Shown here: piece after piece, positions 1-64,000 of the stretch | Layout: every line of letters begins with the position of its first letter | Numbering within the stretch: position 1 is the first letter of the stretch | NCBI RefSeq assembly: GCF_019745455.1 | Contig: NZ_JAIETD010000017.1 | Span: 1-64,000 of the forward strand | DNA length: 64,000 bases | From: Methylobacterium sp. | Lineage (GTDB): Bacteria; Pseudomonadota; Alphaproteobacteria; Rhizobiales; Beijerinckiaceae | Direction of reading: 5' to 3' | The notes under the pieces: model-generated | What the model was told of the DNA's origin: nothing | Databases searched by the model: none | What the model saw: the letters and a program-made list of their open reading frames with translations, nothing else | Position numbers and translations under genes: made by a program

Positions 1-1273
1 CCGGCGTCTCCGACTTCGTGCCCGAGAAGCCGAGGCGGGCGGCGGCCGCGCGCGCCTTCGATTCCGGAACGTCCGGCATCAGGTCGCGGACATGGGCGTA
101 GGCGCTCTCGGAGGGCCTGAGCTCGTCGAGCTGGTGCTGGGCGAAATAGGCGACTTCCATCTTGCCCGAACGCTTCATCTCGCCGGAAAGCGGCGCCATC
201 CGCCCGCCGATGAGCTTGCAGAAGGTCGACTTGCCGTTGCCGTTGGCGCCGAGCAGCGCGACGCGGTCGTCGGGGGCAAGGGAGAGATTGAGGCCCGACA
301 GCACGATCCGGTCGGCATAGCCGGCCTGGACCCGTTCCATCGCGACGATCGGCGGCGAGAGCGGGCGCTCCGGGCTCGGCAGACGGAAAACCGGCACGTC
401 GTCCTCGATGACCGAGGCGATGATCTCCATCTTGGCGAGGCGTTTCACGCGGGATTGGGCTTGGCGCGCTTTGGTCGCCTTGGCCTTGAAGCGGTCGACG
501 AAGCTCTGGAGATGAGCGCGCTCGACATCCTGCTTGGCCTTGGCTTTCGCCTGCAGCACGCGCTTCTCGGCGACCTGGCGGGCGAAGGAGGTGTAGCCGC
601 CGCGATAGATCGTCAAGCGACCTTTATCGAGGTGGAGGATGTGGTCGACGCATTCGTCGAGGAGGTCGCGATCGTGGGAGATGATGATCGCGGTGCGCGG
701 GTAGCGCTCGAGATAGTCGTAGAGCCAGATCGTGCCCTCGATATCGAGGTAGTTGGTCGGCTCGTCGAGGAGCAGCAGGTCGGGCTCGGAAAACAGCACC
801 GCGGCGAGCGCCACGCGCATGCGCCATCCGCCCGAGAAGTCCGCGCAGGGCCGTGCCTGGGCGGCCGCATCGAAGCCGAGGCCGTGCAGGATGGCGGCGG
901 CGCGGGCGGGCGCCGAATGGGCCTCGATATCCACGAGCCGGGTCTCGATCTCGGCGCGGCGCAGGCCGTCGGCGGTTTCTGCTTCGGCCATGAGGCGGGA
1001 GCGCTCGGTATCGGCGGCAAGGACGACGGAATGGAGCGTCTCGGGGCCGGCCGGAGCCTCCTGCGCGACCGCCCCGATGCGCATGCCCTTGGGCATCGAG
1101 ACCGTACCGCCCTCGGTCGGCAACTCGCCGAGGATCGCCTTGAACAGGGTGGTCTTGCCGGCGCCGTTGCGGCCGACGAGCCCGACCCTCGCACGGTCCG
1201 GAATCGAGAAGGTGGCGCCGTCGAGGATCAGGCGCTCGCCGATGCGGTAGGTGAGGTCGTTGACGCGCAGCAT
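1..1273 (-). CDS. ABC-F family ATP-binding cassette protein (C-terminus truncated by window edge)
   Basis: Reverse strand from ATG at 1273 reads MLRVNDLTYRIGERLILDGATFSIPDRARVGLVGRNGAGKTTLFKAILGELPTEGG...LLLLDEPTNYLDIEGTIWLYDYL...IIISHDRDLLDECVDHILHLDKG...VALLGANGNGKSTFCKLIGG; two Walker A motifs and the ABC-F DEPTNxLD linker. Missing from the ORF track because it is open at the edge. Confidence 0.93.
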   Translation of the reverse strand, partial: MLRVNDLTYRIGERLILDGATFSIPDRARVGLVGRNGAGKTTLFKAILGELPTEGGTVSMPKGMRIGAVAQEAPAGPETLHSVVLAADTERSRLMAEAETADGLRRAEIETRLVDIEAHSAPARAAAILHGLGFDAAAQARPCADFSGGWRMRVALAAVLFSEPDLLLLDEPTNYLDIEGTIWLYDYLERYPRTAIIISHDRDLLDECVDHILHLDKGRLTIYRGGYTSFARQVAEKRVLQAKAKAKQDVERAHLQSFVDRFKAKATKARQAQSRVKRLAKMEIIASVIEDDVPVFRLPSPERPLSPPIVAMERVQAGYADRIVLSGLNLSLAPDDRVALLGANGNGKSTFCKLIGGRMAPLSGEMKRSGKMEVAYFAQHQLDELRPSESAYAHVRDLMPDVPESKARAAAARLGFSGTKSETP

Positions 1274-1433
1274 GGCGCGCTTGTGAGGGGACGGGCCGAG
1301 GGAGGCAAGAGGCCGGCACGCACCGCCGGCCTGTGCGGCGAAGGACCCGGTCTTCCCCATCGGAACTTGGCCATCGACTTGACCGGTGCAACGAGGGGCG
1401 CAACGATCGAATCACACGAAGGAGAGACGACGC

Positions 1434-2126
1434 GTGACCACAGGACGGCTGGCGGGAATACCGTTCTTCAGGGAACCCGGAATCGAATTATCGTCCTTCG
1501 AAACCCGCTGTCACTGGCGCAAGTTCGACGAGAACGAGGTCCTCGTCGATTACGACGACGTTTCGACCGACGTCTATTTCATCATCGCTGGTGAAGTGCG
1601 CATCCTCAACCGGTCGCAATCCGGCAAGGAAGTCATTCTCGGCGAGATGCGCGGCGGCGCCTTCTTCGGAGAGCTTGCGGCCCTCGACGGGATCGGGCGA
1701 TCGGCCAATGTCACGGCGCTCACGCGCGGCGAGGTCTGCGTCGTTCCGGCGCCGATCTTCCGCCAGATGATCTTCGCCTCGGAGCCGATCGCCGACCGGC
1801 TGTTCAGGCTGCTCGCCAAGCGGGTGCGCGAGCTGAACACCCGGCTGATGGAGCATGCGCTCCTCGACCTGCGCCACCGGCTCTACGCCGAATTGCTCCG
1901 CCTCTCGGTGCCGCGGGCCGGCAGCGACGGCGCCCGCGTCGTGACGCCGCCGCCCTATCACCACGTCCTCGCCGCCCGCATCGGCTGCCGGCGCGAACAG
2001 GTGACGCGCGAGTTCACCGTGATGGCCGCCGACGGTCTCATCGACCGGACGCGCGGTGCCCTTGTGATCCGCCGGCCGGACCTCCTCGAAGCGCGCGTGG
2101 CGGAAGCGCTGCGCGAGGATTCCTGA
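1434..2126 (+). CDS. Crp/Fnr family transcriptional regulator
   Basis: cNMP-binding-like N-terminus (FIIAGEVRILNRSQSGKEVILGEMRGGAFFGELAALDG) and C-terminal HTH (AARIGCRREQVTREFTVMAADGLI). GTG start at 1434 preceded by GGAGAG is preferred over the longer 1386 ORF. Confidence 0.88.
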   Translation: MTTGRLAGIPFFREPGIELSSFETRCHWRKFDENEVLVDYDDVSTDVYFIIAGEVRILNRSQSGKEVILGEMRGGAFFGELAALDGIGRSANVTALTRGEVCVVPAPIFRQMIFASEPIADRLFRLLAKRVRELNTRLMEHALLDLRHRLYAELLRLSVPRAGSDGARVVTPPPYHHVLAARIGCRREQVTREFTVMAADGLIDRTRGALVIRRPDLLEARVAEALREDS

Positions 2127-2145
2127 ATCCCTCGCCCGGCACCTC

Positions 2146-3228
2146 ATGACGGTTCCCGATCACACCGAAGGCGAGCCGCTGCTGCGGATCGCGGGCCTCA
2201 GCAAGCGGTTCGGTGCGTTCGCGGCCCTGAGCGATGTCTCCCTCGACCTTACGGCCGGCGAGTTCGTCTGCCTACTCGGGCCATCGGGCTGCGGCAAGAG
2301 CACCTTGCTCAGGCTGGTGGCTGGGTTCGAGACGCCCACTTCCGGCACCATCATGCTCGGGAGCGAGGACTTGGCTGCGCTGCCGCCGCACCGACGCCCG
2401 GTCAACATGATGTTCCAGTTCTACGCCCTGTTCCCGCATATGAGCGTCGGCCGCAACATCGCCTACGGCCTCAAGGGCATGGGGATGGGTCGCACGGCAG
2501 TCGCAGATCGCGTCGCCGAACTCTTGCGGCTCCTGCGGCTCGACGGCTTCGAGGGGAGGGCGCCCGATACGCTTTCCGGGGGCCAGCGCCAGCGTGTGGC
2601 CCTGGCGCGCGCACTGGCGCGCGAACCGAAGGTGCTCCTCCTCGACGAGCCGCTCGGCGCCCTCGACCGATCTCTGCGCGAGGAGACGCAAGGCGAGCTG
2701 CGCGCGCTGCAGCGGCGCCTCGGCACCAGCTTCGTCGTCGTCACCCACGATGCCGGCGAGGCGATGACCATGGCCGACCGGATCGCCGTGATGAACCAGG
2801 GCCGCCTGGTCCAGATCGGCGATGCCGCGAGCCTCTATGAGCGGCCCGCGAGCCGGTTCATCGCCGGGCTCCTCGGCGACGTGAATCTCATCGAAGGCCG
2901 CATCGCAGGCCCCGCAGCGGGGGCCATCCAGGCCGTCGAGACAGGCTTCGGCAGGATCGAGGCTGCGACGGAGCGGAGCTGGGGTCTGGGCGAGGCTGTC
3001 GCCATAGGAATCCGGCCCGAACGTGTAACGCTCGTCGCCGGTGCTGCGGCATTAGAGGGCAGGATCACGGAGCGCACCTATCTCGGCGACCGGCTGCGCT
3101 ATCGCGTCACCATGGCGGACGGCACGATCCTTCGGGCGAGCGTGCTTTCGAGCGGGCATGCGCTTTCTCCGGGGGATCCGGTCGGCGTCGCCTTCGCACC
3201 CGACGCGATCGCGATCCTGCCGCCATGA
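2146..3228 (+). CDS. ABC transporter ATP-binding protein, PotA/PotG-like (polyamine/Fe3+ type) with C-terminal TOBE domain
   Basis: GPSGCGKSTLLRLVAG Walker A, LSGGQRQRVALARAL signature, LLLDEPLGALD Walker B, TOBE-like C-terminus. Confidence 0.93.
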   Translation: MTVPDHTEGEPLLRIAGLSKRFGAFAALSDVSLDLTAGEFVCLLGPSGCGKSTLLRLVAGFETPTSGTIMLGSEDLAALPPHRRPVNMMFQFYALFPHMSVGRNIAYGLKGMGMGRTAVADRVAELLRLLRLDGFEGRAPDTLSGGQRQRVALARALAREPKVLLLDEPLGALDRSLREETQGELRALQRRLGTSFVVVTHDAGEAMTMADRIAVMNQGRLVQIGDAASLYERPASRFIAGLLGDVNLIEGRIAGPAAGAIQAVETGFGRIEAATERSWGLGEAVAIGIRPERVTLVAGAAALEGRITERTYLGDRLRYRVTMADGTILRASVLSSGHALSPGDPVGVAFAPDAIAILPP

Positions 3229-4130
3229 GGGAGCGGATGCGCCTCGTCCGCCTGCTGCCTCTGCTGCCGTATCTGTGGCTCGGCGCATTCTTCCTGCTGC
3301 CCTTCATCATCACCCTGAAGATCAGCTTCTCGGCCGCCGCCACGGCGCAGCCGCCATACCTGCCGGTCCTCGACTGGAGTGCCGGCCCGGTCGGCTGGGC
3401 CTACTTCCTCGAAGCCCTCGATTTTGCCAATTACGAGACCCTGGCGGGCGACAGCCTCTACCGGGACGCAGCCCTCTCGTCCCTGGCCCTCGCCGCCGCC
3501 GCCACGCTGATCCTCGTCCTCATCGGCCTGCCGATCGCCCATGCGATGGCGCGGGCGCCCGGCCGCTGGCAGCCGGCACTCGTCGCACTCGTCATCGTGC
3601 CGTTCTGGACGAGCTTCCTGATCCGGATCTACGCCTGGATCGCGATCCTGAAGCCCGAAGGGCTCCTGAGCGGAGCGCTGATGCAGCTCGGGCTGATAGC
3701 GTCGCCGCTGGAGATCATGAATACCCAGACCGCAGTGCTGATCGGGCTGACCTACGCCTACCTGCCCTTCATGGTCCTCCCGCTCTACGCCGTGCTTAAC
3801 CGCCTCGACCCGCGCCTTCGCGAGGCGGCGGCCGATCTCGGCGCCTCGCCGGCACGGGTGTTCTGGACCGTGACGCTGCCGCTTGCCCGGCCGGGGCTCG
3901 CCGCGGGAGCGCTGCTCTGCTTCATCCCGATGGTCGGCGAGTTCATCATCCCGGATCTACTCGGCGGCTCCGATACCCTGATGCTCGGGCGCGTTCTGTG
4001 GAGCGAGTTCTTCTCGAACCGCGACTGGCCCCTGGCCTCGGCGGTGGCGATCCTCCTTATCGTCCTTGTCGTCGGACCGGTGGTGCTTTTCCGGGAGGCT
4101 GAGGCGCGACGTGAGGAGGCGGGGAAGTGA
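3225..4130 (+). CDS. ABC transporter permease, PotB/PotH-like
   Basis: Multi-TM protein with EAAADLGASPARVFWTVTLPLARPGL permease loop; overlaps the upstream ATPase by 4 nt. Confidence 0.9.
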   Translation: MRERMRLVRLLPLLPYLWLGAFFLLPFIITLKISFSAAATAQPPYLPVLDWSAGPVGWAYFLEALDFANYETLAGDSLYRDAALSSLALAAAATLILVLIGLPIAHAMARAPGRWQPALVALVIVPFWTSFLIRIYAWIAILKPEGLLSGALMQLGLIASPLEIMNTQTAVLIGLTYAYLPFMVLPLYAVLNRLDPRLREAAADLGASPARVFWTVTLPLARPGLAAGALLCFIPMVGEFIIPDLLGGSDTLMLGRVLWSEFFSNRDWPLASAVAILLIVLVVGPVVLFREAEARREEAGK

Positions 4131-4900
4131 GCCTGTTCTCGCGCGCGGCCCTCGGCCTGGGCCTCCTGTTCCTCTACGCGCCGATCGCCGCCCTCGTCGT
4201 CTATTCCTTCAACGCCTCCGCCCTCGTGACCGTCTGGGGCGGGTTCTCGCTCAAATGGTACGGCATCCTGTTCCAAGACGGACCGCTCCTTGCCGCCGCC
4301 CTCATCTCCCTTCGCGTGGCCCTGGCCTCGGCCCTCATCGCCACGTTGCTCGGTACGCTCGCAGCGCTAGCGCTCGGACGCAGCGGCCGGTTCCTTGGGC
4401 GACTGCTCTTCACCGGTCTCGTCTACGCCCCGATGGTGATGCCAGAAGTCGTGACCGGGCTGTCGCTGCTGCTGCTCTTCGTCGGCCTCGGCCTCGACAG
4501 GGGCGTCGGCACCATCGTGATCGCCCACGCCACCCTCGCCACCGGCTTCGTCGCCGTCGTGGTCCTGGCGCGGCTGCGGGTACTCGATCAGAGCCTCGAA
4601 GAGGCGGCGGCGGATCTCGGCGCAGGGCCTTTTCGCGTCCTCGCCACAGTGACGCTGCCTTTGCTGGCGCCCGCCATCGCGGCCGGCTTCCTCCTCGCCT
4701 TCACCCTCTCGCTCGACGACCTCGTCGTCGCGAGCTTCGTCTCGGGACCGGGCGCCACGACCCTGCCGATGCGCCTCTACAGTCAGGTTCGGCTCGGGGT
4801 GAACCCGGAGATCAATGCAGCCTCGACCCTGATCGTGGCCCTCGTCACCGTCATCGCACTGTCTGCCTCGTGGCTCATGGCCCGGCACCAGTACCGCTGA
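4127..4900 (+). CDS. ABC transporter permease, PotC/PotI-like
   Basis: Multi-TM with EEAAADLGAGPFRVLATVTLPLLAPAI loop; overlaps the previous permease by 4 nt. Confidence 0.9.
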   Translation: MSLFSRAALGLGLLFLYAPIAALVVYSFNASALVTVWGGFSLKWYGILFQDGPLLAAALISLRVALASALIATLLGTLAALALGRSGRFLGRLLFTGLVYAPMVMPEVVTGLSLLLLFVGLGLDRGVGTIVIAHATLATGFVAVVVLARLRVLDQSLEEAAADLGAGPFRVLATVTLPLLAPAIAAGFLLAFTLSLDDLVVASFVSGPGATTLPMRLYSQVRLGVNPEINAASTLIVALVTVIALSASWLMARHQYR

Positions 4901-4925
4901 GGATTGTCAAACGACCGCCCGCCCC

Positions 4926-6839
4926 TCAGGGCGCGTAGGCGCGTGCAGAGCCCGGAAGGTCGGCCTTCGGCGGAAATCGCATAGGGTCCGGTTTGACGAC
5001 CGCGAGGCCGCCTGGGTCAGACTCGGACCGGCGCAAGGCCGCCGGACGCACGACGATGGTGTTCCAGGGCCCGGCAATCTCGAAGGAGCGGGCTGGGCCG
5101 CCACCCTGAGACGAGATATCAGCCTGCGCGTCGACCCGCCGCTCGACGAGGGAGAGGGTGCCACCAAGCGCGGCTGTCAGATTGGGCGACGTCAGCGTGC
5201 CCTCGGCGATCTCGCAGAGCCCGTCCTTCACGCGCAGCGACACGCCGGCACGGGCAAAGTCGGTCCGTCCGACTGGCTGTAGCGGGAGGTCCGTGGCAGG
5301 GCTCCGCTCACGCTGCATCAGAGAAACGAGGTCGAGGCCGCTGATGGCGCCGTCATCGGATGCGATCGTGGCGCGTCCACCGAGGCGCGCGACAAGGTCG
5401 CCCATGGTCGCCGCCCGGCTCTCGACCGCGAGAGTCCCCCGGACGGCGCCTACGAGCCAGCGATATTCGCCCAGATCCGCAAGGAGGTCACCGAGATCCA
5501 GCCCGTCGAAGGCGCCTTGCATCTTGAGGTCCGTCGTCTGACGGTCCGGCGCGAGGCCGAAGGCGATCCGGCCCTTGACGACGCCTCCCTGGAGCGTCGC
5601 ACGGCCGATGGTTGCCTCGATACTGCCCTCGCGCACGATCAGGCCCGATGCGATATCCTCGACGAGCACAGGCCCGATGCGGGCGCTGGCGGCGGACAGG
5701 CGCAGATCGAGATCGCCTGCGGTGAACGAGCCGAGCGACAGTCGCCGCTCCTTCCAGTCGGGTCGCTCAGACGAGAGACCGAGTGCGCCGATCAGTTCGC
5801 CGACCAGCGGCGCGACGTTGAGCGTGTCCGCCGCCACGGTCGCCTGGATCGCGACCCGGTTGTCGGCGAAGGAGACCGCCCCTGCTCCTTCGAACCGGTT
5901 GCTGCCCACCTCCATCCGCATGCGTGGAAGCAGAAAGTCCTTGCCCGTACCCTTGAAGTCGGCTTCCACGGTGGCGCCTGACATCAGCGGTGCCAGCGCG
6001 ACGCCGCCGCCGGACCAATCCAAGGTCTCAGGGACCGAACGTGTGGCGAGCTTCGCCCGGCCGGTCATCTGCAAGCCGCCGTCGACTCGCATGGTTCCAC
6101 TCAGCGCCAAGCTGCCGGCCGGCCAGCTCGTATTCGTCGAGAAGCCGCTTTCGCGGCCTGCGAGGAGCGCGGCGATGTCGAGGCCGGAGATGTGCAGGCG
6201 ACTCTCGCTGCCATGCCAATTGCCGCGGGCCATAAGTTCGGTTCTGTGACTCCAGAAAGGGGAGGACAGGCTGAGATCCGCACCCGTCACGGTCTGGACG
6301 GTGCCGTCGCGGGGGTCGATCCCAGTGAGGGTGGCACGGGTAAGAGTGAACCGCGACGGTTTCGCTTCGGCACCGGAAGCCGTGCGAATCCGCGCGGCGA
6401 TGTTCTGAAGCGGAAGGTTCCAGCGCTGGTCCGCCGAAGACATCGGTAGGGTCACGGCGGCACCGTCGAGAGATAGGGCATCAACATCGATGCGGCCCGA
6501 CAAAATGGCGAGCAAGCTCAACTGCAGCGAGAGGCTGCCGCCTTCCGCCAGCAACTCGCCGTCCGGCGTCCCGGCGTTCAGGCGGGCTCTCGCGATGTTG
6601 AGGCGCGGGAACGGCAGCAGGGCGACGTGGGTGCCTCCCTCGACCGTCAGCGCGATGCCGTAGGACCGCCTGACCTCGTCGACCACCAAGTCTAGCAGAT
6701 GAGGCGCCTTCACGGGCCATGGCAGGCAGGCCGCGATGAGGCCGACGCCGACAATGCACAGACCAAGGCCTGACCATCCGAGGCGAAGCCAGTTTCGGAT
6801 GGGTGCGGTCGATGCGGTCGTGCGAAAGCGCAGCGGCAT
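4926..6839 (-). CDS. AsmA family protein
   Basis: 637 aa with N-terminal TM (LGLCIVGVGLIAACLPWPV) and AsmA-like repeats (LNAGTPDGELLAEGGSLSLQLSLLAILSGRIDVDALSLDGAAV; VRGTLAVESRAATMGDLVARLGGRATIASDDGAISGLDL). Confidence 0.82.
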   Translation of the reverse strand: MPLRFRTTASTAPIRNWLRLGWSGLGLCIVGVGLIAACLPWPVKAPHLLDLVVDEVRRSYGIALTVEGGTHVALLPFPRLNIARARLNAGTPDGELLAEGGSLSLQLSLLAILSGRIDVDALSLDGAAVTLPMSSADQRWNLPLQNIAARIRTASGAEAKPSRFTLTRATLTGIDPRDGTVQTVTGADLSLSSPFWSHRTELMARGNWHGSESRLHISGLDIAALLAGRESGFSTNTSWPAGSLALSGTMRVDGGLQMTGRAKLATRSVPETLDWSGGGVALAPLMSGATVEADFKGTGKDFLLPRMRMEVGSNRFEGAGAVSFADNRVAIQATVAADTLNVAPLVGELIGALGLSSERPDWKERRLSLGSFTAGDLDLRLSAASARIGPVLVEDIASGLIVREGSIEATIGRATLQGGVVKGRIAFGLAPDRQTTDLKMQGAFDGLDLGDLLADLGEYRWLVGAVRGTLAVESRAATMGDLVARLGGRATIASDDGAISGLDLVSLMQRERSPATDLPLQPVGRTDFARAGVSLRVKDGLCEIAEGTLTSPNLTAALGGTLSLVERRVDAQADISSQGGGPARSFEIAGPWNTIVVRPAALRRSESDPGGLAVVKPDPMRFPPKADLPGSARAYAP

Positions 6840-7200
6840 GTCACTCCGGCAAAGTCGGCGGCATGGCCGTCGGTCGCGGCCGTCGCGATCGGGCGGCGCC
6901 CCCCGATCCCCTTAAAGCCTCGATGGGGCTTTGTCTTCAGCCGCACCTACGACGGTCCACCGTAGAGGTTCGACTCGACGGCATTCCGACGATCTACGAG
7001 GCTTGTCCTCGTTTGGAACCTGGCCCAAACACGCTCCGTCAGAGGAGCGCGGACGGCGCTGGGCAACAGGACGGGACCGGCTGGGTGGCGATGCTTCGCC
7101 GACGCCGCGGGCTTGGCCTTGCGCATGCATAGGGCGCGTCTTCCTCGGGGCCGCGGGACGGCGGCACGCGGCGTCGACGAGGTTTGAGAGGAACGGCTCG

Positions 7201-7938
7201 ATGAAGAAGGTTTATCCGGATGCGACGGCGGCGCTCGCCGACCTGCTCAAGGACGACATGACGATCATGGCCGGCGGCTTCGGCCTGTGCGGCATCCCCG
7301 ACGAACTCATCGACGCCATTCAGGCCTCGGGTGTGAAGGGCCTCACGGTCGTCTCGAACAATGCCGGCATCGACAATGTTGGCCTGGGCAAGCTGCTCCA
7401 AACACGTCAGGTCGCCAAGATGATCTCGTCCTATGTCGGCGAGAACAAGGAATTCGCCCGCCAGTATCTCGGCGGCGAGCTGGCCATCGAGTTCAACCCT
7501 CAGGGCACGCTCGCCGAGCGCATCCGTGCGGGCGGAGCCGGCATCCCGGCTTTCTTCACCAAGACCGGCGTCGGCACGCTGATCGCCGAGGGCAAGGAGG
7601 TTCGGGAGTTCGACGGCGAGAATTACGTGATGGAGCGCGGGCTCTTCGCTGATCTCGCCATCGTCCATGCCTGGAAAGGCGATACCGAGGGCAACCTCGT
7701 CTACCGAAAGACCGCGCGAAACTTCAATCCGATGATGGCGACGGCCGCGACCGTGACGGTGGCTCAGGTCGAGCACCTCGTCGAGCCGGGCGAGCTCGAC
7801 CCGGATGCGATCGTCACGCCCGGCATCTTCGTGAAGCGCATCGTGCACGTCGCCATCCGCGAGAAGCTGATCGAGCAGCGCACGACCCGCAAACGCGGCG
7901 AGCCGGCCAACCCCGCCGCCAGCGCCGGCGTCGCCTGA
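7201..7938 (+). CDS. 3-oxoacid/succinyl-CoA CoA-transferase subunit A
   Basis: [40 protein letters not shown]...; ATG at 7201 preferred over the 6931 ORF start. Followed by subunit B. Confidence 0.93.
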
Positions 7939-7960
7939 CAATCCAACGGAGAACACGATC

Positions 7961-8620
7961 ATGGCCTGGACCCGCGATCAGATGGCGGAGCGCGCCGCCA
8001 AGGAACTGCGCGACGGCTACTACGTGAACCTCGGCATCGGCATCCCCACCCTCGTCTCGAACTACATTCCCGAGGGCATGTCGGTGCAGCTCCAGTCGGA
8101 GAACGGCATGCTCGGCATGGGGCCTTTCCCCTTCGATGGCGAGGAGGACCCCGACCTCATCAATGCCGGCAAGCAGACGATCACGGCTCTGCCGACCACG
8201 AGCTACTTCTCGTCCTCGGATTCCTTCGGGATGGTCCGCGGCGGGCACATCAACCTGTCGATCCTCGGAGCGATGCAGGTGGCCGAGAACGGCGACCTCG
8301 CCAACTGGATGATCCCCGGCAAGATGGTGAAGGGCATGGGCGGCGCCATGGACCTCGTCGCCGGCGTCAAGAAGGTCGTCGTCGTCATGGAGCACGTCGC
8401 CAAGAACAAGGACGGCACCGAGAGCGCCAAGCTCCTCAAGGCCTGCGACCTGCCGCTGACCGGCACCGGCGTCGTCGACATGGTGATCACCGATCTCGGG
8501 GTCTTCACCATCGACAAGAAGGGCGGCGGCGGAATGACATTGGTCGAGCTCGCCGAGGGGGTCAGCGAGGACGAGGTGAGGGCCAAGACCGAGGCCGCCT
8601 ACAGCGTCGCCCTGGCTTGA
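7961..8620 (+). CDS. 3-oxoacid/succinyl-CoA CoA-transferase subunit B
   Basis: [37 protein letters not shown]...[14 protein letters not shown]; catalytic-Glu SENG motif. Confidence 0.94.
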
Positions 8621-8783
8621 GGAAAAGCGGCGGGTCGTTTCGGGACGATCCGTCGGCCGATCGCTTCGGCATGGCTAAGCGCGCGTTAAGCCGACTCGTC
8701 GAATTCTCCGGATCAACGGGGCCGCGCCGCTGGGTGGCGGAGCAGGCCCTGGTGGATCGTGAAGGCGACAAGGGTCGAGGCGT

Positions 8784-9176
8784 ATGCGTAGCGTTGCGTT
8801 GCAAGTCGAGAATAACGTCGTGCCCTTCAGGCGGCTCGGCGGCAGGACTCCATCCCTCGATCTGGCGCCCAATCCTGCCCTGGCCGCCAGGCGCGGCGAC
8901 CAGCGCGCACTGATGGATGCGGTCTACGCCACCGGCAGCCTTGCCGTGGCGGCGGGAGATCGGGAGACGAAGCTGATCGCCTCGCGCCTCCAGGTCTACG
9001 GCTTCCTCATCGTCGAGGAAATCGGGGAGAACGGCGAGAGCCGCCGCCTGCGCCCGTCGGAGGCGATCCGCGCCGGCACCGACAGGCCCTGGCGCGTCTC
9101 CAAGGCCGCCTATGGCGGCGGTCAGGCGGTGACGATCCCGGCCGTCGACCACTTCCTGTTCGACCAGCCGGCCTGA
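8784..9176 (+). CDS. hypothetical protein (130 aa)
   Basis: Intact ORF in an otherwise unoccupied interval, convergent with 9180-10349; no family recognised. Confidence 0.6.
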   Translation: MRSVALQVENNVVPFRRLGGRTPSLDLAPNPALAARRGDQRALMDAVYATGSLAVAAGDRETKLIASRLQVYGFLIVEEIGENGESRRLRPSEAIRAGTDRPWRVSKAAYGGGQAVTIPAVDHFLFDQPA

Positions 9177-9179
9177 GAA

Positions 9180-10349
9180 TCAGCGCAGGTAGATGACGCT
9201 GTAGAGGGTTCGCCGCAGCTCGCTCTCGAGGAGCCAGACGCGGCCATCCTCGCAGCGCTCGCGGACGCCCGGCCGCATCCGGGCGCAGTACTCGCCGGTG
9301 TTGTCCTGGACGAGGTAGCGGCATTCGCCGCCCTCGCGACGACGGGCGATGACGGTGCTCGAATGGTCGGCCGCGATGTCCGGATCCTTGGGGTCGCGCT
9401 CCTGCAATTCGTACCAGCTGTAGCCGATCGTCGGCGCACGGGCATGGTCGAGGGCGTAATCGACCATCGCGAGCATGCGGGCGACTTCGGCTCGACCGGG
9501 TCCCCGGCCGGCGGCCACCTTGTCCATGAATTCGAGCTGGCTCGACGCGACCCGGTAGGAGACCGGCAGGAGCGGCACCGGCAGCGGCCGGCGCCGGCAG
9601 AGCGTGTCGACGTTGCGGAGCCAGGCGGCGTTGAACGCGTCGGCGCGCGGGCTGCGCAGACCGGCGACGGAGGCGCCGACATCGCGAAAGCACTGGCGGG
9701 GGCTGCGAAGCGGCGCGCCATAGCGCAGGGCGGCGAAACGCTTCGTGAAATGCGAGTAGCCCTCGTGGCTAGGCAGGTCGCGCTCCTCGCAGAGGCCGCC
9801 GATATTGTAGAGGAGCGCCGAGGAATCCTCCTCGCCGCCTTCGAGCTTGTCGAAGTAGGGCTCTAGACCGGGGTTACGGTCCTTCGAGACTTCCGCAGCG
9901 TTGCGCGCCCAGGCGATGTCGGCAAGGTAGTTCGGATGGGACTTGAGATGGGCTTGGAGCGCCTTGTCCGGGATCGCCGAAAGCCGCTCGGGGTCGGCGA
10001 AGTAGAATTTCGTCGCGACATCGAGGGGCGAGACGGCGACGCCGACGCGCTGCGAGATCATGTCGGCGGTTGCGTAGGCATAGCAGATGGCGCTGTCGCC
10101 CTGGCCCACCGGAATGTCGGCCGGCCGCGGTGAGACCAGCGCGCCGCCGGGCAGACGATGGGTGCTCGGGGGCAGGGCGATTCGCACCGGGCGGCAGGCC
10201 GCATCGCGGGCATAGGCGGGGCGGGCGGGCAGGAGCCGGGTGTCGACGGCGCTGGCAGGGCACGCGCCGAGCAGGCTCAGCGCGGCTGCGAAACCGGCTC
10301 GGATCTGTAGTCGCACCTCTGTATTCCTGACGATGTCCGTTGCCCCCAT
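9180..10349 (-). CDS. putative secreted papain-like (C1-type fold) protein
   Basis: Signal-peptide-like N-terminus (LQIRAGFAAALSLLGACPASAVD); GQGDSAICYAYATADMIS resembles the papain QGxCGSCWAF active-site Cys motif; C-terminal DHSSTVIARRREGGECRYLVQDNTG resembles the His...Asn half. Start ATG at 10349. Confidence 0.65.
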   Translation of the reverse strand: MGATDIVRNTEVRLQIRAGFAAALSLLGACPASAVDTRLLPARPAYARDAACRPVRIALPPSTHRLPGGALVSPRPADIPVGQGDSAICYAYATADMISQRVGVAVSPLDVATKFYFADPERLSAIPDKALQAHLKSHPNYLADIAWARNAAEVSKDRNPGLEPYFDKLEGGEEDSSALLYNIGGLCEERDLPSHEGYSHFTKRFAALRYGAPLRSPRQCFRDVGASVAGLRSPRADAFNAAWLRNVDTLCRRRPLPVPLLPVSYRVASSQLEFMDKVAAGRGPGRAEVARMLAMVDYALDHARAPTIGYSWYELQERDPKDPDIAADHSSTVIARRREGGECRYLVQDNTGEYCARMRPGVRERCEDGRVWLLESELRRTLYSVIYLR

Positions 10350-10510
10350 AGCGATCGTCCTCGGACGAATCGAGAGGCAATGACACCGCAGGCGGTCTTG
10401 TGCGCTCAGGAAGATCGGAACCCGCGTTGGCCGGTTACCGATCCAGCCCTGCCACCGATCCGGGGTTGCGTGAACCAAGCCGACGTGACACCTTGACGCC
10501 GTCCGATACG

Positions 10511-10712
10511 ACGATGCGGGAGAGCCCAGACGAGCGTTCGTTCGTCATGGCGCCGACGGAGCAACCACCCCCGGAAACTCTCAGGCACAATCACCGCAAT
10601 CGTTGGACAATCTGGAGAGAGGCGCCTGACGGCGTCCACCGAAGGAGAAATCTCAAGTCGCTCCGGCGCTTGATAGAAGCTCTCAGGTAACCGCGACAGA
10701 TGGGGGCAACCG
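10511..10712 (+). promoter_or_regulatory. Tandem (two-aptamer) glycine riboswitch upstream of gcvT
   Basis: Aptamer 1 ~10514-10590: GGGAGAG...GCGCCGACGGAGCAACC...GGAAACTCTCAGGCACA. Aptamer 2 ~10611-10710: TCTGGAGAGAGGCGCC...CACCGAAGGAGAAATCTC...GAAGCTCTCAGGTAACCGCGACAGA. Both have the GGAGAG / CCGA[AC]GG / CTCTCAGG conserved core; directly precedes the gcv operon. Confidence 0.95.
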
Positions 10713-10759
10713 GGACGCTCGTTCGAGCTTCCGGGGCCATTCTGTCGCGAGGTGACCTG

Positions 10760-11914
10760 ATGCAGCCAGTGCCTGCTCCAGACACGACTTCCCCGATCGA
10801 AACACCCCTTCACGCTCTCCATCAGCGCCTCGGCGCCAGGATGGTGCCGTTCGCGGGCTACGCGATGCCGCTGCAATACCCGGCCGGCCTTCTCGCGGAG
10901 CACTTGCACACGCGGGCATCGGCCGGGCTGTTCGACGTCTCGCATATGGGCCAGATCGCGGTCACGCCGCGCTCGGGCGACATGGCCGACGCGGCGCTCG
11001 CGCTCGAGACCTTGATCCCGATCGACGTGCTCGGGCTGGCACCGGGCCGCCAACGCTACGGCGTCTTCACCGATGATTCCGGAGGCATCCTCGACGACCT
11101 CATGGTGGCTCATCTCGGCGACCACCTGGTCCTCGTCGTCAACGCCGCCTGCAAGGAGGCGGATGCGGCCCATCTCGAACGGCATCTTGCGCAGACCTGC
11201 CACGTCGCGATGCTGGCACGGGCGCTGCTCGCTCTTCAGGGACCGAAAGCGGGGGGCGCGCTCGCCGCCCTCGCCCCGGACGTCGCGACCATGCGCTTCA
11301 TGGATGTCCGCCGCGTCTCAATTCTCGGGGCCGAGGCCATCGTCACCCGCTCCGGCTATACCGGCGAGGACGGCTTCGAGATCTCACTCCCCGAAGATCA
11401 GGCCATGGCTGCGGCCGAGGCGCTTCTGGCCCAGGACGGCGTGATGGCGATCGGGCTCGGCGCCCGCGACTCCCTGCGTCTCGAGGCGGGCCTGTGCCTC
11501 TACGGCGCCGATATCGGCCCGGACACCGATCCGATCGAGGCCGGGCTCGTCTGGGCGATCCAGCCGGTTCGCAGGCGGGGCGGCGCCCGCGCCGGAGGTT
11601 TTCCGGGTGCCGACCGGATTCTGCAGGCGATCGAGACCGGTCCGAGTCGTCGGCGGGTCGGACTGCGACCTGAAGGCCGCCTTCCCGTCAGGGCCGGAGC
11701 CCCGCTCTTCGCGGGACGCGACGATGCGGAGGCGATCGGAACCGTCACCTCCGGCGGCTTCGGGCCGAGCCTCGGGTCTCCCGTCGCCATGGGCTACGTG
11801 CCGGCGCCACTCGCCAAGCCAGGCATACGCCTGTTCGCCGAGGTCCGCAGCCAGCGCCTGGCGCTCGACGTCACAGCCCTTCCTTTCGTTCCCGCCGGCT
11901 TCAAACGGCGCTGA
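10760..11914 (+). CDS. gcvT: glycine cleavage system aminomethyltransferase (T protein)
   Basis: TPLHALHQRLGARMVPFAGYAMPLQYPAGLLAEHLHTRASAGLFDVSHMGQI...; followed by gcvH and gcvP. Confidence 0.96.
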   Translation: MQPVPAPDTTSPIETPLHALHQRLGARMVPFAGYAMPLQYPAGLLAEHLHTRASAGLFDVSHMGQIAVTPRSGDMADAALALETLIPIDVLGLAPGRQRYGVFTDDSGGILDDLMVAHLGDHLVLVVNAACKEADAAHLERHLAQTCHVAMLARALLALQGPKAGGALAALAPDVATMRFMDVRRVSILGAEAIVTRSGYTGEDGFEISLPEDQAMAAAEALLAQDGVMAIGLGARDSLRLEAGLCLYGADIGPDTDPIEAGLVWAIQPVRRRGGARAGGFPGADRILQAIETGPSRRRVGLRPEGRLPVRAGAPLFAGRDDAEAIGTVTSGGFGPSLGSPVAMGYVPAPLAKPGIRLFAEVRSQRLALDVTALPFVPAGFKRR

Positions 11915-11938
11915 TCCCTCGACCTCCCGGAGAGAACC

Positions 11939-12301
11939 ATGATGAGATTCACTGACGAGCACGAATGGCTGAAGCGCGAGGGCGACGTCGCTACCGTAGG
12001 CATCACCGGACACGCAGCCGACCAGCTCGGCGACCTCGTCTTCATCGAACTACCGAACGTCGGCGCCAAGCTGAAGAAGGGGCAGGCGGCGGCGGTGGTC
12101 GAATCCGTGAAAGCGGCCTCCGACGTCTATGCGCCCCTCGACGGCACGGTCACCGAGGTCAACACGGCGGCCGTCGAGGACCCGAGCACCGTCGGCAGCG
12201 ACCCGCAGGGCGCGGGCTGGCTCTACCGCATGCGCCTGGACGATCCGGCCGCCTTCGAGGCCCTGATGGACGAGGCCGCCTACGCGGCTTTTCCGAAATA
12301 G
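11939..12301 (+). CDS. gcvH: glycine cleavage system H protein
   Basis: [68 protein letters not shown]; lipoyl-Lys ESVKAASD motif. Start could be 11939 or 11942. Confidence 0.97.
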
Positions 12302-12378
12302 GCGCGAGCTCTCCTCCCAATGGGGAGGGAAGCACGCCCAGCCTTCTGTCACCTGTTCTGAATTGTTGAGGCAGTTCC

Positions 12379-15225
12379 ATGAGCGACGATCGCTACGATC
12401 CCTACGATTTCGCCAATCGCCGCCATATCGGGCCGACCACGGCCGAGATCGGCCAGATGCTGGACGTGGTCGGGGCGCCGACCCTCCATGTTCTCATCGA
12501 CGAGACCCTACCTGCCGGCATCCGCCAAGCCGAGCGCATCGATTTCGGGGCGTCGCTCACCGAGCGCCGTGCGATCGAGCGGATGCGCGAGATCGCGGAC
12601 AAGAACCGGCTCCTGGTCTCGCTGATCGGCCAGGGCTACCACGGCACCACGATGCCGCCGGTGATCCAGCGCAATATCTTCGAGAACCCGGCCTGGTACA
12701 CGGCCTATTCGCCCTACCAGCCCGAGATCAGCCAGGGGCGCCTGGAAGCCCTGCTCAATTTCCAGACCCTCGTCTGCGACCTGACCGGTCTCGACGTCGC
12801 CAACGCCTCCCTCCTCGACGAGGCCACCGCGGCCGCCGAGGCGATGGGCATGTCCAAACGCATCGCCACCAGCGAGGCCGACACTTTCTTCGTCGACCGT
12901 GAATGCCTTCCGCAGACCATCGCGGTTCTGAGGACGCGGGCCGCTCCGCTGGGCTGGCGCATCGTCGTCGGCGATCCGGAGAAGGATCTCGATCCCGACA
13001 CGGTGTTCGGCGCGATCTTCCAATATCCGGGCGTCTGCGGCGCGATCCAAGACTTCTCCGGAGCGATCGCACGTCTCCATGAGGCCGGCGCGGTGGCGGT
13101 GATGGCCGCCGACCCGCTGGCGCTCACGCTGCTCAAGCCGCCGGGCGAGATGGGCGCCGACATAGCGGTCGGTTCGATGCAGCGCTACGGCGTGCCGATG
13201 GGCTATGGCGGGCCGCACGCCGCCTACATGGCGACGCGGGACGCGCATAAGCGCACCCTGCCGGGCCGGCTCGTCGGCGTCTCGGTCGATGCCCGCGGCA
13301 ACCGCGCGTATCGCCTCGCCCTGCAGACCCGCGAACAGCATATCCGGCGCGAGAAGGCGACCTCCAACATCTGCACGGCGCAGGTGCTCCTCGCCGTCGT
13401 CGCCTCGATGTACGCGGTGTTCCACGGGCCGCGGGGTCTGCGCGCCATCGCCGACCGGGTCCACCGCGATGCGGTGCGCCTTGCCGACGGGCTGACGAGT
13501 CTGGGCTTCACGGTCGAACCGAAAAGCTTCTTCGACACGATCACCGTGAAGGTGGGGGCCTTCCAGGAACTGATCCTGAGAAACGCGGTCGCCAACGGCG
13601 TCAACCTGCGAAAAGTCGGCACCGACCGCATCGGCATCACGGTCGACGAGCGCACCCGTCCCGACATCATCCAAGCGGTGTGGAGGGCCTTTGGCGGCGA
13701 CCACCTCGCCTGTAACGAGACCTGGCCGGCGCAGCGCTTGCCGGCCGACCTCATGCGGACCTCTCCCTATCTCACGCACCCGATCTTTCACATGAACCGG
13801 GCCGAGAGCGAGATGACGCGCTACATGCGCCGCCTCGCCGACCGCGACCTGGCGCTCGACCGCGCGATGATCCCACTCGGCTCCTGCACGATGAAGCTCA
13901 ACGCCACCGCCGAGATGCTGCCGATCTCCTGGCCGGAATTCTCGGAGATCCACCCTTTCGTTCCCGACGACCAGGCGGCGGGCTATCACGAGATGATCGG
14001 CGACCTCTCGGCGAAACTCTGCGAGATCACCGGCTACGACGCGATCTCGATGCAGCCGAATTCCGGCGCCCAGGGCGAATACGCCGGGCTCCTCGCCATC
14101 CGGGCCTATCATCACGCGCGGGGAGAGGCGCATCGCGACGTCTGCCTGATCCCGTCCTCGGCCCACGGCACCAACCCGGCCTCGGCGCAGATGTGCGGGA
14201 TGAGCGTCGTCGTCGTGGGAGCGGACGCGCAGGGCAATGTCGATCTCGACGATTTCCGCAGCAAAGCCGACCAATACGCAGACCGGCTGTCGGCCTGCAT
14301 GATCACCTATCCATCCACGCACGGGGTGTTCGAGACGCGGGTGCAAGAGATCTGCGACATCGTCCACGAGCGCGGCGGACAGGTCTATCTCGACGGGGCG
14401 AACCTCAACGCGCTGGTGGGCCTCGCGCGGCCCGGGGATATCGGCGCCGATGTCAGCCACCTCAACCTGCACAAGACCTTCTGCATCCCCCATGGCGGCG
14501 GCGGGCCCGGCATGGGGCCGATCGGCGTCAAGGCGCACCTGATCCCGTTCCTTCCGGGGCACCCGGAGACGGGCGGGGAAGGGGCGGTCTCGGCGGCGCC
14601 CTACGGCTCGGCCTCGATCCTGCCGATCTCGTGGAGCTACTGCCTGATGATGGGCGGGCGGGGGCTCACCCAGGCGACCCGCATCGCCATCCTCAACGCC
14701 AACTACATCGCCAAGCGCCTGGAGGGCGCCTTCCCGGTCCTCTACGCGGGCGAGAACGGGCGCGTGGCCCATGAGTGCATCCTCGATGTCCGGCCGTTCC
14801 AGAAGAGCGCCGGCATCTCGGTCGAAGACATCGCCAAACGGTTGATCGATTGTGGCTTTCACCCGCCGACGATGAGCTGGCCGGTGGCCGGGACCCTGAT
14901 GGTCGAGCCGACCGAATCCGAGACCAAGGGCGAGATCGACCGCTTCTGCGACGCGATGCTGGCGATCCGCGAGGAGATCCGGGCGATCGAAACCGGTCGC
15001 ATGGACAAGCAGAACAACCCGCTCAAGAACGCGCCGCACACGGTGCAGGATCTCGTCGGCTCGTGGGAGCGCCCGTATTCGCGCGAGGCCGCCTGTTTCC
15101 CGGCGGGCTCGCGCGGCATCGACAAGTACTGGCCGCCGATCAACCGCGTCGACAACGCCTATGGCGACCGCAACCTGATGTGCTCCTGCCCGCCGCCGGA
15201 GACATACGTGAAGGCGGCGGAGTAG
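12379..15225 (+). CDS. gcvP: glycine dehydrogenase (aminomethyl-transferring), P protein
   Basis: 948 aa; [23 protein letters not shown]-terminus; [27 protein letters not shown]-binding motif. Confidence 0.98.
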
Positions 15226-15228
15226 TCC

Positions 15229-15678
15229 TCATCGCCCCTTGCGCAGGGGACGACCATAGAAGGTCCCGGCCTGTTCGAACCCTGTCGCGGCGCAGAAGGC
15301 GTCGAGGGCGGGCAGGCCTGGACCAACGAGAAGTTGCAGGCTGCCGCACCCAGCCATGCGAGCGGCCTGAGAAGCGGACTTCACGAGGAGCCGCCCGATC
15401 CCGCGACGGCGTTCGTCCGACCCGACGAGAAGCGTGGTGATCTGGGCGACCGGCGCGTCGGCGTCGAGACCGCGATACCAGTGCAGTACGACGAGCCCGC
15501 TCGGCGGCCCCCACTCGATGGCGACGAGGGCTGCGCTCGGTCCGTGGCGCAGGGCCTCTATCCGCTCGGCGAGGGCCGCGCCCGCCACGACGTAACCGGC
15601 GGCTCCGAGGAGTTCGGCGAGCCCAGGGGCGTCGCCGGCTTGAGCAGCGCGGATCTCCAGGCCGTAACGACTACCCAA
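15229..15678 (-). CDS. GNAT family N-acetyltransferase
   Basis: AQITTLLVGSDERRRGIGRLLVKSASQAARMAGCGSLQLLV: GNAT acetyl-CoA binding motif (RRRGIG). Confidence 0.85.
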   Translation of the reverse strand: MGSRYGLEIRAAQAGDAPGLAELLGAAGYVVAGAALAERIEALRHGPSAALVAIEWGPPSGLVVLHWYRGLDADAPVAQITTLLVGSDERRRGIGRLLVKSASQAARMAGCGSLQLLVGPGLPALDAFCAATGFEQAGTFYGRPLRKGR

Positions 15679-15710
15679 AAGATTCCCCGCTCAAGCGCGA
15701 AAGGCCATGA

Positions 15711-16628
15711 TCACGTCGTCGATTGCGCTCCGCGTTCCGCTTCCGTCGTCCCTGGTACGGGACCCTTGGCAGTGACGTGCCGGACGAAGGCGTCGACCCA
15801 GGCATCGAAGCAGGCCATGGCCTCGCTGTCATCCGCCATGTCGTCGGCCTGGTCGTCCGCATAGGGCTGATAGAGGCCGACAGAGGCGTGCCGCCAAAGT
15901 TCGTCCGGCACTTCGATACCGCTGTACCGGCATTGCCAGACGAGTCCCTGATAGGAACGTCGCTCGTCGCCCTGGTAGGGCTCGTGGTCGGGGTCGAACC
16001 AAGCCTTGTGCTCGAGAATGCGAGGTCGATGATCGTTGTCGAGCTCGTTGCCGCCCTCGTTGCCGTAGCAGAAGAAAGCGGCCGAGCGTCCTTCGAGATG
16101 GTTCTTCGTCAGCTCGCGCCAGAGCGGCGACCTCTCCAGGGCTTGTGCCTTCAGAGTGCTCTTCTTGTCGATGAGGTCGGGCCGCGGGTTGCCGCCGCTC
16201 ATGCAGACGAGGCGGTCGAACATCGCCTTGAGGTTGGTCGTGGGTCCGTACCACCAAACCGGGCCGATGATCGCCCAGGCATCGGCCCTGGCGAGCCGCT
16301 GGTAGATCTTCTCGTTCCACATCAGGTCGGGCTGGTGATCGCTGCCGGGCCCGTAGCAGTTGCAGGGCCACACGCAGAGCGCCATCGACGAGCCGACGCA
16401 GCCGTTACAGCCCTGGATCTTGGGTTTGCCGTGCTCGTTGCCGATATCGACGGCGTCGGCCTGCCATCGTGGCGGCAGGCGGCCGAGCATCCTGTGCATG
16501 AGAAAGCGGGCCTTGCCGTCTAGGCCCGGGCAACCATCGAGCCGGCGCGCAGAGCCGGCGATCACGAGCACCTGCAGCGGCCGCTCTTCCAGCGGCAACA
16601 CGTCGATCTCGGCTTTCACAGCGGTCAA
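15711..16628 (-). CDS. flavodoxin family / NAD(P)H-dependent FMN reductase-like protein
   Basis: LQVLVIAGSARRLDGCPGLDGKARFLMHRM N-terminal FMN-binding region; ADAWAIIGPVWWYGPTTNLKAMFDRLVCMSGG. Confidence 0.8.
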   Translation of the reverse strand: MTAVKAEIDVLPLEERPLQVLVIAGSARRLDGCPGLDGKARFLMHRMLGRLPPRWQADAVDIGNEHGKPKIQGCNGCVGSSMALCVWPCNCYGPGSDHQPDLMWNEKIYQRLARADAWAIIGPVWWYGPTTNLKAMFDRLVCMSGGNPRPDLIDKKSTLKAQALERSPLWRELTKNHLEGRSAAFFCYGNEGGNELDNDHRPRILEHKAWFDPDHEPYQGDERRSYQGLVWQCRYSGIEVPDELWRHASVGLYQPYADDQADDMADDSEAMACFDAWVDAFVRHVTAKGPVPGTTEAERGAQSTT

Positions 16629-16730
16629 GTCGGCGTCTTCTTGTCTCGCGATGATGCTCGATCCGAACCGGGCTCCGCAGGCAATTGTTCCTGCGGCCCC
16701 TATGCCTCATCATATCGTGTTCGACGAGCC

Positions 16731-18869
16731 TCAGGCCTCGATCCGACCGGCAAGGACGACGCCGCGGACGCGGGCACCGTCCGGTCCGAAGCCGTCGACC
16801 GCGTCCTGCAGCTCGGTCAGGGCGGTCCGGCCACCCTCAACCACGAGGACGATGTCGTCGGCGATGGCGGCGAAGGCGCGCAGGGTCGGGCCGACGGAGC
16901 CTGCATCGATGACGACGACGCCCGCCTGGCGCAGAAAATGGCCGAGCGCCTCGCGAAGGTTCGGCGCGGTGGCGAGAACTGCCCCGTCATTGTGTGTGCC
17001 GGCGGTGATGACGCGCAGCCCATCGAAGAAGCGAGGTGCGTCCGAGAACCCCTGCGGCGCTCCGGCGAGGAGGTCGGTGAGGCCGGGATAGCGCTCGGCA
17101 CCGAGCATGCGGGTCAGGCCGCGCACCTGCATGTCGCCGTCGATCAGGAGCGTGCGCTCGCCGCCGCCATGGATCAGCTTGGCGAAGTGCTGGGCAAGGG
17201 CGGTGCGGGCATTGGCGGCCCCGAGGCCGGCGAGGACGACGACCCGCGCCCGTTCGGACTGAATCGCCGGCGTCAGCATGTCCCTGAGGCGCCAGACCGC
17301 GTTCTCGCCCGGTTTCGTACCGGGCATCACGGCGAGCACCGGCAGCCGCGTCTCTGCCGTCACCTGGCGGCCAGAGCGGATGGTTCCGTCGAACTGCTCG
17401 CGGACGAGCGCCAGGCCGACGCCGAGAATGCCGCCCAGCATGACTGCGCCGAGGACCAGAACGATCCGCGATGGCCCGGACCGGCCGAGCGGCGGCATCG
17501 CGGCGGAGATGATCCGGCCCGCGCCAGTCTCGACGCCCTGACGCTCCTGAAGGTCCTTCGCGCGGTTGAGGAAGCTCTCGTAGAGCGTACGGTCGGAACT
17601 CGCCTGCCGTTCGAGCTCGCGCAGTCGCACCTGCGCCTGGTTGGCGCTGCCGGATTCCTTCTTCAGGCCCTCGATCTTGCGGGCGATGGCCGCCTCGCTG
17701 CCGCGGGCGCGCTCGTAATCGCTCTCCGCGGTGCGGGCGAGGCGCCCGAGTTCCTCCGACAGGCGCCGCCGGACCACCTGAACCTGCTCGGCGGCGGCGG
17801 CCATGGCCGGATGGCGCGGCCCATAGGCGAGTCTCGCCTCGCCCTCTGCGCGGGTCGCGTCGGCATATTGCGTTCGCAAGGCGGCGATGGTCGGCGAGGT
17901 CGACACCTCGGCCAGGGCCTCGGCCGGTTTGCCGGAACGGACGAGCTGGCGGACCTCGCTCACTCGCGCTTCCTGCTCGGCTGTTCGCGTCCGCGCCAGG
18001 GTCAGCTGATTGTTGAGGTCGGCGAGTTGCTGCTCGCCGACGAGACGACCGTTGGCGCCGATCAGGTTGTTGCCGTTTCGGTAGGTCTCCACCGCGGCTT
18101 CGCTCCGCTGGACGCGCTGGCGCAATTCCTCCAGGCGTCCGCTCAAGGCCTCGCCGGACTTTCGGGCTGCCTCGGAACGGACGGCGTTGGTCTCGGCGAG
18201 GAAGGCATCGCCGATCGCGGTGGCGATCCGCGCCGATTTATCGGGGTCGGCGGTCGTCACGGTAATGTCGAGGATGAACGTCTTCTCAGACCGGACGACT
18301 GCGACGGCGTTCTGGAGGGTGCGCAACACGGTCCGCATCCGATCCTCCGGCGCGGGCACTGGCGGTGGCGAAACCAGCGATGTGATTGCCTCAGCGATGC
18401 GTGCCTGCAGGCTCGGCTTCGGTGCGGCGAATTCCGGATCGGATGCGAGGTCGAGGCCGCGAACGACCTTGCCGAGCACGCTCGTCGAGGCGATGACCTG
18501 GATCTGGCTCTCGACCTCGGCTCCGGTCTCGTCGCCGGTGGTGTTGTTCGGACGGATATCGTTCTGGAAGACCTGGATGCCGCGCGGGTCGAGCAGCACC
18601 TTGGCGCTTGCCCGATACCGTGGATCCATCGACAGCACGACGATCAGGGCAAGGCCCCCGAGCATCAGGGCCGGCACGATGATCCAGAGCCGGCGCCGCC
18701 ACAGGGCGCGCCCGATGCCACGCAGGTCGACCACTGCGGCCGGTGGGGTCTCGGCGTCGATCTGGACCATGGAGAAGCGGCGATCGATGGCGGTCATCGG
18801 CGGCTCGCGAACCCAGAGAAGCGGACGCGTCGTGCGGTCATGGGACGTATCCGCTCCAAATCGAAACAT
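16731..18869 (-). CDS. Wzz/GumC-type polysaccharide chain-length protein with degenerate BY-kinase-like C-terminal domain
   Basis: N-terminal TM + Wzz region (IGRALWRRRLWIIVPALMLGGLALIVVLSMDPRYRASAKVLLDPRGIQV), coiled coil, second TM, then a MinD/BY-kinase-like region (RTLLIDGDMQVRGLTRML...LTDLLAG...VVVIDAG). Internal start at 18797 also possible. Confidence 0.9.
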   Translation of the reverse strand: MFRFGADTSHDRTTRPLLWVREPPMTAIDRRFSMVQIDAETPPAAVVDLRGIGRALWRRRLWIIVPALMLGGLALIVVLSMDPRYRASAKVLLDPRGIQVFQNDIRPNNTTGDETGAEVESQIQVIASTSVLGKVVRGLDLASDPEFAAPKPSLQARIAEAITSLVSPPPVPAPEDRMRTVLRTLQNAVAVVRSEKTFILDITVTTADPDKSARIATAIGDAFLAETNAVRSEAARKSGEALSGRLEELRQRVQRSEAAVETYRNGNNLIGANGRLVGEQQLADLNNQLTLARTRTAEQEARVSEVRQLVRSGKPAEALAEVSTSPTIAALRTQYADATRAEGEARLAYGPRHPAMAAAAEQVQVVRRRLSEELGRLARTAESDYERARGSEAAIARKIEGLKKESGSANQAQVRLRELERQASSDRTLYESFLNRAKDLQERQGVETGAGRIISAAMPPLGRSGPSRIVLVLGAVMLGGILGVGLALVREQFDGTIRSGRQVTAETRLPVLAVMPGTKPGENAVWRLRDMLTPAIQSERARVVVLAGLGAANARTALAQHFAKLIHGGGERTLLIDGDMQVRGLTRMLGAERYPGLTDLLAGAPQGFSDAPRFFDGLRVITAGTHNDGAVLATAPNLREALGHFLRQAGVVVIDAGSVGPTLRAFAAIADDIVLVVEGGRTALTELQDAVDGFGPDGARVRGVVLAGRIEA

Positions 18870-20914
18870 CAGACATGGTCGGACCTCGCCGGATTACGCA
18901 GGGACGGGTCGTCGAGCAGATCGCGGGCCAGCGTGTCGGCACCCGGAATGGGACCTCGCGCAAGAACGCTGATCCGCGTGGTCGCCTCGGCGTCGCGCAT
19001 ACGGCCGGAAAAGACGATTCTCTGGGCGTCGACAAGTTCCCCGAAGCGGCGGGCGCGGACCGCACCCTGGCCGGCACCTCGCCGAACCTCGACGGCGAAC
19101 CCGTCAGGGGCCCGAAACCGGCAGAGCCGATCCGCGCCCTGCATCACGAAGACGGTGTCGGCTTCGACGTCGAGATCGAGGCCGGCGCCGATGAGAAAGC
19201 CAATCTCGACGTCATGCTCCCTCCTTGACCCGACCAGCCGATCCGTGACCGTAAGCGTGTCGCCGTGCCGACCGAGCCGGCGGCGCTGGTGAACGCCATA
19301 ACGCCGACGATAGCCGTCGTGCAGGGCCGATACCCACCAGCCATCCGCATCCGAACGCCACTCCTCGAGGGTCGCCTCGGCGCGGTTCGTCCAGGTGAAG
19401 GCCGAGGACGACCGGCTCTGCGAGGCCCCGGCGAGGCACAGGGTGTTGTGGCTCGGGCTCTCGCGCAGGGCGAGACGCATCGCGCCGCCGGCATTGTAGA
19501 GGAAGGTGCCCGGATCGATCAGCACGGGGATCCCGTCGAGGCTCATCCAGAGGGACAGGGCGTCGGCATGGCCGTGAGCCGCCAGGCTCAGATAGCCGAG
19601 CGGCCCGTGGTCGAAGACGAGGTGCAGGCGGCGTCCCGCGACGGTGTCTCGCGCGACGGTGTAGCCGCCGTCACGGAACAGCAGGACTTCGTCAGCGACG
19701 GGACGGTCTCCTGCCGGCGTCGAGAAGATCGCGTCCCGCAGATGCGGGTCGCGGGCGGGAGGCAGGAGGTCGGGCCGGCCGGTCAGCCCCGCGACCGCCG
19801 CCACCACCGAGGCGACGTAGCGCGGCTCGTCATCGGGCGGCTGGGCGATCACACGGCTCTCGTCGTCGTCGCCAATGGCGGGGACACGCCCTGTCTCATC
19901 CATCAGCGCTCGCAGGAAGACGGCGGAGGCCGCGAGACGATCGAGTACCGGGGCCGCGAACGGCCTTCCCTGGCAACCTGCCACGAGGGCCGCGAAGGCG
20001 ATCATCTCGCAGGAGAACGCCTGATAGCTTGGCGACTGCTCCGCTCCGGCGCCATCCGGCAGGATCTGCAGGAGGGCTTCCGTCTCCAGGATCCGCCTTC
20101 CCTCCCGCTCCCAGCTGGCATCGATGTCGGGAACGAGGGTGCCGGCGAGGAACAGGCCCAGCCCCTCTGCGATCCTATGGTTGTTGGCGGAGGAGTGAAG
20201 AGAGGGAAAGGCGGCGATCTGGCTGGCATGCGCCGCGACGAAGGCGCGGATCAGCCCTGCATCGGCGGATGAGAGCTCGTGTCGCTCCAAGCCCGACCGG
20301 AGGAGAGTCACGGCGACGAGGCGCAGAGCCAGTTCGATCCCGGAGCACCAATGTACGCCCCGATGCGGCGGGTTCGCCCGCATGAAGTCGCTGAGCACCG
20401 CGAGGGCGAGTCGTGCGGATTCCTCGTCGCCGGCCGCAGCCGCGGCTGCGAGCGGATGCAGCACCTGCAGACGCGCTGGCTCCCAGATGAATTTCACGTC
20501 GCCGCGGTTGGGGCCATTGGGATCGTGCCCGGTCGCCCGTAGGTCGACGTCGAGGAATCCGGCTTCTCCTGTCGGCCATGATCGCCCTGTGACGACATCA
20601 CGGCTCCACAAGGCGCCGGCTCCCGATTCCCATGACACGGGAGGCCAACCCCGGCCGAAGAATCGCAGCTGGCCTGCCAGCGCACCTGCGGCACTCGCCG
20701 CGACGGTCGGCAGCCGAGCTGCATTCACAAGGCGATCACGGAGTCTCGCGATTTCGTGAATGTCTCGTTCTGATACGTAGTCGGACCATTCTACGCAGCG
20801 GTTTCGCCAAGCCCAGCGAACCCGAGCTTCCTGTACCCGATGAAAGGCTTCAGCCACCGTCATCGCCTTGAATCGAGTGGCATACCAAAAAAGCTTCGAC
20901 AATTGCAGCGCCAT
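18869..20914 (-). CDS. heparinase II/III family protein (putative uronate polysaccharide lyase)
   Basis: 681 aa; LFRDGGYTVARDTVAGRRLHLVFDHGPLGYLSLAAHGHADALSLWMSLDGIPVLIDPGTFLYN is the heparinase II/III core; abuts the Wzz/GumC gene. Confidence 0.9.
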   Translation of the reverse strand: MALQLSKLFWYATRFKAMTVAEAFHRVQEARVRWAWRNRCVEWSDYVSERDIHEIARLRDRLVNAARLPTVAASAAGALAGQLRFFGRGWPPVSWESGAGALWSRDVVTGRSWPTGEAGFLDVDLRATGHDPNGPNRGDVKFIWEPARLQVLHPLAAAAAAGDEESARLALAVLSDFMRANPPHRGVHWCSGIELALRLVAVTLLRSGLERHELSSADAGLIRAFVAAHASQIAAFPSLHSSANNHRIAEGLGLFLAGTLVPDIDASWEREGRRILETEALLQILPDGAGAEQSPSYQAFSCEMIAFAALVAGCQGRPFAAPVLDRLAASAVFLRALMDETGRVPAIGDDDESRVIAQPPDDEPRYVASVVAAVAGLTGRPDLLPPARDPHLRDAIFSTPAGDRPVADEVLLFRDGGYTVARDTVAGRRLHLVFDHGPLGYLSLAAHGHADALSLWMSLDGIPVLIDPGTFLYNAGGAMRLALRESPSHNTLCLAGASQSRSSSAFTWTNRAEATLEEWRSDADGWWVSALHDGYRRRYGVHQRRRLGRHGDTLTVTDRLVGSRREHDVEIGFLIGAGLDLDVEADTVFVMQGADRLCRFRAPDGFAVEVRRGAGQGAVRARRFGELVDAQRIVFSGRMRDAEATTRISVLARGPIPGADTLARDLLDDPSLRNPARSDHV

Positions 20915-21064
20915 GGGTCATCCCAATAAGGAAACGAGTAGCTTAAGATCCGTAATCAAATTGGAAATCATAGTATGTTTCATTCTTAGACACTGAAGTT
21001 ACCTGTATGTGCTAAAATAGGACAAGTGGTTTTTAATGCAACCGTTTGATCGCTCTTACGTTGT

Positions 21065-21094
21065 TTGACACTCAACGCAGCGACTACCTATTAA
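21065..21094 (+). promoter_or_regulatory. predicted sigma70-type promoter for wecB
   Basis: TTGACA (21065-21070), 18-nt spacer, TATTAA (21089-21094), ~57 nt before the wecB ATG at 21151, in an unusually AT-rich intergenic region. Confidence 0.6.
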
Positions 21095-21150
21095 ATGCTG
21101 ACGGTGAGGCGAGAAAATCTCGGCAGCGTTTCAAAAAGATCAATCGCACC

Positions 21151-22371
21151 ATGAAAGTTCTCAGCGTTTTCGGCACGCGGCCGGAAGCCATCAAGATGGC
21201 TCCGCTCGTGAATGCCCTTGCTCGGACCCAGGCTGTCGAGAGCCGTGTCTGCGTGACCGGTCAGCATCGGTCCATGCTCGACGATGTGCTGTCCGCCCTC
21301 GAGATCCGGGCGGATTACGATCTCGACGTGATGCGGCCGAACCAGGGCCTGTCAGAGGTCTTCGCCCGCATCCTTGCCGGTCTCGATCCCATCCTGGCCG
21401 CCTGGAATCCAGACTTCGTCCTCGTTCAGGGTGATACTGCGACGAGCACCGCAGCAGCGATGGCGGCTTTCTACCGCCACACACGGGTCGGTCATGTCGA
21501 GGCGGGCCTGCGCACGGGCGACATGACGAGCCCGTGGCCGGAGGAAGGGAACCGGCGTCTCACCGCCGTCGTCGCCTCCCGCCACTACGCGCCAACGCCG
21601 CGGGCGAGGGCCGCATTGCTGGCGGAGGGCTACCCTGGTTCGAACATCCAGGTCACCGGCAACACCGTGATCGATGCCCTCCTTCAGACCGTCGCCGTCC
21701 TGGACCGTGAGGGACCGCTGAAGCGCTCGATCGAGGCCGAATTCAGCTGGATCGACCCGAACAAGCGTCTCGTCCTGGTGACGGGTCACAGGCGCGAAAG
21801 CTTCGGAACCGGCTTCCAGAACATCTGCAGGGCTCTGCGCATCCTCGGGAGCCGACGCGACATCCAGATCGTGTTTCCGGTCCATCTCAATCCGAACGTT
21901 CGCGACGCAGTCTTTCCTCTGCTCGGAGATGTCGCAGGCATCCGGCTGATCGAGCCGCTGGACTACCCACGCTTCGTCGCCCTGATGGCGCGAGCGCACC
22001 TGATCCTGACGGATTCGGGCGGCATCCAGGAGGAAGCGCCGGCCCTTCGCAAACCGGTGCTCGTAATGCGCGACACCAGCGAGCGGCCCGAGGCGATCGA
22101 AGCCGGTGTGGCGCGCCTGGTGGGAACGGACTCGGCCGACATCGTCGCGGGCGTTTCGGCGCTCCTCGATGATCCAGCCCTGTACGCGGCGATGGCCAAT
22201 GGCGCGAGCCCGTTCGGCGACGGTCACGCCAGCGAGCGGATCGTCGCCGACCTTCTCGACCAGATTCAGGGCGTCACGGCCGAGCCGTTCGCCGCACCTC
22301 CTCTTCCCGCCTTCCCCACCCCGCTCTCGATCTCATCCAACGGCAACGTCCGGAAGGGGCATTTCCAATGA
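21151..22371 (+). CDS. wecB: UDP-N-acetylglucosamine 2-epimerase (non-hydrolysing)
   Basis: MKVLSVFGTRPEAIKMAPLV..., GHVEAGLRTGDMTSPWPEEGNR, LTDSGGIQEEAPALRKPVLVMRDTSERPEAIEAG. ATG at 21151 preferred over 21046. Confidence 0.95.
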   Translation: MKVLSVFGTRPEAIKMAPLVNALARTQAVESRVCVTGQHRSMLDDVLSALEIRADYDLDVMRPNQGLSEVFARILAGLDPILAAWNPDFVLVQGDTATSTAAAMAAFYRHTRVGHVEAGLRTGDMTSPWPEEGNRRLTAVVASRHYAPTPRARAALLAEGYPGSNIQVTGNTVIDALLQTVAVLDREGPLKRSIEAEFSWIDPNKRLVLVTGHRRESFGTGFQNICRALRILGSRRDIQIVFPVHLNPNVRDAVFPLLGDVAGIRLIEPLDYPRFVALMARAHLILTDSGGIQEEAPALRKPVLVMRDTSERPEAIEAGVARLVGTDSADIVAGVSALLDDPALYAAMANGASPFGDGHASERIVADLLDQIQGVTAEPFAAPPLPAFPTPLSISSNGNVRKGHFQ

Positions 22372-23630
22372 CGACCTTCGAGACCATCTCCGTCGTCGGG
22401 CTCGGCTATGTCGGGTTGCCGACGGCCGCGACCTTCGCCTCACGCGGGCTCAAGGTGATCGGCGTCGACGTCCGCGAAGAGACGGTCGGGCGGATCAATG
22501 CCGGACGAGCTCATTTCATCGAGCCTGACCTCGATATCGTTCTGCGAGCCGTCGTCACCGGCGGCACGTTGAGGGCGGTCGCGACGCCCGAGCCCGCCGA
22601 AGCCTTCCTCATCGCCGTGCCGACTCCGATCCGGGACGACCACAGTCCCGACCTGTCGTTCGTAGAGGCGGCCCTCACGTCGATCGCGCCGGTGCTCAAG
22701 CGCGGCGATCTCATCATCATCGAGTCGACCTGCCCGGTCGGGACCACGGCATGGGCGGCCCGGCTTCTGCGCGAGGCGAGGCCAGACTTGAGCTTCCCCG
22801 ACCAAGCACCTGAGAGCGCCGACATCCTCATGGCCTATTGCCCGGAGCGGATCCTGCCCGGCCATACCTTGCGCGAACTCGTCGACAACGCCCGCACCTT
22901 CGGCGGCCTCGACCGGCGCAGCGCGGTGGCAGCCCGTGACCTCTACTCGGTCTTCGCGCGGGGCCCGCAACGCATCACGACGGCACCGGCCGCCGAGTTG
23001 TCCAAGCTCGTCGAGAACGCATTCCGCGACGTCAACATCGCCTTCGCGAACGAGTTGTCCGTGGTCTGCGATGCCTTCGGTCTCGACGTCTGGTCGGTGA
23101 TCGAGCTGGCCAACCTGCATCCGCGCGTGAACGTGCTGAGCCCCGGTCCCGGCGTCGGAGGACATTGCATCCCCGTCGATCCCTGGTTCATCCACGACGC
23201 GTTGCCCGACCACACGCCGCTGATCCGCGCGGCCCGCGAGGTCAACGACGCCAAGCCGGCCTTCCTGGCGGAGAGGGTCGCGAAGGTGGCCGCGAGATTT
23301 CGAGAGCCCACGGTGGCCCTGCTCGGGCTATCATACAAGCCGAACGTCGACGACCTGCGCGACAGCCCGGCGCTCAAGATCGCCCGCGACCTCGCCGAGC
23401 GACGGGTCGGCCGCCTCCTCGTGGTCGAGCCGCATGTGGAAGGTCTACCGGAGGCGCTCGCCGGACATCCGGACGTTGCCGTCGCCTCTCTGGACGAGGC
23501 GGTGGCCGAGGCCGACGTCGTCGTGATCCTCGTCGCGCATAACCGCTTCAAGGGGCTCAACCGCGGCGTTCTCGCACAAAAGGTCGTGATCGATTCGGTC
23601 GGTCTCCTCGCTGCGACTGACTTCGCCTGA
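22368..23630 (+). CDS. wecC: UDP-N-acetyl-D-mannosamine dehydrogenase (nucleotide sugar dehydrogenase)
   Basis: ISVVGLGYVGLPTAATFA Rossmann motif, AELSKLVENAFRDVNIAFANELS, GPGVGGHCIPVDPWF active-site Cys motif; 4-nt overlap with wecB. Confidence 0.94.
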   Translation: MTTFETISVVGLGYVGLPTAATFASRGLKVIGVDVREETVGRINAGRAHFIEPDLDIVLRAVVTGGTLRAVATPEPAEAFLIAVPTPIRDDHSPDLSFVEAALTSIAPVLKRGDLIIIESTCPVGTTAWAARLLREARPDLSFPDQAPESADILMAYCPERILPGHTLRELVDNARTFGGLDRRSAVAARDLYSVFARGPQRITTAPAAELSKLVENAFRDVNIAFANELSVVCDAFGLDVWSVIELANLHPRVNVLSPGPGVGGHCIPVDPWFIHDALPDHTPLIRAAREVNDAKPAFLAERVAKVAARFREPTVALLGLSYKPNVDDLRDSPALKIARDLAERRVGRLLVVEPHVEGLPEALAGHPDVAVASLDEAVAEADVVVILVAHNRFKGLNRGVLAQKVVIDSVGLLAATDFA

Positions 23631-23661
23631 CGCGGCGGCAAGAAGACACCAAGGGGACACC

Positions 23662-24444
23662 ATGATGCGCACGCATCTGCTCGGACTGCCGGTCGACATC
23701 CTCACGTCTGACGAGACCATCGAGGTCGCAACGCAGGCGATGCGCGACCGGCTACCCTGTCAGCATGTGGCGCTCAACGTCGCCAAGCTGGTCAACGCCC
23801 GCCGCGACCCGGACCTCGACCGCGACATCCGCTCAGCCGACATCGTCGGCATCGATGGGATGGGAATTGCCTGGGCAATCGGGATGTTCACCCGCCACAC
23901 GCCCGCACGGGTCGCCGGCATCGACCTGTTCGAGGGTTTGATGGCGGTGAGCGCGCGCGAAGGCTTCCGGCCCTATCTCCTAGGCGCGACCTCCGAGGTA
24001 CTGGAGGCCGCCACCCTCAATCTCCAGCGACGCTATCCGGGACTTGAGCTCGCCGGCCATCATCACGGCTATTTCGGCGCGGAGGACGAGGAAGGCCTTT
24101 GCCGGATGATCGCCGAGAGCGGCGCGGACGGCTTGTTCGTGGCGATGCCGACGCCGCGCAAGGAGCGCTTCATGCTGCGCAATCGCGAGCGGCTGGGCAT
24201 CCCGTTCGTGATGGGGATCGGCGGAACCCTCGACGTCATCGCCGGCGAGGTCCGCCGCGCCCCGCGTCTCGTCCAGCGCGCCGGCCTCGAATGGTTCTAC
24301 CGCCTCGCGCAGGAGCCGCGGCGCCTGGCTGGACGGTACGTGAAGACCAACGCCGTCTTCGCGGGCCTGATCCTGCGAGAGGTCGGCATGCGAATGAGGG
24401 CGCGGCTGGGCATCGTGCGGCCGGCAGGGGGCAGCCGGCCATGA
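23662..24444 (+). CDS. WecG/TagA/CpsF family glycosyltransferase
   Basis: Conserved core ADIVGIDGMGIAWAIGMFT...RVAGIDLFEGLM...PRKERFMLRNRERLGIPFVMGIGGTLDVIAGEVRRAPRLVQRAGLEWFYRLAQEPRRLAGRYVKTN. Confidence 0.93.
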   Translation: MMRTHLLGLPVDILTSDETIEVATQAMRDRLPCQHVALNVAKLVNARRDPDLDRDIRSADIVGIDGMGIAWAIGMFTRHTPARVAGIDLFEGLMAVSAREGFRPYLLGATSEVLEAATLNLQRRYPGLELAGHHHGYFGAEDEEGLCRMIAESGADGLFVAMPTPRKERFMLRNRERLGIPFVMGIGGTLDVIAGEVRRAPRLVQRAGLEWFYRLAQEPRRLAGRYVKTNAVFAGLILREVGMRMRARLGIVRPAGGSRP

Positions 24445-24449
24445 TCGCG

Positions 24450-25868
24450 TCACGCTTTGCTGCGCGATGCGAGGATCGTGGCGATCATCGGCCTCATGAC
24501 CAGGCCTGCCAAGAGAAGGTAGATCGCGGCACCGGCCGCCACCTGAACCGCCAGGCCCCAATTCTCGGCCGGATAGACGTCGAGCCGGACGAGGAGTCCC
24601 ATTGCGACGGAGGCCGCGGTGAGCGCCGCGATATCGCGCAGCGGCAGCCTCAAGCCGTAACGCAGCGAGGCGATGGCGAACCCCGCCACCGCACAGAACG
24701 TGGTGCCGGCAAGCACTCCGAGGCAGGCGCCCGGCAGTCCTCCCGCGAGGAGGCCGATTACGCAGAGCAGCATCGTCAGCACGGCCTCGGCAGCGTTGAG
24801 GGCCAGGAGCGAGCGCGGGTGTTCGGCGATCAGGAAGACCTGGTCGGCAAGATGCATGCGCAGGTTTCGGATCGTAGCCGCAGCCGCGGCGAGCGGCAGG
24901 ATCAACCGCGTCGCGTCCTGGAACTCGGCACCGACCACGGCGCGGATCAGCGGGTCGGTGATGGCCGCGATACCGATGGCCGAGGGCACCAGCAGGCCGA
25001 ACAGCAGGATCGCGGTGCGGCCGATCTGGTCGATGCCAGCCTGGGTTCCCCCTTGCGCGGCCTGACGCACGGCGAGGGGGAAGGCCGCCGCGGTGACGAG
25101 GGTGGCGACGACGGCGATCAGGCGCTGGCCCAGATTCCAGCCGACCGAGAGAAGGCCGAGCGCGACGAGCCCCTCGCCATGCTCGACCACGAGGCGAATT
25201 CCGTTCACCGACAGCCAGCCGAGGCCCCCGGCGATGAGGAGCGGTCCGCCATAGCCGAAGGCGGCGCGCAGGATCGCGCCATCGACAGGCAGCAGGATCC
25301 GGTTGAGGAGCCTCAGGCGTCCGGCGAGGAGCGGCAGGATCGCGACCTGGACGACGGCGAAGCCCGCGACCACCGCGGTGGTGCCGGGCGCGACCGCCAT
25401 GAGCGCGAGGCCGAGGCCGAAACCCAGGATCGGGCCGGTAAGCTGGACGATGGTGTAGGTCACGACGTCGCCAAGGGATCGGGCCCGCTCGCCGAGATGG
25501 CTGTTGAGGCTGCGGCTCACCGCGAAGGCGAGAGTCGCGGCGACGAGGGCCGGCTCGTCCAGATGCCCGGTGAGCCCGAGCGCCAACCCCATGACGGGGA
25601 TCTGGCACAGGCCGCACAGCGCCATGACGGCTCCCTCGGCCCTGCGATACGGCTCGGGGTCGGCGAGCGCCGGCAAGTAGCGGACGGTGTAGTGCGTCCA
25701 CCACGACATGCCGACGAGGAAGGCGAGTTCCTGCACCGCCAGGATCAGCGAGATCAGCCCGTAATCGGCGGGAGCGAGCCAATGCGTCCATGCCAGCACG
25801 GCGACGAACTGGGCCAGCGGGCCGACGAGCTGAGCCGGCAGGTAGGCGAAGGTCTGGCGAAGGAGCAT
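24450..25868 (-). CDS. polysaccharide flippase (Wzx-like, MOP superfamily)
   Basis: 472 aa polytopic protein; LLRQTFAYLPAQLVGPLAQFVAVLAWTHWLAPADYGLISLILAVQELAF is typical of oligosaccharide flippases. Confidence 0.85.
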   Translation of the reverse strand: MLLRQTFAYLPAQLVGPLAQFVAVLAWTHWLAPADYGLISLILAVQELAFLVGMSWWTHYTVRYLPALADPEPYRRAEGAVMALCGLCQIPVMGLALGLTGHLDEPALVAATLAFAVSRSLNSHLGERARSLGDVVTYTIVQLTGPILGFGLGLALMAVAPGTTAVVAGFAVVQVAILPLLAGRLRLLNRILLPVDGAILRAAFGYGGPLLIAGGLGWLSVNGIRLVVEHGEGLVALGLLSVGWNLGQRLIAVVATLVTAAAFPLAVRQAAQGGTQAGIDQIGRTAILLFGLLVPSAIGIAAITDPLIRAVVGAEFQDATRLILPLAAAAATIRNLRMHLADQVFLIAEHPRSLLALNAAEAVLTMLLCVIGLLAGGLPGACLGVLAGTTFCAVAGFAIASLRYGLRLPLRDIAALTAASVAMGLLVRLDVYPAENWGLAVQVAAGAAIYLLLAGLVMRPMIATILASRSKA

Positions 25869-26000
25869 CGAGCCTGAACCGAGCGCGACCAGCCGTGATC
25901 CGGCGACCGCTGCATTCTGAACGACGAGGAGTCAGGAAACTCCGCGCCATCCCGTGATCAGCCTGTGCCGTTGCGGCACGGCCACCAGGAGACCGACCCG

Positions 26001-26933
26001 ATGCACACCGAACCCGTCTTCACAAACTGGACCGAACAGCACAGCCATCTCTGGGGGAACCAGCCGGTGCGCGTCGGGCACAGCCTGAACCGCTCACCGA
26101 TGTTCAGCATGGAGGGTCTCGCAGACCTCATCGACCGCTATCCGCGCGAGCATTACAGCCTCGTGCAGATGGGCGCGCCCGGTCAGCGCAAGCTCTGGCG
26201 CGAGGGCGAGATCGGCAACCTCTCCGGCGCAGAGGTGATCCAGGCCATTGCCAAGGGGCGGATGTGGCTGAACCTGCGCCGCGTCGCCCATGTCGACAGC
26301 CGCTACCGCGATCTCGTCAACGCGATCTTCGGCGAGCTCGGGGAGCGGGTGCCCGGTTTCGAGTCGCAGGATGAAAGCATCGGCATCCTGATCTCGTCGC
26401 CGAACGCCCAGGTCTATTACCACGCCGACCTGCCGGGCCAGTCGCTCTGGCAGATCCACGGCGCCAAGCGGGTCTACATCTACCCGGCGGTCAAGCCGTT
26501 CCTCGCCCCCGAACACCTCGAGGACATCGCTCTCCTCGGTGTCGAGGTGAACATGCCCTACCAGGAGTGGTACGACGAGCATGCGCAGGTCTTCGAATTC
26601 AAGGCCGGCGAGATGCTGAACTGGCCGCTGAACGCGCCGCACCGGATCGAGAATCTCAACTGCCTCAACGTCTCGATGACGATGGAGTACTGGACCGAGG
26701 AGTTCAAACGGGCCCAGGTGGTCACCCTTGCCAACGCCATCATGCGCCATCGCTTTGGCCGCACGGCCAAGAGCCGGTCGACGGAGGGCCTAAGCTTCTG
26801 GGGCAAGCGCGTCGCCCAGCGCCTGTTGCGCGACAGCGCCGGCCTGAAGCGCGAGCGGAAGGCCCTTCGGCCCATCAGCTTCCGGCTGGACCGCGAGCAG
26901 CTCGGTGAGATCGTCGATCTCAAGGCGGCCTGA
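26001..26933 (+). CDS. JmjC/cupin_8-like protein, putative Fe(II)/2-oxoglutarate-type enzyme
   Basis: AQVYYHADLPGQSLWQIHGAKRVYIYP (HxD) ... VFEFKAGEMLNWPLNAPHRIENL (distal H) reproduce a JmjC-type HxD...H metal-binding layout. ATG at 26001. Confidence 0.7.
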   Translation: MHTEPVFTNWTEQHSHLWGNQPVRVGHSLNRSPMFSMEGLADLIDRYPREHYSLVQMGAPGQRKLWREGEIGNLSGAEVIQAIAKGRMWLNLRRVAHVDSRYRDLVNAIFGELGERVPGFESQDESIGILISSPNAQVYYHADLPGQSLWQIHGAKRVYIYPAVKPFLAPEHLEDIALLGVEVNMPYQEWYDEHAQVFEFKAGEMLNWPLNAPHRIENLNCLNVSMTMEYWTEEFKRAQVVTLANAIMRHRFGRTAKSRSTEGLSFWGKRVAQRLLRDSAGLKRERKALRPISFRLDREQLGEIVDLKAA

Positions 26934-28097
26934 GTGATCCCCTTGGTCAATGCCATGGCGACGGCTCCGATATCGGTGCCGGCGCGCAGGAGCCGCGGGT
27001 TCGAGGTCGCGATCGCCACCGATTGGGCGGCGGCCCGGATCGGCTGGGCGGCCGCCCTAGCGGATGGACGGGCGACCCCGTTCCAGCGCCTCGTCGTGAT
27101 GGAGGCGTGGTTCGAGGCCATGGCCGCCCAGCCGGGCATCGAGCCGCTGATCGTCACGATCCGCGACGCCGCGACCGGGGCTGCGGCAGCGAGCCTCGCC
27201 CTGGTCCGCACGACGTCTGGACAGGTGCGGACGATCGGTTTCGCCGACCTCGGTCTCATCGACTACAATGCCCCGATCCTGGGTCCGGCCGCCCCGCAGG
27301 ATCGGACCGGTGCAGCGTCGCTGTGGCAAGCCCTGCGCCGGGCACTGCCGTCCGCCGACGTCATTGAACTCCGGAAGATGCCCGCCACCATCGGCGGGCA
27401 GCCAAATCCGTTCGCACTGCTCGACGCTCTGCCCTGCGCCTTGAGCGGAAACGTGGTGCATACCGGCGACGATTGGGAGAGCTATCATCGGACCCTGCGC
27501 AAGACCGTGCGCAAGGAGCTCGAGCGATCCTGGCGGGTCTTCACCCGGCACCCGGAGGCCACATTCAAGCCCGTGAGCGACCCTGCGGAGCGCCGCCGCG
27601 TCCTCGCCGCCATCGAGGAGCAGCAGCCCTTGCGGATGCAGGCGACGGGCAAGTCCTACGTGCTCGATGCGCCGTCCGCGGCAAATTTCTACCGCAACCT
27701 CGTCGACGCGCCGGAAGACGACCAGACCGTGACCCTGACTGCGCTCATGGCAGGGGATGAGGTCGTGGCGGCGCTCCTCGGACTGCGGGATGCGCAGGAC
27801 TACATCATGGTCCGGATCAGCAATGCCGAGGGCGAATGGTCGAATGCTTCGCCCGGCAAGCTCATCATCGATCGCTCGATGGCCTATCTCCACGAGCGAG
27901 GGTATCGCGCCTTCGACTTCAGCATCGGCGACTATGACTACAAGCGCCGATTCGGCGTCGAGCCGACGCCGCTTGTCGATCTCGTCCAACCGCTCGGCTG
28001 GCGCGGCGTGACGACGAGCGTCGAGAGTCGCGCCCGCAACTTCGTGCGCCGTCGGCCCGCCCTGCGCCGCTTCGCCAACACGCTGCTGCGCCGCTGA
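26934..28097 (+). CDS. CelD/BcsL-like GNAT (FemAB-like) acyltransferase
   Basis: ESYHRTLRKTVRKELERSWRVF... then GKLIIDRSMAYLHERGYRAFDFSIGDYDYKRRFGVEPTPLVDLVQPL, characteristic of CelD-like acetyltransferases in EPS/cellulose loci. Confidence 0.85.
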   Translation: MIPLVNAMATAPISVPARRSRGFEVAIATDWAAARIGWAAALADGRATPFQRLVVMEAWFEAMAAQPGIEPLIVTIRDAATGAAAASLALVRTTSGQVRTIGFADLGLIDYNAPILGPAAPQDRTGAASLWQALRRALPSADVIELRKMPATIGGQPNPFALLDALPCALSGNVVHTGDDWESYHRTLRKTVRKELERSWRVFTRHPEATFKPVSDPAERRRVLAAIEEQQPLRMQATGKSYVLDAPSAANFYRNLVDAPEDDQTVTLTALMAGDEVVAALLGLRDAQDYIMVRISNAEGEWSNASPGKLIIDRSMAYLHERGYRAFDFSIGDYDYKRRFGVEPTPLVDLVQPLGWRGVTTSVESRARNFVRRRPALRRFANTLLRR

Positions 28098-29165
28098 TCA
28101 GCGGCGCCTCTCGAAGAGGTCGAGATAGGCATCGACCACATGGCTCGTAGCGTACACGGACGCCCGCGCGACGCGTGGGGCCGGATCGCCAGGGGTGATC
28201 AGGGCTTCTTCGAGTGCATTGGCGAGCGCCTGGACGTCGCCCACAGGGTAGAGGCTTCCGAAGCGCCCGTCTTCGAGGATCTCGCGCGGGCCGCCGCAAT
28301 CGGTTGAGACGACAGGCAGGCCAGAGGCCAGGGCCTCGACCACGACATTTCCGAAGGATTCGCTGGTCGAGGTAAGGGCGAAGACCCGCGCCGCCTCGTA
28401 GGCCGCCCATGGCTCGCGGTGTCCGGGCAGGCTGACGCGCTCTTGGAGGTCGGCGGCCATGGCAACGAGGGTGTCGCGCGCCGGACCATCGCCGAGCATG
28501 ACGAGGCGGGTCTCAGGCGGCAGCAGGCGGAGGGCCGCGATGAGATCCGCGTGGCGCTTCTCCGGAACCATCCGCCCGACCGCGATGATCGTCGCCGGGC
28601 GCGCGGCGAGGGCTGCAGCGTCGGCGGGAGGGCGGGCATGCTGCACCGGGATCGGGTTCGGTATCACGGTCACCGTACCGGCTTTCGCGCCCCAATCCTC
28701 GACGAGATGCCGCGCGAGACCTTCGGAGACGCAGACGGTCCCATTCGACAGGCGCGTGAGCAGCGGAGCGAGCCAGTAGGCGAGCCGTCCGATGCGGCCT
28801 CGCACGATGTCGCCATAGCCGTGATAGGACAGGTAGATGCGGGTCTGCGCGCGGGACAGCACCCGTGCGAGGACGAGCTTGAGGCTCGCCGTGGCATCGA
28901 TCGCAACGGCAGCCTCGGGCTGCTCCTGCACCAGCCAGCGGGCAAGGCGCATGATGCTTCGGCCGTGACCGCCTAGCGGCAGGACCCGTTCGACTCCTTG
29001 ATCGAGAAAGCCGTCCTGGGCCTCGGCGTCGTGATCGACCAGAAGGGCGGTCGGGATGCCGGCGGCCCGGAACCCGGATGCGAGCACGGCTGCCGTGCGC
29101 TCGGCGCCACCCGCCTGGAGACTCGGAACGTAGACGGCGATGCTGCGCGGGCGAGAGGCCGTCAC
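28098..29165 (-). CDS. glycosyltransferase family 4 protein
   Basis: IAVYVPSLQAGGAERTAAVLASGFRAAGI...IIAVGRMVPEKRHADLIAALRLL...RVFALTSTSESFGNVVVEALASGLPVVSTDCGGPREIL. GTG start at 29165 overlaps the asnB stop. Confidence 0.93.
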   Translation of the reverse strand: MTASRPRSIAVYVPSLQAGGAERTAAVLASGFRAAGIPTALLVDHDAEAQDGFLDQGVERVLPLGGHGRSIMRLARWLVQEQPEAAVAIDATASLKLVLARVLSRAQTRIYLSYHGYGDIVRGRIGRLAYWLAPLLTRLSNGTVCVSEGLARHLVEDWGAKAGTVTVIPNPIPVQHARPPADAAALAARPATIIAVGRMVPEKRHADLIAALRLLPPETRLVMLGDGPARDTLVAMAADLQERVSLPGHREPWAAYEAARVFALTSTSESFGNVVVEALASGLPVVSTDCGGPREILEDGRFGSLYPVGDVQALANALEEALITPGDPAPRVARASVYATSHVVDAYLDLFERRR

Positions 29166-31060
29166 GCCGCCTCCGAGACGCCCGCCCCGAGATCCGGTTT
29201 GAAGCGGCGCAGGAAGAGCTCGAGGTTGCACAGCGACCACAGAACCTTCTCGTGATTGCTACGCCCCTCGACATGCTCGCCGACGAGGCGGTCGAGCTCG
29301 TGGGCACTCAGGAGGCGCCGCGTCTCGGATTCGCCGGATGCGAGGAGGTCGCCGAGCCGCTCTCGGAAGGGCCCGCGGAACCACTCGTTGATCGGCACCC
29401 GGAACCCGACCTTCTTCCGGTTCAGGATCGAGGTCGGCAGAACCTTGGCTGTGGCGGCGCGCAGCACAGCCTTGCCTTTCGGGTGCCCGACGAGGAAACG
29501 GTCTGGAAAGCGTGCCACGAGGCGGGCGAGTTCGACATCCATGAACGGCATGCGTCCCTCCACGGAAGCCGCCATCATCATGCGGTCGCCGCGCTCCAGC
29601 AGGTTGTCGGGCAGCCACGAGGTCTGGTCGAAAAACAGCGTCTTCCTGAGGGCCGACCCGCGGGTCGACGAGAACGGGAAGTCGTCGACGGCTTCAAGCG
29701 CCGGCCGTCCGATCAGAACGGCGCGCTCGGCCTGAGATACGCCGCCAAACCAGCGCCGCATCCGCGCCTGCGGGTCGCGCTCGGAGAGGGCGTTGGCCAG
29801 GATCTTCAGCCGGCGCATGCGATAGGGCAGGGCGCCGACGGCCGGCTTGATCAGTCGTTCATGAACTCCGCCTGGCACGAGGCGGTGATAGAGGCCGAGG
29901 AAATGTTCGGCCCTGTGCTTCGGATAGCCGGCGAGCAACTCGTCCGAGCCTTCGCCGGTGAGGACCATCTTGACGCTTTCCCGAGCCCGCCGGGCCAGCA
30001 GCAGGATCGGGATATCGGCGGTCTCCGAGACCGGGGCGCCGCGGTGGGCGAGTGCGTCCGGCCAGGCGTCGAGGAAATCCTGTGGCGTGATCACGCACTC
30101 GGTGTGGTCCGTGCCGAACAGCTCCGCGACCGTTCTGGCGTGGTCGAGCTCGGAATAAGCAGCCTCGGGAAAACCAACTGCGAAAGTGCGCAGCCGCGTC
30201 GTCGCGTGCCGGGCCATGGCCGCGACGACGGCCGAGGAATCGAGACCGCCAGAGAGGAACGCACCGAACGGCGCGTCGCTGCGCATCCTGAGGCGTACGG
30301 CCTCGTCGAAACCCACCTCGAACAGGCGTACCGCCTCGCCGAAATCGGTGACATCCGGCTCTGTAGTGGCGAAGGGCGGGGTGAAGTAGCGCCGCATCGT
30401 GAGAGCACCACCATGCCAGGTGGCGAGGCAGCCCGGGGGCAGTTTGCGGATGCCGCGGAAGAACGTTGCAGGTCCGGGCACGTAGCGGTCGACGAGGAAG
30501 GCGTCGAGCGCCCCCCAATCGAGACCGACGTCGAAACCGGGGAGGGCGGTCAGCGCCGAGATCTCAGAGGCGAAGGCGATGCGGCCACGGGTCTGGCTCA
30601 GGAAGAGCGGCTTCTTGCCGAAGGGGTCGCGGGCCATGAGCACGGATTGGTTCGCCGCATCGAACAGCGCGAAAGCGAACATGCCGCGCAGCCGCGAGAC
30701 GCATTTCTCGCCCCAGGCACGGTAGGCCTCGATCAGGACCTCGGTGTCGGAACCGGTCCGGAAGTCGTGGCCGAGGCGGCGCAGCTCCTCGCGCAACTCG
30801 ACGTAATTGTAGATTTCGCCGTTGAAGGTCAGCGTGATCGCGCCGTCGGCGCTCGCCATCGGCTGATGGCCGCCAGCCGCGTCGATGATCGAGAGGCGGC
30901 GATGGGCGAACGCGACCTCGAAGCCGCCGTCGGCCGTCAGGGTCGTCCAGGTGCCGCCGCCATCCGGTCCGCGGTGATGCAGGATCTCGGCAAGGCGCCG
31001 GAGCACTGTCTCGCCGGGGGACGATCCCGCAGAGGCCATCCAGCCAACGATGCCGCACAT
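29162..31060 (-). CDS. asnB: asparagine synthase (glutamine-hydrolysing)-type amidotransferase
   Basis: MCGIVGWMASAG...ILHHRGPDGGG (class II glutaminase, Cys1), FLSGGLDSSAVVAAMARHA (PP-loop SGGxDS). Confidence 0.94.
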   Translation of the reverse strand: MCGIVGWMASAGSSPGETVLRRLAEILHHRGPDGGGTWTTLTADGGFEVAFAHRRLSIIDAAGGHQPMASADGAITLTFNGEIYNYVELREELRRLGHDFRTGSDTEVLIEAYRAWGEKCVSRLRGMFAFALFDAANQSVLMARDPFGKKPLFLSQTRGRIAFASEISALTALPGFDVGLDWGALDAFLVDRYVPGPATFFRGIRKLPPGCLATWHGGALTMRRYFTPPFATTEPDVTDFGEAVRLFEVGFDEAVRLRMRSDAPFGAFLSGGLDSSAVVAAMARHATTRLRTFAVGFPEAAYSELDHARTVAELFGTDHTECVITPQDFLDAWPDALAHRGAPVSETADIPILLLARRARESVKMVLTGEGSDELLAGYPKHRAEHFLGLYHRLVPGGVHERLIKPAVGALPYRMRRLKILANALSERDPQARMRRWFGGVSQAERAVLIGRPALEAVDDFPFSSTRGSALRKTLFFDQTSWLPDNLLERGDRMMMAASVEGRMPFMDVELARLVARFPDRFLVGHPKGKAVLRAATAKVLPTSILNRKKVGFRVPINEWFRGPFRERLGDLLASGESETRRLLSAHELDRLVGEHVEGRSNHEKVLWSLCNLELFLRRFKPDLGAGVSEAA

Positions 31061-31078
31061 AGGTTCAGGTGTCCCGTT

Positions 31079-32230
31079 TCAGGCCGAAGAGCCGGGAAGA
31101 GCTGGCGCGGAAGGGCCAGGCCCACGTCCGGTGGCAGACTCCGTGCCGGGGAGCGCCGTAAATTCCGCATAGATCGCGGCGAGATTCGACGCGAAGGCAT
31201 CGAGTGTCAGCCGTTCGCGGTAATGCATCCGCGAGGCGAGCTGCATCCGTCCGAGAAGCCCCCGATCCTCGATCAGGACCGTCAGCGCTTCAGCCAAGGC
31301 GATCGGATCGCGGGTGACGAGCCGGCCGTTGACGCCGTTTCGAAGGATCTCCGGTACGTTGCCGACCGGGGTCGCAACGAGCGCGGCACCGGCACAGGCA
31401 CCCTCGGCGAGGCTCAGAGGGAGAGCCTCGGCGACAGAAGGCAGAACGACGATGTCTGCCTGCCGCATGAGGCTATGCACACCGTCGGCCTCGATCCAGC
31501 CGGTGAAATAGACGTGCTCCGACAGGCCGAGCAGAACCGCGCGCTCGGCATAATCCTCGACCTCGCCGTCGCCGGCGATGACGCAGCGCCAGCCGCCAAG
31601 GCCACGTCGATGGAGAAGTGACAGAGCGTCGATGAGGATTCCGACGCCCTTATGCGTGCCGACGCGGCCGGCGAGCAGGATGACGACATCGTCCCCCACC
31701 GGCTTCGGCAGCGCGATGTCGGCGGCGAAATCCGGGATGCCGTTGAGCACGACCCGCACCTTCTCGGTCGCGACGCCGTGCATGACGAGCGCGCGGGCCG
31801 ACGCTTCGCCGAGTGCGACGACCCTGTCGGCGCCGCGGCAAATCGCCAGGAAGAGGCGCCCGGCGAGGGCCTGGCTCTTTAGGGCATCGACCGGAAGGCT
31901 GTCGTGGAGATGGACGACGATACGGGCGCCAAAGGCACGCGCCAGTCTGAGCACGGCGTATTTACGCCAGGCGCTGCCCCGATTGGCGAAGTTGATATGG
32001 ACGACCTGCGGCCGGAAGCTTTGAAGCACCCTCGCAACGCGCAACAGGCGCAGCGGAAAGGCGAGCGGCCACAGCGCTCCTGCCTCACCGCGGGCAGCGG
32101 CATAGCGCAAGTCGATTCCCGCGAGGCCGTCCGGGGCTGCTTCGCGCAAGTAGTGGTAGAGGCGGTCGATCCCGCCGCGCCCCTCGGGCCCTGACGGCGT
32201 CACGCACAGGACCCTCAGCGGGTCGGTCAT
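31079..32230 (-). CDS. glycosyltransferase family 4 protein
   Basis: LRVLCVTPSGPEGRGGIDRLYHYLREAAPDG...VVILLAGRVGTHKGVGILIDALSLL...DIVVLPSVAEALPLSLAEGACAGAALVATPVGNVPEIL. Start at 32230. Confidence 0.92.
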   Translation of the reverse strand: MTDPLRVLCVTPSGPEGRGGIDRLYHYLREAAPDGLAGIDLRYAAARGEAGALWPLAFPLRLLRVARVLQSFRPQVVHINFANRGSAWRKYAVLRLARAFGARIVVHLHDSLPVDALKSQALAGRLFLAICRGADRVVALGEASARALVMHGVATEKVRVVLNGIPDFAADIALPKPVGDDVVILLAGRVGTHKGVGILIDALSLLHRRGLGGWRCVIAGDGEVEDYAERAVLLGLSEHVYFTGWIEADGVHSLMRQADIVVLPSVAEALPLSLAEGACAGAALVATPVGNVPEILRNGVNGRLVTRDPIALAEALTVLIEDRGLLGRMQLASRMHYRERLTLDAFASNLAAIYAEFTALPGTESATGRGPGPSAPALPGSSA

Positions 32231-32433
32231 GGCAGCATCTCGTCCAAGCGTCCTGATTCCCCCGGTTCGACCGGCGCAGCTTAAGCGCCCGCGCGCCCTC
32301 CGCGTTCCCCCCGAGTCGATAGAACCTTGGGTTCGGTTAAGCACCGCTTCCAAAACTCTTCCACACCCCGGTTCCCGTTTGCTCGGCGATAGCGTTCAGT
32401 GCGGACCGAGCGAGACGCACGAGATCTTCCTCC

Positions 32434-33699
32434 ATGCCTTCGGCCATCATGGATTCCCCTTCCGCAGTGACGGTGCCCGCGGCAAGCCGGGCCTCGCCGC
32501 TTCTTTCGGCGATGTTCCTGCTGTTCGCGGGCCTCGTCCTCATGCGGATCGGCCTCACGCCGCTGCTTCTCGACCTCGCAATCAACTACACTGCCGACCA
32601 GGGCTCGATCGCCGAGAAGCTGCATCCGGCCCTCTACGGTTTCGTGCTCGTGGGGTTTCTCGGCCTGATTTGCTTCCGCCTCGCTCTCGATGCCTGGGAG
32701 GTGCGGGTGGTGCGGGCGATACTGGCCTTCGTCGGTGGGCTGATCGTCCTCATCCTCGCCGCGACGCTTGCGGGCCGCGGCGGCAATGCCGGCTTCCTGA
32801 TCGACACCTATGCCGGCGCATGCTTCTGCGTCCTCCTATTCCTGTTCCCGCCGGCCTGGCGCAACGTGGTCGGGCAGGTGGTCGTCGGCTGGCTGGTAAT
32901 CAGCGCAATCGTCGCCCTCGTAGAGTTCGGCCTCAAAATCCGGTTCCAGCCTTTCACCGAGACCGAGTACAGCTTCCGGCCGATCGGCTTCGCTGGGCAT
33001 CCCCTCGACCTCGGATTATGGACGGCGGTGGCCCTCTGCTTCTGCGCCGCAACGGACTGGTCGAGGCGTACGAAACTGGCCGTCGGCGCCATCCTCCTCG
33101 TCGCCCTCGGCGCGTCGGGCGCCAGGCTCGCTCTGATGGTCGGGCTCACCAGCGCCCTGATCATCGCCATCGCGGCGACCGGGTCCGGCCTTTCGGCGCG
33201 CAAGCGGCTGGAATGGCGGATCATCGCGCTGACCGGAGCCATCCTCGTGGTGCCGTTCATCATCGGCGCGCTCTACGCGGCAGGCGCCCTCGATCGCTTT
33301 CAAGGAGGAATCGCCGATTCGAACGCCCGCGCCCGCGTCGATATCTATCGGGTCTTCGACTACCTGAGCTGGCAGGACATCCTGTTCGGGACCGACATCG
33401 CCTGGGTGCGCAAGATCGCTCGCGACCGACTCCAGCTCGAATTCATCGAGAGCTCGATCGTCATCTTCGTCAGCCAGTTCGGCGTGATCGGCACGTTGTT
33501 CTTCGTGAGCCTCTTCGCTTGGCTGCTGCGGGTGCTCCTGACTGGCGCGAAACCCGCCGTGCTGCTCGGCACGCTCGTGTTCTTCATCGTGATCCTGAGC
33601 AGCAACGGGCTGTCCTCGAAGGGCTCGTCGGTCTTCACGCTACTCACGCTGATCGTCGCCTTCAGGCCCGACTCCAAGCGCGGGCAGGTCCGGCGATGA
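32434..33699 (+). CDS. VpsF/Wzy-like polysaccharide polymerase (O-antigen ligase-like)
   Basis: 421 aa, ~10 TM segments; position in EPS locus; resembles VpsF-family proteins. Confidence 0.75.
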   Translation: MPSAIMDSPSAVTVPAASRASPLLSAMFLLFAGLVLMRIGLTPLLLDLAINYTADQGSIAEKLHPALYGFVLVGFLGLICFRLALDAWEVRVVRAILAFVGGLIVLILAATLAGRGGNAGFLIDTYAGACFCVLLFLFPPAWRNVVGQVVVGWLVISAIVALVEFGLKIRFQPFTETEYSFRPIGFAGHPLDLGLWTAVALCFCAATDWSRRTKLAVGAILLVALGASGARLALMVGLTSALIIAIAATGSGLSARKRLEWRIIALTGAILVVPFIIGALYAAGALDRFQGGIADSNARARVDIYRVFDYLSWQDILFGTDIAWVRKIARDRLQLEFIESSIVIFVSQFGVIGTLFFVSLFAWLLRVLLTGAKPAVLLGTLVFFIVILSSNGLSSKGSSVFTLLTLIVAFRPDSKRGQVRR

Positions 33700-34949
33700 T
33701 CCGCGTTCTCCTCATCCTCGGGGCGCTCGTGGCCTTCGGCGGATCGCTCGCCGAAGCGGGTCCCGCGCCGTTTCGAAGAGGGGTCGGTGTCCACTCTCTG
33801 TTGAACTGGGGTGCGCTCGAACCCGGGCGACCCGACCGGTATAAGCCGCGCCCCTTCGACGGCTCCGATTACGAGGTGCCCGATACGCTGCTCCGTGCGG
33901 TGGCGCTGGCGGGGTTCGACTTCGTGCGCCTCACCATCGATCCAGGCCCATTCTTGCAGCTTTCGGGAAAGGATCGCGACGCCCTCGATACTCTCCTCCT
34001 CGCGACGGTGCGCCGCCTGCAGGAGTTCGGGCTCGGCGTGGTGGTCGACCTCCACGGCAATACCCAGGTGCCCGAATACGATCCGCAGCGAGTCATCGCC
34101 TCGGCGGATTCGGCGCTCTTCCGCTCCTATGTCGGCCTCGTCCGCCGCACGTCACGCATTCTGTCGGGCATGAAGGGAGGCCGTCTCGCCTTCGAACTGA
34201 TGAACGAGCCGCCCTATGGCTACGACCCCGTCAGCCGACGACGCTGGCAGGGGATGATGGAGACCCTGCACGCGGCCGCGCGCGCAGAGGCGCCCGACCT
34301 TCTTCTCGTTCTCACCGGCAGCCATGGCGGTGACCGGCAGGGCCTGTTCGACCTCGACCCGACGCCCTTCAGGGGCAGCGCCGTGCTGTATTCGTTCCAC
34401 CATTACGAGCCGCACGATTTCACCCATCAGGGCGTTCCGGAGGAAGGCCTCGCGGGGCGTTACCGGCAATACCTGTCGGGGCTCCCCTACCCGGTGGGCA
34501 GCCTGCCGGCCGCGCTGGCGCAGGATACAGTGAGGGGAAATGTTGGAGCCGACGCTGCCCTGGATCCAATGACGCGCAGGCAGGTGGAGAAGGAGGCGGC
34601 GGCCAAGGTCTCGGCCTATCTCGCCAGCGGCCTCGACCGCGCATCGATCGCCAAGGCCTTCGACGAGGTCGGCGACTGGGCGAGACGCAACGGCGTCGCG
34701 TCGGACAGGATCTTCCTCGGCGAGTTCGGCGCCACGCGCTCCTACGACAATCATCGTGCAGGAGACACGCTTTCGTACGAGGCCTGGATCCGCGATGTCC
34801 GGAGCGAGGCCGAAGCGCGCGGCTTCGGGTGGGCGATCTGGGCGCTGACGGGTACCGGCGGCATGGCGATCGTCGCCACGGATGGCGGCACCAGCCTCGA
34901 TCCCGGCACCCTGCGGGCGCTGGGCCTCAAGGACCCATCGGCGCCCTGA
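33696..34949 (+). CDS. secreted glycoside hydrolase family 5-like (cellulase family) protein
   Basis: Signal peptide MIRVLLILGALVAFGGSLAEAG; LAFELMNEPPYGY (acid/base NEP) and DRIFLGEFGATRSYDNH (nucleophile Glu). ATG overlaps the VpsF stop. The track's 32229 ORF is an artefactual upstream extension. Confidence 0.9.
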   Translation: MIRVLLILGALVAFGGSLAEAGPAPFRRGVGVHSLLNWGALEPGRPDRYKPRPFDGSDYEVPDTLLRAVALAGFDFVRLTIDPGPFLQLSGKDRDALDTLLLATVRRLQEFGLGVVVDLHGNTQVPEYDPQRVIASADSALFRSYVGLVRRTSRILSGMKGGRLAFELMNEPPYGYDPVSRRRWQGMMETLHAAARAEAPDLLLVLTGSHGGDRQGLFDLDPTPFRGSAVLYSFHHYEPHDFTHQGVPEEGLAGRYRQYLSGLPYPVGSLPAALAQDTVRGNVGADAALDPMTRRQVEKEAAAKVSAYLASGLDRASIAKAFDEVGDWARRNGVASDRIFLGEFGATRSYDNHRAGDTLSYEAWIRDVRSEAEARGFGWAIWALTGTGGMAIVATDGGTSLDPGTLRALGLKDPSAP

Positions 34950-34957
34950 AGGGTGCT

Positions 34958-35122
34958 TCAATCCTTTCGCATGATGATCCAGATGGCGTGAACCATTCCC
35001 GGCACGATGCCGAGGATCGTCAAGACGATGTTGAGGAAGAACTGGACCCCGATCCCCGTTGTGATCAGCACGGCGACCGGCGGCAGAAAGATGGCGAGCA
35101 GAATGCGAATGAAGGTAGACAC
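34958..35122 (-). CDS. YqaE/Pmp3 family small membrane protein
   Basis: VSTFIRILLAIFLPPVAVLITTGIGVQFFLNIVLTILGIVPGMVHAIWIIMRKD; GTG start at 35122 preceded by GGGAGC. Confidence 0.9.
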   Translation of the reverse strand: MSTFIRILLAIFLPPVAVLITTGIGVQFFLNIVLTILGIVPGMVHAIWIIMRKD

Positions 35123-35404
35123 GGTAGCTCCCGGTATCGGAGCGATCCGCCGCCCCGGCGCAGAAAGGCGGTAAGGCCGGTTTTGTTCCCGACCAAGGAG
35201 TTTCTTAGGAATCTTGTTCCATCCTCGGCGCTGCGGTGTGGAAAGTGCCGGACGCGACGAGACCGTGCCGGAGTTGTGGCCGGCCGACATCGCGTAGGCC
35301 GACGCCATTCGGAGGATATCGGTGTGTCTCGGCTCAACCCGTAAAATGGTGACGATACCGGCTACGCCTTCGGCTGATGAGGATGTGGCGACCGGGAAGA
35401 CATC

Positions 35405-36178
35405 ATGCTGCTGGACTGGCTCAGCTATCTGACGACGCCCGCTCCGTGGGATGCTCGCCGCCTCGGCTTCGTGCGCGACAGCATCTGGCTACAATCGCGC
35501 TCTCGCCGATGCAGGAAAGCGTGGAAGCCGCACCTCGATCGCTCGCGCGCCCTTATCGCCGGCGCCGTCGCAGAAATCGGGAGGGGCCGGACCGCCGTGG
35601 TGCTGGGTTCCGGGCTTCTCGACGACATCCCCCTCGACCGTCTCGCCGATAGCTTCAATTCCGTTGTCCTCGTCGACATGGTCCATCCCTGGCCGGCGCG
35701 CCTGGCTGCCCGGCGCCACCCCCATGTCGGCCTCTTGACGTTCGATCTCAGCGGCTGCGCCGATTGGATGCTCGGTCGCAGGACCGAGCCCGGGCTAACC
35801 CTGCCGGCGGTCTGCCTCGGTGGCGACGTCGACTTGGTGGTGTCGGCCAACGTGCTCTCGCAACTACCGATCCTGCCGCTCGATCACTTCTGCGAGGGAG
35901 AGGACATCATGCCCGATCTTGGCTCGCGGATCGTCAGCGCTCATCTCGACGCCCTTGCGCAGATCGGATGTCGGATCTGCCTCGTCACCGACACGGTGCA
36001 ACGGGAGGAGGACCGTAGCGGCCAGGTTCTCGATCGCAGCGATCTCCTGCACGGCGTCGACGCAGGGTCGCCGGATCAGGAATGGGACTGGGTCCTCGCC
36101 CCGTTCGGCGAGGCGGCCCGCGGCTCCCGCCTCGTCCATCGCGTTCATGGCTTCAGCGACTGGCGGCCATCCCGCTGA
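35405..36178 (+). CDS. hypothetical protein, possible Rossmann/SAM-methyltransferase-like fold
   Basis: 257 aa intact ORF; TAVVLGSGLLDDIPLDRLADSFNSVVLVDMVHP looks like a nucleotide/SAM-binding beta-alpha-beta unit. Confidence 0.65.
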   Translation: MLLDWLSYLTTPAPWDARRLGFVRDSIWLQSRSRRCRKAWKPHLDRSRALIAGAVAEIGRGRTAVVLGSGLLDDIPLDRLADSFNSVVLVDMVHPWPARLAARRHPHVGLLTFDLSGCADWMLGRRTEPGLTLPAVCLGGDVDLVVSANVLSQLPILPLDHFCEGEDIMPDLGSRIVSAHLDALAQIGCRICLVTDTVQREEDRSGQVLDRSDLLHGVDAGSPDQEWDWVLAPFGEAARGSRLVHRVHGFSDWRPSR

Positions 36179-36220
36179 CATGAAACGGCCGCCCCGAATG
36201 GGACGGCCGTTGCCGAAATT

Positions 36221-37444
36221 CTATTCGCTGTCCGAACTGCCGTCGCCCTGAGGACCGCCCTCACCAGCCTCGACCCCTTCGAAGCGGGGTCGACGCCGAC
36301 GTCGCGGCTTTGCCGGGGCGACAGGAACATCGTCGTCCGAACGATCGGAGACCGACGGGGGGGCAGCGACCGGCTCGGGGGCTGGGACCGGACGGGGCGG
36401 CGTCATCAGGAAAGCGGGAAGCCCCGCGGGCTCCTCCAGTGGAAGACGGCTCGCCGGCTCCTCGCGACGGCGGCGGCTGCGCGTGGGCGCTTCGGACCGC
36501 GCGGACTCCGGACGCACCGGCTCCGGCCGGACATCGTTGCGAGCCTCCTGCAGGCTCTCTTCGTTTCGCCCACCATCCTGCCGCGGCCCCGAATCGCCGC
36601 GCTGGAAATCGCCTCTCGCCGGACCGTTCCGGTTGAAGTCGGCTCGCGGCTGCTCCTGCTGGCCGTAATCTTGGCGCGGCTGATCTTGGCGCGGCTGATC
36701 TTGGCGAGGAAAATCCTGACGGTTCTGATCCTGGCGGCCCTGGTCGTTCCGTTGGCGGTCTTGCCGGACGAAGTCCTGGCGGTTGCCGTCGCGGGGCTGG
36801 TCGTTGCGCGGTCGATCCTGGCGGCCGTAATCCCCACGCGGCTGGTCCTGGCGGCCATAATCCTGGCGTTGGCCGTCGCGGGCATTGTTATCGAAGCGCG
36901 GGTTGTCGAAGCGCTGCGGCCGGTCGTTACGGTTCTGGAACCGGTCGTTGCGGTTCTGCCGATCGTTGCGGTTCTGGCGGTTGTCGGGGGAAATGTCAGG
37001 GCGCATCTCCTGCCGGGTCTCTTGGCGCGCGTCCTGGCGGCTATCCTGCCGTCCGTCAAAAGGCTGTGGCTGCTCCGCGTACTCGTCGGCGTAGCCATTG
37101 GCGGCGTAGCCCTGCGGGCTGGCGCCCTGGCCGTCGTCGTCACCCTCGTCGCCGTCGTCGTCGAACGCACCGCGGGCATAGCCGCCGGCCTGCTGCCGGT
37201 TCTGCTCCTGAGCTCCCGAGATGATGCGGAAATAGTGCTCGCCGTGCTGGAAGTAATTCTCAGCTGCGACCGGATCGCCGCTCGCCTGGGCATCGCGGGC
37301 AAGCTGGGCGTACTTGTCGGCGATATGCTGGGCGGTTCCCCGGATCTTGACGTCGGGTCCGTTGGATTCGTAGGACCGGGTGAGGGGATTGGGACCCTTG
37401 GGGCGGTTGCGGCCGCGCATCCGTCTGTTCTGGTTTGGTCTCAT
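36221..37444 (-). CDS. DUF4167 domain-containing protein with long RQD-rich low-complexity region
   Basis: MRPNQNRRMRGRNRPKGPNPLTRSYESNGPDVKIRGTAQHIADKYAQLARDAQASGDPVAAENYFQHGEHYFRII = DUF4167; adjacent to prmC/prfA. ATG at 37444. Confidence 0.93.
   Translation of the reverse strand: MRPNQNRRMRGRNRPKGPNPLTRSYESNGPDVKIRGTAQHIADKYAQLARDAQASGDPVAAENYFQHGEHYFRIISGAQEQNRQQAGGYARGAFDDDGDEGDDDGQGASPQGYAANGYADEYAEQPQPFDGRQDSRQDARQETRQEMRPDISPDNRQNRNDRQNRNDRFQNRNDRPQRFDNPRFDNNARDGQRQDYGRQDQPRGDYGRQDRPRNDQPRDGNRQDFVRQDRQRNDQGRQDQNRQDFPRQDQPRQDQPRQDYGQQEQPRADFNRNGPARGDFQRGDSGPRQDGGRNEESLQEARNDVRPEPVRPESARSEAPTRSRRRREEPASRLPLEEPAGLPAFLMTPPRPVPAPEPVAAPPSVSDRSDDDVPVAPAKPRRRRRPRFEGVEAGEGGPQGDGSSDSE
36655..36990. 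repeat. short imperfect tandem repeats encoding (R)QD/QN-rich tract inside the DUF4167 gene
   Basis: 15-nt unit ~CGGCTGATCTTGGCG repeated in tandem around 36665-36710, plus related degenerate units (GGTTGCGG / CGGTCGTT) up to ~36990. Confidence 0.8.
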
Positions 37445-37828
37445 CGGTCTCGATTGACCCTCGTTCGTATAGAAGCGTCTGAAGGTAGTGCAGGCTCCGA
37501 GGCAGCCGCCCCATCGGGACACGTCGCCGTCGCCGGATCACGTGAGAGCTATGCGCGATCGATCTGTCGCCGTGCTTGCGGTCCGTCCGTCAACCGGGGA
37601 TTGCGCTCGTGCTCAGGAGCCTTTGCAGGAACCCATCGCATATCAGGTTCGAAGGGATCAGGCCCCGGCAGCATCCCTGATGCGCGTCTGCCTGATCGTG
37701 GGGAGATCGTCTAAAAACGTCGCGGACAGTGCCACATCCGTTCTTACTTCAAGCCGACTTAACAGTCCGCTTACGACCTGCAAACTCACGTTAGCGGTTC
37801 ACGGCCTCCGCAACAAGCCCTTTCTCCA

Positions 37829-38734
37829 TCAGTCAACTTCCGGGACCCGACCACTCTGCATTCGAGCCATCGCCAAGCTGACGACCCGGTCATTGCCGGC
37901 AAGGTCCACACGGACGGTGATCTCCTGAAAGCCACAGGCTCCTGCGAGCTCGGATACCGCACCTGCCTGATCGTAGCCGATCTCGAGATGAAGCGAGCCA
38001 CCCGGCGCCAGGATGCCCTGGCGCGTCATCGCCGTCAGGATCCCGCGATAGGCGTCGAGTCCGTCCTCGCCGCCATCGAGCGCCAGCAACGGGTCGTGAC
38101 AGCGGACTTCGATCGAGAGGCCAGCGATCACGCCGGTCGCGATGTAGGGGGGATTCGCCACCACGAGATCGAAGGAGCCGGCGAGGGCATCGCACCAGGA
38201 GGCGGCGGCGAAGGCGCACCGCTCCGCGACAGCATTGGCGCAGGCATTGGCGCTCGCCGTGACGAGAGCCCGATGCGATCGATCGATCCCGACGCCGAAG
38301 GCGGCGGGACACTCGGTGAGCAGCGCGATTAGGATGCAGCCCGATCCGGTGCCGAGATCGAGGATGCGCAGCGGCCGCGTTCGTTCCGGACAGCGCGCCA
38401 GGGCGGCCTCGACCAATGTTTCGGTATCGGGCCGGGGCACCAGCGTGTCGGGCGACAGCGCGAAGGGCAGGCCCCAAAACTCCCAGACACCGATGATCCG
38501 CGCCACGGGTTCACCAGCGAGGCGCCGCTCGATCATGCCCGAGAGGCGCGACGCTCCCGCATCTCCGATGGGGCGACCGCCGTCGAGGAGAAGCTGAGTC
38601 TGGCTCAAGCCGAGGGCATGAAGCAGCAGGAACCGCGCATCGCCCGGCCCGGCATCGACGGGAGCCTCGGCGAGACGCCGGCCGGCCAAGGCCAGGGCCG
38701 CCTTTCGCGTCAGATCCGGGCCGAAATCCGTCAC
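37829..38734 (-). CDS. prmC: peptide chain release factor N5-glutamine methyltransferase
   Basis: [42 protein letters not shown]; overlaps prfA by 4 nt. Confidence 0.95.
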
Positions 38735-39816
38735 GCCATTCCGTCGGCGGCCAGGAGCTCGGCCTGGTGCTCGCTCATCAGGGCGTCAACGAATTCGTCG
38801 AGGGCCTCTCCGGCCAGCACCTCCTCGAGCTTGTAGAGGGTCAGGTTGATGCGGTGATCGGTGACGCGGGCCTGAGGGAAATTGTAGGTGCGGATGCGCT
38901 CGGAGCGGTCGCCCGACCCGACCTGGGACTTGCGGTCGGCGGCGCGCGCCGAATCCTTGGCGGTACGCTCGGCATCGTAGAGCTTGGCCCTCAGCAGCGA
39001 CATCGCCCGGGCGCGATTCTTGTGCTGCGAGCGCTCCTCCTGGACGAAGATCACGATTCCGCTCGGCAAGTGAGTGATCCGGATCGCCGATTCGGTCTTG
39101 TTGACGTGCTGGCCGCCGGCTCCCTGCGAGCGCATGGTGTCGATCTTCAGGTCGGCATCGTTGACGACGATGTCGACCTCCTCGGCCTCCGGCAGGACCG
39201 CAACCGTGGCCGCCGAGGTGTGGATGCGGCCCTGCGTCTCGGTATCGGGCACGCGCTGGACCCTGTGGGCACCGCTCTCGAACTTGAGCTTGGCGAAGAC
39301 GCCGCGGCCCTTCACCTCTGCGATCACCTCGCGATAGCCGCCGACGGTGCCTTCGCTCTCCGAGATCACCTCGACCTTCCAGCCCTTGGCCTCCGCGTAC
39401 TTCGCGTACATGCGGAAGAGGTCTCCCGCAAAGAGCGCAGCCTCGTCGCCGCCGGTTCCGGCGCGGATCTCGAGAATCGCACTCTTTTCGTCGGCGGCGT
39501 CCTTCGGCAGCAGCATGAGCTGGAGCGCGCGATGAGCCTGCTCGACCGCCTCTTCCGCCTCCGGCTTCTCGGCGGCGGCGAGCGCCCGCATCTCGGCATC
39601 GCTGCCGGGCTCGTCGATCATGGCCTCGATCCCGGCGAGGTTCTCGGCCGCGGCACGATAGGCGTGGATCGCCGAGACAACGCCCTCCAGTTCCGACAAC
39701 TCGCGCGAGAGCTGGACGAAGGTCTCGGAATCGGCCGAGCCGGCGCTGAGCGTCGCCGTGACGATGTCGTGGCGGGTCAGGATCGCGTCGAGGCGTTCGG
39801 GGGGAATAGGGGTCAT
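38731..39816 (-). CDS. prfA: peptide chain release factor 1
   Basis: [50 protein letters not shown] (GGQ motif); 361 aa. Confidence 0.98.
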
Positions 39817-39888
39817 CGCCCGCTTGGTACTCTTGCTCTGTGGAAACTGGTCTCGGCCCTCAAGCCAATTCGCCGGGCCTTCGGCCCG

Positions 39889-42153
39889 CTAGATAGGCAC
39901 GCCGTGCGCCTTGGCGAAGGCGGCCAGCGCCGGCCGCAGCGTAGCGCCATCGGGCGCGTTCGCCATCTCGGTATCGATCACCGCCGTGACCGCGGCCGCG
40001 TCGGTCGCGAGCACCATGGCCTTCACGGGCCCGATCGCAGCAGGCGACATCGACAGGTGCCGGAAGCCGAGACCGATCAGCGCCATTGCCTCCAGAGGCC
40101 TGCCTCCAACCTCGCCGCAGACTGTCGCCGGACAGCCGGCGGCATCCGCACGCTCGGCGATGAGCCGCAGGGCACGCAAGGCCGGAACGCTCAAGGTATC
40201 GAAGCGATCGGCGACGCGGCGATTCTCGCGGTCGACGGCGAAGAGGAACTGGATGAGGTCGTTCGACCCCACCGAGAGGAAGTCGGCGACCTTCGCGATC
40301 TCGTCGATCTGGAACAGCAGCGAGGGCACCTCGACCATGACGCCGAGGCGGCAATCGCTCGGCAGCTTATGGCCGTGTCGGCGAAGGTGCGCCTTTTCGC
40401 GTTCGACGATGGCCTTTGCGCGGATGAACTCGTCCACCGTCGCCACCATGGGGAACATGATCTTCAGAGCCCGCCCCCCGGCTGCCTTCAGGAGCGCGCG
40501 CAGTTGCACCCGCAGAAGGGCCGGCCGATCGAGTCCGATGCGGATCGCGCGCCAGCCGAGAGCCGGATTCTCCTCCTCGAGGGCGGGCATGTAGGGAAGG
40601 ATCTTGTCGCCGCCGATATCGAGGGTCCGGATCGTCACCGGCAGATCGCCGGTGGCGGCGAAGACGGCCTCGTAAAGGGCCTGCTGCTCGGCGGCCGATG
40701 GCATGCGCTGGGCGACCATGAACTGCAGCTCGGTACGGAACAGGCCGATGCCGTCCGCGCCTGTCTCCTGCAGGTGCGAGAGGTCGATGAGCAGGCCGGC
40801 ATTGAGCTGCAGGCCGATGGCGACGCCATCCTTGGTCACCGCCGGAACGTCGCGGAGCGCCCGGTACTGCTCCTGCCGGCGAGCGCGCAGGCGCACCATC
40901 TCGGCATAGGCCGCCTCGATCTCGGGGCCGGGCCGGACCTGGATCTCACCCGAGACCCCGTCGACGATGATGGCGTCGCCGGAATCGCAGAGCGCGGTCG
41001 CGTTGGCGATCTCACCGACGGCCGGGATGCCGAGGGCGCGGGCGACGATGGCGATGTGGCTCGTCGGGCCACCTTCCTCCAGAACCACGCCACGCAAGGC
41101 GGTGCGGTCGTATTCGAGGAGGGCGGCCGGACCCATCGAGCGGGCCACCAGGATCGCGTTTTCGGGCAAAACGCGCAGGGCCCCGGAAGCCTCGTTGCCG
41201 ATGAGGGTCCTGAGCAGGCGGTTGGCGAGATCGTCGAGGTCGTGCAGCCGATCGCGGAGATAAGGATCGCTCTGGCGCATCATCCGGGCGCGGTTGTCCG
41301 ACTGGACCCGCTCGACGGCGGCCTCGGCGGTGAGGCCGGAATGGACCGCCTCGCGCATCCGGCGCAACCAGCCCTTGTCGTGCGCGAACATGCGCACGGT
41401 CTCGAGCACCTCGCGCGATTCGGCGGTGCCGATTCCGTCACCCCGCTCGACGAGGTCGTCGATGGCCGAGCGGACCTCGCCGATCGCCTCCTCCAATCGC
41501 TCGACCTCGCGCTCGACATTCTCGGCGATGAGGGTCTTCACGACGATGCGGGGTTCGTGCAGCACCACATGGCCAAGGCCGATGCCGTCGGCGAGCGCGA
41601 CGCCGCGCTGGCTCACGGGGCGCCGGACCGACGAGCCGGCGCCGGGCGCGAGAGACTGAAGCTCGCCCGAGGCGATCATCTCCGAAAGCACCATGGCGGT
41701 GGTCTGAAGCGCCTCGATCTCCTCCTCCGAATAGACCCGGTAGGTGCGGTTCTGCACCACGAGGACGCCCAGCGTGTTGCCAGCACGCAGGAGCGGCACG
41801 CCGAGGAAGGCGTGATAGGCCTCCTCCCCGGTCTCCGGGCGATACGAAAAGGCCGGGTGGGACTGGGCGTCGGACAGCGAGAGCGGCTCGGCCGTCTTGG
41901 CGATGAGCCCGACGAGACCCTCGTCCGCCCGCATCCGGGTCATGTGGACGGCGCTTCGGTTAAGACCTTCGGTGGCGAACAACTCAAGCGTGCTGTCGTC
42001 GCTGAGGACGTAGACCGAGCATACCTCCGCGATGACGTTCGCGGCGATCAGTGTGACGATGCGGTCGAGGCGTGCCTGTGGGCTGACCGGCTCCGCCATC
42101 GCTTCGCGGAGGCGGCGCAGCAGCAGGCGCGGGCCTCCGGGCGCAGCGGGCAT
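39889..42153 (-). CDS. ptsP: phosphoenolpyruvate-protein phosphotransferase PtsP (GAF + PTS EI)
   Basis: N-terminal GAF domain; GGPTSHIAIVARALGIPAVG (phospho-His), FRTELQFMVAQRMPSAAEQ, LSVGSNDLIQFLFAVDREN. Confidence 0.95.
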   Translation of the reverse strand: MPAAPGGPRLLLRRLREAMAEPVSPQARLDRIVTLIAANVIAEVCSVYVLSDDSTLELFATEGLNRSAVHMTRMRADEGLVGLIAKTAEPLSLSDAQSHPAFSYRPETGEEAYHAFLGVPLLRAGNTLGVLVVQNRTYRVYSEEEIEALQTTAMVLSEMIASGELQSLAPGAGSSVRRPVSQRGVALADGIGLGHVVLHEPRIVVKTLIAENVEREVERLEEAIGEVRSAIDDLVERGDGIGTAESREVLETVRMFAHDKGWLRRMREAVHSGLTAEAAVERVQSDNRARMMRQSDPYLRDRLHDLDDLANRLLRTLIGNEASGALRVLPENAILVARSMGPAALLEYDRTALRGVVLEEGGPTSHIAIVARALGIPAVGEIANATALCDSGDAIIVDGVSGEIQVRPGPEIEAAYAEMVRLRARRQEQYRALRDVPAVTKDGVAIGLQLNAGLLIDLSHLQETGADGIGLFRTELQFMVAQRMPSAAEQQALYEAVFAATGDLPVTIRTLDIGGDKILPYMPALEEENPALGWRAIRIGLDRPALLRVQLRALLKAAGGRALKIMFPMVATVDEFIRAKAIVEREKAHLRRHGHKLPSDCRLGVMVEVPSLLFQIDEIAKVADFLSVGSNDLIQFLFAVDRENRRVADRFDTLSVPALRALRLIAERADAAGCPATVCGEVGGRPLEAMALIGLGFRHLSMSPAAIGPVKAMVLATDAAAVTAVIDTEMANAPDGATLRPALAAFAKAHGVPI

Positions 42154-42236
42154 GGTGTCGTCAATCCAGCTTCGGCGCCTTACGCAGATCCTGCGCTGTG
42201 CGCGATGCAATTCCTGCGCAACGCTCGACGCGGATG

Positions 42237-43472
42237 TCAGGCCTCGTCGAGGCCGTATAGCGAGTGCAGCGTGCGAACGGCAAGCTCCGTATAGGCGGCA
42301 TCGATCAACACGGAGAACTTGATCTCCGACGTCGTGATGGCGCGGATGTTGATCCCCTTCTGGGCGAGAGCCCGGAACGCCTTGGCGGCGACGCCCGCGT
42401 GGCTGCGCATGCCGACCCCGATCGCCGAGACCTTCACCACGTCGGTGGCGCCCTCGATCTGGCCGAAAGCGATGGTGCCGCTCTGAGCGTCGAGGATCGT
42501 GCGGGCTCGGTCGTAATCGGCGGCCGGTACCGTGAAGGTCATGTCGGTCGTCGCCTGGTCGCCCGAAACGGTCTGGATGATCATGTCGACGTTGATGTTG
42601 GCGTCGGCCAGCGGCCCGAAGATCGCGGCGGCGATGCCGGGACTGTCCTTCAGGTTGCGCAGGGTGATCTGCGCCTCGTCCTTCGAGAAGGCGATGCCGG
42701 TGATGATCTGCTGTTCCACGATTTCGTCCTCGTCGCAGATGAGGGTGCCTGGGCGGGCATTGTCGGGCGGATCGAAGCTGGAGCGGACGGTGGTCGGCAC
42801 GCCGTGGACCATGGCGAGCTCGACCGAGCGGACCTGGAGCACCTTGGCCCCGAGGGAGGCCATCTCCAGCATCTCCTCGAAGGTGACGCGCTCCATGCGC
42901 TTCGCCTTCGGCACGACGCGCGGATCCGTGGTGTAGACGCCGTCGACGTCGGTGTAGATGTCGCAGCGCTCGGCGCCGATGGCGGCGGCGATCGCCACCG
43001 CGCTGGTATCGGAGCCGCCGCGGCCGAGGGTGGTGATCCGGCCGGTATCGGAATGCATCCCCTGGAAGCCGGCGATGACGGCGATCTCACCCCGCGCGAA
43101 GCCCGCCATGAGGCGAACACCGTCGATCTCCTCGATACGTGCCGAACCATGCGCCTCGGAGGTCAGGATCGGAATCTGCCAGCCCTGCCAGGACCGGGCC
43201 TTGAAGCCGTCCTTCTGCAGCGCGATGGCGAGGAGGCCCGAGGTCACCTGCTCGCCCGAAGCGACGACGGCGTCGTACTCGGCCTCGTCGTACAGCGTGT
43301 TGGCATCCTTGACCCAGCCGACGAGCTCGTTGGTCTTGCCCGACATGGCCGAGACCACCACCGCGACATCGTAACCGGCCCGAACCTCGCGGGCGACGTG
43401 TTGAGCGACGTTGCGGATCCGGTCGAGGTTCGCGACGGAGGTGCCGCCGAATTTCATCACCAAACGGGGCAT
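42237..43472 (-). CDS. lysC: aspartate kinase
   Basis: MPRLVMKFGGTSVANLDRIRNVAQHV; TTLGRGGSDTSAVAIAAAI; two C-terminal ACT-like regions. Confidence 0.97.
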   Translation of the reverse strand: MPRLVMKFGGTSVANLDRIRNVAQHVAREVRAGYDVAVVVSAMSGKTNELVGWVKDANTLYDEAEYDAVVASGEQVTSGLLAIALQKDGFKARSWQGWQIPILTSEAHGSARIEEIDGVRLMAGFARGEIAVIAGFQGMHSDTGRITTLGRGGSDTSAVAIAAAIGAERCDIYTDVDGVYTTDPRVVPKAKRMERVTFEEMLEMASLGAKVLQVRSVELAMVHGVPTTVRSSFDPPDNARPGTLICDEDEIVEQQIITGIAFSKDEAQITLRNLKDSPGIAAAIFGPLADANINVDMIIQTVSGDQATTDMTFTVPAADYDRARTILDAQSGTIAFGQIEGATDVVKVSAIGVGMRSHAGVAAKAFRALAQKGINIRAITTSEIKFSVLIDAAYTELAVRTLHSLYGLDEA

Positions 43473-43675
43473 GTCGCGTCCGTGTCTGCTCTCTCGTGCG
43501 ATCTGTTCTGGCTGAACCGCGCGCCAGGCTGCCGCGGCCATAACGGCCGAAGGGTCGGTCCACAGGGCTTCACCGGGCGGGCGTCCGGCGGGTACAAGGG
43601 CCATCCGAAGGTGTCAACAATCCGACGCCTTCAGACCAGCGCCGCGCCGCGGCGAGCACGGACCCGGCAGGCATC

Positions 43676-44422
43676 ATGAGCGGACCAATCCCGTCTTCGA
43701 TCGACCGCGGCGAGGTCGCCCGGTTCGAGGCCATCGCGGCGACCTGGTGGGACGAGACCGGCCCCATGCGGGTCCTGCACCGTTTCAACCCGGTCCGCCT
43801 CGGCTACATCCGGGACGCCGCCTGCCGCCATTTCGATCGCGACCCCCTCAAACCCTTCCCCCTGGAAGGTCTGACCCTGGTCGACGTCGGCTGCGGGGGC
43901 GGAGTGCTCTCGGAGCCTCTGGCGCGCCTCGGCGCACGCGTTGTCGGGCTCGACCCGGCCCCGACCAACGTCGCAGTGGCCCGCGCCCATGCGGAAGCCG
44001 AGGGCGTGCCGGTGGATTACCGCGAGGAGACGATCGAGGCAGTCGTCGCCGGCGGCGAGCGCTTCGACATCGTGCTTGCCATGGAGGTCGTCGAACACGT
44101 CTCCGACCGCAGCGCCTTTCTCGCCACCGCCTGCCGCGCCGTGAAGCCGGGCGGCCTCTTCTTCGCGGCCACCATCAACCGAACCCTGCGCTCCTACGCA
44201 CTCGCCATCGTCGGTGCAGAATACGTCCTCGGCTGGCTGCCGAAAGGCACGCATGACTGGGACAAGTTCGTCACGCCCGAGGAACTCACCGCAGATATCG
44301 AGGCCGGCGGACTTGCGGTCACCGACGTCACCGGTGTTGTCTACAATCCCTTAAGCGACCGCTGGAGCCCGTCGCGCGACAAAGGCGTCAACTACATGCT
44401 CAGCGCTGCGCGCAGGGCCTGA
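43676..44422 (+). CDS. ubiG: 2-polyprenyl-6-hydroxyphenol methylase / 3-demethylubiquinol 3-O-methyltransferase
   Basis: SSIDRGEVARFEAIAATWWDETGPMRVLHRFNPVRLGYIRD; LVDVGCGGGVLSEPLARLGARVVGLD; KGTHDWDKFVTPEEL. Confidence 0.96.
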   Translation: MSGPIPSSIDRGEVARFEAIAATWWDETGPMRVLHRFNPVRLGYIRDAACRHFDRDPLKPFPLEGLTLVDVGCGGGVLSEPLARLGARVVGLDPAPTNVAVARAHAEAEGVPVDYREETIEAVVAGGERFDIVLAMEVVEHVSDRSAFLATACRAVKPGGLFFAATINRTLRSYALAIVGAEYVLGWLPKGTHDWDKFVTPEELTADIEAGGLAVTDVTGVVYNPLSDRWSPSRDKGVNYMLSAARRA

Positions 44423-44445
44423 CGGGCCTCCAGGAGAACGACAGG

Positions 44446-45416
44446 ATGAAGGCGCTCGTCTGCTCCCGCCTCGGCGGCCCGGAAGATCTCGCCATCGAGA
44501 CGCTTCCCGATCCCGTGCCGGGACCGGGCGAGGCATTGGTGCGTGTGACGCTGGCCGCTCTCAACTTCTTCGACACGCTGATCATCGCCGGGCGCTACCA
44601 GGTAAAGCCGGAGCTGCCATTCTCGCCGGGCGGAGAAGCCTGCGGGATCGTCGAGTCACTGGGAGAAGGCGCCGAGGGCGTCTCGGTGGGCGATCGGGTG
44701 ATCGTCCATGCCAAGTACGGCACCTGCGCCGAGCGCATCGTGCTGCCTGCGAAGAGCCTCGTTCTCGTGCCGAGGGTGTCGGCGACGAGCAGGCTGCCGG
44801 CCTCACCATCACGTACGGCACCACGCTTCACGCCCTGCGAGACCGGGCGCGGCTGCAGCCGGGCGAGACGCTCGCCGTCCTCGGCGCGTCCGGCGGCGTC
44901 GGATTGGCGGCGGTCGAGCTCGGCGCGCTCATGGGCGCGCGGGTCATCGCCTGCGCCTCGGCGCCCGAGAAGCTGGCGGTGGCCGAGGCCCACGGCGCCC
45001 ATGCGCTGATCGACTACGCCAAGGACAATTTTCGCGAGGAACTGCGTCGCCTTGCCCCCGACGGAGTCGACGTTGTTTACGACCCACTCGGCGGCGACTA
45101 CGCCGAGCCTGCGTTGCGGTCACTGGCCTGGAAGGGCCGCCATCTGGTCATCGGCTTCGCTGCGGGCGAGATCCCGCGCATCCCGCTCAACCTCGCCCTC
45201 GTGAAGGGCATCGACATTCTCGGCGTCCATTGGGGCGTCTTCGTCGAGCGCGAGCCCGAGGCGCATCGCGGCAACCAGGCGCAGCTCCTCGACTGGGTCG
45301 GGCAGGGCCGCCTGACCGCGAAGGTCGACAGCATCCATCGGATCGAGGATTTCGTCGCGGCATTGGGCATCCTCCAGCGCCGCGAGGCAGTGGGCAAAGT
45401 GCTGCTCCGGCTCTGA
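44446..45416 (+). pseudogene. NAD(P)H:quinone oxidoreductase (zinc-less MDR), single-nucleotide frameshift
   Basis: MKALVCSRLGGPEDLAIETLPDPVPGPGEALVRVTLAALNFFDTLIIAGRYQ... in frame 1 to LVLVP (~44772), then EGVGDEQAAGLTITYGTTLHALRDRARLQPGETLAVLGASGGVGLAAVELG... in another frame to 45416. Restoring one G (CCG|GAG) joins both halves. Confidence 0.88.
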
Positions 45417-45601
45417 TCCGCCACGGCAAGTCGAACCCATCGAGGGCGTGATCTGGCTGGGTTCGGACCATCCTCCGCTGAGGGACCGGGTTCCGACGGT
45501 ACTCGATCCGACCTGAAGAAGGCGTGCGCAACGCCGCAGCGGGACCGATTTCCAACGTGACGGGTTGGCGGCAAGGACCAGCTTAAGCCGGATCGCCCCC
45601 G

Positions 45602-47575
45602 ATGGACGCCCAAACACCGATCCAACGCACGGTCGAGCTGACGCTGCGGGGGCTCGTCATCGGCGCTGCCATCACGGTCGTGTTCATGGCCGCCAACGTC
45701 TATATGGGCCTGAAGACAGGGATGACGTTCTCATCGTCGATCCCCGCGGCTCTCATCTCGATGGGAGCGCTTCGCCTCATGGGCGGCGCCGGCATCCTCG
45801 AGAACAACATCGTGCAGACTCAGGCTTCCGCGGCCGGCACGCTGTGCAACGTCATCCTGGTCCTGCCCGGGCTCGTCCTGATCGGACATTGGCACGGGTT
45901 TCCATTCTGGCAGACGAGCCTCGTCTGCCTCCTCGGCGGCCTGCTCGGCGTCGCCTTCTCGATTCCACTGCGACGCGCATTGATCGCCGGCTCGGATCTT
46001 CCCTATCCGGAAGGCGTCGCCGCCGCCGAGGTCCTGCGCACGGGCCATGAGGAGGGTGGGGAGAAGGGGCTTCGCGACCTCCTTGGCGCCGCGGGCGCCG
46101 CCGGGACGATCGGCTTGGGGACCGTCGGCCTGAAGCTGTTGGCCGACGGCATGCACGGAGCGGTCAGCCTTGGCGGGGCAGTGTTCCGGCTCGGTACGGG
46201 CTTCTCGCTGGCTCTCGTCGGCGTCGGCTACCTCGTCGGAATCGGCGCCTGCCTCGCGCTCCTCACCGGCGTGGTGATCGCTTGGGGGATCGCGGTGCCG
46301 ATCCTCACTGCGCTCTCGTCCGATCCAGCCGCGAGCGCCGAAGCGGCGGCCGAGGCGGTCTGGTCGGAACAGGTTCGACTGATCGGAGCGGGGATCATCG
46401 CGGTCGGGGGACTCTGGACGGTCGGTTCGCTCGCCCGCCCCATCCTTGTCAGCATTCGGGCAGCACTGGCCTCCACCGGAGGAGGGAGCCTCGGCGCCGA
46501 CCATCCGCGGGAGGAGCGCGACCTGCCGATCACCTGGGTCGGCGGGGCGGCCTTGGCGCTCTGTCCGATCGTTGCCGGTCTGTTCGCGGTCTTCGCAGCG
46601 GGGGCGAACCTCGGCAACCTCATGCCGGTTCTCGTGATCGCCAGCACCTCGTTCGTGGTGCTGTTCGGATTCCTGATGGCGGCGGCTTGCGGCTACCTCG
46701 CCGGCCTCCTCGGCTCCTCGTCGAGCCCGATTTCGGGGATCGGCGTCCTCACCACCATGGCGACGGCCCTGCTGCTGCCGCTGGTGATCGGCTCCGCGGC
46801 CGGTCCGGAAGGCCATCGCTTCGTCACCGGCATGGCGCTGCTCATCGCAGCCGTCATCGTCACCACCTCGTCGATCGCCAACGACAACCTGCAGGATCTC
46901 AAGACCGGGCAGCTCGTCGGCGCCACTCCGTGGTGCCAGCAGGTCGCGCTCGTCATCGGCGTCACCGTCGGCTCGGCGGTCATCGCGCCGCTTCTGGCGC
47001 TTCTCTACCATGCCTATGGCTTCGTCGGAGCGTTGCCGCGCGAGGGGATGGACGCGGCAAACGCCATGCCGGCGCCTCAGGCCGCGCTGATGACGCAGAT
47101 CGCGGACGGCATCGTGCAGGGGAGGTTGCCCTGGGCGATGGTCCTGATCGGCGCGGGCCTCGGCACCGTGCTGGTGGTCGTCGAGACCAAGCTGCGTCGG
47201 CGCGGCCTGACATTTCCCGCATTGACGGTCGGCATCGGCATGTATCTGCCGCTCGCGGTCGAGGTGACGATCGCCATCGGGGGCGTGCTCGGCTGGCTCG
47301 CCCAGAGAAGTCTCAAGCGTTCGGTGCGCCCCGACGGTTCCGAAGACGAGATCGTGGACGGCGCTCGCCGCCGCGGCGTCCTGCTCGCATCGGGCTTCCT
47401 CGTCGGTGAGAGCTTCGTCGGCGTGCTCCTCGCGGCCGCCGACCTGACCCTCGGCCGCTCCTCGTCGCTGGCACTCGCCGGAGAAGGAGCAGCGTTCACG
47501 ACCTGGCTGGGCCTCGCGGTCTTCGCGGGCGGACTTGGCGTGTTCTTTCGCCTGGTGTCCGCACGGCCGGCGTAA
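45602..47575 (+). CDS. OPT family oligopeptide/metal-chelate transporter
   Basis: 657 aa polytopic; TLRGLVIGAAITVVFMAANVYMGLKTGMTFSSSIPAALISMGALR and DLPYPEGVAAAEVL are OPT hallmarks. Confidence 0.92.
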   Translation: MDAQTPIQRTVELTLRGLVIGAAITVVFMAANVYMGLKTGMTFSSSIPAALISMGALRLMGGAGILENNIVQTQASAAGTLCNVILVLPGLVLIGHWHGFPFWQTSLVCLLGGLLGVAFSIPLRRALIAGSDLPYPEGVAAAEVLRTGHEEGGEKGLRDLLGAAGAAGTIGLGTVGLKLLADGMHGAVSLGGAVFRLGTGFSLALVGVGYLVGIGACLALLTGVVIAWGIAVPILTALSSDPAASAEAAAEAVWSEQVRLIGAGIIAVGGLWTVGSLARPILVSIRAALASTGGGSLGADHPREERDLPITWVGGAALALCPIVAGLFAVFAAGANLGNLMPVLVIASTSFVVLFGFLMAAACGYLAGLLGSSSSPISGIGVLTTMATALLLPLVIGSAAGPEGHRFVTGMALLIAAVIVTTSSIANDNLQDLKTGQLVGATPWCQQVALVIGVTVGSAVIAPLLALLYHAYGFVGALPREGMDAANAMPAPQAALMTQIADGIVQGRLPWAMVLIGAGLGTVLVVVETKLRRRGLTFPALTVGIGMYLPLAVEVTIAIGGVLGWLAQRSLKRSVRPDGSEDEIVDGARRRGVLLASGFLVGESFVGVLLAAADLTLGRSSSLALAGEGAAFTTWLGLAVFAGGLGVFFRLVSARPA

Positions 47576-47925
47576 CAGGCAAGACGCTCCGCATCGGCAA
47601 TCGCACGGGAGGTCGCTTCATCCCCGGACCCATGTCGCGACCGGCGGGCATTGCCGTTCGCGCCGATGGTCAGGAACAACGCCTGCAAAAGCCAGGTTTG
47701 CCGATCACCGCAAGCAGCGTGCCGCGTGTCCTCAACGGATGGCCATCGCTCCACGATCTCTCTTCAGTCACAGGCGATTCCGGAAAGACATCGCCCATCG
47801 ATGACCGAACAGGTGCTCATGTTCCGACCTTCGCAGATCTTCTCGCATCACCCCGCCTCGCATCGGAGGGCTGACATCAGAACTCGACCGTGTGTCTGGC
47901 ACCGGAATGCGAGGGGAGCCCGGTA

Positions 47926-48870
47926 ATGGTTCAAGGCGAGGATGCGGGCGCCCTGGTCGCGTTGATCGAGGCTCTCAAGCGGCTGGGTTACACCTTCACG
48001 ACGGTGACTCCGTCCACCCATGAACGAGTGAATCGCCGCCCCTGTGCGGAGCAGGCGCGTAACCTCAGGGACGTGTTCGGCTGGAGCCGGCCATTCGACG
48101 AAGCGCTGCTGCCGGCAGAGATCGTCGAGACCATGCGCCGCGCAGGGGTACTCGTGCGAGACGGGGAGCGCTGGCGTTCGGCGATCCGCGTGTCGAGCCT
48201 CGACGGCGAGTTGTTCGTCCATTCGGCATTTCCGCCGAGCGCAGTCGATGCCGTCTTCTTCGGTCCGGACACCTTCCGGTTCGTCACGGCCGTCGTCGCG
48301 CATCTCGATGGCCGTGCCTCGCCGGTGCGCAGGGCGGTCGACATCGGCTGCGGTTCGGGTGCCGCCGGCATCGCGATCGCCAAACGTTCACCGGATGCTG
48401 AGGTCGTCCTCGTCGACATCAACGATGCGGCGCTCAGGACAGCGGCGATCAATGCGTGCTCGGCCGGCATCGAGGTGAAGCCTCGCAAGAGCGACCTGCT
48501 CGCTGCCGTCGACGGTTCTTTCGATCTCATCGTCTCCAACCCGCCCTTCATGGTCGACCGAAGCGGGCGCACCTATCGGCATGGCGGTGGCAGGTTCGGC
48601 GAGGGGTTGTCCCTCGCCGTGGTGGAGGCGGCGACCGAGCGCCTCGTGCCGGGCGGGAGCCTCGTGCTCTTCACGGGTTCGGTGATCGTGGACGGCGAGG
48701 ATCCGTTCAGGGCGGCCGCGACGGCCGCCTGCGAGAGGGCAGGGCTGGATGTGACCTACCTGGAGTTCGACCCTGACGAGTACGGCGAGGAACTCGACGA
48801 CCCCGCCTATGCGGAGGCCGACCGGATCGCCCTGGTGGTGCTGACGGCAACGCGCGGAAACGCACGATGA
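47926..48870 (+). CDS. class I SAM-dependent methyltransferase (HemK/PrmC-like NPPF type)
   Basis: AVDIGCGSGAAGIAIAKRSPDAEVVLVDIN; FDLIVSNPPFMVD. ATG at 47926 with upstream GGGAG preferred. Confidence 0.88.
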   Translation: MVQGEDAGALVALIEALKRLGYTFTTVTPSTHERVNRRPCAEQARNLRDVFGWSRPFDEALLPAEIVETMRRAGVLVRDGERWRSAIRVSSLDGELFVHSAFPPSAVDAVFFGPDTFRFVTAVVAHLDGRASPVRRAVDIGCGSGAAGIAIAKRSPDAEVVLVDINDAALRTAAINACSAGIEVKPRKSDLLAAVDGSFDLIVSNPPFMVDRSGRTYRHGGGRFGEGLSLAVVEAATERLVPGGSLVLFTGSVIVDGEDPFRAAATAACERAGLDVTYLEFDPDEYGEELDDPAYAEADRIALVVLTATRGNAR

Positions 48871-49841
48871 CGGACATCGTCGCGAACGACGCGGACCGGC
48901 AGGAATCCGAGCGGCGGGAGTTCCTCAGCGAAGCAATCGCCGGACTCGCGGACCACCCCAGACGGGTCCCCGGTAAGTTCCTGTGGGACGAGACAGGCTC
49001 GATCCTGTTCGATCGCATCTGCGACGACCCCGACTACTATCCGACGGCGCACGAACGGGCGCTCATGCCCGGGGCGCTTCGGGATATCGCGGGTCTTGTC
49101 GGACCGGGCGCGACGATCGTCGAGTTCGGCAGCGGCGCAAGCCGTAAGATCCGCGCCCTGCTCGACAGCCTGGCGCGGCCGGCGCGCTACATCGCGGTCG
49201 ACATCTCGCGGGATTACCTCCATGCCTCGGTGGCACGGCTCGCGCCTGATTACCCTCACATCGCGATGACGGCTGTCTGTGCCGATTACTCGCGGCCGTT
49301 CCGCCTCCCGGAGGCACCCGGCGACGGACCTGTCCTCGGCTTCTTTCCGGGAACGACGATCGGGAATTTCGCTCCGGCGGAGGCCGAGGCGTTCCTGAAG
49401 CGCATCCGCGATGCCCTCGGACCGAGCTGGCTCATGATCGGCGCGGATCCCAACCGGGACGAAGCCCGGCTGTTACAGGCTTATGGCGGTTGCGGCGGCC
49501 TTATGGGCGCCTTCCACCTCAACCTGCTGACACGCATGAGCCGCGAACTCGGCGCCGTTTTCGATCGGGAGGCCTTCCGTCATCAAGCCCGCGTGCTTGA
49601 TGATCCGTTCCGGGTCGAGGCTCACCTCGTTGCCCATCGCGCGACGAAGGCTCAGCTTGGCGATCAGGTCATCGCCTTCACGGCCGGCGAGGGCTTCAGA
49701 ACGGACGTGTCGCACAAATACTCGGTGGAGGCGTTTCGAAGCCTTGCGGTCCAAGCCGGATGGGAGTCGGCCGCGCAATGGATTGATCGAAATGGGTTGT
49801 TCAGTATGCATCTCCTTCGATCCGATGCCGGCATGAGATGA
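48867..49841 (+). CDS. EgtD-like L-histidine N(alpha)-methyltransferase family protein
   Basis: FLWDETGSILFDRICDDPDYYPTAHERALM; IVEFGSGASRKIRALLDSLARPARYIAVDIS; LGFFPGTTIGNFAPAEAEAFLKRI; LNLLTRMSRELGAVFDREAFRHQA. Overlaps the upstream methyltransferase by 4 nt. Confidence 0.87.
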   Translation: MTDIVANDADRQESERREFLSEAIAGLADHPRRVPGKFLWDETGSILFDRICDDPDYYPTAHERALMPGALRDIAGLVGPGATIVEFGSGASRKIRALLDSLARPARYIAVDISRDYLHASVARLAPDYPHIAMTAVCADYSRPFRLPEAPGDGPVLGFFPGTTIGNFAPAEAEAFLKRIRDALGPSWLMIGADPNRDEARLLQAYGGCGGLMGAFHLNLLTRMSRELGAVFDREAFRHQARVLDDPFRVEAHLVAHRATKAQLGDQVIAFTAGEGFRTDVSHKYSVEAFRSLAVQAGWESAAQWIDRNGLFSMHLLRSDAGMR

Positions 49842-49935
49842 CTCCATGAGATGATGCGGCGGCCCGTCGGCCCCAGGTCGATCATGCCCGCAGACCCGTT
49901 CCAGCGCGGTCCTTGCCGGCGACGGCATACGGGCT

Positions 49936-49959
49936 GTCCGCCGGCAGAGGCCGGCGGAC
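49936..49959. terminator. perfect 10-bp GC hairpin between convergent units (candidate bidirectional terminator, no U-tract)
   Basis: GTCCGCCGGC-AGAG-GCCGGCGGAC in the egtD / small-ORF convergent gap. Confidence 0.4.
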
Positions 49960-49991
49960 CCTTCAGGAACAACGCGACCCGAAGCATCTCA

Positions 49992-50210
49992 TCAATGCGA
50001 GCGATGGCTCGCTTTTCCGGCCGGGTCGTGAGTGTGATGGCTGTCACGCTCGCCGCCGCCGCCGGAAACATGCGATTTCGAATCACTCGTCGGCGACCCG
50101 GGGGTCGGCCCCTTATGGTCAGGCGGGTTCGGCTTGGAGGCATCCTGATGGCTGCTGCCTGGACCGCCGTGGTGCCGGTCGGCGGCCGGTGTCTTCGTCG
50201 ATGTGCTCAT
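49992..50210 (-). CDS. small disordered His/Ser/Gly-rich hypothetical protein
   Basis: MSTSTKTPAADRHHGGPGSSHQDASKPNPPDHKG...DSHHTHDPAGKASHRSH; its start overlaps the stop of the upstream small ORF (ATGA). Confidence 0.5.
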   Translation of the reverse strand: MSTSTKTPAADRHHGGPGSSHQDASKPNPPDHKGPTPGSPTSDSKSHVSGGGGERDSHHTHDPAGKASHRSH

Positions 50211-50395
50211 CACCGATCCTGCTGATAGCCTTGGTTGGTCGTGTTCACCTTCGAATTGCCGGCCTGGCCGATCTTGTCCGGATCCTTGGTCTGGGACGAG
50301 CCCTTCGGACCCGTGGAGACCGGGACGTCCGGCGCGCTGCCCGGGCCCTTGTCGGAGCGGTTTGCGGGGGGAACAGGAGGTGGCTTGGTCGTCAT
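50210..50395 (-). CDS. small disordered hypothetical protein
   Basis: MTTKPPPVPPANRSDKGPGSAPDVPVSTGPKGSSQTKDPDKIGQAGNSKVNTTNQGYQQDR; strong SD AAGGAG upstream of ATG 50395. Confidence 0.65.
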   Translation of the reverse strand: MTTKPPPVPPANRSDKGPGSAPDVPVSTGPKGSSQTKDPDKIGQAGNSKVNTTNQGYQQDR

Positions 50396-50471
50396 GACGT
50401 CTCCTTCTCTGTCGGTAGCCAACCTCGCCTGGAAGCGCCTGTTCCCGACAAGTTCCGCTGCGAGGGACCTG

Positions 50472-50648
50472 TCAGAGCTGGCGAATCCTCTCCTCGATCC
50501 GCTTCGCCTCCGTCTCGTCGATGTCGACGGGCCTGCCGCTGTCGTCGGGAATGCCGGACTCGGTCTGGCCGATCGAATCGTCGCGGGGTCGTGAGTTCGG
50601 CCCCGTCGAGTCCGGCTTCTCGGTCGCGTCGTCCTTTTCGCGGTCCAT
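50472..50648 (-). CDS. small acidic disordered hypothetical protein
   Basis: MDREKDDATEKPDSTGPNSRPRDDSIGQTESGIPDDSGRPVDIDETEAKRIEERIRQL; strong SD AGGAGG upstream of ATG 50648. Confidence 0.65.
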   Translation of the reverse strand: MDREKDDATEKPDSTGPNSRPRDDSIGQTESGIPDDSGRPVDIDETEAKRIEERIRQL

Positions 50649-50667
50649 GGTCACCTCCTCGTGGAAG

Positions 50668-51945
50668 TCATTGCCTTGGCAGCACGCCGCGCATGACGAA
50701 GCCGCTACGCGGGCGCGCAGGGATGTAGGCGAGGTCGAGGGTCAGGTCCTGATCCGGGACCGTGTAGGACATCGTGGCGAGCTCGCCGGCGAGCGTCTCC
50801 ACCACGAACTGGGTGATCCCCTCGCCGGGGCAGCGATGGCCGCTCGCGGCCGACCCGCCGCCATGCGAAATCAGGTTGAAGGCGTCGATCCGGTCGCGCT
50901 CGAACCGGCACGGATCGAACCGCTCCGGCTCATGCCACAGCCGAGGGTCGTGGTTGGTGCCGTAGAGGTCCATCAGCACCCAATCTCCCTCCTCGAAAGC
51001 GTGGCCGCGCCACTCGAAGGGTGCGCGCACTCGCCCTCCGATGAAGGGGATGAAGGGGTAGAAGCGGCGGACTTCCCATGTGAAACGCTGTCGCGCCTCG
51101 TCCCCGCTCCTCAGATCCTCGCGATACTGCGGTTGGTCGCGAAGGGCCATGGCCGCGAACACGACGTAGCGGGCATTCGCCACCGTCGGGCGAAGCACGT
51201 TGATGAGCTCGACGGCAGCCGTCTTCACGTCGAGCAGCTTGCCCTCGGCGTCGCGATGCCCGGCGATCGTGCGGGCGGCGCCGTCCGGCACCTCACGGCG
51301 GCCGGACCGCATCTCCTCGATCATCCGGCGCGCCCAGCGCTCGGTGCGAGCGCGGTAGAGATGGCCACGCCAGTTGCGCGGACCGATCGCACCGGTACCG
51401 TCGACCATCGCGGCGAACTCGGTTGCCCGATCGCACGCCTCCGATGGCGTCAAAGGGAGGCCGACCCATTCGCAGATGGCAGCGGTCAGAACGAAGTGCG
51501 CCTCGTCGAGTAGACCGACCTCGTCCATCCGCGACCAGCGCGATGCCGCCTCGCGCCAGTGCTTCACGACGACATCGGCGAGGCGTTGCAGTGCCTCGGC
51601 GCCGACGAGGGAAAGGAACATCGTCTTGCGCCGCCGATGAGCGTCGCCGTCCATCACCATCACGCTGCCGTGGTCCTGGATCAGCGCGAAGGAGGTGGGC
51701 GGGAGCGCGTGACGACGGGTAAAGCGGTGGTCGTCGTAGAAGTGGCTCGCCGCTTCGGAGCCGGACATGCAGATCGCCCGGCTCAGCATCAGCCGCGTAG
51801 CGAACAGGTCCGAACCATGGCGTCGGCAACGGTTCGAAATGAACGCGTAGCCCTCGCGAAGCAGGGCGAGGGTGCTGTCTGGCGCGCTGTCACGAGGGAG
51901 CGCAGCGCTCCGGCGACGAGCAACGGCTGCAGGGTTCGACGACAT
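50668..51945 (-). CDS. cytochrome P450, CYP152-like fatty-acid peroxygenase
   Basis: SHGGGSAASGHRCPGEGIT heme-Cys loop, INVLRPTVANARYVVFAAMAL (CYP152 Arg-Pro in I helix), YGTNHDPRLWHEPERFDPCRF; whole-length resemblance to P450 BSbeta. Confidence 0.92.
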   Translation of the reverse strand: MSSNPAAVARRRSAALPRDSAPDSTLALLREGYAFISNRCRRHGSDLFATRLMLSRAICMSGSEAASHFYDDHRFTRRHALPPTSFALIQDHGSVMVMDGDAHRRRKTMFLSLVGAEALQRLADVVVKHWREAASRWSRMDEVGLLDEAHFVLTAAICEWVGLPLTPSEACDRATEFAAMVDGTGAIGPRNWRGHLYRARTERWARRMIEEMRSGRREVPDGAARTIAGHRDAEGKLLDVKTAAVELINVLRPTVANARYVVFAAMALRDQPQYREDLRSGDEARQRFTWEVRRFYPFIPFIGGRVRAPFEWRGHAFEEGDWVLMDLYGTNHDPRLWHEPERFDPCRFERDRIDAFNLISHGGGSAASGHRCPGEGITQFVVETLAGELATMSYTVPDQDLTLDLAYIPARPRSGFVMRGVLPRQ

Positions 51946-52102
51946 CCGACCATCCGGCTTGCGCCGAGTCGACGCCCGGCGCCACGGAAACCTCCGGAGC
52001 TGACCCAGTGTTCAGAAAAGCAGCCTGTCGCAAGAGATATTCGCGAGCGTCGGACGCTCAGTCCTTTGGCGGCCTTGATCCGGCTGATAACACCGAGACC
52101 GC

Positions 52103-52303
52103 TTAGTTCGGCGCAGGGGTCTGGCGAATCCTGGCGCGGAGCGGTGAGGGAACGCGCTCGCGGCGCTGGAGCAAGTATTCGAGGCGCTCCTGCAAGGGCC
52201 GGCGCTGTTCCGCGGGGAGAGCATCAAGGCCACGCTTCGTGGACAGGAGATCGAGGATCATGAGAACGATCCAAGGCCCGCCGATCCCTAGGAAGAATGC
52301 CAT
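52103..52303 (-). CDS. small hypothetical protein with one predicted TM segment
   Basis: MAFFLGIGGPWIVLMILDLLSTKRGLDALPAEQRRPLQERLEYLLQRRERVPSPLRARIRQTPAPN; GAGGAGA upstream of ATG 52303. Confidence 0.6.
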   Translation of the reverse strand: MAFFLGIGGPWIVLMILDLLSTKRGLDALPAEQRRPLQERLEYLLQRRERVPSPLRARIRQTPAPN

Positions 52304-52444
52304 CTTGCCCGTCTCCTCGCCGCCGACCCCGACCGGGTCGGGATCGAATATGGCACGCGATCGAAAAGTGTAAAGGTGCGTTGACGGTTTGATACGTTGC
52401 TTTGCCGTTAGCGTCGTTGAGGACACGGTCGAGGGCTTCGCTGT

Positions 52445-54922
52445 TCAGCGCATACGGCTCCAGAGACCCGCCCTTTCCGAGCGGGCCTGCTCCTCGGCGG
52501 CGAGGAGGTCGGAAGGAGCGTTCTCCGCCGCGCGGGCGCCGCCGGCAGCCAGGATGAGCGACGCGAGATCGTCGCCATCGATCCGGCAGCGCAGGCCCTC
52601 GGGCTCGCCGGCCGCTGCGTCGGCGGGAGCGGCGCAGACGACCTCACGGCGGCGAAGGTAGCGGGCGAGCTGGCGTGCCAGTGCTCCCCGTTCGCCCTCG
52701 ACGCCCGCGAGACGGACGACCCGGCCGCGGAAGGCGAGGGTGCCGGTATCTATGACTTCGGGCACGCCGCGCAGATCCGTGGCGGGCGCGGCTGCGACCG
52801 GAGCCGCCGGTGCCGGCTCCGCCTTCGCGGCGGATGGCCGCTTGCGCGCCTTGGCCATCTGCACTGAGGCACGGGCGATGAAATCGCGAAAGATCGCCGC
52901 CGGAATGTCTCCGCCGCTGACCTTGTTCATCGAGCTGTTGTCGTCGTTCCCGACCCAGACCCCGACGACGAGATCCGGCGTCATCCCGACGAACCAGGCG
53001 TCGCGATAGTCCTGGGTCGTTCCGGTTTTGCCACCGACGGGAATGGTGGCGACCCGCGCCGCCTTTCCGGTACCGCCATCCACCACCGCTTGCAGCGAAT
53101 CGAGCATCATCGTCCTGCTCTCGCCGGCGAGAGCGGCTGCGGGCTTCGGATCGGGCCGGAGATAGAGGGGCTGGGGCGCCGCGCCTCGGATCGTATGGAC
53201 GCTGAAACTCTCCACCGCCCCGCCGACGAGCACGCTGGCATAGGCGCGGGTCATCTCGAGCAGCGTGACTTCGGCGGAGCCGAGGGCGAGGCTCGGCACG
53301 TTCGGCAAGTCCGATTGCACCCCGAGGCGACGCGCGGTCTCGATGACCGCCGGGATGCCGACCTCGTCGGCGATCTGGGCGGCGATGATATTGATCGACT
53401 GTGCGAAGGCGCTGCGCAGGGGCACGGCGCCGCGGAAGCGGTTGTTGGAGTTCTGCGGCTCCCAATCGCCGATCTGGATCGGGCGGTCGACGAGAACGGT
53501 CTCGGGCGTGTAGCCCTTCTCGTAGCCGGCCAGATAGACGAAGAGCTTGAACAGCGAGCCGGCCTGGCGCTTGGCCTGGATGGCGCGGTTGAACTGGCTC
53601 TGCTCGTAATCGCGGCCTCCGACCATCGCCAGGATGGCGCCCTCTTTCGACAGCACCACCATCGCCGCCTGGCCCGCCTTCTTCTTCTCGCCCTCGGCAT
53701 CCATGCGGCGTGCGACGACGCCTTCGGCGAGGCTCTGAAGGTCGAGATTGAGGGTGGTGCGGGCGGTGACGTCGCCGCTCGTATCGGCGAGGCGCTTGGC
53801 GTCGGCCGCGACCATGTCGAGGAAGAAGTTGGTGCCGGGCGGCGTCTCGGGCGGGATGCGCAGGGTGACGGTCGTCGCACGGGCCTTGTCGGCCTCGGCC
53901 GTGGTGATGGCGCCGGTCTCCACCATGGTCTGCAGAACGACGTCGGCGCGCTCCTTGGCGCCGCCGAAGTTGCGGGTGGGAGAGAGCTGCGAGGGCGCCC
54001 GCAGCAGGCCGGCGAGCATCGCGGATTCCGGCAAGGTGAGCGAGGGCGCCGACTTGCCGAAATAGCGCTGCGCCGCCGCATCGATCCCGAAGGCGCCAGC
54101 TCCGAAATAGGCGGTGTTGAGGTAGCCGAGCAGGATCTCCCGCTTCGTCATCTGGCTCTCGGCCTTCAGGGCGAGAAAGGCCTCCTGTAGCTTGCGCCGA
54201 AGGGTCTTCTCCTGGCTCAGCGAGGTCAGGCGGACATATTGCTGCGTGATCGTCGAAGCGCCCTCGCGCACGCCGCCGCTGGCGAGATTACGCCAGATTG
54301 CGCGAGCCAATCCACGCGGGTCGACACCCCAATGCGAGTAGAAGCGCCGATCCTCGATGGCGATGATCGCCTGCTCGAGATGCGGCGGCATGTCGGCCTC
54401 GGCGAGCTTGCGCCCCCGGAACACGCCGCGCGTGGCGAAGACCCGGCCGTCATCGGCCTCCACGGTGATCGCCCGGCGTTCGTTCTCGGTGACGATGCCC
54501 CCGAGCGGCGGCAGGGTGGCGAGAACCCAGATGACGAACCCGCCGAGCAGGATGGCAGCCACTCCGCAGACCGCAAGGACGCCGGTGACGAGAGGCCGCC
54601 TCCGACCCCTCGCAGAGGCTTCGCGCGGGGCTGCATCGACGTCGGGCGCTCCCTGAACCGTCTTTGCCATACCGGCGGCCGCCCGGGCCGACGACGCCTT
54701 CCTGGCCAGGGCCGCGAGTTGGGCGCCGGCGTCGCGACCGCCTCTGCCCGCCGCCCTGGCGACGCCGAAGGCAAGGATGCCGAGCTGCTTTCCGAGTGTT
54801 CGGGCGGCAGCCACGGCCTCGCGGGCAGCGACCTTGGTATCGGGTGCGCCGGTCGCCGAGGATGACGGCGCATCGGCTGCGCCGTCCCGTCCTTCCGTCT
54901 CGTCGGGCTTGGATGGCTGCAT
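52445..54922 (-). CDS. penicillin-binding protein 1A family (transglycosylase/transpeptidase) with C-terminal SNase-like extension
   Basis: AIIAIEDRRFYSHWGVDPRGLARAIWRN, GGVREGASTITQQYVRLT (GT51); RQAGSLFKLFVYLAG (SxxK), AQSINIIAAQIADEVG, VGGKTGTTQDYRDAWFVG (KTG). ATG at 54922. Confidence 0.95.
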   Translation of the reverse strand: MQPSKPDETEGRDGAADAPSSSATGAPDTKVAAREAVAAARTLGKQLGILAFGVARAAGRGGRDAGAQLAALARKASSARAAAGMAKTVQGAPDVDAAPREASARGRRRPLVTGVLAVCGVAAILLGGFVIWVLATLPPLGGIVTENERRAITVEADDGRVFATRGVFRGRKLAEADMPPHLEQAIIAIEDRRFYSHWGVDPRGLARAIWRNLASGGVREGASTITQQYVRLTSLSQEKTLRRKLQEAFLALKAESQMTKREILLGYLNTAYFGAGAFGIDAAAQRYFGKSAPSLTLPESAMLAGLLRAPSQLSPTRNFGGAKERADVVLQTMVETGAITTAEADKARATTVTLRIPPETPPGTNFFLDMVAADAKRLADTSGDVTARTTLNLDLQSLAEGVVARRMDAEGEKKKAGQAAMVVLSKEGAILAMVGGRDYEQSQFNRAIQAKRQAGSLFKLFVYLAGYEKGYTPETVLVDRPIQIGDWEPQNSNNRFRGAVPLRSAFAQSINIIAAQIADEVGIPAVIETARRLGVQSDLPNVPSLALGSAEVTLLEMTRAYASVLVGGAVESFSVHTIRGAAPQPLYLRPDPKPAAALAGESRTMMLDSLQAVVDGGTGKAARVATIPVGGKTGTTQDYRDAWFVGMTPDLVVGVWVGNDDNSSMNKVSGGDIPAAIFRDFIARASVQMAKARKRPSAAKAEPAPAAPVAAAPATDLRGVPEVIDTGTLAFRGRVVRLAGVEGERGALARQLARYLRRREVVCAAPADAAAGEPEGLRCRIDGDDLASLILAAGGARAAENAPSDLLAAEEQARSERAGLWSRMR

Positions 54923-55122
54923 CCGATACGATGTCCTGAACGGCAAGCACGCTCGCCGGTGGGCTGATGGCGTCGGAGCGACACTCTTAGCCGCGTTCGG
55001 CCCGGCGAAGCTAGGCTGAAGGGTAGGGCATGCTCGCCGAGATCTCAGCGGATTGTCTTGACCGCATCTTGCCGAGTCCGCTTCTCGGTGCTTGAAAACT
55101 ATCACTCTCGGAGAAGCCAGCC

Positions 55123-55734
55123 ATGAACGCCACGGATACCCTGCCGAAGACGCTGCGCGACGTCTCGGGCCTCAGCCCGGCTCCCGCGACCCTCGCCGGA
55201 TCGGCGCTCGTGATGATCGACCTGCAGAACACCTATCGCGAAGGCGTGATGCGCCTCGACGGCGTCGAGCCCGCGCTCCGCGAGGCGAAAGAACTGCTGC
55301 ACCGTGCCCGTGACGCCGGCATCCCGATCTTTCACATCCAGCACGATACCGGACCCGGCTCGCCCTACGACATCACCGCGCCGATCGGGCGAATCAGCGA
55401 CGAAGTGGCACCTCAGGGTGACGAGCCGGTGATCGTGAAGAACTACCCGAATTCGTTCGTCGGCACCGATCTCCAGGCCCGCCTCGAACAGGCTGGGGTC
55501 AAGTCGCTGATCCTGGCCGGCTTCATGACGCATATGTGCATCAACTCGACGGCGCGCGGCGCCTTCAACCTCGGCTTCAGCCCGACCGTGGTGGCCTCGG
55601 CCACCGCAACCCGCAACCTGCCCGGACCCGACGGCGCGATCGTCCCGGCCTCGGCGCTCCAGGCCGCGAGCCTCGCGACCCTGGGCGATCTCTTCGCGGT
55701 GATCGCGCCACGGGTCGACACGATCGGAGCCTGA
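55123..55734 (+). CDS. isochorismatase-like cysteine hydrolase
   Basis: ALVMIDLQNTYREGVMRLDGVEPAL; GVKSLILAGFMTHMCINSTARGAFNLG. Active-site Cys in MTHMCI. Confidence 0.93.
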   Translation: MNATDTLPKTLRDVSGLSPAPATLAGSALVMIDLQNTYREGVMRLDGVEPALREAKELLHRARDAGIPIFHIQHDTGPGSPYDITAPIGRISDEVAPQGDEPVIVKNYPNSFVGTDLQARLEQAGVKSLILAGFMTHMCINSTARGAFNLGFSPTVVASATATRNLPGPDGAIVPASALQAASLATLGDLFAVIAPRVDTIGA

Positions 55735-55787
55735 CGGAACGGGACACCGTTCCGTTCGGTTCGGCTCCCGAGAGCTGGAGCCGAGCC

Positions 55788-57548
55788 ATGACCATCGACA
55801 CCGTCGCCGACCTCGTCGTCGAGACCCTGCAGCAGATGGGCGTCCGGCGAATCTACGGGGTGGTCGGCGACAGCCTCAACGCGCTCACCGAGTCGATCCG
55901 AGCCCGCGGGATCATCGACTGGGTGCCGGTCCGCCACGAGGAAGTCGGCGCCTTCGCGGCCGGGGCCGACAGCCAGGTCACGGGTCGGCTCGCGGTCTGC
56001 GCCGGCTCCTGCGGGCCGGGACACGTCCACCTGATCAACGGGTTGTTCGATTGCCACCGCACCCGCACGCCGGTCCTGGCGATCGCCGCGCATATTCCCT
56101 CGTCCGAGATCGGTTCGGGTTACTTCCAGGAGACCGACCCGAAGGCGTTGTTCGCGCAGTGCAGCCATTATTGCGAGCTCGTCACCGACGCCGCGCAACT
56201 GCCCTTCGTGCTTGAGAACGCCGTTCGCGCCGCGATCGGGCAGGGTGGTGTGTCCGTCGTCATCATTCCCGGCGATGTCGCCCAGCAGGACGCACCCGCC
56301 CGCGCCGTCTCGCCCAATGCCGGGCTCCTGCCGCCGCGCCCGCTGGTGCGGCCCGCCGATGCCGAGCTGAATGCGCTGGCCGAACTCCTCAACGGCTCGT
56401 CGCGGATCACCCTGCTGTGCGGTCGCGGCTGTGCCGGAGCCCGCGCCGATCTCATGGCCCTGGCCGAGGCGCTGAAAAGCCCCATCGTCCATGCGCTCGG
56501 CGGCAAGGACATCCTGGAATACGACAACCCCTACGATGTCGGGATGACGGGCCTGATCGGCTTCTCGTCGGGCTACGCCGCAATGATGGGCTGCGAGACC
56601 CTGCTGATGCTGGGCACTGATTTTCCCTACAAGCAGTTCTACCCGAAGAAGGCCAAGGTCGCGCAGGTGGATCTCAGGCCGCATCAGCTCGGTCGGCGTA
56701 CCCGCCTCGATCTCGGCCTCGTCGGCGATGTCGGCGACACGATCAGGGCGCTTCTCCCAAAGCTCGCTGTCAAATCCGACCGGGCCTGGCTCGATGCGAG
56801 CCTCGAGCACTACGCCAAAGCCCGCGAGGGCCTCGACGATCTCGCCACCGGGGTGCCGGAGAAGGGCTGGTTCGGACGGAAGGCAGGCGAGACCCCAATC
56901 CATCCGCAATACCTCACCAAGGTCCTGAGCGAAGCGGCAACGGAAGACGCGATCTTCACGGCGGATGTCGGCACCCCGACGATCTGGGCCGCGCGCTATC
57001 TCACAATGAATGGTCGGCGACGGCTGATCGGATCCTGGGTGCATGGCTCGATGGCCAATGCGATGGCACAGGGGCTCGGCGCGCAAGCGGCCCAGCCGGG
57101 GCGACAGGTGGTGTCGCTCTCCGGCGATGGCGGCTTCACCATGCTGATGGGCGATCTCCTCACCCTCCGGCAGAAAAACCTGCCGCTCAAGGTGGTGGTG
57201 TTCAACAACGGCACCCTCGGCTTCGTCGAGATGGAGATGAAGGCAGCAGGCTTTCTCGAGACCGGAGTCGCCCTCGACAATCCTGACTTCGCCGCGATGG
57301 CGCGGGCGGCGGGCATCCATGCCATCCGCGTCGAGGACCCGGGCGAACTGGAGAGCGCCGCACGCGACGTCCTCGCGCATGAGGGGCCGGCCCTCCTCGA
57401 CGTCGTGGTGGCTAGGCAGGAGCTCTCGATCCCGCCGAAAGTCGATGGCCAGCAGGTGAAGGGCTTCAGCCTCTACGTGCTTCGCGCGGTGATGAGCGGA
57501 CGGGGCGATTCCGTGCTCGATCTGGCGAAGACGAACCTCATTCGATGA
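55788..57548 (+). CDS. thiamine-pyrophosphate-dependent enzyme, pyruvate dehydrogenase (quinone)/PoxB-like
   Basis: VADLVVETLQQMGVRRIYGVVGDSLNALTESI; HEEVGAFAAGADSQVTGRLAVCAGSCGPGHVHLINGLFDCHR; GDGGFTMLMGDLLTLRQKNLPLKVVVFNN (TPP motif). Confidence 0.93.
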   Translation: MTIDTVADLVVETLQQMGVRRIYGVVGDSLNALTESIRARGIIDWVPVRHEEVGAFAAGADSQVTGRLAVCAGSCGPGHVHLINGLFDCHRTRTPVLAIAAHIPSSEIGSGYFQETDPKALFAQCSHYCELVTDAAQLPFVLENAVRAAIGQGGVSVVIIPGDVAQQDAPARAVSPNAGLLPPRPLVRPADAELNALAELLNGSSRITLLCGRGCAGARADLMALAEALKSPIVHALGGKDILEYDNPYDVGMTGLIGFSSGYAAMMGCETLLMLGTDFPYKQFYPKKAKVAQVDLRPHQLGRRTRLDLGLVGDVGDTIRALLPKLAVKSDRAWLDASLEHYAKAREGLDDLATGVPEKGWFGRKAGETPIHPQYLTKVLSEAATEDAIFTADVGTPTIWAARYLTMNGRRRLIGSWVHGSMANAMAQGLGAQAAQPGRQVVSLSGDGGFTMLMGDLLTLRQKNLPLKVVVFNNGTLGFVEMEMKAAGFLETGVALDNPDFAAMARAAGIHAIRVEDPGELESAARDVLAHEGPALLDVVVARQELSIPPKVDGQQVKGFSLYVLRAVMSGRGDSVLDLAKTNLIR

Positions 57549-57584
57549 CACCTTCCAGCGCGGCGGGCGCTACGTCGTCGGCCG

Positions 57585-57613
57585 TTGACGATCGTACCAT
57601 ATGCGGTACAAAT
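57585..57613 (+). promoter_or_regulatory. predicted promoter/operator of the HigBA-like toxin-antitoxin operon
   Basis: TTGACG (57585-57590) and TACAAA (57607-57612) flank an inverted repeat GTACC-ATATGC-GGTAC (57594-57609). Confidence 0.5.
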
Positions 57614-57635
57614 CGATCGATGCTCAGGAGTCAGC

Positions 57636-57974
57636 GTGTTTTCCGTCAGGTTCTTTCGCACCACCAGCGGCAACGAGCCGGTGCGGGATTGGTTGAAAGG
57701 ACTCGCACCGGAAGAGCGCCGTGTGATCGGCTTCGATTTGCGTACGGTCGAACGCGGCTTTCCCATCGGCATGCCGCTCTGCCGTCCTATGGGAAACGGT
57801 ATCTATGAAGTCAGGTCGAGCCTGCCATCGAAGAACGAAGCCCGGGTTCTATTCTTTCAGGACGGCAGCGAGTTGATCGTCGTGGCCGGCTTTATCAAGA
57901 AGTCGCAGAAGACGCCCGCCAGCGAGCTGTCTCTCGCATTGTCACGCAAGCGTTCGTTCCAAATCGGACGATAA
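57636..57974 (+). CDS. type II toxin, RelE/ParE superfamily (HigB/Gp49-like)
   Basis: VFSVRFFRTTSGNEPVRDWLKGLAPEERRVIGFDLRTVERGFPIGMPLCRPMGNGIYEVRSSLPSKNEARVLFFQDGSELIVVAGFIKKSQKTP; GTG start with AGGAG SD; followed by HTH antitoxin. Confidence 0.9.
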   Translation: MFSVRFFRTTSGNEPVRDWLKGLAPEERRVIGFDLRTVERGFPIGMPLCRPMGNGIYEVRSSLPSKNEARVLFFQDGSELIVVAGFIKKSQKTPASELSLALSRKRSFQIGR

Positions 57975-57992
57975 TTCAACAAAGGACGTGTC

Positions 57993-58286
57993 ATGGCTTA
58001 TGAAGCGGGCAATCCACATCGCGGCTCGTCCCTTGAATCATTTCTCATCGAGGATGGCATTCTTGAGGAGGCCGACAATACCTCCATCAAGCGGGTCATC
58101 GCTTGGCAGATCAGGGAGGAGATGGCGAAACGCAAGATGACGAAGACGTCGATGGCTCGTCTGATGGATACGAGCCGCGCCCAACTCGATCGGCTCCTGA
58201 ACCCTGACGATGGCAACGTCACGATCAACACCATCGAGCGGGCGGCGACGGTCATTGGCCGCAAGCTGAAGCTCGAACTCTCATAG
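57993..58286 (+). CDS. type II antitoxin, XRE-family HTH (HigA-like)
   Basis: IREEMAKRKMTKTSMARLMDTSRAQLDRLLNPDDGNVTINTIERAATVIGRKLKLEL = Cro/C1-type HTH; 18 nt after the toxin. Confidence 0.9.
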   Translation: MAYEAGNPHRGSSLESFLIEDGILEEADNTSIKRVIAWQIREEMAKRKMTKTSMARLMDTSRAQLDRLLNPDDGNVTINTIERAATVIGRKLKLELS

Positions 58287-58345
58287 CTCACCCGGCACTG
58301 GCAGGTGTAGGGTCCACAAAACACCATGCGACAACGAGAAACGCC

Positions 58346-59089
58346 ATGCGCATCGGACTGTTCGTTCCGTGCTACGTCGATGCCTTCGAGCCGGAGGTCG
58401 GGATCGCCACGCTCGAATTGCTGGAACGCTTCGGCCTCGACGTCGAGTATCCCTTCGACCAGACCTGCTGCGGCCAGCCGATGACCAATACCGGCTGCCA
58501 CGCCGAAGCGGCCGCCACCGAAGCCCTGTTCGTCAGGAACTTCACCGGCTTCGACTATGTCGTGACGCCGTCGGGCTCCTGCGCCCATCAGGTTCGCGAG
58601 CACCTCACCGCGATCCCGCAGACCGAGGAGGTCAAGGCGGTGCGCGAGCGGACCTTCGAGCTCGTCGAGTTCCTGCACGACATCCTCAAGGTCGAGGCCT
58701 TCCCCTGGGCGAAGTTCCCGCACAAGGTCGCCTACCATTCGAACTGCAACGCGCTGCGTGGCATCCATCACGCCAAACCGTCGGAGCTGAACAAGCCGGC
58801 TTATTCGAAGCCTCTCGATCTCCTTGCCAAGGTGCCGGGCGTCGAGGTGGTCAAGCTCGCCCGGCCTGACGAGTGCTGCGGCTTCGGCGGCACCTTCAGC
58901 GTGTTCGAGCCCGCCGTCTCGGCCAAGATGGGCTACGACAAGGTTGCCGATCAAGCCCAGGCCGGTGCCGATTACGTCGTCTCGGCCGATTCCTCCTGCC
59001 TCATGCACCAGAAGGGCTGCGCCGACCGCGTCGGCGTTCCCCTCAAGTTCATCCACATCGCCCGCATCCTCAACGGAGCCGCCGCATGA
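58346..59089 (+). CDS. lutA: (Fe-S)-binding lactate utilisation protein A
   Basis: MRIGLFVPCYVDAFEPEVGIATLELLERFGLDVEYPFDQTCCGQPMTNTGC...PDECCGFGGTFSVFEP: two CCG motifs. Confidence 0.93.
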   Translation: MRIGLFVPCYVDAFEPEVGIATLELLERFGLDVEYPFDQTCCGQPMTNTGCHAEAAATEALFVRNFTGFDYVVTPSGSCAHQVREHLTAIPQTEEVKAVRERTFELVEFLHDILKVEAFPWAKFPHKVAYHSNCNALRGIHHAKPSELNKPAYSKPLDLLAKVPGVEVVKLARPDECCGFGGTFSVFEPAVSAKMGYDKVADQAQAGADYVVSADSSCLMHQKGCADRVGVPLKFIHIARILNGAAA

Positions 59090-60708
59090 GCGCTCAGGAC
59101 GACCTTCGGGTCCAGGACGGCGCCTCGGACCGCGACGGGCTCATCCATCCCGAGATCGCCAAACCCGCCGACGAGAGTGCACGTAGCCAGGACGGGCGCC
59201 GCCTCGACCATGCCGAAGCGACGACGAAGCCACTGAGCGCGGAACCGCAGGCGGCGAGGGCGCGCGAGCCGCAGCCGCGCGGCGCCAAGATCCGCGGCGA
59301 CCGTCCGATCGATCAGGCAGAGGCTGCCGAGCGCTTCCTCGCCGCTCCGCTGCATCAGAAGGCCCACGACGAGCGCCTGTGGGACCTGCGCAAGAAGCGC
59401 GACACCGCCGCCTTCGGCATCCCCGAATGGGAGGAGCTGCGCGAGCTCGCCTCGCAGATCAAGGCGCATACCCTCTCGCGCCTCGACGAGTACCTCGAAC
59501 AATTCGAGGCGCAGGCCAAGGCCAACGGCGTCCATGTCCACTGGGCGGCCGACGGGGCTGCGCATAACCGCATCGTCCACGGCATCCTCAAGGATCACGG
59601 CGCCAGGAGCCTGATCAAGTCGAAGTCCATGCTCACCGAGGAATGCGGTTTTCGCCATTACATGGCGACGACGGGAATCGAGGTGATCGAGACCGATCTC
59701 GGCGAGCGCATCCAGCAGCTCGACAACGAGGAGCCGAGCCACGTCGTGGTGCCGGCGGTCCACAAGACCCGCTTCGATGTCGCCGCGGTCTTCGCCAAGA
59801 CCATGGGCACCGATCCCGAGAACGACGACGCCCGCTATCTCGCAGAGAGCCAGCGCATGCACACGCGCCCGCTCATCCTCGAGGCCGATGCGGGGCTGAC
59901 CGGCTGCAACTTCGCCATCGCCGAGACCGGCACGGTGGTGACCTGCACCAACGAGGGCAATGCCGACCTCTCCGGCAATGTACCGAAGCTCCTGATCCAC
60001 TCGATCGGCATCGAGAAGCTGATCCCCCGCATCGAGCATCTCGGCGTGTTCCTGCGCCTTCTCGCGCGCTCGGCGCTCGGATCGCCGATCACGCAATACA
60101 CCTCGCATTTCCGGAAGCCCCGGCCGGGGACCGAGATGCACATGGTGCTGGTCGATAACGGCCGCTCGGAACGCCTCGGGATGGAGGAGTTCTGGACCTC
60201 GCTCAAATGCATCCGCTGCGGCGCCTGCATGAACACTTGTCCGGTCTACCGGCGCAGCGGGGGCCTCTCCTACGGAGCGACCTATTCCGGCCCGATCGGG
60301 CTGATCATCGATCCGACCTTCAACAAGCGGAAATACTCGACCCTGCCGTTCTCTTCGACGATGAACGGCTCCTGCACCAATGTCTGCCCGGTCAAGATCA
60401 ACATCCACGAGCAGATCTTCGCCTGGCGAAAGGTGCTCGCCGAGGAGCATCAGATCCCGCTCCTGAAGCAGGGAATGATGAAGGCGGCGGGTCAGGTCCT
60501 GAGCCGCCCGGCGGCCTACCGCGCCGCGATCGGAGCGGCGGATTCCGCCTTACGGGCGCTGCCGCGCTTTGCCGTCTACAACCCGCTCAACACCTGGGGG
60601 AAGGGCCGCGAGATGCCCGACGTGCCACGCCAGAGCTTTCACGCCTGGTACAAGCAGAACCGGATGGGCAAGAAGAACGACATGGGCAAGAAGGACGCCC
60701 TTCGTTGA
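59086..60708 (+). CDS. lutB: iron-sulfur lactate utilisation protein B
   Basis: HYMATTGIEVIETDLGERIQQLDNEEPSHVVVPAVHKTR...CIRCGACMNTCPVYRR...NGSCTNVCPVKINIHEQIF; ATGA overlap with lutA. Confidence 0.93.
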   Translation: MSAQDDLRVQDGASDRDGLIHPEIAKPADESARSQDGRRLDHAEATTKPLSAEPQAARAREPQPRGAKIRGDRPIDQAEAAERFLAAPLHQKAHDERLWDLRKKRDTAAFGIPEWEELRELASQIKAHTLSRLDEYLEQFEAQAKANGVHVHWAADGAAHNRIVHGILKDHGARSLIKSKSMLTEECGFRHYMATTGIEVIETDLGERIQQLDNEEPSHVVVPAVHKTRFDVAAVFAKTMGTDPENDDARYLAESQRMHTRPLILEADAGLTGCNFAIAETGTVVTCTNEGNADLSGNVPKLLIHSIGIEKLIPRIEHLGVFLRLLARSALGSPITQYTSHFRKPRPGTEMHMVLVDNGRSERLGMEEFWTSLKCIRCGACMNTCPVYRRSGGLSYGATYSGPIGLIIDPTFNKRKYSTLPFSSTMNGSCTNVCPVKINIHEQIFAWRKVLAEEHQIPLLKQGMMKAAGQVLSRPAAYRAAIGAADSALRALPRFAVYNPLNTWGKGREMPDVPRQSFHAWYKQNRMGKKNDMGKKDALR

Positions 60709-61310
60709 GCGCCCGCGAGACCACCCTTGCCACGATCCGGAAGAATCGCCCGGCAGGCGACCATCCGCTGCCGGAGATTCCGCTTTTCGCTCCTCTCGTC
60801 GGCGACGACCTCGTGGCCGAGTTCGGCGAGCGCCTCAAGCGGATGGGCGGGCGGGTCGCCGATGTCGTCCCCGGCGAGGACCCGTTCGCCTCGGTCCGCG
60901 AGCGGTTGGAGACGGCCAAGGTGATCGCCTCGACCGTGCCGGAGATCACCGGCAACCGCGACCTGGCGCGGGTGGCCCTGCCTAGGGACCTCGCCGATGT
61001 CGATGTCGCCGTCGTGCGGGCCGTGTTCGGTGTCGCCGAGACAGGGTCGGTGCTGTTCACTCAAGAGCAGTTGCAGGTGAACTCGGTCGCCTATCTCGCC
61101 CAGCACCTCGTGGTGTTGCTCGATCCGGCCGACATCCTCGACACAATCCAGACCGCCTACCGCCGCCCGGATTTTGCCCAGGCCAGCTATGCCGTGCTCC
61201 ATACGGGCCCTTCGGCCACGGCGGACATCGAGGGCGTGCTGATCCACGGCGCTCAAGGCGTGCGATCGCTCACCGTCATCCTGCTGCCGCGGAACTCAGC
61301 CGAGCAATGA
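60705..61310 (+). CDS. lutC: lactate utilisation protein C
   Basis: LUD domain: DVAVVRAVFGVAETGSVLFTQEQLQVNSVAYLAQHLVVLLDPADIL...YAVLHTGPSATADIEGVLIHGAQGVRSLTVILL; TTG start (TTGA overlap with lutB). Confidence 0.9.
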   Translation: MSARETTLATIRKNRPAGDHPLPEIPLFAPLVGDDLVAEFGERLKRMGGRVADVVPGEDPFASVRERLETAKVIASTVPEITGNRDLARVALPRDLADVDVAVVRAVFGVAETGSVLFTQEQLQVNSVAYLAQHLVVLLDPADILDTIQTAYRRPDFAQASYAVLHTGPSATADIEGVLIHGAQGVRSLTVILLPRNSAEQ

Positions 61311-61390
61311 CGCCTTTGCACGGCTGAGGCTCGGTCCTTGCTTCGTTCGGCAGGACTAGGCGCGCGGGATCATCGAAGGGGACGGGGTGG

Positions 61391-62254
61391 ATGGTGCGAT
61401 ATAGGCTGGGCTGTTCTCTTTCCTACAACGTACTCGCCGACACGACCTTCATCTTCAATCTTGAGGTGGCCCGGCTGAGGAGTCTCGAGATTTTGAGCGA
61501 GACGCTGACGCTGAAGCCCGACCTGAAGCGGGAGGTCTACACGACACCCGACCTCCTGAACCGCTATCTCGGCGTGAACGTGCCGACCGGGCCGTTCTCG
61601 CTGGAATACGAGGCCGAGGTCGAGCTCACGGTCCATCGCGCCGACCCGGCGACGATCGACGAGACGCCGATCGGGAAGCTCCCCCTCGACATCCTGCCAT
61701 TCCTGCTCCCGAGCCGCTTCGTCTCGTCGGATCGGCTCACGCCCTTCGCGCAGGCCGAGTTCGGCGCGCTGCCGAAGGGGCATCAGCGCGTCAGCGCGAT
61801 CTGCAACTGGATTCACGACCACATCACCTACCAGCCAGGAACGAGCGACGGCGAGACCACCGCCGACGAGAGCCTGCTGAAGCGTGCCGGGGTCTGCCGG
61901 GACTTCGCCCATATCGGCACCGCCTTCTGCCGGGCGCTCGGTATCCCAGCCCGGTTCGTGAGCTGCTACGCCCACGGCCTCGTCCCGAGCGATTTCCACG
62001 CCGTGTTCGAGGCCTATCTCGACGGGCGCTGGTGGCTGTTCGACGCCACGCGTCAGGCCGATCTCGACGGCCTCGTGCGCATCGGCGTCGGGCGGGACGC
62101 GGCCGAGATCGCGTTCTCGACGCCCTACGGCAACATGCAGCCGGTCAACCAGCAGATCCGGATCGTCCGCTCCGATGGCCAGGGCAGCCCGCCTCAGCGT
62201 ACGGTCGACGCGATCTCGACCGAGGTGCCTGCGCCGAATGCCGGGGCGGCTTAG
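61391..62254 (+). CDS. transglutaminase-like family protein
   Basis: LLKRAGVCRDFAHIGTAFCRALGIPARFVSCYAHGL...DFHAVFEAYLDGRWWLFDATRQ: C/H/D transglutaminase-core triad. Confidence 0.92.
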   Translation: MVRYRLGCSLSYNVLADTTFIFNLEVARLRSLEILSETLTLKPDLKREVYTTPDLLNRYLGVNVPTGPFSLEYEAEVELTVHRADPATIDETPIGKLPLDILPFLLPSRFVSSDRLTPFAQAEFGALPKGHQRVSAICNWIHDHITYQPGTSDGETTADESLLKRAGVCRDFAHIGTAFCRALGIPARFVSCYAHGLVPSDFHAVFEAYLDGRWWLFDATRQADLDGLVRIGVGRDAAEIAFSTPYGNMQPVNQQIRIVRSDGQGSPPQRTVDAISTEVPAPNAGAA

Positions 62255-62297
62255 GGCACACCTCGCCGAGAGGCCAACGCAAGGAGACCGTGAGCGC

Positions 62298-63680
62298 ATG
62301 CCCTACCGTCACGTCGTCGGCCCCAAGACCCACGTCTTCGCCGACCTCGCCACGTTGATGGCCAAAGCGACACCGGTTCGCTCGGGCGATCGGCTGGCCG
62401 GCATCGCGGCCGAGACCGCCGAGGAAGGCATGGCGGCGCGCTGGGCGCTCGCCGACGTCACCCTATCCGAGATCCTGGCCAAGCCCCTCATTCCCTATGA
62501 GGACGACGACGTCACCCGCCTCATCCTCGACACGCACGATGCCGAGGCCTTCGCCGAGATCGCGCATCTCACGGTCGGCGATTTTCGCGAGTTCCTGATC
62601 AAGGCATCGCCCGAGACCCTGACCCGGATCGCCCCCGGCATCACGCCCGAGATCGCCGCGGCTGTCTCGAAGATCATGCGCAACCAGGACCTGATCCTCG
62701 TCGCCCGGAAGTGCCGCGTCGTCACGAAGTTCCGCAACACGATCGGGCTGCCCGGTCGCCTCTCGGTGCGGTTGCAGCCGAACCACCCGACCGACGATGC
62801 GGCCGGCATCACGGCCGCCATCGTCGACGGCCTGTCCTATGGCTGCGGCGACGCCGTGATCGGCCTCAACCCGGCCTCGGATTCCATCTCGACCTTGAGC
62901 GGCTTGCTTCACCTCTTCGACGACCTGATCCAGCGCCTCGCGATCCCGACGCAGGGCTGCATCCTGACCCATGTGACGACGACGATCGACGCGATGAATC
63001 GCGGCCTGCCGGTCGATCTCGTGTTCCAGTCGATCGCCGGCACGCAAGCCGCCAATGCGAGCTTCGGCGTCACTCTGCCGATCCTCAAGGAGGCGCATGA
63101 GGCGGCCCTCGCCCTCAAGCGCGGGACGGTCGGCGACAACTGCATGTACTTCGAGACCGGCCAGGGCTCGGCGCTCTCGGCCAACGCCCATCACGGCATC
63201 GACCAGCAGACGCTTGAGGCTCGTGCCTATGCGGTGGCCCGGCCGTTCCGGCCGCTTCTGGTCAACACCGTCGTCGGCTTCATCGGGCCCGAATACCTCT
63301 ACGACGGCAAGGAGATCATCCGGGCAGGCCTGGAGGACCACTTCTGCGGCAAGCTCATGGGCCTGCCGCTCGGCTGCGACGTTTGCTACACCAACCATGC
63401 CGAAGCCGACCAGAACGACATGGATACGCTCCTGACGCTGCTCGGGGCGGCAGGCTGCACCTTCGTCATGGGCATTCCCGGCGCCGACGACGTGATGCTG
63501 AACTACCAATCCACCTCGTTCCACGACTCGCTCTACATCCGCGAAGTGCTGGGCCTGAAGCGCGCCCCGGAATTCGAGGCCTGGCTCGAACAGATCGGGC
63601 TCACCGATGCCGAGGGCACGCTCCTGCCGGAAGGCCCGAGCGCCCGCCTCATCGCCGCGGCACCGGGCCTGGCCGCATGA
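62298..63680 (+). CDS. eutB: ethanolamine ammonia-lyase large subunit
   Basis: FADLATLMAKATPVRSGDRLAGIAAETAEEGMAARWALADVTLSEIL...LPGRLSVRLQPNHPTDDAAGI...MGIPGADDVMLNYQSTSFHD. ATG at 62298. Confidence 0.96.
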   Translation: MPYRHVVGPKTHVFADLATLMAKATPVRSGDRLAGIAAETAEEGMAARWALADVTLSEILAKPLIPYEDDDVTRLILDTHDAEAFAEIAHLTVGDFREFLIKASPETLTRIAPGITPEIAAAVSKIMRNQDLILVARKCRVVTKFRNTIGLPGRLSVRLQPNHPTDDAAGITAAIVDGLSYGCGDAVIGLNPASDSISTLSGLLHLFDDLIQRLAIPTQGCILTHVTTTIDAMNRGLPVDLVFQSIAGTQAANASFGVTLPILKEAHEAALALKRGTVGDNCMYFETGQGSALSANAHHGIDQQTLEARAYAVARPFRPLLVNTVVGFIGPEYLYDGKEIIRAGLEDHFCGKLMGLPLGCDVCYTNHAEADQNDMDTLLTLLGAAGCTFVMGIPGADDVMLNYQSTSFHDSLYIREVLGLKRAPEFEAWLEQIGLTDAEGTLLPEGPSARLIAAAPGLAA

Positions 63681-64000
63681 CCGGCGAGGATCCCTGGGCG
63701 CGCCTCGCGCGCCTGACACCCGCCCGCATCGGCCTCGGGCGCGCCGGTGCCGGCCTGCCGACCCGCGAGGTGTTGGCCTTCGGCCTCGCCCATGCCCAGG
63801 CCCGCGACGCAGTCCATACGCCGATGGATGCGGAGGAGGTGGCGAAGGGCATAGCGGCACTCGGCTTCGACACCTCGGTCCTCGCCTCCGCGGCGCCCGA
63901 CCGGGCCACCTATCTGCGCCGGCCGGATCTCGGCCGCACTCTGGGCGAGGAGAGCCGCGACGCCCTGGCGGCGGTGCCGTCCGAACCTGTCGACCTCGCC
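63677..64000 (+). CDS. eutC: ethanolamine ammonia-lyase small subunit (truncated by window edge)
   Basis: MTGEDPWARLARLTPARIGLGRAGAGLPTREVLAFGLAHAQARDAVHTPMDAEEV; ATGA overlap with eutB. Confidence 0.95.
   Translation, partial: MTGEDPWARLARLTPARIGLGRAGAGLPTREVLAFGLAHAQARDAVHTPMDAEEVAKGIAALGFDTSVLASAAPDRATYLRRPDLGRTLGEESRDALAAVPSEPVDLA

Follow-up and report, generated by a model that had tools for sequence, protein, structure and literature searches.

A class A penicillin-binding protein (PBP) with an accessory domain of a new type was encoded on the minus strand of the 64,000-nucleotide stretch of Methylobacterium DNA analysed here (the window). Its C-terminal tail was predicted by modelling to have the staphylococcal nuclease (SNase) fold, appears to be a dead nuclease, and was, judging from the phylogeny, gained once by this PBP subfamily. 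By analogy with the UB2H and ODD domains of the Escherichia coli class A PBPs, we consider it rather probable that the tail works as a periplasmic docking or regulatory handle.

The open frame (52445-55105, minus strand, 886 aa) reached back to a GTG at 55105; the scan of candidate starts pointed to an ATG at 54922-54924 as the likely start, giving a PBP of about 825 aa, this start being uncertain. The parts of the protein are listed in Table 1. Transglycosylase and transpeptidase lay on a single chain, as in class A PBPs, and the catalytic motifs of both enzymes were intact (EDRRF..H and GASTITQQ in GT51; SLFK, SIN and KTGT in the transpeptidase). The name PBP1A, proposed by the first-pass annotation, holds for the broad NCBIfam PBP1A family (TIGR02074, 553.7 bits, cut-off 508.75) and not for the E. 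coli type (MrcA/PBP1A model NF008643, 303.5 bits, cut-off 1263). Like the TIGR02074 proteins, the window PBP combined both domains and their motifs; unlike them, it ended in a pseudo-SNase, and it grouped in a clade apart from those class A PBPs tested that lack a tail. The residues in which an SNase-like domain had first been noticed were found at the C-terminus of the 886-aa frame. The extent given for them (52448-52790) was slightly too long: position 52790 already lies a few residues inside the linker, the domain itself (about 105 residues) occupying 52448-52774. Linker length varied among orthologues from 36 to 70 residues, an identical cut being applied to each.

Table 1. Parts of the window PBP (positions in the window; residues numbered on the 886-aa open frame).
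Feature	Positions	Strand	Evidence
Class A PBP, likely CDS	52445..54924	-	ORF, translation, candidate starts
Hydrophobic membrane anchor, residues 173-194	54524..54589	-	Sequence; topology presumed as in class A PBPs generally
GT51 transglycosylase domain, residues 235-394	53924..54403	-	Pfam PF00912, E=5e-63
Transpeptidase domain, residues 480-743	52877..53668	-	Pfam PF00905, E=2.7e-29
Ala/Pro/Lys-rich linker	52775..52840	-	Sequence and orthologue comparison
Compact pseudo-SNase domain, residues 778-886	52448..52774	-	AlphaFold2, Foldseek, hhalign, residue counts, conservation

For the fold of the tail, support from the single sequence was weak, whereas support from the family was strong. Alone, the window tail matched the Pfam SNase family (PF00565) with E=0.01 and 16.7 bits, below the gathering cut-off of 21, which may be the reason why the domain is unannotated; a PDB sequence search with it gave no match. 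Thirty-nine of 51 relatives matched Pfam SNase at E<0.1, and an alignment of 51 tail copies gave an AlphaFold2 model with a pLDDT of 86.5 and a pTM of 0.77. Foldseek returned 116 PDB matches to this model at E<=0.001; the 50 listed were all staphylococcal nuclease with probability 1.00 and TM-scores, by query length, of 0.53-0.62. The profile of the same alignment was aligned by hhalign with the canonical SNase of the same genome (locus L075) over 101 columns (probability 96.4, E=1.1e-9), and a PDB search with the tail profile gave weak matches only, mostly to SNases. The SNase-like domain suspected at the end of this PBP was in this way borne out by model and profile, the structural comparison called for in the first-pass annotation giving an SNase fold. 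The tail is predicted to share its fold and an aligned core with PF00565 and the L075 protein.

The fusion is old and common to several genera. A search of 397 genomes of the bacterial family with the PBP core detected 55 loci in 54 genomes, and the tail was present on 54 of these 55 subfamily PBPs, the exception (genome G011) being truncated where its contig ends; core relatives lacking the tail scored clearly lower. Besides Methylobacterium, fused PBPs were carried by some Microvirga, by a small number of further genera in the family and by one genome from a different family (G263), a distribution that rules out a fusion restricted to a single genome or genus. In 385 genomes sampled throughout the class, no further PBP fusion was detected at E<=1e-10. 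The genome's two remaining class A PBPs were tail-less and common to the whole family; the window PBP is its third class A PBP, restricted to one clade and belonging to a distinct Hyphomicrobiales subfamily. The 29 tailed rows of the core tree, 25 of them fused active PBPs with intact catalytic motifs and 4 pseudo-PBPs (see below), fell into a single clade with support 98/93. The tail was thus confined to a single PBP clade, as a clade-restricted accessory domain is, and several independent fusions are rejected on this tree, which argues for a single gain. The first-pass annotation could not name a PBP-SNase architecture; we likewise found no description of one in the open-access literature, a search that mostly did not reach subscription papers and is weak evidence for them, and the architecture proved not to be peculiar to this protein. 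In Microvirga ossetica (plasmid NZ_CP016618.1) it is a single protein, WP_237050587.1, annotated as “PBP1A family penicillin-binding protein”, the tail going unmentioned.

The tail is under purifying selection and is conserved about as well as the enzymatic core. Its dN/dS was 0.10-0.18 in the window copy against ten of its relatives, with a median of 0.26 when every PBP tail pair in range was taken, which shows the reading frame of the tail to be real. Tail and core identities were 84/81, 76/73, 64/62 and 66/66 % in the nearer relatives; in most of the distant ones the tail was somewhat below the core (e.g. 47/55 %). The tail was present in essentially all orthologues, so that an unconserved extension, which would have spoken against the domain, was not what was found. 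At the genus level, nearly all Methylobacterium genomes held the PBP tail; the fused PBP was missing from a few of them, and so is dispensable in some Methylobacterium.

The same compact domain was also detected on other proteins. One was a membrane protein of about 370-490 aa, found in almost every Methylobacterium genome and in the majority of the Microvirga genomes searched, with an N-terminal domain followed by the only hydrophobic segment, a Pro-rich stretch and the compact tail. Its N-terminal domain was modelled confidently (pLDDT 86.6) and gave no match in a PDB fold search. This protein occurred without the fused PBP in most Microvirga and in genomes G496 and G016, and is therefore not an obligate partner of it. 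The copy of the same genome lay at L119:1551-2912 (minus strand); here and at 20 further loci the gene always lay downstream of one encoding an uncharacterised protein whose C-terminal part is conserved, and at six Microvirga loci rlpA-like and minC/minD-like genes were nearby.

The second type was a pseudo-PBP of about 700 aa from some Methylobacterium (loci L039, L043, L037 and L079 in genomes G020, G024, G036 and G251), in which the catalytic Glu of GT51 was replaced by Gln (AAQDP) and no transpeptidase domain was recognisable. Compared with the fused PBP of the same genome, its tail was 55-64 % identical and its core 35-42 %; it looks like a duplicated fused PBP retained for its tail.

Three further proteins carried the compact tail: two secreted-looking ones from two other alphaproteobacterial families (L117:1614-2981 and L116:2285-3577), the former belonging to another order and having an SH3-like segment before the tail, and one from Microvirga (L115:1700-3202, G702:C71) in which the tail was joined to a long coiled-coil-like region. 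In the tail tree, which was built on 113 columns and is poorly resolved, compact domains formed one group apart from ordinary SNases (99/89); the PBP tails were not one group, and the membrane-protein tails nested among them as a clade. Tentatively, this nesting would fit a transfer from the PBP to the membrane protein.

An unnamed group of secreted or anchored Pro/Ala-rich proteins, apparently widespread in Hyphomicrobiales, ended in a degenerate, non-compact SNase-like domain (L066-L072, L074, L077, L078, L080 and L082-L084). Like the tailed proteins, they had an N-terminal hydrophobic segment, a Pro/Ala-rich stretch and, at the C-terminus, an SNase-like domain that has lost most of the catalytic residues; unlike the window tail, they kept a loop with an extra Cys pair and fell outside the compact clade, and none of the members fetched was fused to a PBP.

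Four observations suggest a docking role: the tail is conserved, it sits at the C-terminus after a flexible linker, it recurs on other envelope proteins, and it was kept on a PBP that has decayed. In the mechanism we propose, the enzymatic domains would polymerise and cross-link peptidoglycan as in other class A PBPs, and the flexible Pro/Ala linker would hold out a small SNase-fold barrel at the presumably periplasmic C-terminus. In the model, the two invariant cysteines of the tail (residues 824 and 840) lay on strands 4 and 5, a placement that makes a disulphide likely, and the barrel is probably stapled by it. The tail would most likely bind a protein partner in the periplasm or outer membrane, and this binding would place or switch the synthase, much as E. 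coli PBP1B is governed through UB2H and LpoB, and PBP1A through ODD and LpoA. UB2H and ODD are clade-restricted domains of class A PBPs on which these regulators dock (PMC3060616). The window tail resembles them as a clade-restricted accessory domain of a class A PBP; it differs in its SNase fold and in being C-terminal, where UB2H and ODD lie between or within the catalytic part, and its docking is proposed by analogy. The module on the membrane protein and on the decayed pseudo-PBP would let both reach the partner of the PBP.

Against a docking handle stands that no partner was found and that the PBP neighbourhood gave no clue to one: of the flanking genes tested from the window, none recurred within 5 kb of the PBP at 16 other Methylobacterium loci. 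The neighbours, which from their sequences we take to be a cytochrome P450-like gene (50668-51945, minus strand) and an isochorismatase-type hydrolase-like gene (55123-55734, plus strand), were both lacking near the PBP at these 16 loci.

Binding to the glycan product itself, with the tail tethering the synthase to peptidoglycan in the manner of SPOR, PASTA or SH3 modules, is the strongest competitor, and we regard it as possible but doubtful. The placement of the tail, at the C-terminus of a cell-wall enzyme and beyond a flexible linker, would suit it, as would the SH3-like segment adjoining the compact domain in the secreted L117 protein; however, we know of no SNase fold that binds peptidoglycan, and the tail matched none of the known peptidoglycan-binding families in Pfam. 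Self- or hetero-association, in which the tails of the PBP, the pseudo-PBP and the membrane protein would pair with each other, is improbable: it would account for homologous tails on several proteins of one genome, but PBP and membrane protein are distributed independently.

The loss of the nuclease residues bears on a further explanation, that the tail is a working or DNA-binding nuclease whose target would be nucleic acid in the periplasm or outside the cell. The catalytic set of canonical SNase (D21, R35, D40, E43 and R87) was not preserved in the tail: in all 91 compact-domain rows mapped on canonical SNase (some genes entering twice), D21, E43 and R87 were absent, the D21 position holding Gly, Ala or Ser; D40 was variable, and R35 was mostly retained. 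The segment from strand 3 to helix 1, which holds the metal-ligand loop, was deleted in the hhalign comparison. The L075 protein, the secreted canonical SNase that the genome encodes separately, had D21, E43 and R87. Together with its score below the Pfam cut-off, the missing residues and the missing loop set the window tail apart from PF00565 and the L075 protein. The fold and the retained R35 position would favour a nuclease, but catalytic activity is rejected on the residue counts, and we consider this explanation very unlikely even where DNA binding is included. The substitutions of catalytic Asp and Glu noticed at the outset were real and universal in the compact-domain family, and the conclusion that the tail cannot run the known SNase mechanism, and is a pseudo-nuclease, is well supported by the aligned sequences. 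The first-pass annotation had preferred a binding module to a nuclease: the tail does not appear to be a nuclease of the known mechanism, and its binding is what we infer.

A chance likeness to SNase, or a read-through or gene-model artefact, could be argued from the sub-cut-off Pfam score of the window sequence, but its probability is negligible: profile, predicted fold and selection all contradict it, the tail keeps an uninterrupted frame across dozens of species and is included in the single annotated M. ossetica protein, and orthologue presence, Foldseek matches and dN/dS rule it out.

The docking handle remains our preferred explanation, and it has a wider version, which we put forward tentatively: the compact pseudo-SNase may be an envelope address tag of the Hyphomicrobiales, bringing the active PBP, the dead PBP and the membrane protein to a shared periplasmic receptor that controls peptidoglycan synthesis. 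If so, the dead PBP would be a natural competitor or regulator, and a nuclease fold put to new use would underlie Lpo-like control in bacteria other than the gamma-proteobacteria. The compact domain is a case of a secreted-nuclease fold recruited as a non-catalytic module of the cell envelope, most strikingly in the pseudo-PBP, where the PBP decayed and the tail was kept. How cell-wall synthesis at the poles is controlled is a question of current interest in Hyphomicrobiales, the group to which Methylobacterium belongs, and a conserved, clade-specific and unannotated PBP domain offers a direct bait for a regulator of this kind.
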